From: a virus
IMG/VR virus record: IMGVR_UViG_3300036768_000200
Location: 1 to 27,300 of that record
Length of the DNA: 27,300 bases
Strand: one strand, 5' to 3'
Shown: positions 1 through 27,300 of the stretch, piece by piece
How positions within the stretch are numbered: position 1 is the first letter of the stretch
Layout of the letters: each line of letters begins with the position of its first letter
Notes under the pieces: generated by a model
The model's input: the letters and a program-made list of their open reading frames with translations, nothing else
The model's database searches: none
Told to the model about the DNA's origin: nothing
Position numbers and translations under genes: made by a program

Positions 1-12
1 TCCTTGGGTAAA

Positions 13-816
13 TTAACGGTCAATGCCACGGCGCAAGCGAGCAGCAGCAAACGCTGCCAACACGCCACCAATGGCGGGGTTTATGTCGTATCCGGTTTGG
101 TCAGCAACATACAGTGCCGCTGTTGCCGCGATAGACACATACGTTCCCCATCCCGGAAACCAGTCCAGCGGGTTCAGCATCATCACCCAGCGGTTAGGGG
201 CATATTGCCGTGGGCGGATAGACGCGACAGACGGGGCTTGCTGCATCAGTTCGGGTGGGATTGTCGGATTGTCGAAATCCCCCATAATTTCCGGTTCGGA
301 TGGCTGTGGTGCGGGTTCTGGCAATAAATCCCCGCGCCACATGGCAATTTCTTTGTTGCGACGGTTCAGCAAGCCGCGTACCTGCACTTTTTTGCCATTG
401 ACCGTGACTTTTGTCCAAACCCTGAACTGCTCAACAACGGCTGTAAAATTCCCAGAATTGACCATTCGCAGCAAGGTTGACTTGCCAAATCGCGTTTCGC
501 CGACATTGAAACAGAAGCTCACTAAAGCGTCGAATTGGTATTGCTCCAGATTGACTGCCACCAGACGGTTAACGGCATCCTCATAATCCGGCAAATCCTG
601 TGCCAGAATTGCATCCACATCATCGCGGCTGATTTCCTCACGCCAGTTGATCCTCTGCCCAGTGGCGCGAATCAGGATATAGCCCTGTGCCAGCTCTTGT
701 TGCGTGATCAAATGACCCACGCCAATCGTCGGCAATCCGGCGGAATCGTGGTACATACGGGTCTTAAAACCCTCCAATTCGGTCAGCATTTGCCGACCCA
801 ATACGCTCATTTTCAT
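13..816 (-). CDS. Phage endolysin (GH24, T4-type lysozyme) with hydrophobic C-terminus
   Basis: A muramidase that cleaves peptidoglycan for lysis. The T4-lysozyme catalytic pattern is complete: E15 (LEGF), D24 (YHDSAG) and T30 (TIGVGH), with the family spacing E-8-D-5-T. The lysozyme domain covers about residues 8-162. A proline-rich linker follows (165-205), then two hydrophobic stretches at about 223-240 and 247-262, ending in a basic tail. At 267 aa it is about 100 residues longer than simple phage lysozymes. The start is supported by GGGAGGT seven bases upstream (823-829). There is no N-terminal signal-anchor, so export would need the holin. It is the last gene of the leftward late operon, about 21 kb from the holin. 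The enzyme call is secure. The membrane role of the tail is inference. Confidence 0.93.
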   Translation of the reverse strand: MKMSVLGRQMLTELEGFKTRMYHDSAGLPTIGVGHLITQQELAQGYILIRATGQRINWREEISRDDVDAILAQDLPDYEDAVNRLVAVNLEQYQFDALVSFCFNVGETRFGKSTLLRMVNSGNFTAVVEQFRVWTKVTVNGKKVQVRGLLNRRNKEIAMWRGDLLPEPAPQPSEPEIMGDFDNPTIPPELMQQAPSVASIRPRQYAPNRWVMMLNPLDWFPGWGTYVSIAATAALYVADQTGYDINPAIGGVLAAFAAARLRRGIDR

Positions 817-840
817 CTTGCTACCTCCCGGTAGTAATGG

Positions 841-1317
841 TTACTTCAAGCCCACCCGCAGCGGGAATTCACGCCAGAATTGTTCCCAACGCGAATACAC
901 CCGCACCCCCGCGTAATACAGCCATGCCGCCGACCAACCATCCTCCAGCAAGATGTCGTAAAAAATCCGGTCAATCTGCGCACGGGTAAACGGCATAGCG
1001 GGGTCATCCGCGAACTGGCACAGCGCGTCATGCACCAAGCTGGCAAAATACGTGCGGGGGAATCCCGTCAGTGGGTTAGGCGCACCATCCGGCGTACCAA
1101 TGATGTGACCGAATACGCTCCACTTCGGGCTGCACCCATCCCACGCATAGCCGCCTTCAATCGTGATCGTTCCCTTATCATCAATGCTCAACCACAAACG
1201 TCCTGCGCTATCCGCGAAGAACTCGGTGTTGTATTGGCTAAAGCTGAAATCCGGCGGTTGCCGTGCCTTGTAAGTCGCTGGCTGTGCCAAACGGTACTTC
1301 CAGATTTTTCTGGGCAT
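841..1317 (-). CDS. DUF1353 family phage protein
   Basis: A 158-aa protein with the two signature segments of DUF1353: YAWDGCSP at 57-64 and SLVHDALC at 93-100. The family is common in tailed-phage genomes and its biochemical role is not established. The conserved His-Asp pair has suggested an enzymatic or metal site, but this is unproven. It lies between the late-control D gene and the endolysin and so should be expressed late. The start has AGGAGG six bases upstream, and a 13-nt hairpin (1328-1340) lies immediately 5' of that site. No signal peptide or membrane segment is visible. Confidence 0.8.
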   Translation of the reverse strand: MPRKIWKYRLAQPATYKARQPPDFSFSQYNTEFFADSAGRLWLSIDDKGTITIEGGYAWDGCSPKWSVFGHIIGTPDGAPNPLTGFPRTYFASLVHDALCQFADDPAMPFTRAQIDRIFYDILLEDGWSAAWLYYAGVRVYSRWEQFWREFPLRVGLK

Positions 1318-1327
1318 ATTGCCTCCT

Positions 1328-1340
1328 GTCGTCTCACGAC
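1328..1340 (-). promoter_or_regulatory. Short hairpin upstream of the DUF1353 ribosome-binding site (copy 1)
   Basis: Read on the - strand this is GTCGTGAGACGAC, a 5-bp perfect stem with a GAG loop, directly 5' of the AGGAGG of the DUF1353 gene. An identical 13-mer sits at 8138-8150 in the same position before the tail-tube gene. It could be an RNA processing or stability element, or a protein site. Function is inferred only from its repeated position. Confidence 0.5.
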
Positions 1341-1359
1341 GATATGTTGTTGATGTGCG

Positions 1360-2412
1360 TTAAGTTGCGTTAGCGTTGGCGTTGTAATCATCCGGGCGTT
1401 CCAGCTTCACACTGGTGGTCAAACCCGATGAGGCACTGAGGGTGTGAGTCACTTCCACCACAATCCAATCCCCATCAATCCACGGGCGGATCCCCGTCAC
1501 CGGCATACGGGTTTCAGCGCGTAGCCCCGGCATTCCGTGCTGAATATCCAGCTCCAGCGTTTCCGCCCCTCGCTTAAGGCGTTTCCATTCCGCTTCCGCA
1601 ACGGCTTTGGCGGTGGCTTCGTCGGGCTGTGTATCTTTGATCTTGTGGATATTTTCCGTGCCGACAGGTGATGCGTCATATTCCGTCACCACCGTGCCGC
1701 TTTTGCTGACCGTCACCTTGGTCAGTTTGTTTTTGCTGTAGTCATAAGTCAGCGCCTCCACTCCCACGTATTCCTTGCGCCCCGCTTCCGTGAAATGGTG
1801 TCCCGCAATCTGGTTGCGGTTGATCGGCACAACAGGCAACGTCTTGCCACTGGCACTGAGCGATTTACCTTCCTCCACGAACACCAACCGCCCATCCGCA
1901 GCCTTGGCAACCGCGTCGTACATCTTGCCCACGCGGGTCAACAGGTTCAGGTCAGATTCGGCGGTTTGGTCGAGGTGCGCGATAGGCGTATTGGCGAGCT
2001 TGTCCGAGATAGCAGGCTGCAACTTATTGTCAGTGGCTATTTGGGTGACGATTGCACCCAGCGTGGTCTTGTCCCACGAACGGGTTTTCGACCCCTTGAA
2101 ACCCGCTAGAATGTCCGGTGCTTTGGCGCGAATCGTGATTTTATCCGATACGCCGCTATGGGCAACCTCATCGACAACGTACTTACCATGAAAGTGCAGT
2201 GGCTCACCTTGATAGCCCAGCCAGACTTGCAGCTCCACCCCGCGCCGAGGTCTGACCACACCCGCGTCGGTATCATCAACCGACAATTCCAGCGAATCCG
2301 AATCCATGCCGCGTTGGTCGGTGACGGTGAGATCGAGCAGCCGCCTTTGCAAGGTGTCGGTGATGTCCTTGCTGTTGGCGGTGATCTTGTAGATTGGGGT
2401 GGCGGTAGTCAT
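1360..2412 (-). CDS. D: Phage late control protein D / baseplate hub (P2 gpD-like)
   Basis: A 350-aa homologue of P2 gpD. In P2-like phages this protein forms the baseplate hub, the counterpart of T4 gp27 and the VgrG N-terminal region, between the tube and the spike. Typical features are the N-terminal strand pattern (YKITANSKDIT), the SLELSVDDTD segment near residue 40, the GYQGEP turn and the C-terminal WIVVEVTH segment. It begins 4 nt after the X stop codon, so the two are probably translationally coupled. The Shine-Dalgarno is weak (GGGA). It is the last gene of the X-U-T-E tail operon before the lysis end, as in many P2 relatives. Confidence 0.92.
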   Translation of the reverse strand: MTTATPIYKITANSKDITDTLQRRLLDLTVTDQRGMDSDSLELSVDDTDAGVVRPRRGVELQVWLGYQGEPLHFHGKYVVDEVAHSGVSDKITIRAKAPDILAGFKGSKTRSWDKTTLGAIVTQIATDNKLQPAISDKLANTPIAHLDQTAESDLNLLTRVGKMYDAVAKAADGRLVFVEEGKSLSASGKTLPVVPINRNQIAGHHFTEAGRKEYVGVEALTYDYSKNKLTKVTVSKSGTVVTEYDASPVGTENIHKIKDTQPDEATAKAVAEAEWKRLKRGAETLELDIQHGMPGLRAETRMPVTGIRPWIDGDWIVVEVTHTLSASSGLTTSVKLERPDDYNANANAT

Positions 2413-2416
2413 GGCA

Positions 2417-2632
2417 TCAATCCCACAGGCTCACGACTTGCGCCACCAGCGGCGCAGACACTTGCAGGGCAGGGAGTCGGATAACCACACCTTCGGGTAA
2501 ATGCGTGCCGTAATCGGCAATGCTGGGGTTAGCCACCAGCACGGTTTCGGTGTTTCCTTCCACGCCGTAGTGGGCATAACACACCGCATCTAGCACGTCG
2601 TTGGGTTTGGTGATGTACTCAGAATAGGGCAT
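2417..2632 (-). CDS. X: Tail protein X (P2 gpX-like)
   Basis: A 71-aa protein matching P2 gpX over its full length. It has the ITKPNDVLDAVCYAHYG start, the ETVLVANP core and a C-terminus ending in VVSLWD. The N-terminal half resembles a LysM-like fold. GpX is a small tail protein thought to act at the baseplate hub. The start has GAGGT six bases upstream. It overlaps the end of U by 14 nt and is followed after 4 nt by D. In P2 itself X is next to L, but in many other P2-like phages it is here between U and D. Confidence 0.92.
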   Translation of the reverse strand: MPYSEYITKPNDVLDAVCYAHYGVEGNTETVLVANPSIADYGTHLPEGVVIRLPALQVSAPLVAQVVSLWD

Positions 2633-3092
2633 TGGAAACCTCGCTTTTTATATTGCCCCACGTCCGCGTCAACCGCTGCTCAATGGTGTCGTACTCATCG
2701 ACTTTGCGCAGCTTCAAGCTGAATTCGATCTTGCGTGGACGATTGCCCAGCAACTCTTTATGGGTTTCGTCCACGCCGGTGATGATCCACTTTCCCATGA
2801 GATCACCGACCAAACTGGAAGCACTGATGACAATCAGCACTTGCGGCTTGCCTTCCGCCATCATGCTACGCAGGTAGGTCAAGCTCAGTGGGGCGAGAGC
2901 GCCGCAAATTTCTGGGGCAATCACGCCAGGGAGTGTAATGTCATCATCGCCGGGGCCAAGGTGCTGTTGTGCAGCACGTCGCCCCACGCGCTCGTGCTGG
3001 CTCCAGCGTTGCGCGGTGGTGCGCTGTAGTTCTTGGTACGCCACGCCCGTTTCGCGCAAGCCGAAAATGAATTTTCCGAGAATCATCTGCAT
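2619..3092 (-). CDS. U: Tail protein U (P2 gpU-like tail terminator)
   Basis: A 157-aa homologue of P2 gpU. The family is needed for tail completion and probably caps the tube. Family features seen are the N-terminal F-G-L-RET-Y-L-R segment, the R-QWR-like stretch, the LPGVI segment, the LVI-coupled SASSLVGDLMGKWIITGVDE region and the basic IEFSLKLRKVD strand. The ATG overlaps the TAA of the tape measure gene by one base (TAATG), with GGAGG upstream inside that gene, so translation is coupled. It is followed by X with a 14-nt overlap. Confidence 0.92.
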   Translation of the reverse strand: MQMILGKFIFGLRETGVAYQELQRTTAQRWSQHERVGRRAAQQHLGPGDDDITLPGVIAPEICGALAPLSLTYLRSMMAEGKPQVLIVISASSLVGDLMGKWIITGVDETHKELLGNRPRKIEFSLKLRKVDEYDTIEQRLTRTWGNIKSEVSNALF

Positions 3093-6000
3093 TAGTCGTG
3101 CATCCTCCCACGCTGCCGTGCCTCATTGCGCCGCGCTTCCTCACGCAACACGCGCTGCACTTCTGCTGCGATGTCTTGCGCATCCATGCCTGGTGCTGCG
3201 TTGATCGTGATGCTAATGGTTTGTTGCGGGGCAACCGCAGGGGCGGGGGCAGGGCGTGCGAATGGCACAACGTTGGCACGTTCGCCCAGCTTGCCCACGC
3301 CTTCGCCTTCCGCTTTGCTCGACAACGCTTGTGCAAACAGCGGGTCATTCGCCGCCATCGCCTGAAAATCCTGTATCGCGGGTGGCATCTGGTTGGTGAT
3401 CGGCGTGACATACCCCGGCTGATGCGCCATTAAGTAGGTTTTCCCCGCCATCGTCAGCAACTCCGGCCCCAACTCGTTGACGCGGTAGAACCCACCGGGC
3501 GCAACACTGCCACCCGTGGCACGACTACCATCTAAACGTTGCTGCACCACAGGCGCGAGGTTTTTGATAGCCTCACGCGCTTGTTGGGCATAGTCAGCCG
3601 TGGATGTGCCATACGCATCATGGCTATCAGCACCGCGCAGGAATAGCTTATTTGCCCCGCCAACCCCTTTCAGATGGGCGGCTTTGGCGTAGGCGGCAAT
3701 TTTGGCAGGGTCATCATTCTCACGAATTGCACCCGACCGGACACCCGCTTGAATATTGCGATTGGTGTACTCGACAAACTTCTGGTCTTGCAGGGTTTTG
3801 TTTGCCAGAAACGCCGATTGACCACCCGCTAACTCCCAGTTACTGGCATTGGCAAGGAACGCTTTGTGATAACCACCCTTGTACCACTGGCTACCCGCTG
3901 CGGCTTTGGCAGCGCGTAACCGCGCCATATTCACCAACCCGCTTTCTGCCAGCGCATCCGCCCCGAACTGGTACTGACCAGAGAAACCGAAAGAGTTGAC
4001 CGACCCCACATTACCTTTACTTTCAGTCATCATGGTATTAGCAGCATAAGCGCGGGTTTGCGCCTCATTCATACCCATCAAGTGACCGGATGCTGAAAAC
4101 CCCAAGGCGGATTGTACGGCATCAAACTTGCCCCCAGCCTTATTGGGTTGCTGCACCGCTTTGATGGCTGACCCAACCGCAGACGCAATACCGCCACCGG
4201 GCAACACCGCCGCCAGTGCACCAGTAACGGGAGCAGGCAAGCTAGGCAGGGCATTATTGGTGGCTTCAAACGCCTTGCCGATGTTTCTTGCTAAATCATC
4301 ACCCTTGAAAGCATCCGCCACATCTGACCACCAGCCCTTGAGCTTGTCGCCGAAACCGTCTAAAAAGCTGAACAGCTTGGGTTGCGCAACTTCCATGCCT
4401 TGCTTCATGCCATCGATGGTGAATCCACCGATTTCGGCAAAGACACGGGAAGGGGAGTTGATGCCGAGGATGCCTTTCGCGCCGTCGATAATGTCGCTAC
4501 CGAAACCCGTTATCCAATCCAACGCAGCGGATGCGCTGCCTTTCAGTCCATCCAGCAAACCATTGATAATATTACCGCCCACTTCCAGCATTTTCGCGGG
4601 CAGCTTCACAAAGAACTGTAAAATGCTGGTAGCCATATCTGCTGTGAACGTAATGATTTTTTGCCAGCCATCCCAAAATGCCTTGGTAACGCTGTCGATC
4701 AGACCAGAAACCCACGTAATAAATGTTCCCCAGACGGCTTGCACGTCTTCCCAGAACGCCAGCAGCATCGGCTTGATCGTGTCCCAGTTGGTGTAAAGCA
4801 GGTATGCACCCGCTGCGAGTGCCGCAATCGCTGCAATCACCAACGTGATCGGGCTGGTTAGGATAGCCATTGCCACCCCGAAGGCGGTGGTAGCGGTGGT
4901 CATCACCCACATTGCAGCGGCACTGATTCCCGCCCAAATGGATGATAGTGATAACCCCGCAATCCATGCGCCAATCGGCGTAAGCTGAAATGCCGTCCAC
5001 ATCGCCGCCATCTTCAAATACGCGACATAGCCAAGAATACCCAGACCGATTGCACCAATCGCCAGCACCAACGCCTTGCTCTTGGTACTCATGTTGTCCC
5101 ATTCGAGGTAGACATACCGCGCACCAATCGCCAGCCCGACAATCAACGCCACCAGCAGCCCGATAGGGCTTGCCAGAAACGTGATAATGCCCAGCAATGC
5201 ACCCAGACCTTGCAGGAAACCGGACAGGGCAGCGATAACCCAGCCACCCGCCAGCACCATTGCCAGCTTGTCCCAACCGCCGATGAATTCCGCGAATTTC
5301 GACACGAACTCGCCGATTTTCAGCACCGTATCCCACACGCCCTTGCCGAATGCCAGCACGTTATCCATCACCACCGGAATTTTCTGTGCCGCAGAATCCA
5401 GCCAACCGCGTAACGAACCATCACGCGCCTTGCCGCTCAACCACGCCAGCCCTTGAGAGAGTTTGTCAAAGGCAGCGACCAACACACCGGAAATCGTGGC
5501 GCGTACCGTGCCTGCATTGTCGGACAGGTAACGCCCAATCACCCCGAACACATCGCCGAACTGTTGCCGCAGCAACGGCAAATGCCCACGGATACTGTCA
5601 AACGCCGACTCAAAAACCGCCCACAATTCCTTGCCTGCATTGGTTAGCAATTTGAACGGGCTAAGCGAAAACGCAAAGGTGAGGGCAGGGAGGGCTTTAC
5701 CCAAATCCAGCCCCGCCAATGCCGACGCAACCCGCTTGCCAAATGCCAGTGCCTTTTCCGCCCCTTGTTCAAACAGCGGCATCAAGCGGTTGAAATGCGC
5801 CTTGAGGTTGGCGACTTGTGCTTGTATCAGCGGCAACCCTTCGGCTTTTAGCTTCGGAAAGCCACCCCAGTTCTGGAACTGCTGGAATACCGCCTTGATC
5901 TTGTCTTGGATGTCGGGCAATAGCTTGCGCCAATCCACCAGCGAGGCGGTAACACCTGCCAGCAGCAGCGGCAATAGCCCCACACCCGCACCCACAGCAA

Positions 6001-7060
6001 AAATCACATCACGGAACAGCCACAAACCCGCCGCACCCGCGCCGATCTTGCCCAAGTTCTCCCAACCACCGACGAAAGCAGAGAGTTTGGTGGCGGCTTC
6101 CCACACGTCATCTTTGAGTTGATTGGCAGTGGTGCTGGCAAGTCGCATGAAGTCCGCCGCCTTTTTGCCCCATTCTTCCACCTTGCCAGACTTGGACAGC
6201 TCGGTGATCATGTTCAGCTTGTCTTGCAAGCCATCTTTCATAAAATCGAATAAACCCGCGTTCATGAACTGCATTTGCAGGTTGTTGAGCGCATCCTTGG
6301 TGTTGGAGGTTAAGCCTTTCCACGTCTTTGCCAGCTTCGCTTGTGCGCCGCCGTAGTTGTCATTGAGTATTTGCGTCAGCACCCGCTGAATCTGGGCCCT
6401 GTCATTATTCAGCACTTGCAGCTTTTGCTGGATGCCGTTCTTGTCGGTGTACTCATATTGGATGTAGTCAGTGCCTTGAATCGCACTGCCTTTGATACCG
6501 AATTCTTTAAGGCGCTCGTTCTCGCCCATGATTGCGTCAGCCATCATCTCGACGGCTGACATAATGTCTTTGCCCATTGCCGCAGCGGTGTCGCCCATCG
6601 TGCGTAGGCTGCCATCCATCGGGTCAATGCCGTAGGCTTTCAAGCGGTTGAAACCTTCGGTGATACTGGCAGTTTCAAACGGCGATTCCTGCATGAAATC
6701 TTTCAGGAAATCCTTCGCTTTGCCGATTTGCTGCTGATCGCCGCGGTACAGCGTATCCAGCACCACGCCCATCGACTCAAAATCAGCGGTGACGTTGGTG
6801 GCATTGGTCGCCATCGCGCCAACCCCAACCCCGCCCACCGCCGCCAGTGCTGCACTGGCTTTACCCGCCATCCCCACCATACTGCTAAGTCGGTCGGTCG
6901 TGCGCTGCACCGCTGCTGACACCCGCTCAAAGCGGCTGACGCTGGCAATCGCCGCATCCGCACTGCCTTTGACTTTGCCAAAGCCACCCACCACCCCTTT
7001 GAGCGGGGCGGTCACTTTGTCTACCAGTTTGAGGATAATGCTGAGGTCTAGGGATTTCAC
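3092..7060 (-). CDS. T: Tail tape measure protein (P2 gpT-like) with a transglycosylase-like domain
   Basis: A 1322-aa protein that sets tail length and is ejected ahead of the DNA. The N-terminal 350 residues carry the tape-measure domain (GMAGKASAALAAVGGVG, then the FESMGVVLDTLYRGD region). Long hydrophobic segments at roughly 345-375, 595-650 and 665-760 could form the membrane channel. Near residue 1000-1140 is a lysozyme-like module. The segment MMTESKGN places a candidate catalytic Glu at residue 1013, followed by NSFGFSGQYQFG, the pattern of phage muralytic domains. The start is GTG, overlapping the TGA of the frameshifted E+E' product (GTGA). P2 gpT is 815 aa, so this one is much longer and predicts a longer tail. 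Confidence 0.93.
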   Translation of the reverse strand: MKSLDLSIILKLVDKVTAPLKGVVGGFGKVKGSADAAIASVSRFERVSAAVQRTTDRLSSMVGMAGKASAALAAVGGVGVGAMATNATNVTADFESMGVVLDTLYRGDQQQIGKAKDFLKDFMQESPFETASITEGFNRLKAYGIDPMDGSLRTMGDTAAAMGKDIMSAVEMMADAIMGENERLKEFGIKGSAIQGTDYIQYEYTDKNGIQQKLQVLNNDRAQIQRVLTQILNDNYGGAQAKLAKTWKGLTSNTKDALNNLQMQFMNAGLFDFMKDGLQDKLNMITELSKSGKVEEWGKKAADFMRLASTTANQLKDDVWEAATKLSAFVGGWENLGKIGAGAAGLWLFRDVIFAVGAGVGLLPLLLAGVTASLVDWRKLLPDIQDKIKAVFQQFQNWGGFPKLKAEGLPLIQAQVANLKAHFNRLMPLFEQGAEKALAFGKRVASALAGLDLGKALPALTFAFSLSPFKLLTNAGKELWAVFESAFDSIRGHLPLLRQQFGDVFGVIGRYLSDNAGTVRATISGVLVAAFDKLSQGLAWLSGKARDGSLRGWLDSAAQKIPVVMDNVLAFGKGVWDTVLKIGEFVSKFAEFIGGWDKLAMVLAGGWVIAALSGFLQGLGALLGIITFLASPIGLLVALIVGLAIGARYVYLEWDNMSTKSKALVLAIGAIGLGILGYVAYLKMAAMWTAFQLTPIGAWIAGLSLSSIWAGISAAAMWVMTTATTAFGVAMAILTSPITLVIAAIAALAAGAYLLYTNWDTIKPMLLAFWEDVQAVWGTFITWVSGLIDSVTKAFWDGWQKIITFTADMATSILQFFVKLPAKMLEVGGNIINGLLDGLKGSASAALDWITGFGSDIIDGAKGILGINSPSRVFAEIGGFTIDGMKQGMEVAQPKLFSFLDGFGDKLKGWWSDVADAFKGDDLARNIGKAFEATNNALPSLPAPVTGALAAVLPGGGIASAVGSAIKAVQQPNKAGGKFDAVQSALGFSASGHLMGMNEAQTRAYAANTMMTESKGNVGSVNSFGFSGQYQFGADALAESGLVNMARLRAAKAAAGSQWYKGGYHKAFLANASNWELAGGQSAFLANKTLQDQKFVEYTNRNIQAGVRSGAIRENDDPAKIAAYAKAAHLKGVGGANKLFLRGADSHDAYGTSTADYAQQAREAIKNLAPVVQQRLDGSRATGGSVAPGGFYRVNELGPELLTMAGKTYLMAHQPGYVTPITNQMPPAIQDFQAMAANDPLFAQALSSKAEGEGVGKLGERANVVPFARPAPAPAVAPQQTISITINAAPGMDAQDIAAEVQRVLREEARRNEARQRGRMHD

Positions 7061-7583
7061 TTGTTAGCAGCCTTGGTTTCCGCGTCTTGAATCTCGCAGG
7101 CGATGTCGTACCAGTCGTACAGCTCATCCAGCGTCATGCCCTCCATTTCGGACGGAGGCCATGCGCCGATGTTTTTGTTGATGATTGCCCACGCATAACG
7201 CACGTCGGGCAATGCTTCATCTAGCCCCCGAACACGTCTTCGCTCTGCGACTCTGCCAAAAAAGTGAGTACCGCATTCATCAGCTTCTGCGAATCACGCA
7301 CCCGCATCTGCCCAAACATCTGCGGGGTGATTTGCGGCTCAGTGATGCGGCTCAACAGTTTGGCGTGAGCCACGTCATTCATCAGGTAGAGCGGGGTACG
7401 GTCGGCGGTCTTGCCCAGTTGCGCCGAGGTTGGCTCGTTGACCGTGATTTCCCAGATTTCCTTGCCATCGCTGCGGATCAACGGCTTTTTCAGCTTCACT
7501 ATAATCTGGGTTTCGTCTTCTGGATTAGCATCAACAGTGGCTACTGTTTTATCCAGCAGGGCTTTATCATCTTTGTCATTCAT
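7057..7583 (-). CDS. E': Tail assembly protein E+E' (-1 frameshift product)
   Basis: The extended product of the E gene, made when ribosomes slip back one base at T TTT TTG (7257-7263). The first 109 residues are shared with E. The shifted frame then reads 66 more codons to a TGA at 7057-7059, giving 175 aa. The shifted part contains WPPSEMEGMTLDELYDWYD, a clear GpE-family motif (WPPSE-D-MSL-EL), which proves that this frame is coding. P2 and lambda use the same trick to make two tail chaperones that coat the tape measure protein. The shifted stop overlaps the GTG of the tape measure gene. Confidence 0.85.
7221..7583 (-). CDS. E: Tail assembly chaperone E (P2 gpE-like)
   Basis: The unshifted product is 120 aa and ends at a TAG shortly after the slippery site. 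Family features are the QIIVKLKKPL start, the TVNEPTSAQLGKT stretch and the RDSQKLMNAVLTFL helix. A further in-frame GTG lies at 7604, but the ATG at 7583 has AAGGA seven bases upstream and is preferred. Known role of the family: chaperone for the tape measure protein before tube polymerisation, not a virion component. It sits between the tube gene and the tape measure gene as in the P2 FETUD operon. Confidence 0.88.
   Translation of the reverse strand: MNDKDDKALLDKTVATVDANPEDETQIIVKLKKPLIRSDGKEIWEITVNEPTSAQLGKTADRTPLYLMNDVAHAKLLSRITEPQITPQMFGQMRVRDSQKLMNAVLTFLAESQSEDVFGG
7257..7263 (-). other. Programmed -1 ribosomal frameshift site T TTT TTG
   Basis: On the - strand the heptamer T TTT TTG occurs in the zero frame of E, at codons 108-109. 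It fits the X XXY YYZ rule and is the same heptamer used in the P2 FETUD operon. Both frames stay open past it. The -1 frame gives a conserved GpE motif and stops exactly at the start of the tape measure gene. Confidence 0.88.
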
Positions 7584-7612
7584 ATCAGTTCCTTGTCGCT
7601 TCACAGCAATAA

Positions 7613-8125
7613 TTAGTATTCAAGCCCAATCGCTTTACGGCGTTGCGCAGTACGGTCAACACCGCCCACACATTCTACGCCCGATTGACGGTCAATAAAG
7701 ACCAGCTCCACGCCATTGCGCAGGTATTCGTAATGGCTGATAGCAATCTGCACCTTCATTTCAGCGGATTTTCCGCCTTCAAGGTCGCCTTGATCGACTT
7801 CACGCCAGCGCCCGTGCATCACCACCTGAATGTCGCTGAACCCACAGTCATCGCTTTCCTCGCTACCCATCAGGCGCAAGCGCACACTGCCGTGGTTGCA
7901 GATGCCCCACTGGCGCAGGATCTGCTCGTCGAACTCTTCCAGCGTGAAACTGGCTTCGAGCTTTTCACCGCCGAGGTCAATTTCAATCGGGCCGTCCATA
8001 ATGTCGGCACGGTATTCTTCAAACTTGCGCGATAACTTGGGCAGGGTGACGTTCTTCACCATGCCCGCTTTGCCCACACCGTCGTTAAACAGTTGAAAGG
8101 CTTTTACCTTTTTTGGCATTGCCAT
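7613..8125 (-). CDS. FII: Major tail tube protein (P2 gpFII-like)
   Basis: A 170-aa homologue of P2 gpFII, which stacks in hexameric rings to form the inner tube of the contractile tail. It has the family N-terminus (MAMPKKVKAFQLFNDG), then the TLPKLSRKFEEYRA segment, the GPIEIDLGGEKLEASFTL strands and a C-terminal ISHYEY-NG strand. The start has GGAG seven bases upstream. The 13-nt hairpin 8138-8150 lies just 5' of this site. It follows the sheath gene FI with a 38-nt gap, which is large for this compact operon. Confidence 0.95.
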   Translation of the reverse strand: MAMPKKVKAFQLFNDGVGKAGMVKNVTLPKLSRKFEEYRADIMDGPIEIDLGGEKLEASFTLEEFDEQILRQWGICNHGSVRLRLMGSEESDDCGFSDIQVVMHGRWREVDQGDLEGGKSAEMKVQIAISHYEYLRNGVELVFIDRQSGVECVGGVDRTAQRRKAIGLEY

Positions 8126-8137
8126 GTTTGTTCTCCA

Positions 8138-8150
8138 GTCGTCTCACGAC
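8138..8150 (-). promoter_or_regulatory. Short hairpin upstream of the tail-tube ribosome-binding site (copy 2)
   Basis: Identical on the - strand to 1328-1340 (GTCGTGAGACGAC, 5-bp stem, 3-nt loop). It lies between the sheath stop and the Shine-Dalgarno of the tube gene. The same placement twice, in gaps of an otherwise overlapping operon, argues for function. Confidence 0.5.
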
Positions 8151-8163
8151 AATTGACGTTGTT

Positions 8164-9285
8164 TTAGAACAGGTTCACCACGAACTCGTCGGTGATGATT
8201 TGTTTCTGGGTCAGATCTTCCAGCGGTGGCACTGGCGTGTAGTTGCGACTGATCACCAGCTTGCCGTTCATCAACGCACTGGATGTATTGTCGTCCTGCT
8301 TGATCCAGCACTTACCACCGAGGATGTAGCCGTCATTGGTAAGCTGTTGGTACTTCTGGTTGATGCTGGCGATGATGTCCAATACCAGACCTTTACTCAT
8401 CGGCGCATCCACGCGACTGAACATCGCCTGCGCGAACGAGTACCCCAGCACGTCACCCGTGCGGCGGTAGTTCTCGAACACGAAATCAGAACCTTGCGGT
8501 GCGGTAGTGCGGTTGCCCCAGAAGCGTTGCCCTTGCTCGTTGATGAGTGTTGTCACTTCGTGGCTGTTGAGGTAGTGCGCGGCGTGGTCGCTGGTTTGCA
8601 GATTCCAGCTCACGTCATGACTCAAGCCGCTGACACCCAGCACGGGGACGTTGGAAATCGTCTTGTGCCAACCGATGTCGTTATCCAGCTTGGCGCGTAA
8701 ACCCAACGCACGGGCAGAGGCGTACAGCGTCCCCGTGCTGTTTTTGAAGTCGGGCCAGATCAGCATCACGCGGTCGGACCCGAAGTTGTTACGGTACGTG
8801 ACCGCCTCAAATTCATCGTCTGCTTCAACACCCAGATAGGCGAATGCCAGTAGGCGTTCCGCCACCGCTTCGAGTTCTTTTGCCACGTCTAGGTTTTTGT
8901 CCAAACCCGGTGCGCCGATGATGCGCGGGGTGAACCCGAATCGGCTTTGTGCTGCCATCAGCTTGTGGCAACCCGCTTGCACGTTCGCCAGCAATTCGGC
9001 GGGATTGGTGGAATCCGCCACCCGTACAATCGCGGTGAGTGGAGAAATCCCTTGGTCGTAGATGGCATCCAGCGTGTGCGCCAGCGTACCGGTGTCACCC
9101 GCTTTGCCGATCAGTTCGAGGTCGTAACCCGCGAAACCCGCCACATCACCCAAGGGGAATACGGTATTGTCGGCATCATCCGCTACCACGATAGCACCGA
9201 CCACAGCGGTTTCCATTGTGCGGATGTAGCGGGGGCCTTCGCTGTACTCGAAGGTACGCGAGCCGTGGAAATAATCAGTTGGCAT
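8164..9285 (-). CDS. FI: Tail sheath protein (P2 gpFI-like)
   Basis: A 373-aa contractile sheath subunit. Family features: DYFHGSRTFEYSEGPRYIRT at the N-terminus, METAVVGAIVVADDAD, FPLGDV, the GTLAHTLDAIYDQG helix, RFGFTPRIIGAPGLD in the middle, and the C-terminal domain with FWGNRTT (from 'RFWGNRT-A') and GGKCWI. A longer in-frame opening reaches 9312. The ATG at 9285 is chosen because AGGAG lies six bases upstream and the P2 homologue starts at the same point. It overlaps the upstream unassigned gene by 11 nt. Confidence 0.94.
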   Translation of the reverse strand: MPTDYFHGSRTFEYSEGPRYIRTMETAVVGAIVVADDADNTVFPLGDVAGFAGYDLELIGKAGDTGTLAHTLDAIYDQGISPLTAIVRVADSTNPAELLANVQAGCHKLMAAQSRFGFTPRIIGAPGLDKNLDVAKELEAVAERLLAFAYLGVEADDEFEAVTYRNNFGSDRVMLIWPDFKNSTGTLYASARALGLRAKLDNDIGWHKTISNVPVLGVSGLSHDVSWNLQTSDHAAHYLNSHEVTTLINEQGQRFWGNRTTAPQGSDFVFENYRRTGDVLGYSFAQAMFSRVDAPMSKGLVLDIIASINQKYQQLTNDGYILGGKCWIKQDDNTSSALMNGKLVISRNYTPVPPLEDLTQKQIITDEFVVNLF

Positions 9286-9760
9286 CGTTTTTCTCCTGCG
9301 TTTGCGCTTCAATCACCGCTGCTGCTTGCGTCATCGCTAGCAGACCTTCGATCACCGCGTCTTCGTCGCTGACTCCTTGCACGTGTTGCACAGAGCGCAA
9401 TTCACCCGCTGCCAGCATCGCGCCCACGCGCTGCATCAACGGCAGGGCAGGCTCGACCGCTGCCCGCACGTCCGCCAGCGATTGCGCTGCTGCCAGCCGC
9501 TGGTAAACCTGCATGTGTATATTCAGCGCGGCACTGAGCGCGTTGGCGGTTTTGCCGACTAGCGACATTCCAGCGCGGGCGTGATTGCCGTCGCCGAATT
9601 TCGCCGCGATGGCGTTTTGCACACCGCGTTTTTTATCCGTGCTGTCCAGCACAATCTCAATGGATTTTGCGTCTGGATACTGATTGCGGTAAAAATCCTG
9701 ATGGATGCTGAGGTCTAAATGATATTCGACGATATGTCCGTCAATCTTTAAATGTGCCAT
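9275..9760 (-). CDS. Unassigned tail gene in the fibre-assembly (gpG) position
   Basis: A 161-aa protein I do not recognise. It lies between the fibre region and the sheath gene, the slot of tail-fibre assembly gene G in P2, but shows no gpG motif. The N-terminal part (about 1-60) looks like an alpha/beta domain with a hydrophobic strand (SIEIVLDST). The rest is alanine-rich helix (KTANALSAALNIHMQVYQ and later AMTQAAAVIEAQ). No membrane segment or signal peptide. GAGG lies eight bases before the start. A chaperone role for the fibre is possible from position only. Confidence 0.6.
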   Translation of the reverse strand: MAHLKIDGHIVEYHLDLSIHQDFYRNQYPDAKSIEIVLDSTDKKRGVQNAIAAKFGDGNHARAGMSLVGKTANALSAALNIHMQVYQRLAAAQSLADVRAAVEPALPLMQRVGAMLAAGELRSVQHVQGVSDEDAVIEGLLAMTQAAAVIEAQTQEKNDAN

Positions 9761-9763
9761 TGC

Positions 9764-10471
9764 TCAAACCTCACTCTGATTAACATACGGAAAAATACCC
9801 CATCCATCTCCATCCGGTACATAGCCCGTCACTATCCCTGGTAGCGCAATCAAAAACTCGGATTCCTGCCCTGCCGCGCCATTGAACATGCCGTGCATCA
9901 TGCTGTACGTGTGATGCCGACCCCCAGACCAGTTTTGATTCCTGTTGATTATTAGCTGCGCCCCAGCGGGTGCTGGTTGCGTTCCTGAAAACATTGCCCC
10001 GGTTGGTTGTAAACCGGAGATGTGTTTGATGACGCAACCCAACGTGGACTCGCCTGATGATGTATTAACGCCTTGATACGGAGGTAACGCATACGTCATA
10101 CCGACTGGAATACGCACCTTCATTCGCCAAATCCAGAAGTTGCCGCCGAAGTAGGTAGTGTTGCTTTTGATCGCGTTCAAAAATTCCTGCGCCAGCGCGG
10201 AGCGGGCGGATGGCTCGACTCCACTCACAACGATCTCTTCGATTACGGCTGAGTAAACATGACCGCCTGCCCAGTCTTTTGGATATGTATTGTCAGCGTT
10301 TGGGGCTAGTGCCTGATTTTTGCTGAGCCGCAGGTGAGTGCCGATGCCGCGCAATGTGTTTAGCCCCTGCTGCACCTGCGCTTCGCGGGTGGTGCGTTCG
10401 GCGATGGCGCGGTCTAGCACCTCGTTGGCTTTGTCGAACAACTGGGTTGCCCGCTCTAATAGTGTCGTCAT
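9764..10471 (-). CDS. Unassigned protein downstream of the tail fibre gene
   Basis: A 235-aa protein, not recognised. The open frame extends upstream to 10693, but that part only shadows the fibre gene. The ATG at 10471 overlaps the fibre TAA by one base (TAATG) and marks the true start. Residues 1-50 are helical and charged (LLERATQLFDKANEVLDRA), possibly a coiled coil that trimerises. The rest is rich in Gly, Tyr, Trp and Asn and probably beta-structured, ending with a Gly/Trp-rich segment (DGDGWGIFPY). The composition suggests a receptor-binding or fibre-tip protein. Its coupling to the fibre gene supports this, but the role is inferred. Confidence 0.6.
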   Translation of the reverse strand: MTTLLERATQLFDKANEVLDRAIAERTTREAQVQQGLNTLRGIGTHLRLSKNQALAPNADNTYPKDWAGGHVYSAVIEEIVVSGVEPSARSALAQEFLNAIKSNTTYFGGNFWIWRMKVRIPVGMTYALPPYQGVNTSSGESTLGCVIKHISGLQPTGAMFSGTQPAPAGAQLIINRNQNWSGGRHHTYSMMHGMFNGAAGQESEFLIALPGIVTGYVPDGDGWGIFPYVNQSEV

Positions 10472-12606
10472 TAAACTGTCTCCAGTTGTTGTTTGAGGAT
10501 TTCGGACATCAGGTGCATGGAGACACCTGCGGTTTGGCGGTATGCGCCCATTGCAAAAGCGTAGGGCTTGTCGCCCTCTTGGTGTTCGGGGTGTATGGCA
10601 TAGCGGGTGGTGGCACTGCCCGCGCCGATGATTGGCGGGGTTTGCATCCAGATACCGGATGCACGCATCTTCCGTGCCGCGCCGTCGCCGCACATCACCC
10701 AGTATTCGCCGGTGGCAGTGTCGGCAGCCTCCGCGTTGGACGCGCCGCTGTACAATTCCGCCGGGGTCATAAAGTACGCCCCAGCGGCGGGGTTCAGCCC
10801 CCGAATGGGGTTGGCTTGCGTCCCTGCGGTGTCGTAATTGCCGCTATCCGCTACCGTTGGGACGTTGTGGGGATTCCAACTTTCCAGCGGGGTGCGGATA
10901 ACGATTTCCATTGGGATTGCCCACGACCAGCGATAAGTGGCCGCGCCTAATTTCATCGGCAACACCTCGGTGCGGGTGTTGCTGGCGACAAACAAATACG
11001 GGTCATAATCACTGCGGATGAAGTGGTGGCGGTTCGCCGCATCGTCGCCCAAGGCTTGTGCAAAACGGTTGTAGTACGCTGCATTCAGCGGCTTGTTGCC
11101 ATCCGCCCATGTGCGGATGGATTCCGCTACGCCGTAACGGGTGTGGGTTTCGGTGAGGTTTGCGCCTGCGCCATCCAGCCCCGGCAACAGGGACATCATC
11201 GTATCCAGTGCGCCCGGTGCGTTCGCGCCGTCTATCACGCGGTAACGCTGGCTGGAGCGACCCCAGCCACCTTCTTCAAACGTCAAATCCTCGACAGGTT
11301 CGAGGTATTGGCGCACATCGCCCATGCTGGTCAGTGCGGTGCAAACCATTCGGTAGCGCAGGATACCTAGTTGCGGATTACCCGCAGCATCTACCCATGC
11401 CACTAGCGGCATTTCGACCGATTGGTTTTCAAAGCGATCTTTTAAGCCAGAATGGGCGTAGTGCATCATCAGGCGTAGCGCGTCGGTCATGCTGTTGGTT
11501 TGCAGGGCATGGCGTTGGCTGTGGAAAGTGTCTCCAATTGTGCTGCTGTACGGCTCAAACCAGACCTCAAGCGCGGTCAAATCCGCGCGGAATCCAACGG
11601 GGAATTCGCCCGCGTTGTAACGCCGGAACAATTCCACCATTGCTGCTGTTTGACCCGCTACCGTGGTTTCGCTGGTGATTGCAGGTGGTAACGGTGGCGG
11701 TAGCAGTTTCTCCGTCGCCAGCCATGCCGACCCCACGTCAGCGGGGCGTTCCATGTGGTGGTCGCGGTGACGCGCTTTGAATGTCCAGCCGTTGATTACG
11801 CCCCAGACTTCACCTGTACCGACTAGATCGCCCCATTCGGGGTGCTGGTGCATGTGTCCCGGCGTGCCTTTTTCGCTGGATGCTGTGCCGCGCAAATCGC
11901 CGTGGTAAGTGTATTGGCGGATAGCCATTAGCCCCGAATGCCCACGAGCGCGGCGGTACATCGCCTGCGTGTGCTGTTCCCATGCGAGCAGTTGCAAAAA
12001 CTGTTTGGCTTGTTCATCCAGTGCCGTTTGTGCTGCTTTGGCGGCAACGCGCTCGTCGAGAGCCGTCAGGTGTTCATTTCGGGCAAGGTCTGCCAATGCT
12101 TTGGTGAGCGCATCGCGCTGTAGGTTGTAAATCGCGGCTTCAAGGTCGTCTTGGAACAGCGACAGCGGGATATTGTGATGCTCAATTGTGATGCTGTTAG
12201 CCGGGAATGTCCCCAGCACCAGATTGACCGCCAGCAGCGCGTTGTCAAGAATAGGGCTGATCGTCATCAATCCTTGTACGGCACTGCCATAGATAGCGAT
12301 GACATTCTTATCAGCGTCACATAATGCAAACTCTGAAAAAATCCATTCGGCTTCACGAATACCAACTAAATCAACAGCAAGTTGCCATTGATACGGGTTT
12401 ACCTGCTCGGCATGAATGACTTCAACGAAACCTACGGGCGTTTTTAGTGTATCCGTTACAGCACGTCCGGCTGCATCCAGCACGATTTGCTGTAAACCAC
12501 TGCCAACGGCGATGTATTTGACTTGCACGGCAAGTCCGCCCGCACTGGCTGCGATAGCCCTTGCCATGCCGCTGGCGGTAGGGTAGGGAATAATGTTCAG
12601 GCTCAA
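10471..12606 (-). CDS. H: Tail fibre protein (P2 gpH position, collar-fibre-like N-terminus)
   Basis: A 711-aa protein in the position of P2 fibre H. Residues 1-150 resemble the phage tail-collar fibre N-terminal domain: KYIAVGSG, then the EWIFSEFALCDADKNVIAIYGS strand pair typical of baseplate attachment. A helical stretch (about 150-215) follows, then a long unique region probably carrying receptor specificity. The start is TTG, overlapping the TGA of I (TTGA), with GGAGG about seven bases upstream inside I. No ATG gives a better fit. The distal part has no family I recognise, as expected for a host-range protein. Confidence 0.8.
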   Translation of the reverse strand: MSLNIIPYPTASGMARAIAASAGGLAVQVKYIAVGSGLQQIVLDAAGRAVTDTLKTPVGFVEVIHAEQVNPYQWQLAVDLVGIREAEWIFSEFALCDADKNVIAIYGSAVQGLMTISPILDNALLAVNLVLGTFPANSITIEHHNIPLSLFQDDLEAAIYNLQRDALTKALADLARNEHLTALDERVAAKAAQTALDEQAKQFLQLLAWEQHTQAMYRRARGHSGLMAIRQYTYHGDLRGTASSEKGTPGHMHQHPEWGDLVGTGEVWGVINGWTFKARHRDHHMERPADVGSAWLATEKLLPPPLPPAITSETTVAGQTAAMVELFRRYNAGEFPVGFRADLTALEVWFEPYSSTIGDTFHSQRHALQTNSMTDALRLMMHYAHSGLKDRFENQSVEMPLVAWVDAAGNPQLGILRYRMVCTALTSMGDVRQYLEPVEDLTFEEGGWGRSSQRYRVIDGANAPGALDTMMSLLPGLDGAGANLTETHTRYGVAESIRTWADGNKPLNAAYYNRFAQALGDDAANRHHFIRSDYDPYLFVASNTRTEVLPMKLGAATYRWSWAIPMEIVIRTPLESWNPHNVPTVADSGNYDTAGTQANPIRGLNPAAGAYFMTPAELYSGASNAEAADTATGEYWVMCGDGAARKMRASGIWMQTPPIIGAGSATTRYAIHPEHQEGDKPYAFAMGAYRQTAGVSMHLMSEILKQQLETV

Positions 12607-13445
12607 AGGGATGCCTCCAATCGTAAATGAGTGGTCATTTGACCGCTTATGCCTACGCCAGCAGGCGCAGTGGCACGGGTGGCAGTGCGCAGGTGCTTTG
12701 CATCGGTGCGCTGGTGCGTGGTGAGTTGCCCACTTGTGCCTATGCCTACGCCAGAGGGCGCAGTGGCACGGGTGGCAGTGCGCAGGTGCTTTGCGTCGGT
12801 ACGCTGGTGTGTGGTGAGTTGCCCACTTGTGCCTATGCCCACGCCAGCAGGCGCAGTGGCACGGGTGGCAGTGCGCAGGTGCTTTGCGTCAGTACGCTGG
12901 TGCGTGGTGAGTTGCCCGCTTGTGCCTATGCACACGCCCGATGGGGATGCTTCAACCGCCAACGTAAATTTGTAATGGATACTGGCGCGTTTGCTGCGAT
13001 TGAGTTGCTCCAAAATATCGCGCACTGCCTCCGCCCCGATGATCATGTCAGCAGCAGGGTTGAGGATAGTATTAATCCACAAGGTAACGTCCATCGTGCC
13101 GGGTTCACCCGGCGGTTGCATTTCGTGCCAGTAGACGATTTCAGGGCGGACACCCAATGCAGCCAGCGCGTCCATTACGCCGCCGTGAGTCCCTTTATGC
13201 CGGTGCATTTCCAGCGCGTTTGCGCATACAGCGCGTTTTATGGCTTCGGGCCAGCGGTCATTCCAAAGGTCGACTGACAAGGCGTAAGCCAACCACGGCA
13301 GAAATTCCAACGGGCATTTCATCGGGTCGTGCAAATCGCGGATGATGTCGGCATTTACGCGACAGTATTTTTGCGCAGCGTGGCTTTCCAGCTCGCGCTC
13401 AAACGGCGTGGCGTTAGGAATCAGGCTGTGGTCACAGTGGCTCAT
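12603..13445 (-). CDS. I: Baseplate protein I (P2 gpI-like) with C-terminal tandem repeats
   Basis: A 280-aa protein. Residues 1-165 match the P2 gpI family: LIPNATPFERELE, DLHDPMKCPLEFLPWLAYALSVDLWND, then the HRHKGTHGGVMDAL segment. P2 gpI is 176 aa. The extra length is a C-terminal array of three 31-residue repeats (about residues 174-266, consensus containing GQLTTHQRTDAKHLRTATRA) and a short degenerate fourth. The ATG at 13445 has GGAGGT seven bases upstream and overlaps the J stop (ATGA). GpI is a baseplate wedge component that helps attach fibres. The repeats would extend from the wedge toward the fibre. Confidence 0.88.
   Translation of the reverse strand: MSHCDHSLIPNATPFERELESHAAQKYCRVNADIIRDLHDPMKCPLEFLPWLAYALSVDLWNDRWPEAIKRAVCANALEMHRHKGTHGGVMDALAALGVRPEIVYWHEMQPPGEPGTMDVTLWINTILNPAADMIIGAEAVRDILEQLNRSKRASIHYKFTLAVEASPSGVCIGTSGQLTTHQRTDAKHLRTATRATAPAGVGIGTSGQLTTHQRTDAKHLRTATRATAPSGVGIGTSGQLTTHQRTDAKHLRTATRATAPAGVGISGQMTTHLRLEASL
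12648..12939 (-). repeat. 93-bp tandem repeat inside gene I (three copies plus partial fourth)
   Basis: Copies start at 12648, 12741 and 12834, with a truncated fourth from 12927. By hand alignment copies 1 and 2 differ at 5 of 93 positions and copies 2 and 3 at 6. The unit is a multiple of three and preserves the reading frame, giving a 31-aa repeat. The near identity at DNA level points to recent expansion or ongoing homogenisation. Confidence 0.93.
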
Positions 13446-14437
13446 GCGTACACCTCCGTGACGTTGACCGTTTCGCAATACGCGGCTTGGTGGGCAGCGA
13501 GTGCCAACGGCAACACAGGCGATTGAATCAGTGCGCGGTAAACTGTGGGTTGGCGCAATGCCGCCAGTAGCCCGTCTTCGTCAACGATATGCCCGATGCG
13601 CTCGGACTGTTCGCGGTATTTTTTAAGCGCGGCGGTAATCGCTGTCATGACTGGCGTGGATGAAGCGCCACGATACAGTTGCACGGTTGCGTTGAGTGTG
13701 TAGCGCACGATTTCCGCACTGCGAACCGTTACCAGATCGCCTTGCGGGAATGCGTAATGCCCTGTCACGGCGTGACGTACTGTTTCCAGCAATTCGGGTG
13801 ATGCAGTGCCATCCCCGTCGTGGGATAGCACGGTGAGGGTCATGTGATAGGGCGCAGGGCTGACGGCGGTGATGTCTTTCACCAGACCTGACGCTGACAA
13901 AGCGTGGAAAATGTACCAGCCGGTGCTGCCACCTTTTGCCAACCCTTCAATCGACAGCATCATGCGGGTGCGGTATGCAGCGTCGCTTTCCATCACTGCG
14001 GGGGTTGTCGCAGTCGCGGGTATGACGGTCAAGCGTTGCAGGCGGTAGTAGCGAAGCCCGATATGGTCGAGGTCAGCACCCGTGGCATAGGCTGGCATGG
14101 TTGCCAATGCTGCTTCGTTGATGCGCTGACGCAGCAGTAATTCGCGGTACACGTCTGCTTGGATGTGGCGGGTGCTGGGGTCGGATTCTAGGTCAAGGTA
14201 ATACAGCCCCGCGTCAGCGTTGACGGGGACTTTCCAATACGTTTCGGTGTCGGTTTGCACCAGTTCGGCAGCACGGTATACGGGTTGCCCATTCTCAAAA
14301 ATTAGGGGTTGTAGAGCCTGAAACTCGGTTTTTCGCTCTGCAAACAGGGTTTCGTAGTCCAGCGGCTCTACAACTGACGGTTTTGGCAGTTGAGATAGAT
14401 CAGCATCGTGATAGGGGAGTACGCGGTCAATGCTCAT
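13442..14437 (-). CDS. J: Baseplate assembly protein J (P2 gpJ-like)
   Basis: A 331-aa baseplate wedge protein. Family features: LPKPSVVEPLDYETLFAERK at the N-terminus, the RQRINEAALATMPAYATGADLDHIG segment (family: LL-lRARINdAArA-mLA-A-GadLD-la), then ESDAAYRTRMMLSIEGLAKGGSTGWYIFHAL. About 40 residues between 50 and 95 look like an insertion relative to P2 J. The start and stop overlap neighbours by 4 nt on both sides (ATGA), showing tight coupling in W-J-I. Confidence 0.93.
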   Translation of the reverse strand: MSIDRVLPYHDADLSQLPKPSVVEPLDYETLFAERKTEFQALQPLIFENGQPVYRAAELVQTDTETYWKVPVNADAGLYYLDLESDPSTRHIQADVYRELLLRQRINEAALATMPAYATGADLDHIGLRYYRLQRLTVIPATATTPAVMESDAAYRTRMMLSIEGLAKGGSTGWYIFHALSASGLVKDITAVSPAPYHMTLTVLSHDGDGTASPELLETVRHAVTGHYAFPQGDLVTVRSAEIVRYTLNATVQLYRGASSTPVMTAITAALKKYREQSERIGHIVDEDGLLAALRQPTVYRALIQSPVLPLALAAHQAAYCETVNVTEVYA

Positions 14438-14964
14438 GCCGCTACCCCTACGCTGATTTCCGCACCGTTGTAGTCACCGCGCAGGGTGCAGAACAGCTTG
14501 CCGTTGCTTTGCTCTTCGGTCGTGCCGGTGAGTTTGACTTGCTTCAAACGGAAACGCGGCTCCCACTTTTCGAGGGCTTCGGCGATGTCAGCAATGATGC
14601 CGACGCGGGTAAGGTCATTCTGGGGCTGGTCAATCCGCTCAAACAGGTTACTGCCGTATGTCCGGCGCATGACTCGCGAGCCAATGCGGGTGTGGAGGAT
14701 GTCGGCAATCGACTGTTTTAGATGATCGACTCCAGTTAAGCGTCTGCCCGTTTTCGCACACATGCCTTGGCGTTGCTTGCGGCTGGCGATGGCGGCGATG
14801 CGGGTAACGGTAGTCGGGGCAACACCAGCCGACGGGCGGCTGGTGCTGGATGGCGCGGACGACAGCAGGCTAATCACCGTATCCAGTTTGCTGGATAACG
14901 GCGTGACGGTGCTGTTGAGTTCTACCCCAACCGCATAACCGAATTGTGCCAGTGCGTCAGCCAT
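14434..14964 (-). CDS. W: Baseplate assembly protein W (GPW/gp25 family) with N-terminal extension
   Basis: A 176-aa protein. The C-terminal part from about residue 68 is a typical GPW/gp25 domain: TGRRLTGVDHLKQSIADILHTRIGSRVMRRTYGSNLFERIDQP, then ALEKWEPRFRLKQVKLTG. This domain has a lysozyme-like fold without activity and joins the wedge to the sheath. The first 65 residues, rich in Ser, Thr and Ala with a short hydrophobic helix (LDTVISLLSS), are absent from P2 gpW (115 aa) and of unknown use. Its end overlaps the start of J (ATGA). Confidence 0.9.
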   Translation of the reverse strand: MADALAQFGYAVGVELNSTVTPLSSKLDTVISLLSSAPSSTSRPSAGVAPTTVTRIAAIASRKQRQGMCAKTGRRLTGVDHLKQSIADILHTRIGSRVMRRTYGSNLFERIDQPQNDLTRVGIIADIAEALEKWEPRFRLKQVKLTGTTEEQSNGKLFCTLRGDYNGAEISVGVAA

Positions 14965-14971
14965 ACGTCAG

Positions 14972-15682
14972 TTACACCACAGGTACGCGGCCATAACCGA
15001 AGGCGGACGGCTGTGCCGCCAAACCACGGCGGAATTCGTTCACCGCTGCTGGCACATCAACGCCGACGAATTTGCTTTCCAGCATATCCAAGCGGTTGCC
15101 GTATTCCGTTTGTTTGGTTTGCAGCGCAAGGATTTCATTCTGACGCAGGGTCATTGAGCTGGTCAACGTGGTGATCTGACCCTGAATCGTGGCGATGGTT
15201 TGGTCGGTCAAACCGTCCTTATTTTCCAGCGCAGTCTTCAGGGTTTGGATTTCACCGCGAATCGCTTGCTCTTCGCCTTTCGCACGCAGGATTTCCGCGT
15301 CAATGCGACCGTTGACGTTGGTCATCCATGTGGAGATGTCTTGCGTCGTTTGGTTGGCAAAGTTTTTCAGCGTAAGAATATCGGCTTCGGACTGCTCAAT
15401 GCGGGTCAACAAGCCAACGTAGTTGTTGCTGATCAGGGTATAGAGGTTTTGCCCTTCGTCCCATTCGGGTGTACCGGGTTGGGCATCCGCGATTTTCAGC
15501 AAGTTGGCGATGATACCATTAACACGGGTATCTTCTTGTGCCAGCACCGTGTATTTGCCGTCGATGTAGGCACGGGTGTCAGCATCCTTGGCGGCGACAA
15601 ACGCTTCAACGTCGCGACCGAAGTTATAGCCAACACGTTGCAAAATTTCGGAGAGGTTCGGGATATTAGTAATGTCAGTCAT
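14972..15682 (-). CDS. Unassigned coiled-coil protein between V and W
   Basis: A 236-aa protein with no family I recognise, inserted between spike gene V and wedge gene W, which adjoin in P2. Residues 60-205 are strongly helical with heptad-like spacing (LLTRIEQSEADILTLKNFA; later ALQTKQTEYGNRLDMLESKF), so it likely forms a long coiled-coil oligomer. The last 25 residues (FRRGLAAQPSAFGYGRVPVV) are a different, Gly/Ala/Pro-rich tail. There is no membrane segment. AAGGAAA precedes the ATG. Its position in the baseplate operon suggests a virion or fibre-linker part. Confidence 0.65.
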   Translation of the reverse strand: MTDITNIPNLSEILQRVGYNFGRDVEAFVAAKDADTRAYIDGKYTVLAQEDTRVNGIIANLLKIADAQPGTPEWDEGQNLYTLISNNYVGLLTRIEQSEADILTLKNFANQTTQDISTWMTNVNGRIDAEILRAKGEEQAIRGEIQTLKTALENKDGLTDQTIATIQGQITTLTSSMTLRQNEILALQTKQTEYGNRLDMLESKFVGVDVPAAVNEFRRGLAAQPSAFGYGRVPVV

Positions 15683-15731
15683 GACGCTTTCCTTCGTTGG
15701 GAGTAAACCAGCTCACGCTGGGGTTAAAAAA

Positions 15732-16205
15732 TCAGGCGGGTTTGCCAGTTCTGGCTTTACCTGCGGTTACGTCTTTATGGATGTGGTTTTTCAGGCTGAT
15801 GCCGTCTGCAATTACGTCGCCGTTGACAATGACATTACCCACTGCGGTGATGGTGATTGCGCCCGTCGCCACGTTGTGTTGAATACTGTTACCGTTTTCA
15901 AACTGGATCAGGTCAATGTTTTCGTCGGTGCTGGGTGCGTCGTTGGCGTTGTGGTACAGCTCCCCGATGATGACACCTTGCGAAGGGTCGCCAGCGCGGC
16001 ATAGCACGATAAATTGTTGCCCGACTTTGACAGGTCGCCAGCGTTTGTAATTGCGCCCGGTGTCAGCGGGGTACGGTAGCCAACCTGTGGTTAATGCACC
16101 TTCTGTGATCCGCAGTTTTTTCGCCGCGTGGTCGACTTCGGAGACTGTGCCGAAGATGACCAGGGCGGCGAATTTGCGTTGGAGTTCGGCGAGGTCGTAG
16201 CTCAT
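15732..16205 (-). CDS. V: Baseplate spike protein V (P2 gpV-like)
   Basis: A 157-aa shorter relative of P2 gpV (211 aa), the trimeric membrane-piercing spike. An N-terminal OB-like domain (about 12-85; FGTVSEVDHAAKKLRITEG, GWLPYPADTG, GQQFIVLCRAGDPSQGVIIGELY) leads into a beta-helix (AITITAVGNVIVNGDVIADGISL). The tip has the metal-binding HxH motif H141-I-H143 followed by KDVTAGKARTGKP, as in P2 where the histidines hold an iron ion. No clear Shine-Dalgarno is seen before the ATG. It is the first structural gene of the baseplate operon after the accessory island, the position of the P2 V promoter. Confidence 0.93.
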   Translation of the reverse strand: MSYDLAELQRKFAALVIFGTVSEVDHAAKKLRITEGALTTGWLPYPADTGRNYKRWRPVKVGQQFIVLCRAGDPSQGVIIGELYHNANDAPSTDENIDLIQFENGNSIQHNVATGAITITAVGNVIVNGDVIADGISLKNHIHKDVTAGKARTGKPA

Positions 16206-16285
16206 AGGTGGTGCATCGTCAGTTAGCGTTCCGGTGTTGGCGTATCCCGGTTAGCGTATGCAGCACGATTGCAAACGGAAAGCGG

Positions 16286-16322
16286 GCGCGTCCTTAATGC
16301 GCGTTGTTTAGGGATGCGCCCA
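16286..16322. repeat. 37-bp palindromic repeat, copy A
   Basis: Identical to 24616-24652 over 37 bases, flanked by different sequence. The arms GCGCGTCC and GGATGCGC pair around the core, giving an imperfect hairpin with TTAATGCGCG near the loop. A related hairpin is at 16594-16624. It looks like a REP-type extragenic palindrome. Copy A lies upstream of V, copy B upstream of terminase. Confidence 0.8.
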
Positions 16323-16326
16323 GCAA

Positions 16327-16470
16327 TCATTTCAGTGCCAGTATGATTGCTGGTGCTTGCCAGATTGCTATGCAAAGCAACAACGTCAACAGAATCAGTA
16401 GGAATCGCCAAAAAGACATTTTGTTCACCATCCGCAGTAACGCGATAAAAGTTTTGGTATACTCGTTCAT
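16327..16470 (-). CDS. Small membrane peptide (47 aa)
   Basis: A short ORF reading MNEYTKTFIALLRMVNK, then a hydrophobic helix (FWRFLLILLTLLLCIAIW), and ending PAIILALK. It has a good ribosome-binding site, AGGA seven bases before the ATG. The N-terminus is basic and would stay in the cytoplasm. I do not recognise the family. It is upstream of V in the same direction and downstream of the antirepressor terminator (16633-16658). On the opposite strand an extended -10 motif and a terminator bracket its start region. It could be a lysis helper, a superinfection-exclusion peptide or a type I toxin. None is proven. Confidence 0.55.
   Translation of the reverse strand: MNEYTKTFIALLRMVNKMSFWRFLLILLTLLLCIAIWQAPAIILALK
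16455..16463 (+). promoter_or_regulatory. Possible extended -10 promoter antisense to the 47-aa gene
   Basis: TGGTATACT matches TGnTATAAT at all but one position of the hexamer. No good -35 is seen. A transcript from about 16470 would end at the terminator 16482-16526, making an RNA of about 57 nt complementary to the leader of the 47-aa gene. Confidence 0.35.
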
Positions 16471-16481
16471 GTTAATTTCCT

Positions 16482-16526
16482 GCCTGCCTCAAATGGTGCT
16501 TGCAACACCTTGGCAGGCTTTTTTTT
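16482..16526 (+). terminator. Rho-independent terminator, + strand
   Basis: GCCTGCC (16482-16488) pairs with GGCAGGC (16512-16518), with an inner GGTG/CACC stem, followed by eight T. No + strand protein gene lies upstream, so it serves either a short antisense RNA or blocks opposing transcription into the accessory island. Confidence 0.75.
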
Positions 16527-16593
16527 GCCTAATGCCGTCATCACGACGGGTCAGCCGTTAGTTTGCAGGGTGCGGGGTTGCGGTGCTGGTGGG

Positions 16594-16624
16594 TGCATCC
16601 TTAATGCGCTGCATTCAGGATGTG
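16594..16624. repeat. Hairpin related to the 37-bp repeat
   Basis: The segment CATCCTTAATGC GCT GCATTCAGGATG folds into a 12-bp stem with one mismatch. It shares TCCTTAATGCGC with the 37-bp repeat copies A and B, and has the same overall shape. It lies just left of the antirepressor terminator. Confidence 0.65.
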
Positions 16625-16632
16625 ACAGGCAC

Positions 16633-16658
16633 AAAAAAGCCCACGCGGTGGTGGGCTT
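16633..16658 (-). terminator. Rho-independent terminator of the antirepressor gene
   Basis: On the - strand, AAGCCCAC and GTGGGCTT pair around a short loop and are followed by a T run. It lies about 40 nt past the antirepressor stop codon and separates the accessory island from the baseplate operon. Confidence 0.85.
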
Positions 16659-16695
16659 CGTTTGAATTCTGTTACAGATTTCAAGTTAGGGGTTT

Positions 16696-17418
16696 TTATC
16701 CCCGGTTGGCTTTCATTTGGCGGAACGTGTGGGCATAGATCATGCTCGTGGAATGACTCACCTTGCTGGCTAGAGTCGTTGGCACTGGCACAGTCATCGG
16801 CAATGGAGCGTAGTTGTTCTGGATGCTGCGGCTTAACGCTTCGCCGAATATTTTTGATAGGGCAACCACGGAATCACACACATCAATCCAGTCATCCATC
16901 GGGATGGTGATGGAGTCTGGAAGCTGTGGTCTGCCATCAACCATCAGCGGCTGCCCTGCCCCGCCATAGTACGGCTGCGAAGTCACCCCATAGTCACCCA
17001 TCCAGACCAACGCCTTGCCCGTGTTATCCAGCACGCTCTTGTGGATCATGATGAACTCAGGGTCAACGCGGGGTTGCTTGGCGCGACGTTCGCACTCGAT
17101 GAAATACCGCCGTGCTTCCCTGCCCTTGTCGTTCTTCTCGACCATCGCGAGTTCCTTCGCCATTTCCAACGTCAGGAAGTAGTCAATGGAGCGACGATCA
17201 CCACCCCGCCCTTTTTTGATTCCCCCGTTTTGGTGAATCAATACGAAGTCATAACCTTCAGAAAAACCATACTCGGCAATGCGGTCTTTCACCCAAGTTG
17301 CGAAGTCACGCCCAACCTGCAAAAAGTTGTGTAAGTCGCGGGCATTCACGCACTGTTCTTGTGTGCCAGAAACGGTATGGGAAGTTATGCGGATGATGCT
17401 ATTATCTTGCGTAGTCAT
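16696..17418 (-). CDS. AntA/AntB family phage antirepressor
   Basis: A 240-aa protein. Residues 20-92 form the AntA/AntB domain: CVNARDLHNFLQVGRDFATWVKDRI, EYGFSEGYDFVL, then IDYFLTLEMAKELAMVEKNDKGREARRYFIECE. In P1-like and other phages these proteins bind the lytic repressor and favour induction. The C-terminal half (about 115-240) is not recognised. It is likely monocistronic, with its own leader hairpin, divergent promoter and terminator. The start has AGAGGT nine bases upstream. In P2 no antirepressor lies among the structural genes, so it is an accessory gene here. Confidence 0.88.
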   Translation of the reverse strand: MTTQDNSIIRITSHTVSGTQEQCVNARDLHNFLQVGRDFATWVKDRIAEYGFSEGYDFVLIHQNGGIKKGRGGDRRSIDYFLTLEMAKELAMVEKNDKGREARRYFIECERRAKQPRVDPEFIMIHKSVLDNTGKALVWMGDYGVTSQPYYGGAGQPLMVDGRPQLPDSITIPMDDWIDVCDSVVALSKIFGEALSRSIQNNYAPLPMTVPVPTTLASKVSHSTSMIYAHTFRQMKANRG

Positions 17419-17454
17419 AATGTGTACCTCTGATTCAGGTCATGTTGTGGTTAG

Positions 17455-17487
17455 ACCCGCTTTGATGCTGGTAACATCTTAGCGGGT
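17455..17487 (-). promoter_or_regulatory. Leader hairpin of the antirepressor mRNA
   Basis: On the - strand ACCCGCT-AA-GATG-TTACCAG-CATC-AA-AGCGGGT forms an 11-bp stem with an internal AA/AA loop. It lies between the promoter and the antirepressor start, and no T run follows on this strand. It may control translation or be a pairing target for an RNA. The same DNA also folds on the + strand. Confidence 0.5.
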
Positions 17488-17491
17488 TGTC

Positions 17492-17520
17492 TTGTATAAC
17501 AATCGTTATACGTTTATAGT
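17492..17520 (+). promoter_or_regulatory. Promoter of the toxin-antitoxin operon with palindromic operator
   Basis: TTGTAT (17492-17497), 17-nt spacer, TATAGT (17515-17520). A perfect inverted repeat, GTATAAC-AATC-GTTATAC (17494-17511), overlaps the -35 and spacer. This is the layout of an autorepressed antitoxin promoter. The ribbon-helix-helix protein encoded next is the likely ligand. Confidence 0.7.
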
Positions 17521-17544
17521 ATAGGCATATTTCAACCAAAGCAA
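17516..17544 (-). promoter_or_regulatory. Possible divergent promoter for the antirepressor
   Basis: On the - strand TTGCTT (17539-17544), 17-nt spacer, TACTAT (17516-17521). Its -10 overlaps the -10 of the + strand promoter, so the two promoters cannot be occupied together. Confidence 0.5.
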
Positions 17545-17555
17545 GAGTTTTAGAT

Positions 17556-17828
17556 ATGCCAAAAATTCAATTCAATATGCGGATTGAGCAAGACCTTAAA
17601 ATGGGCTTGGAAGAATCTGCAAAATCACAGAACCGGACAGCAAGCAACCTTGTTGAGTGGCTGATCAAGCAATACCTTGAGCAGCTTGCTAAGCGCAGCG
17701 CACCCTCACCTGATGCGTTTGATGCGAAGATTGCAGCGGATGCGGAGGCGGGAAAGCTGGATTTCTTGCTGGAAGAAGCCAAAAACGAGTATGACGCTGG
17801 CAAACTGAAGGGATGCGGGAATGTATGA
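17556..17828 (+). CDS. Ribbon-helix-helix antitoxin / autorepressor
   Basis: A 90-aa protein. Residues 1-45 form an Arc/CopG-type ribbon-helix-helix (PKIQFNMRIEQDLKMGLEESAKSQNRTASNLVEWLIKQYL), with the strand used for DNA contact and two helices. The C-terminal part (about 68-87) is AGKLDFLLEEAKNEYDAGKLKG, like the toxin-wrapping tail of RelB/ParD-type antitoxins. It is the first gene after the palindromic operator, and the toxin start lies 8 nt inside its end. It is likely both repressor and toxin inhibitor. Confidence 0.85.
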   Translation: MPKIQFNMRIEQDLKMGLEESAKSQNRTASNLVEWLIKQYLEQLAKRSAPSPDAFDAKIAADAEAGKLDFLLEEAKNEYDAGKLKGCGNV

Positions 17829-18111
17829 TATTGAGGTAACGGAAGTATTTCAGACGTGGTTCAACGACCTGCCCCGCACGGTGGCTTTCCGTATCACTTC
17901 CCGCATTGACCGCGTGAGGGATGGGAATTTCGGCGATGCAAAGCGGCTGGATGAGTCCCTGTCAGAATTACGCTTCTTTTTCGGGTCAGGTTATCGGATT
18001 TATTACACCATCAGGGGTGGTGCGGTGGTCTTGCTATTGGCTGGCGGCGACAAGTCCAGCCAAGCGAAGGACATCAAGAAAGCACGAACCCTGTTAACTG
18101 AGTTGGAGTGA
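17821..18111 (+). CDS. RelE/ParE superfamily toxin (HigB / 'addiction module killer' type)
   Basis: A 96-aa protein with the usual length and pattern of the family: EVFQTWFNDLPRTVAFRITSRIDRV, then a RIYYTIRGGAVVLLLAGGDKSSQAKDIKKAR C-terminal core. The GGDKSSQ-DI-KA segment is diagnostic of the HI1419-like killer subfamily, normally paired with an HI1420-like antidote encoded downstream. Such toxins cut mRNA on the ribosome. It overlaps the upstream antitoxin by 8 nt and its TGA touches the start of the next gene. Here it is flanked by antitoxin-like genes on both sides. Confidence 0.9.
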   Translation: MYDIEVTEVFQTWFNDLPRTVAFRITSRIDRVRDGNFGDAKRLDESLSELRFFFGSGYRIYYTIRGGAVVLLLAGGDKSSQAKDIKKARTLLTELE

Positions 18112-18116
18112 TGAGT

Positions 18117-18365
18117 ATGGCTATCAAAACAAAACCGTTTGACGTGTCTGCACACCTGCAAACGGATGAGGATATTCGGGAATTCCTCAACATCATGCTG
18201 GAAGAAAACGGCACAGAAGGCTTTGAACGTGCTTTGGCGTATGTTGCCACTGCCAAAGGCATGACTGACATTGTGCGGCTAGATACCCGCCCCTTGTCGC
18301 TGGAGACGATTGATAAGGCAGTGCATTCCCTTGGCTTGCGCCTGTCAGTGCAAATGGCGGCATGA
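18117..18365 (+). CDS. HigA-like antidote protein lacking most of its helix-turn-helix
   Basis: An 82-aa protein from the ATG at 18117, which has GGAG eight bases upstream. An ATG at 18111 overlapping the toxin stop is the alternative. It begins like HI1420-type antidotes (IKTKPFDVSAHLQTDEDIREFLNIMLEENG, ALAYVATAKGMTDI) and ends like them (LETIDKAVHSLGLRLSV). Between these the usual 20-25 residues of the helix-turn-helix (pattern IA-ETGLSRESLYKALS-GNP) are replaced by the short VRLDTRPLS. Normal members are about 95-100 aa. DNA binding is probably lost while toxin binding may remain. Confidence 0.8.
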   Translation: MAIKTKPFDVSAHLQTDEDIREFLNIMLEENGTEGFERALAYVATAKGMTDIVRLDTRPLSLETIDKAVHSLGLRLSVQMAA

Positions 18366-18369
18366 GCAA

Positions 18370-18398
18370 CAAAAAAGCCCCGCCAGTCGGGGCTTTTG
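18370..18398. terminator. Bidirectional Rho-independent terminator
   Basis: AAAAGCCCCG and CGGGGCTTTT pair around CCAGT, with A and T runs on both sides. It serves the toxin-antitoxin operon from the left and the convergent BRCT gene from the right. Confidence 0.9.
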
Positions 18399-18404
18399 TT
18401 GGTG

Positions 18405-19508
18405 TCACTGGGTGTACTCGTGGTACTGGGCGATGGCGCTCTTGCTCTGGTTCTTGTCGATCACGTACTTTTCATCTGGAACTTTTCCGTCTTTCAGCCA
18501 CTTTTCCAAGGATTTTTCTGTCAGGTGATAACCAATGGAATTCCCGTTTCCATCCATATTCTTCACTTCCAGAGGGTCTAGCGATGAAATAACCTGTAAA
18601 TTCCTACCCTGTCCACCGTGGAATGTATCGCCTTCTTCAAAGGCATATTCCCTTGGGTTTGATATGGCAAAACTTCCGTACTGAATCAACTTGCTAAGGC
18701 GTTCTTTACGGAGCTTATCAAATTCTGGGTATTTGGGGTGGTCAGCAATTTTCGGTGACTTTCCGTGCTGCTGCTTGTATTGATCACAATACACCTTATT
18801 CTTGTTTTGTGTTCTGAATGGCTCAAGAAGAACATTAAGCTCACTGTATCTTGGATTTTCCTTCTCCCATGCCTTCCGTAACTTCATAGTTGGCTCTGGG
18901 TCGGTAAAATACTTCCACTGGATGCCAAACGCTGACCAATGCGCTTTTTTAACAGCGTAAGACCACGCGGCAAACTCTGCCGTAGCTTCGTCTTCCGTGA
19001 TTGGTATCCAATCAGCCGATTTTTCCTTGGAAACATAACCATCTGGCAATATGCCATCATTAATAAATTCGTAAAACTGGTCAGTCGTGATGATGGAAAC
19101 CTTTTTGTTTTCAGCATCTTCCATTGCTTTCCCACAGAGACCGTCGCCAACACACAAGAAATCGAGCTTTGAACTGACACTATATCTGACGCGCATAGTG
19201 TTCTCCCTAGCCAAACTTTCGAGTCCTTCACGATCGTCAGCCCTGAAGCCTTTGAAACAGATGTCGAATAACTGGTCTTCGTCAAGCTCCAGAGGTTTTC
19301 GTTGCTGAGCTGCTTTCGGTATGGGAATGTCGGCAAATCCATTAAGAGCAGACTCGTCTGAAATATGCTGAACAATCCTATCTTTACGGAAAGTTCTCAT
19401 TCCACCTGAATATTCACAATATCCCCTGATATATGCTTTATCTTCCTTGAAGTTGGTCAACTTCCGCAGCGTCTCTTGACCGGAACTATCACGATAAACA
19501 AACAACAT
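18405..19508 (-). CDS. WYL-like / BRCT domain fusion protein, accessory gene
   Basis: A 367-aa protein. Residues 1-50 (FVYRDSSGQETLRKL, YIRGYCEYSGGMRTFRKDRI) resemble the WYL-type fold or its C-terminal extension in bacterial regulators. Residues 75-150 fit a BRCT domain (ICFKGFRADDREGLESLA, VRYSVSSKLDFLCVGDG, KKVSIITTDQFYEFI) of the bacterial LigA type, which binds DNA ends or protein partners. Residues 160-367 are not recognised: basic, helical, no clear catalytic motif. The ATG at 19508 is preferred to that at 19520 because GGGGGTGG lies before it. Base composition is more AT-rich than its neighbours, suggesting transfer. It has its own 3' terminator. Possible roles in DNA sensing or defence are inference. 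Confidence 0.7.
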   Translation of the reverse strand: MLFVYRDSSGQETLRKLTNFKEDKAYIRGYCEYSGGMRTFRKDRIVQHISDESALNGFADIPIPKAAQQRKPLELDEDQLFDICFKGFRADDREGLESLARENTMRVRYSVSSKLDFLCVGDGLCGKAMEDAENKKVSIITTDQFYEFINDGILPDGYVSKEKSADWIPITEDEATAEFAAWSYAVKKAHWSAFGIQWKYFTDPEPTMKLRKAWEKENPRYSELNVLLEPFRTQNKNKVYCDQYKQQHGKSPKIADHPKYPEFDKLRKERLSKLIQYGSFAISNPREYAFEEGDTFHGGQGRNLQVISSLDPLEVKNMDGNGNSIGYHLTEKSLEKWLKDGKVPDEKYVIDKNQSKSAIAQYHEYTQ

Positions 19509-19582
19509 AGCCACCCCCATGACAGAAAATATTCAATAAGCTGATTGAATGGTTATTTTCTATCAGTGTCAAGGGTGGAAAC

Positions 19583-19978
19583 TTACCCAACCTGCGATAG
19601 GATCAAGCCGACCACACCAACGGCGGTGCTGATGGCATCGTTGTGGATGGCGGAAACAATCCGTTCCCCCAGCGTTTGCTTGTACTCAAGGCTTTCCGGG
19701 CTGGACTTGAGCGCGGCAAGTCCTTTGGCGGTCAGCACCACGCCCGAAGCGTGGCATTGCCCAAACGTCACCACCTTCACATACCCCTCATTGTGTAACC
19801 AGCGTAACGAATGGATGCAGAGGTTGGCTTCACGGGTCACGTTCCCGTAGTCGTCAATTTGTGACGCACCCATCAGGGTCATGCAATCGACACTGACCGC
19901 CAACGGGAACGCGCCGTAGAGCTGGGCAAACACCCGTGCGGTGATTTCATCGAATAGCTGCATGTTGGTTTTGTCCAT
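19583..19978 (-). CDS. Hypothetical phage protein with possible winged helix
   Basis: A 131-aa protein of unknown function. Residues 5-95 look like a winged-helix fold: several helices, then LRWLHNEGYVKVV and GVVLTAKGLAALKSSPESL, a wing-like ending common in phage and regulator proteins. The C-terminal helix (ERIVSAIHNDAISTAVGVVGLILSQVG) is amphipathic to hydrophobic. AGGAG lies seven bases before the start. It is downstream of S in the same direction, possibly the last gene of the head-completion operon. Confidence 0.6.
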   Translation of the reverse strand: MDKTNMQLFDEITARVFAQLYGAFPLAVSVDCMTLMGASQIDDYGNVTREANLCIHSLRWLHNEGYVKVVTFGQCHASGVVLTAKGLAALKSSPESLEYKQTLGERIVSAIHNDAISTAVGVVGLILSQVG

Positions 19979-20016
19979 GAGTCTGCTCCTGTGTTGGTGG
20001 CAGGTATCTTACCCGT

Positions 20017-20445
20017 TTATGCTTGTGCCGACAGATACCGTTGTAGGATGCTCTCAATCGCTGGCACGTCATCGGGTTCAAACTGCACGAGTTCGCGGGA
20101 GGGGTATTTGATGCCGTTCTCGCTTGCGCCGTGGTCGTGGATGGTGGCAAGCCGTGCGGCATGACCATAAATACCCACTTCCGCCTTGTCTGGCGTGGAC
20201 TTGGCTCTGATGTGACGTTTGAACCCCAGTAACATTTTTCGCTTGGGAATAAAGCGTTTGGATTTACCGTTCTTCAAGATCTTAAAGCGCGGTTTTCTTG
20301 GGGCATACGCTGTGCCATCGGCGTTTTTCTGTTGACTGACCCGCTGGCGATTGCGCTTGAGTAAATAGTTGGAGATTTCCCGCATGGCTCGCTTACGGGT
20401 GGCGGGTTTCAAAAAGCTAAACTGCTGTTTCAGCCATTCATTCAT
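20017..20445 (-). CDS. S: Tail completion protein S (phage virion morphogenesis family)
   Basis: A 142-aa protein of the P2 gpS / virion-morphogenesis family, needed to complete tails so that they join heads. Family features: RKRAMREISNYLLKRNRQRVSQQKNADGTAYAPRK, the GIYGHAARLATIHDHG segment and YPSRELVQFEPDD near the C-terminus. Very basic in its first half. It overlaps R by 8 nt. Confidence 0.9.
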   Translation of the reverse strand: MNEWLKQQFSFLKPATRKRAMREISNYLLKRNRQRVSQQKNADGTAYAPRKPRFKILKNGKSKRFIPKRKMLLGFKRHIRAKSTPDKAEVGIYGHAARLATIHDHGASENGIKYPSRELVQFEPDDVPAIESILQRYLSAQA

Positions 20446-20911
20446 CCAGCGCGTCCTGCATCAAGGTTTCTTCGCCGCTGCGGGCATCGTGCAGCCACAC
20501 GGGTACATCAGCGTACAGCGGGTCAAGCAGCACCGAGGGCTGGATACAGGTGGTGACTTCGCCATCCTTGAGCAGGGTTTTTTCCGTGACCTGCAAGCCA
20601 AACCAGACATTGGTGGTTTCAGTATTGAGGTTGTCGGCTTCCCAACCGAAGGCGGTTTTGCCGCGCTCTGGCTGGTAGACGTTCATCCACCACAACAGGG
20701 CGAACTTGACCTTGCGCAGGTCACGGGTCTTGATCGGGAAATTCTGGATGTAGCCGTTGATCTGGTACTTGTCGAGGTAAGCCAGATTCGGGCTACCGTC
20801 GTACACGGGTGGGGCTTCGACTTCGCCCTCTTCCACCCACACGTCCAGCTCTTCTTCGGTCAGCAAGCCGGATTTGATCAGGTAATTGTAGAGGTGTTGC
20901 GCTTTGTTCAT
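20438..20911 (-). CDS. R: Tail completion protein R (P2 gpR-like)
   Basis: A 157-aa protein in the R position between L and S. Family features include the N-terminal NKAQHLYNYLIKSG helix, YDGSPNLAYLDKYQINGYIQNFP (P2: L-y-Y-y-lnl-ltDy), then LLWWMNVYQPE and a C-terminal LLKDGEVTTCIQPSVLLDPLYADVPVWLHD. It starts inside the L stop codon (ATGA). The product helps finish the tail before head joining. Confidence 0.87.
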   Translation of the reverse strand: MNKAQHLYNYLIKSGLLTEEELDVWVEEGEVEAPPVYDGSPNLAYLDKYQINGYIQNFPIKTRDLRKVKFALLWWMNVYQPERGKTAFGWEADNLNTETTNVWFGLQVTEKTLLKDGEVTTCIQPSVLLDPLYADVPVWLHDARSGEETLMQDALDE

Positions 20912-21432
20912 ATCAGCTCAATCGTGCAGCGGGGCTTGCCCAGCAATTGGCGCACGGCTTCACGGCTTTCCTGATCATAATCGTCTGCGGTCAGTTCCAA
21001 GTCATCAGCACGGTCATGCCCTAAGCGGGTAGTCTGGGTGTCGCGGTAGCGTTCAACCAGCCGCGCTTTGGCGTGGGCATAAACCGCCGTGCGGTACTGC
21101 ATGACCTTCTCGTTGCAGTCACCGTAATGGTTGGCTGGCACGGTTTCGAGGCTAAAAAAGCCGTTACGGACTTGTTGGCAAACCCAGTTCGTGCCCTCTT
21201 CCATCGCGCTATCGTCCAGCAGTTCGCGGTTGATGCGCGTCATCGCTTGTTGCAGGGCTTGGATTTGGCGGTCTTCCCCCGCGCCGTTATCGACACGGTA
21301 ACGGGACTGGAAGTCACGTAGGGCAATATCAGGGAAAAATTCCATATTGGGCAACATCACCTGTCCGGTGTTGTCCTGCCCTTTTTGGGCAACCGTGGAA
21401 AACGGCGGGGTAAGGTCAGCTTCCGTGACCAT
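20908..21432 (-). CDS. L: Head completion protein L (P2 gpL-like)
   Basis: A 174-aa protein of the P2 gpL family, which closes the filled head and forms the tail attachment site. The motif FFPDIALRDFQSRYRVDNGAGEDRQIQALQQAMTRINREL fits the family pattern (FPDI-p-dfR-amR-dGtVt--RL--A---A---VN-EL). The frame is open to a TTG at 21438, but the ATG at 21432 is taken as start. The Shine-Dalgarno is weak, and initiation probably depends on coupling with the 32-aa ORF that overlaps its start by 17 nt. Confidence 0.9.
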   Translation of the reverse strand: MVTEADLTPPFSTVAQKGQDNTGQVMLPNMEFFPDIALRDFQSRYRVDNGAGEDRQIQALQQAMTRINRELLDDSAMEEGTNWVCQQVRNGFFSLETVPANHYGDCNEKVMQYRTAVYAHAKARLVERYRDTQTTRLGHDRADDLELTADDYDQESREAVRQLLGKPRCTIELI

Positions 21433-21514
21433 AGGCAACCAGTAGGCAAATCACCAAAAACAGTAACGCAATCCAATGATTGATAATGAATCGCCCCACA
21501 AAATCAATGATCAT
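21416..21514 (-). CDS. 32-aa membrane peptide overlapping the holin and L
   Basis: MIIDFVGRFIINHWIALLFLVICLLVAYGHGS: one hydrophobic helix (about residues 13-28) preceded by a short polar start. GGGGAG lies seven bases before the ATG. The ATG overlaps the holin stop (ATGA), and the end overlaps the start of L by 17 nt. Such nested coupling is typical of real phage genes. It could be a holin partner or antiholin. No family is recognised. Confidence 0.6.
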   Translation of the reverse strand: MIIDFVGRFIINHWIALLFLVICLLVAYGHGS

Positions 21515-21798
21515 GTTTTGCTCCCCAAGTATTTGTTCAGGACTTTTTCAAGCCCTTGTTCACCAATGGAAGCCAGTACGCAGGCCACCCCAACAATTAC
21601 CACCGGGTCTGTATCTGCTGGCATCCAAACCAATCCGATAAAAGCCGCCATTGCCAAGGCTGCGGTGACGATGGCCCGCCCGACGATCAGCCGCCATGTC
21701 AACACTTCGGGTGACAGTAGCAGCTTGGCTATGCCGATTGCTGCGCCAATGGCTGCAACAATGAAGCCGAAGACCATCATTTCGTTATCGTTTTTCAT
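21511..21798 (-). CDS. Putative holin
   Basis: A 95-aa protein with three hydrophobic segments (about 8-27, 40-60 and 66-80) and a charged C-terminus (EQGLEKVLNKYLGSKT). It resembles LydA/HP1-type phage holins. AAGGA lies before the start. It sits between terminase small subunit M and head completion L, close to where P2 has holin Y. It begins right after the structured terminator 21812-21887, so it may be expressed by read-through or a separate signal. The matching endolysin is at the far left end of the window. Confidence 0.75.
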   Translation of the reverse strand: MKNDNEMMVFGFIVAAIGAAIGIAKLLLSPEVLTWRLIVGRAIVTAALAMAAFIGLVWMPADTDPVVIVGVACVLASIGEQGLEKVLNKYLGSKT

Positions 21799-21811
21799 GC
21801 CCTGTCCTTAT

Positions 21812-21887
21812 AAAAAAACAGCGTCGTCCGTCACGAGAGGGCAGTAAGGCAAGGAGAGAACCCCTGCCGTCAGTGACGGGGACGCTG
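21812..21887 (-). terminator. Large structured terminator between M and the holin
   Basis: On the - strand CAGCGTCCCCGTCAC (21873-21887) pairs with GTGACGGACGACGCTG (21819-21834), about 13 bp with a small internal loop. The intervening 38 nt also hold a GGCAG/CTGCC stem. Seven T follow (21812-21818). It is an intrinsic terminator or an attenuator inside the late operon. Confidence 0.7.
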
Positions 21888-21901
21888 AGTGCTGGTGGCA
21901 G

Positions 21902-22606
21902 CTATTGACTGCTGCTTTCAGCAGAAACTACGGGTGCAGATGCTTCTGGCATTTGCTTTTCAATGTTTTTGATCAAGGTTGCCACACCGGAGCGGGCATC
22001 CATCGCGTAGACCTTTTTCAGCAAGGCAACTGCCTTGGCAGGGTCGGTGTCTTTGACCGCCAGACCACACGCTTTAAGCAACTTGACCTTGATGGCATCG
22101 TGCATATCGAACGGCGACACGAGGTCATACAGTTGCTGGAGCATGGCGGCATGGTCAGCCGTTGTTTTGCTGACGGTTTCGGTATCGCCCTTGAGCAGGT
22201 CGTTGCAGATGTATTCCGCCAGCAGCCCCGGCACATCGTTTTGGAAACGTTCCGGCATTTTCAAGCCGTGCCGGATAGCGTATTCGCCAATGTCCAACGC
22301 CTTGACGTAATCAGCCACGTCGATGTGCCACACGAGGTTGTAGAGCAGTACGTCGTCAGGTTGCCCCGCATCCGCTGCCAAGACCCCGGCAATGTAGTCG
22401 GCGTATTCGGGCAGAAGCTGGGTGCGCTTGAGTTCCACTTTGGCTTCCGTTGCCTTGATCATTTTCAGGCGGCGCAGGTCAATACGCAGCTTGCCCAGCA
22501 TCAGTTTGTGCTGGTTAGTCTCGGTGATGGATACCCCAGTGGCACTGGCACGCGCGGCTTCTTTGGCGGCCCGTTGCTGACTGTAGGATTTGGCGCAAAT
22601 GCTCAT
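21902..22606 (-). CDS. M: Terminase small subunit M (P2 gpM-like)
   Basis: A 234-aa homologue of P2 gpM, which recognises cos DNA for packaging with gpP. Family features: the N-terminal helical, basic part (HKLMLGKLRIDLRRLKMIKATEAKVELKRTQLLPEYADYIAGVL), QPDDVLLYNLVWHIDVADYVKALDIGEYAIRHGLKMP in the middle, and a TPR-like end (DPAKAVALLKKVYAMDARSGVATLIKNIEK). AAGGAG lies six bases before the start. Confidence 0.93.
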   Translation of the reverse strand: MSICAKSYSQQRAAKEAARASATGVSITETNQHKLMLGKLRIDLRRLKMIKATEAKVELKRTQLLPEYADYIAGVLAADAGQPDDVLLYNLVWHIDVADYVKALDIGEYAIRHGLKMPERFQNDVPGLLAEYICNDLLKGDTETVSKTTADHAAMLQQLYDLVSPFDMHDAIKVKLLKACGLAVKDTDPAKAVALLKKVYAMDARSGVATLIKNIEKQMPEASAPVVSAESSSQ

Positions 22607-22615
22607 GCCGACTCC

Positions 22616-23653
22616 TTACCACTTGCCCAGCACGATGTTTTGGCTCTTGGCATAACAAATCATGCCGTAATCCTCAACCACGTAGGCTTCGTTTATGCTG
22701 ATGTAGTTTTCCACGCGGTCACGTTTGGCGTTGTCCACGATGGTGCGGCGCAAAGTATTTTCCTGCGAGTAAATCGACAGGTTATCCAAGCGCGTGATCA
22801 TGATGCCTTTTGAGGGGAAAAATGGTACGCGCACCGCAGGCATTCCACCGACTTTCTTGTTGGCTAGGATAATATCCATCGCGTTGCGTTCGGTGGGCTG
22901 ACCGTAGCTGTTCACCAAGTCAAAGAACTTGTCGTTGAAGATTTCACGCCCGATCACGCACACCAGCCCGGTGTCTTCCTGATACCACTCTTCGATCAAG
23001 TTGTTGATCATGTCCATGGCCAGCGCGTCGATATTGAGGTAATCGCCACCTTCACCAATGCGGATTTCACCCGGTGCTTTATCGCCTTCAGTCAGGATGC
23101 GCTCTGGCGCTTTGGTTTCCAGATGTTTCAGCCAGCCAACATTGACATCTTGCAGCAGCGGGTTAGCGGTGCGGTCGGAATTAGCCACGCGGCTTTCGCC
23201 GTTCCAGCCAATCATCAAACGGTCACGCGCCATTTGCTGGACGATATGGGTGCTGATGCGTGATTCAAAATCATCAAACTTCGCCCACATATTCAGTTTC
23301 TGGTAACGGATATGGGTGTCGAAGTTGGTTTGTTCGCAACGGTAGCGGTCAACCAGATTCATATCGGTCGGGTCTTGGGTATCACGATCCTTAACCAGCG
23401 TGTCAGTGGTGCTGGCGATGGTGGTGGTGATGTCCATACCCAGCTTTTCACCTTCTTGCTCTGGGACGGTGTGCAAATTGATGCGGCTCAAAAAACCCGC
23501 GTCTTCGTGCATGATGCTTTCCAGTTCCTGATGGATGCTGGGAGCTACCGAAAACTTGAAGCTGCTGAAGTTCAAGCCGCGTGTGGAGACGTTGTTCTTT
23601 TCCGCAACCCCTTCAAGGTAGGCTTGGTATAAATCGCGTGTTTCGTTTCTCAT
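22616..23653 (-). CDS. N: Major capsid protein N (P2 gpN-like)
   Basis: A 345-aa HK97-fold capsid protein. Family features: the N-terminal region (RDLYQAYLEGVAEKNNV), FLSRINLHTVPEQEGEKLGMDI, YRCEQTNFDTHIRYQKLNMWAKFDDFESRI, MIGWNGESRVANSD (family: R-miGfnG), NPLLQDVNVGWLKHL, then GMPAVRVPFFPSKGIMITRLDNLSIY. P2 gpN is 357 aa and is cut near residue 31 during maturation. Here the cut would remove the first 30 or so residues. It lies between scaffold O and M. Confidence 0.96.
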   Translation of the reverse strand: MRNETRDLYQAYLEGVAEKNNVSTRGLNFSSFKFSVAPSIHQELESIMHEDAGFLSRINLHTVPEQEGEKLGMDITTTIASTTDTLVKDRDTQDPTDMNLVDRYRCEQTNFDTHIRYQKLNMWAKFDDFESRISTHIVQQMARDRLMIGWNGESRVANSDRTANPLLQDVNVGWLKHLETKAPERILTEGDKAPGEIRIGEGGDYLNIDALAMDMINNLIEEWYQEDTGLVCVIGREIFNDKFFDLVNSYGQPTERNAMDIILANKKVGGMPAVRVPFFPSKGIMITRLDNLSIYSQENTLRRTIVDNAKRDRVENYISINEAYVVEDYGMICYAKSQNIVLGKW

Positions 23654-23664
23654 TGTTGTTTTCC

Positions 23665-24483
23665 TTAGAAAAAGCCTTTCTTCTTGCCGGATTCGCCACC
23701 TTCACTGCCGCCTGCGGCTTTGGGTGCTGGCTTATTGGTGGAGTGTTTTTCTACGTCCTTGCGGAACGCTTGCAGTTCTTTCAGGCTGGCTTCCAGTTGG
23801 GTAAATTTGCCCGATAGGTCTTTGTGTTCCTGTTGCAGCTTGCGGTAGTTGCCTTGGGTGGTGTCCAGCTCTTGCGCCAGCAGTTCCATTGATTTTTCGT
23901 GTTCGCTGAAACGGCTGTCGTTGGTGGTTTCGTGCTTGCTGAACATCTTTTTCAAGCGGCTGAACAAGCCTTCACGCTGCGTGGTGTCGTCTTCGTCGTC
24001 TTCGAGCTTTAACTCGGTTTCCAAGTATTCGGAGAATAGCTTGCCTTGCAGTTCGGCAAAGTTGTTTTTTTGGCTGAATGCCAGCATTTGTGTGCCTTGG
24101 GACGCGGGGCTGTCGGTGACTGCCAATCCGGTGAGGTAGGCTTTGCCCGTACCAGCGTAGTCGGGGTCGATTTCTACCGAGGTGAACACCTTTTGGCGTT
24201 GCTGGTTCATTTTCAGCAATTGGTCGGTGGGTTGCAGTTCCGCGTAAAGCCCCAGCCGTTTCTTGCCATCGACTTCCACTTCTTCGGTTTTCAGGGAGAT
24301 GACATCACCCAACGCGGGGAATGCGCCGTCAGAAAACAGGCTGCGGAAGTGTTCCAGCCAGATACGCGCCCCGTGCTTTTTGTCGGGGTCGTATTGTTCC
24401 GCCATTTGCTGGATTTGCTTGCGGGAGATGGTGCGCCCGTCGATGGTCGCGCCTTCAAGGGCAATTCGTGTGTATTTGGGCAT
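23665..24483 (-). CDS. O: Capsid scaffolding protein / protease O (P2 gpO-like)
   Basis: A 272-aa protein. The N-terminal domain is the herpes-like serine protease of P2 gpO. By position, D15 (TIDGRTI), H45 (WLEHFRS) and S102 (VFTSVEI) fit the P2 triad D19/H48/S107. Residues about 170-245 form a long coiled-coil scaffold (KSMELLAQELDTTQGNYRKLQQEHKDLSGK), followed by a Lys/Gly tail that contacts the capsid. The protein guides shell assembly and then cuts N, O and others. AGGA precedes the ATG. It diverges from P across a 205-nt spacer. Confidence 0.93.
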   Translation of the reverse strand: MPKYTRIALEGATIDGRTISRKQIQQMAEQYDPDKKHGARIWLEHFRSLFSDGAFPALGDVISLKTEEVEVDGKKRLGLYAELQPTDQLLKMNQQRQKVFTSVEIDPDYAGTGKAYLTGLAVTDSPASQGTQMLAFSQKNNFAELQGKLFSEYLETELKLEDDEDDTTQREGLFSRLKKMFSKHETTNDSRFSEHEKSMELLAQELDTTQGNYRKLQQEHKDLSGKFTQLEASLKELQAFRKDVEKHSTNKPAPKAAGGSEGGESGKKKGFF

Positions 24484-24688
24484 TTGTAATTCCTAGGGTA
24501 AGGGTCGTCACCACATTACCAACCCATTCGGATCAATGAGCGGGTCAACTGGACTTTTCTGGCTCACGCCATACTGTTCAACACTTTCTAAGGGATTGCC
24601 GCTGCGCTCAATAGTGCGCGTCCTTAATGCGCGTTGTTTAGGGATGCGCCCACCCGCCTTGTGTCCCCCGCCCCTTTATCCTACCTGC
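24484..24688. promoter_or_regulatory. Divergent O/P intergenic region
   Basis: In P2 the Ogr-activated late promoters for P-Q and O-N-M lie here. I see no strong sigma-70 promoter. Late promoters that need an activator often lack a -35, so this fits. TGTTCAACA (24575-24583) is the only short palindrome, and repeat copy B (24616-24652) lies nearer P. Confidence 0.4.
24616..24652. repeat. 37-bp palindromic repeat, copy B
   Basis: Identical to 16286-16322 (copy A). It lies 36 nt upstream of the terminase start. The two copies have the same orientation relative to the window and so opposite orientation relative to the downstream operon. Confidence 0.8.
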
Positions 24689-26449
24689 ATGGATCAGGAA
24701 AAAACCAACCTTCGCACCGAAGCCGCCACACGATACTGGCAAGGCTACAAAGTCCCGGAAATCGCTATCGCGCTGGATGTGCCAGAGGCGACGGTGTACT
24801 CGTGGAAAAAGCGCGACGATTGGGACAAAGCATCAGTGGCGCAAAAGGTGGAAACCGCAGCAGAAGCGCGGATGCTGCAAATCATCGGCAAGGATGACCC
24901 GACCGAAGCGGATATGCGGGTGTTCGATATGTTGCTGCGGGCCATTGAGCGCACCGCCAAGATCAAGAATTTCCAAGGCTCAGGCAAACCCAAGGAACTG
25001 AACCCCAAGCTGGAAAACCGGGGCAGGAAAACCGACCAGGAGAAGAATTACCTGTCGGAAGAGGACATCGAGAAGCTGGAAGCAGCGTTCCGCGAGATGT
25101 TCCAGAAATACCTGTACCAGTGGGATTTATACGAGGCGTGGTTCAAGCACGACATCCTGAACCTCCTAAAATCTCGCCAGATTGGTTTAACGTTCTTTTG
25201 GGCGTTGTTTGGTGCGCTCCACGCCATCAAGACTGGGGATAACTGGATTTTCCTGTCCGCGTCCAAGAATCAGGCGCACATTTTCAAGAACTACATCATC
25301 AAGTGGGTGCGGTCTGTCACGGGGGTGGAACTCAAGGGCGACCCGATCAAGCTGTGGAACGGGGCGGAAATCTACTTTCTGGGGACAAACAAAAGCACTG
25401 CGCAGGGCTACCACGGGCATCTGGTCTGTGATGAGTACCAGTGGATCCACAAATTCGGGGAGTTTCAGGCGGCATCATCCGGGATGGCGCTGCACGACAA
25501 GTGGAAAGAGGTTTATCTCACCACGCCGTCGAATACCCAGCATGACGGCTGGAAATTCTGGGACGGGTCACACTTCAACAAAGGTCGCCCACGCTCGGAA
25601 CACATCACGCTGGACGTGAGCCACAAGGCATTGAAGAAAGGACGTTTGTGTGAGGATGGGCAGTACCGCAAGATTATCACGGTAGAAGATGCACTGGCGG
25701 GTGGTGCAGATTTCTTCAATATCGAGAAATTGCGCCTGAAATATTCTCCAGCAGTTTTTGACAACCTGCTGATGTGCCAGCCCGTGGATTCCACCCAAGG
25801 CATTTTCACCCTGCAACAAATGCAGGCGTGTATGGTGGATTCGTGGGAAGAATGGCCCGACTTTGAACCGCTCTCCCCTACCCCGTTTGGGTCTGGTCAG
25901 GTGTGGATTGGTTACGACCCCAGCCGCAAGCGCGATGATGCCGCTTGTGTGGTTATCGCCCCACCGCTGGAAAATGGGGGGAAATACCGCATCCTTGAGA
26001 AATTTGCGTGGCAGGATATGTCATTCCCAGATCAGGCGGAGCATATCCGCAAACTGACCGAGAAATATAACGTCAAGCATATTGGCGTGGATTCCAGCGG
26101 TATTGGTCAGGGTGTTTACGACATTATCAAGGCGTTTTTCCCAACCGCCGTTTCGATCAATTACAGCATCCAGGTTAAAAACGATTTGGTGCTGAAAGCC
26201 ATGCACTTGATCGGCAAGAAACTGTTGGCATTCGACAGCGGCTGGACGGAAATGGCACTGGCGTTTATGACCATAAAACAGGGCGTTACCCCTAGCGGCA
26301 TTGTCACTTATCAGGCTGACCGTGATTCTGAAACGGGTCACGCGGATCTGGCGTGGGCTGTTATGCACGCGCTGGTTTCCATCAATATCGCCCGTCTGGT
26401 GGATGCTGACGGGGCTTCTTCACCCTCCTTCTTGGAATTCTACGAATGA
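24689..26449 (+). CDS. P: Terminase large subunit P (P2 gpP-like ATPase/nuclease)
   Basis: A 586-aa packaging motor. Residues 1-45 have the family N-terminus (RYWQGYKVPEIAIALDVPEATVYSWKKRDDW), an HTH-like start. The Walker A-like segment is K161-SRQIGLT and Walker B is LVCDEY, with D248-E249. The RNase H-like nuclease shows GYDPS (D410) and GVDSSGIG (D468). P2 gpP is 590 aa, so length is full. The frame is open to 24536, but that part crosses the intergenic repeat and lacks family similarity. The ATG at 24689 matches the P2 start, although no Shine-Dalgarno is visible. Its stop overlaps the portal start (ATGA). Confidence 0.95.
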   Translation: MDQEKTNLRTEAATRYWQGYKVPEIAIALDVPEATVYSWKKRDDWDKASVAQKVETAAEARMLQIIGKDDPTEADMRVFDMLLRAIERTAKIKNFQGSGKPKELNPKLENRGRKTDQEKNYLSEEDIEKLEAAFREMFQKYLYQWDLYEAWFKHDILNLLKSRQIGLTFFWALFGALHAIKTGDNWIFLSASKNQAHIFKNYIIKWVRSVTGVELKGDPIKLWNGAEIYFLGTNKSTAQGYHGHLVCDEYQWIHKFGEFQAASSGMALHDKWKEVYLTTPSNTQHDGWKFWDGSHFNKGRPRSEHITLDVSHKALKKGRLCEDGQYRKIITVEDALAGGADFFNIEKLRLKYSPAVFDNLLMCQPVDSTQGIFTLQQMQACMVDSWEEWPDFEPLSPTPFGSGQVWIGYDPSRKRDDAACVVIAPPLENGGKYRILEKFAWQDMSFPDQAEHIRKLTEKYNVKHIGVDSSGIGQGVYDIIKAFFPTAVSINYSIQVKNDLVLKAMHLIGKKLLAFDSGWTEMALAFMTIKQGVTPSGIVTYQADRDSETGHADLAWAVMHALVSINIARLVDADGASSPSFLEFYE

Positions 26450-27201
26450 AAACAACTAAGCCTAATAACCAGCGGTCACGCAAACCCGCCCAGCAAAACG
26501 ATAAAGCCAATCAGAAATTCGAGGTGTTTTCTTTTGGTGATCCTGTCCCCATGCTGGATAAACAGGAGGTTCTCAATTACACGGAATCCCGCTGGAATGG
26601 TCTTTATTATGAAACACCCGTGAATATGTTCGGGTTGGCGAAGTCGCAACACGCGAATCCGTACCATGCTAGTGCGCTGGCGGTGAAGCGCAACTTGCTG
26701 ACCAGTATGTTCCAGCCCCACCCGTGGTTCGGGCGGACGGAGTTTATGAAGTGGGTTCAGGACTTTCTCGTGTTTGGGAATGCCTACCTTGAGCGACACG
26801 ACAATGCACGAGGGAATCCAATCCGCCTGCAATGCAGACCCGCTAAGTACACTCGACGTGGCAAGGATGAGTCGGATTTCGTCATGCTGCTGAATCAAGA
26901 GGGTTTTTACCGCAGCACTAAGGGCGTGACGGAATTAGAGACAGGTCGGGTTTTCCATCTGATTCAGCCGGACGTGAATCAGGAGATTTATGGTGTGCCG
27001 GAATACCTATCCGTATTGCAATCAGCATGGTTGGGGGAATCCGCTACCCTCTATCGCAGGAAGTATTATGCCAAGGGGCATTCAGGTTACATCCTGTATA
27101 TGACGGATGCCGCCCATGAAGAGGGTGATGTTAAACGGCTACGGGAGAAATTGAAAAGCTCTACCGGATTGGATGCAGCAATTCCCGCTATCCATCGGTA
27201 A
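26446..27201 (+). pseudogene. Q: Portal protein Q, truncated after about 240 codons
   Basis: The P2-like portal family is clear up to about residue 238: FEVFSFGDPVPMLDK, NGLYYETPVNMFGLAKSQHANPYHASAL, FGNAYLERHDN, VFHLIQPDVNQEIYGVPEYLSVLQSAWL and RRKYYAKGHSGYILYMTD. P2 gpQ is 344 aa. The usual continuation after the helix LREKLKSSTG (the N-F-RN-FvYaPnG segment and the long helical end) is absent. Instead the frame reads LDAAIPAIHR and stops at 27201. No other frame of the last 100 nt restores it. The portal would be non-functional, so this prophage is probably defective unless the rest lies beyond an insertion. Confidence 0.75.
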
Positions 27202-27300
27202 TCAGAGCTTCGCAGACCTGCGAGGGCTTTGATTTTTGCAGGCACAAGCGACTCTCTCAAGCCCTGAAAGCCTGCCCGAATACCGCCTGACTTTTGCATA
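27165..27300. other. Unrelated DNA replacing the end of the portal gene
   Basis: From about 27165 the sequence no longer encodes portal and has no phage similarity that I recognise in any frame. It may be the end of an insertion sequence or a rearrangement joint. The window ends before an inverted repeat or transposase could be seen. Confidence 0.45.

Follow-up and report, generated by a model that had tools for sequence, protein, structure and literature searches.

A possible split-function toxin-antitoxin cassette in a P2-like phage, with a ribbon-helix-helix gene ahead of an HI1419/HI1420-type pair

In type II toxin-antitoxin systems, DNA binding and toxin binding are usually combined in one antitoxin protein. 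Which protein regulates, and which neutralises, if a toxin gene is preceded by the DNA-binding gene of another antitoxin and followed by an antidote gene that has no DNA-binding part? Such an arrangement would make the origin of three-component systems testable. It is present in an IMG/VR virus contig of 27,300 bases from a P2-like phage (we call this whole stretch the window). A sequence-only reading of the window had described a ribbon-helix-helix (RHH) gene, a RelE/HigB-type toxin gene, and an antidote gene, in that order and in one operon. All three open reading frames are indeed there, in the same orientation and in overlapping frames.

The middle gene (17821-18111, plus strand) encodes an HI1419-type toxin of the RelE/ParE family, with 96 amino acids. 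It is a full-length member of TIGR02683 (105.8 bits against a cutoff of 62.85, covering positions 2-94 of the model's 95), and it keeps all 15 of the positions that are invariant in the toxin alignment. The nearest toxin (62%) is on a plasmid of Acinetobacter variabilis; searching by sequence, we found no solved structure for the family. The start of the toxin gene overlaps the stop of the RHH gene by 8 nt, with ATGTATGA common to both ends, and between these two genes we found no sign of an operator or of a plus-strand promoter. The toxin-antidote pair therefore depends on the promoter of the RHH gene.

The third gene (18117-18365, plus strand, with the frame open from 18108) encodes an HI1420-type antidote of 82 amino acids. 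Its likely start is the ATG at 18117, which lies 5 nt past the toxin's stop and has a GGAG 8 nt upstream. The protein had been called a HigA-type antidote. It does belong to PF21716 (45.1 bits, above the cutoff of 27), while its score against TIGR02684 is below the cutoff (46.8 versus 53.7 bits, with model positions 1-51 of 89 aligned). What does not hold is that it is an intact protein of this type: an in-frame, internal deletion of 13 residues has removed the helix-turn-helix (HTH) motif, as seen in a MAFFT alignment with 94 relatives. The deleted stretch spans the conserved G-L-x-R-E-S-L-Y-K-A-L-S ... G-N-P region, and none of the 94 relatives has five or more gaps across the HTH columns. 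With AlphaFold2, we modeled the window's antidote and a full-length relative, using 18 and 13 sequences for the two models (pLDDT about 84 for each). In the full-length relative, residues 49-56 and 60-66 form helices, and the model resembles HTH antitoxins of the HipB type (TM about 0.54, probability 1.0). The window's antidote has coil at 48-62 and no HTH, and its model had no confident structural match (best probability about 0.1).

The closest solved relative of the antidote is HigA from S. pneumoniae (6AF3/6AF4), in which helices α1-α2 bind HigB, the HTH consists of helices α3-α4, and dimerisation is through the C-terminal strand (PMC7984235). If this map is transferred by homology from 6AF4, then the window's antidote would retain the toxin-binding helices, and with them probably the ability to neutralise the toxin, along with the C-terminal dimer region; it would have lost DNA binding. 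The antidote retains 23 of 31 conserved positions, which is the 6th percentile of the family, so some relaxation is possible. An open frame with an in-frame internal deletion favours function. We also considered that HTH-less antidotes might be a recurrent class. However, the partial antidotes that we examined (L199-L205) are frameshifted, are truncated at the C terminus, or have no detected toxin, so we rejected this idea. In the open-access papers that we searched, we came across no description of an HI1420 protein without an HTH.

The first gene (17556-17828, plus strand) encodes a 90-amino-acid RHH protein with an antitoxin-type tail, which is probably the regulator. Its match to PF07878 is borderline (25.7 bits against a cutoff of 26, E = 9.7e-6), and it also matches Arc-like PHROGs (E = 1e-4). 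Its closest relatives are at loci L002 (71% identity) and L003 (63% identity), which are both on viral contigs of IMG genome 2617270711. Other relatives, among the matches listed, are from Thiothrix eikelboomii and Thiofilum flexile (at least two loci, in a scan of genome contigs), which suggests a Thiothrix-like host for the phage. The RHH relatives adjoin an antirepressor gene, and the toxins vary. In L002, the RHH gene is followed by a ParE_like toxin (PF24732); in L008 and L164, a Doc toxin comes after an RHH gene whose product is similar in its N-terminal domain. In L003 (positions 2983-3252, at the end of the contig), the RHH frame is fused to the final codons of a deleted ParE_like toxin, which may be an orphan antitoxin or an edge effect of the assembly. 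On these comparisons, the phages of this group swap their RHH regulators among families of toxins.

The tail motif of the window's RHH protein (IAADAEAGKLDFLL...) is also found on antitoxins that precede a PF24732-type toxin (L013-L015). By its sequence, the tail looks cognate to a ParE_like toxin, which is another type than HI1419. The RHH gene is thus, as judged from its relatives, of foreign origin relative to the HI1419/HI1420 pair. The locus had been summarized as two antitoxin-like genes around one toxin; because of the tail's apparent partner, we prefer to describe it as a borrowed regulator with a regulator-less antidote. Compared to L002, the tail has dN of 0.12-0.14 and dS of 0.33-0.40, and dN/dS is about 0.25-0.37 in both domains. 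Most of this divergence may be older than the swap of toxins.

Upstream of the RHH gene, conservation with L002 and L003 points to a promoter at 17492-17520 on the plus strand, with a −35 box of TTGTAT (17492-17497), a 17-nt spacer, and a −10 box of TATAGT (17515-17520). The position of the −35 box, the length of the spacer, and TATA(C/G)T are common to all three loci (in L003 the −35 box is TTGTTA). A palindrome had been reported at 17494-17511, and there is an exact 7+7 inverted repeat at that position (GTATAAC-AATC-GTTATAC), over the −35 box and the spacer; we consider it a candidate operator, with no strand assigned. When the 75-nt upstream region is shuffled, an inverted repeat of this length appears about 2% of the time. 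The window, L002, L003, and L008 all have an inverted repeat centred near −53, at −60 to −63 relative to the start of the RHH gene. The repeats of L002, (GT)ATAGC-AAAA-GCTAT, and L003, GTTAAA-TGTCG-TTTAAC, are over the −35 box as well, and that of L008, GTAAGA-TGTTG-TCTTAC, is at −60. Relative to the window, the arms in L002 differ by a symmetric A-to-G / T-to-C change. Taken singly, the repeats in L002 and L003 are unremarkable (43% and 26% of shuffles); their common position is better evidence than any single repeat, with the proviso that the window and L002 do not count as two independent cases. The four loci have different toxins downstream, so the palindrome goes with the RHH gene. From its symmetry, the palindrome at 17494-17511 may be bound by the RHH protein.

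The similarity of the DNA to L002 covers the promoter and the RHH gene, ends at most 20 nt before the start of the toxin gene, and returns at the terminator. This pattern of breaking off and resuming implies that the toxin module was exchanged between the RHH gene and the terminator. The terminator is a hairpin, AAAAGCCCCG-CCAGT-CGGGGCTTTT, at 18373-18397 (no strand assigned). A terminator shared by the three genes had been proposed; the hairpin is there, but it scores as a terminator on the minus strand, and on the plus strand the T-run lies mostly within the stem. It is probably shared with a convergent minus-strand gene (18405-19520), whose 371-amino-acid product has no Pfam match. (Over its N-terminal 160 residues, this product matches a phage DNA ligase PHROG, and there is a weak match of residues 68-152 to NAD-dependent ligases at their C-terminal end.) A near-identical copy of the terminator follows the RHH/ParE_like module in L002. 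The terminator's sequence occurs once in the window and twice in the L002 phage (once with a mismatch); it is absent from the three host-group genomes that we tested.

How rare is this arrangement? We surveyed 177 loci from genomes and viral contigs with a toxin scoring at least 60 bits (167 distinct sequences, including the window; a few loci are duplicated), and we searched upstream with a profile made from nine RHH sequences. The window is the only one of the 177 with an RHH frame directly upstream of the toxin on the same strand, and visual inspection of the neighbouring upstream frames gave the same result. The same three-gene order, which the sequence-only reading suggested seeking in other genomes, was thus found at 1 of 177 HI1419-type toxin loci, the window itself. 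At eight plasmid loci there was no RHH gene upstream of the toxin; all eight are plain two-gene pairs. We therefore rejected a widespread three-gene order and view the operon as a one-off chimera. An order that occurs once gives no sign of selective maintenance. Searches of viral contigs with the RHH and antidote proteins found no second copy of the operon, sequence P0001 had no match in plasmids or phages, and we found no report, in the open-access papers searched, of an RHH gene before an HI1419/HI1420 pair. Separately, in L117, a HigA-like XRE antitoxin lies 3 nt before an HI1419-type toxin, and no HI1420-type gene was detected downstream; this is possibly another exchange of partners.

The cassette is on the plus strand, inserted between minus-strand genes among the phage's late genes, which are of P2 type (lysozyme, gpI, gpV, tail completion protein gpS, capsid, and terminase). 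On one side it is flanked by an AntA-type antirepressor (PF08346; 16696-17418, minus strand). Two metagenome contigs (L167 and L168) are 96-98% identical to the backbone next to the cassette (13642-16749 of the window) and have another antirepressor and another RHH-like gene at the same position, which makes the site one where cassettes are exchanged. We also noticed that a 35-bp stretch of the window near the start of terminase (24616-24650) is identical to a stretch at the border of the baseplate and antirepressor genes in L167 and L168. And an in-frame tandem repeat of 93 bp is present three times in the C-terminal region of the gpI-like tail protein (12648-12938).

We propose, with moderate confidence, that the locus is a chimeric three-gene addiction cassette in which the RHH protein represses and the HTH-less antidote neutralises: a natural split-function system that arose by recombination. 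The promoter, the palindrome, and the RHH gene would descend from a module of the RHH/ParE_like type, in which an HI1419/HI1420 pair replaced the segment from the RHH stop to the terminator. Bound to the palindrome that overlaps the −35 box, the RHH protein would keep the operon repressed. The antidote would hold the toxin by its retained helices and would still have its dimer region, and because its HTH has been lost, it would neutralise without regulating. Two features of split-function three-component systems are present: a separate regulator gene, which is first in the operon, and an antitoxin without a DNA-binding domain. A split of functions had been suggested before the HTH was known to be missing from the antidote; that loss, and a palindrome that accompanies the RHH gene and not the toxin, fit the suggestion well. 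On the other side, a unique order together with a decaying third gene had been named as grounds for abandoning it. The order is unique among the 177 toxin loci, and the third gene is altered, with its frame still open.

Within this proposal, a narrower history is that a three-component system has been caught soon after it formed. The pair would have been captured under an RHH-controlled phage promoter, and the antidote would then have lost its HTH because autoregulation had passed to the RHH protein. We put this forward tentatively, at somewhat less than even chances. If true, then the locus is a direct intermediate towards the layouts of paaR-paaA-parE and omega-epsilon-zeta, and toxin-binding helices plus a dimer region suffice for an antidote. 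Each protein can be assayed separately, with L002 and two-gene HI1419/HI1420 pairs as controls of the parental types.

Could the RHH protein do both jobs, repressing the operon and neutralising the new toxin with its tail, so that what is left of the old antidote, in the third gene, is decaying? The tail is of the kind with which antitoxins typically wrap their toxins and is still conserved, and the order and overlap of the RHH and toxin genes resemble a normal RHH antitoxin-toxin pair. The antidote's missing HTH and its low percentile for retained conserved positions would also make sense. However, the antitoxins with matching tails (L013-L015 and L002) are partners of PF24732 toxins, with no HI1419-type toxin among their partners. 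Also, the antidote has an open frame just after the toxin, its deletion is in frame and internal, and it keeps the toxin-binding helices. We consider this explanation unlikely.

Or the genes might be unrelated neighbours: an RHH gene orphaned from a lost toxin, perhaps with an anti-addiction role, followed by a pair that lost its autoregulation. The L003 RHH gene, with only the last codons of its toxin left, could be such an orphan, and the RHH relatives do adjoin an antirepressor gene and have differing toxins. But the 8-nt overlap, and a pair that depends on the RHH promoter with no separate plus-strand promoter or operator found, seem inconsistent with mere adjacency, and we think this explanation is quite unlikely. 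Finally, the locus is known from a single record, and no second viral-contig copy turned up with the RHH or antidote proteins, as might be expected of a functionless locus or an assembly chimera. Yet the junctions coincide with gene boundaries, where start and stop codons overlap, and with the terminator; each of the three genes has an open frame, and the toxin's invariant positions are intact, so a dead or artefactual locus is very improbable. We return to the split-function cassette in comparing the window with known systems.

Each of the three protein families is known, and so are tripartite systems with a separate regulator (PMC4803016, PMC8630535). Compared to HI1419/HI1420 pairs (upstrm_HI1419 / dnstrm_HI1420, or Gp49 HigBA-like), the window's toxin and antidote are alike in sequence and in order, and the window differs by its upstream RHH gene and HTH-less antidote. 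The RHH/ParE_like (PF24732) and RHH/Doc cassettes in phages and genomes of the Thiothrix type (L002, L008, L009, and L164) have related RHH proteins; the window shares promoter spacing with L002 and L003, and the position of the palindrome with L008 as well. Unlike the window, these cassettes have two genes and another toxin, and they lack a third, HI1420-family gene. The regulator of omega-epsilon-zeta is of the RHH kind, and epsilon is not HI1420-like. Like the window, omega-epsilon-zeta (pSM19035) has a separate regulator and an antitoxin without a regulatory role (PMC4803016), but zeta is another type of toxin and the order is regulator, antitoxin, toxin. The pasABC system of pTF-FC2 resembles the window in having an antitoxin/regulator, a RelE/ParE toxin, and a third gene, in that order; PasC is reported to aid neutralisation, and the antitoxin is PasA rather than PasC (PMC4803016). 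We rejected homology to PasA and PasB of the related plasmid pTC-F14: the toxin gave no BLASTP alignment, and the RHH protein gave a chance match of 6 residues. In paaR-paaA-parE of E. coli O157:H7, which has three genes with a separate regulator first (PMC8630535, PMC4803016) and which we compared by its description, PaaR2 is like lambda CI in function instead of an RHH protein, and the order is regulator, antitoxin, toxin. It is like the window in its number of genes, its leading regulator, its toxin of the RelE/ParE superfamily, and its location in a prophage (paaR2-paaA2-parE2).

Follow-up and report, generated by a model that had tools for sequence, protein, structure and literature searches.

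PafBC and DriD are WYL proteins that act as DNA-damage regulators activated by single-stranded DNA (ssDNA). Binding of ssDNA is abolished in the PafBC variants PafB R211A/R214A, R181A, R181A/R204A/R208A, and Y196A (PMC11804915). For the BRCT fold, work cited in PMC9293004 shows that the isolated BRCT domain of RFC1 tightly binds DNA with a recessed 5'-phosphate, but intact RFC depends little on this. Fusions of a WYL and a BRCT domain were already named in 2014 by Makarova et al. (PMC4012209). The cI-int interval has been described as an anti-phage hotspot of the P2-related (K139-like) prophages of Vibrionaceae in a study whose main text makes no mention of BRCT or WYL genes (PMC9122126). WYL-BRCT genes themselves are common in P2-like prophages, where annotations call them ‘DNA ligase’ or ‘hypothetical’ and no role has been assigned to them. 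Searches of the open-licence literature gave no report of a WYL-BRCT protein acting against phages.

We analyzed a 27.3-kb stretch of viral DNA, here called the window (positions 1 to 27,300 of IMG/VR record IMGVR_UViG_3300036768_000200), which belongs to a P2-like phage as judged from its P2-type capsid, terminase, gpR, gpS, and gpV genes. The capsid shares at most about 51% identity with that of any GenBank phage, and no nucleotide relative was found among GenBank phages. The gene under study, P0001, is an intact open reading frame from ATG 19508 to the stop codon at 18405 (Table 1). This ATG is preceded by GGGGGTGG; translation could also begin farther upstream, at ATG 19520, which lacks a Shine-Dalgarno sequence. 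Residues 2-156 of the product match phrog_2561 (E=3e-27), and the protein also matches phrog_36782 (E=3e-16). Close homologues of the whole protein were found in neither viral nor genome contigs, close homologues of its C-terminal third alone were not found in viral contigs, and the relatives in phages and plasmids are limited to the WYL-BRCT part.

Table 1. Features in and around the WYL-BRCT gene of the P2-like phage, in window coordinates.
Feature	Position	Strand	Basis or remark
WYL-BRCT-CTD protein, 367 aa (P0001)	18405..19508	-	open frame; phrog_2561 and phrog_36782 matches
WYL domain, residues 1-58	19335..19508	-	Pfam, family profile, model, residue conservation
BRCT domain, RFC1/LigA class, residues 81-156	19041..19268	-	family profile, Foldseek, column counts
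C-terminal domain (CTD), residues 160-367, putative divergent member of a newly recognized domain family	18408..19031	-	L011/L092 link
Helical insertion in the CTD, residues 206-283	18660..18893	-	low-confidence model; L092 alignment
Terminator-like hairpin 3' of the stop codon	18373..18397	-	10-bp stem and T tract
AT-rich palindrome just 5' of the start codon, candidate operator	19520..19565	-	fold z = -4.7 vs shuffles
41-bp element with TTGACA (19572-19567)	19549..19589	-	88% match in L226 just before different cargo
phrog_2266 protein, upstream neighbor	19583..19978	-	E=5e-27
Toxin-antitoxin cluster, convergent to P0001	17556..18365	+	three genes
RHH antitoxin-like	17556-17828	+	toxin-antitoxin cluster
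Gp49/RelE-like toxin	17821-18111	+	toxin-antitoxin cluster
HI1420-type antidote	18108-18365	+	toxin-antitoxin cluster
AntA-type antirepressor	16696..17418	-	Pfam AntA 9e-27; beyond the toxin-antitoxin cluster

A first, sequence-only reading of the window had proposed an N-terminal WYL-like segment followed by a LigA-type BRCT domain in an accessory protein. With the single sequence as query, both Pfam matches are below threshold (WYL, PF13280, E=0.0028 and 18.1 bits against a cut-off of 21.8; BRCT, PF00533, E=0.014), so the domain claim needed better evidence. This evidence came from family profiles and structural models, and both the domains and the accessory gene are real. A PDB search with the profile of the family's WYL part gave PafBC as first match (E=6e-5), and residues 1-58 are modeled by AlphaFold with a pLDDT of about 95 as five strands in an Sm-like order. 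Residues R38, R41, and R44 align with R208, R211, and R214 of PafB and with R198, R201, and R204 of PafC, while Y26 aligns with the ssDNA-binding Y196 of PafB. These basic groove residues and the tyrosine are all retained in the present copy; of 46 relatives, all have R44 and 45 carry R or K at position 41. The WYL domain is thus predicted from its residues to bind ssDNA. Pfam detected no HTH, winged or other, in the protein, the WYL domain of which begins at residue 2.

The family's BRCT profile matches RFC1 (7.5e-9) and bacterial LigA (7e-8) in the PDB. Residues 81-156 are also modeled with a pLDDT of about 95, and the top Foldseek matches of this model are BRCT domains with a probability of 1.00. 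The family signature is TGF...NAGPxK, with T86 and K128 retained in 45, N123 and G125 in 44, and the proline in 41 of the 46 relatives. The present copy does not conform to it: here alone T86 has become K and NAGPxK has become GLCGKA, and the protein forms the longest branch of the family tree (1.56 changes per column). The altered signature makes DNA-end binding by this copy doubtful, and the ability may have been lost. Weak similarity to two other proteins, GapS2 (NCBIfam NF047932) and the PADLOC candidate PDC-S48, is confined to the BRCT domain. Membership in either was rejected; the GapS2 match (E=0.1) was seen only with a relative.

The same reading described the last 200 residues as belonging to no known family. 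Searches with residues 160-367 indeed came up empty in Pfam, PHROGs, NCBIfam, PADLOC, and PDB sequences, but the description needs correction: putative relatives of this CTD recur as fusions to WYL-BRCT, alone beside BRCT genes, or together with SWIM zinc fingers. For the present protein the assignment hangs on one intermediate sequence, represented by L011 and L092, which are the same locus and protein, the L092 copy sitting in a betaproteobacterial genome. BLAST of the full protein against L011 covers residues 1-301 (E=5e-25), and the CTD of L092 matches the canonical CTD profile with a probability of 96% (E=1.5e-9). Compared directly with the canonical profile, our CTD scores above 4,000 shuffles, but with E-values of only 0.0016-0.024, the former obtained after adding L011, and direct hhalign with the canonical CTD gives 15%. 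The canonical motif reads LIAxFxDGYAxGWxFAV...ALDIK...WTQG...F..GD...Q.EF..LLQ.G. The hallmarks sought were W.F.V..A.DI, WTQG, F..GD, and, at the C-terminus, a strand and a helix that ends in G; the present copy has W-Y-V..AFGI, Y.FEEGD, and the C-terminal helix, and WTQG is absent. According to the alignment, L092 carries an insertion similar to the helical one of the present copy. We regard this CTD as a divergent, not proven, member of the family.

Structure prediction of this region was proposed as a check at the outset. The AlphaFold model of the present CTD is of low confidence, whereas the canonical CTD is modeled at a pLDDT of 86.9. With the latter as query, Foldseek matched no solved fold in the PDB (best probability about 0.1) and a single viral protein in BFVD, A0A6J5S2L6 (E=2e-7). 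No catalytic motif was recognized in the CTD, and no description of the domain or its partners was found in the open-licence literature.

In Serratia rubidaea and in the viral-contig groups L094, L194-L198, and L202-L210, WYL-BRCT is followed by the canonical CTD in the same protein. Seven further loci encode it without a fused WYL-BRCT, and in four of these the partner is a SWIM zinc finger, either adjoining (L222, L223, and L212, the last called from a CxC...CxH pattern only) or fused (L224, where a convergent WYL-BRCT gene lies beside the SWIM-CTD fusion). In L221, a BRCT protein directly follows the CTD gene (Pfam 1.4e-9). The CTD gene of L219 is preceded by a gene for a tentative BRCT protein, which outscores every shuffled sequence when compared with the BRCT profile, yet with E=0.19 and no Pfam match. 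The L220 partner appears WYL-like by eye; its WYL profile score is not separable from shuffles and it was not counted. In the family tree, about five changes are needed to account for the CTD-bearing proteins, at least two of them forced by well-supported branches, so the WYL-BRCT and CTD combination was repeatedly gained or lost. Two further observations concern related loci. L115 (7353-7940) and L219 (7506-8162) encode a related pair of proteins of about 200-218 aa, each directly before a CTD-bearing gene, with a predicted helical N-terminus and, by eye, a BRCT-like C-terminus. In L199, L200, L201, and L007 (about 3950-5160 in L007), WYL and BRCT-CTD lie in two overlapping frames, which in this E. 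coli-related lineage possibly reflects a shared frameshift or programmed recoding.

The WYL-BRCT core occurs in over 100 viral-contig loci and in 173 of 5,426 E. coli genomes (3%). The BRCT domain, presented earlier as a rarity outside bacterial ligases and repair proteins, is real here, and the WYL-BRCT core is a widespread prophage family rather than an oddity. Genomic neighbors were surveyed in 41 non-redundant loci. The genes upstream include HTH_3 (16), CI HTH (12), and S24 (11) proteins, categories that overlap, so that such repressors precede at least 16 of the 41 genes. The distance to the repressor-type gene is mostly 3-50 bp, and in some loci the downstream gene overlaps (-4 bp). Downstream, integrases (7), PifA/PDC-S20-like KAP ATPases (4), and Septu PtuA (2) were found, PtuB being checked next to PtuA in L033; a GHKL ATPase follows in L110. 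The order in L085 is CI, WYL-BRCT-CTD, OLD (on the opposite strand), and integrase. The survey thus places repressors, integrases, and some defense genes beside the family, while known defense genes are a minority of the downstream neighbors. Separately, a PifA/PDC-S20-like KAP ATPase gene directly follows WYL-BRCT in L020 (4604-6061) and L087 (6496-7833); with a 4-bp overlap in L020, the two genes form a possible two-gene defense unit.

In the window, the gene is a prophage cargo (moron) gene. As stated in the sequence-only reading, it is more AT-rich than the other phage genes (44.2% GC against 54.9 +/- 2.2%, z = -4.9), and its proposed phage-borne status is borne out by a sister phage, L226. 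This phage is 98.9% identical over window positions 20021-24650 and then has different genes right after gpS, including RHH genes and a 146-aa protein without recognized family (L226 4780-6152); by eye, a Rha-like antirepressor is also present in this cargo. The phrog_2266 gene is likewise missing at this place in L226, where the similarity breaks at 20021, and has no relatives in viral contigs. A gap of 74 bp upstream of P0001 holds the TTGACA element and the strong palindrome, and a terminator-like hairpin lies downstream, in a scan in which hairpins overall are no richer than in shuffles. Together, these predicted signals make monocistronic transcription plausible. No LexA box (CTG-N10-CAG) was seen by eye upstream of the gene. 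The neighboring toxin-antitoxin cluster was correctly recognized, and all three of its genes were identified (Table 1). A perfect 35-bp direct repeat (GCGCGTCCTTAATGCGCGTTGTTTAGGGATGCGCC) was also observed at 16286-16320, near the gpV region, and at 24616-24650, within the start of the terminase gene, exactly where the L226 contig starts.

Our preferred reading, which we hold tentatively, is that this cargo protein of a P2-like temperate phage recognizes abnormal DNA structures and serves superinfection immunity or defense, the defensive part being a matter of genomic association. The earlier proposal of a defense or host-interaction gene fares accordingly: the neighborhood of KAP/PifA-like, Septu PtuAB, and OLD genes and the CI-integrase placing agree with it by association. 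The occurrence of relatives beside both phage repressors and anti-phage systems points to a protein that is probably a sensor in phage-phage conflicts. The WYL barrel would bind ssDNA that becomes accessible when phages replicate or DNA is damaged, and the BRCT domain would attach either to the neighboring duplex end or to a partner protein. Such binding could then alter the state of the CTD, which would act as effector or as adaptor to a separate effector.

The best-surviving alternative, somewhat unlikely in our judgment, is lysogeny control, in which an ssDNA or DNA-damage sensor encoded by an immunity-module gene, here relocated near AntA, would adjust CI or integrase and thereby the timing of induction. 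It would explain the short distance to CI-type genes, the dominance of CI/HTH/S24 families upstream, the 4-bp overlap with integrase in L204 and L207, and the AntA gene beyond the toxin-antitoxin cluster, and it agrees with the DNA-damage regulation by PafBC and DriD. The conserved coupling to the CI/integrase operon suits this role as well as it suits defense. However, the protein has no HTH or other sequence-reading domain, the gene follows ogr at the other end of the prophage in P2-like phages of E. coli and lies in the late region here, and L226 does without it at this site. Distinctly less probable is an accessory of DNA end protection, repair, or recombination that aids the phage's own genome. 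An RFC1/LigA-type BRCT next to ssDNA-binding WYL residues would suit such a role, but nuclease, ligase, and ATPase domains are absent, the BRCT signature is altered in this copy, and the distribution is that of an accessory gene, with L226 managing without it at this site.

Slightly more improbable still is a decaying or neutral passenger acquired in the cargo site. The long branch and the lost BRCT signature residues speak for decay; against it, the frame is open, the WYL signature is fully retained, both N-terminal domains are modeled with confident folds, and the gene has its own terminator-like hairpin and palindrome. That the family is a DNA ligase, as phrog_2561, phage records NC_049342 and NC_008201, and other GenBank entries name it, can practically be dismissed, because its LigA-type BRCT is the only ligase part, adenylation, OB, and HhH domains being absent from the protein and the relatives scanned, NCBIfam LigA models align only near their own C-terminal BRCT and far below cut-off, and in the genomes searched the phrog_2561 model also picks up a second ORF of LigA size; at the sequence level the label is a misnomer.

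Returning to the preferred reading of a DNA-sensing immunity or defense protein, a wider version is possible, though less likely than not: the CTD would be a new domain of unprecedented fold, an effector or adaptor shared by exchangeable nucleic-acid sensors (WYL-BRCT, BRCT, SWIM), together forming a previously undescribed modular anti-phage or prophage-alarm system at repressor-linked hotspots. The evidence makes ssDNA sensing via the PafBC arginines testable, as well as a role in prophage defense or induction control, and the same holds for the repeated pairing of a previously unrecognized domain without known fold with several domains that bind nucleic acids. Should the defense reading be true, many prophages would gain a DNA-structure sensor from the WYL-BRCT family.

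Compared with described systems, the protein shares the Sm-like WYL fold and the arginine triplet with PafBC and DriD (PMC11804915; PMC6789036), but it has neither a winged HTH nor a WCX extension, contains one WYL domain instead of two, and carries a BRCT domain in their place. Among solved structures, the family's BRCT is closest to the BRCT domains of RFC1 and LigA but, unlike these, is attached to neither a clamp loader nor a ligase. The fusions of Makarova et al., phrog_2561, and phrog_36782 have the same order, WYL followed by a LigA-type BRCT; PMC4012209 merely names the fusion, and the CTD and the SWIM/BRCT partners are absent from it. The gene order in L085 resembles the cI-int hotspot of Vibrionaceae prophages, while the window gene, unlike that hotspot, is placed between the gpS and gpV regions (PMC9122126). 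The finding of WYL-BRCT genes at three distinct cargo positions speaks for an accessory gene that moves on its own.
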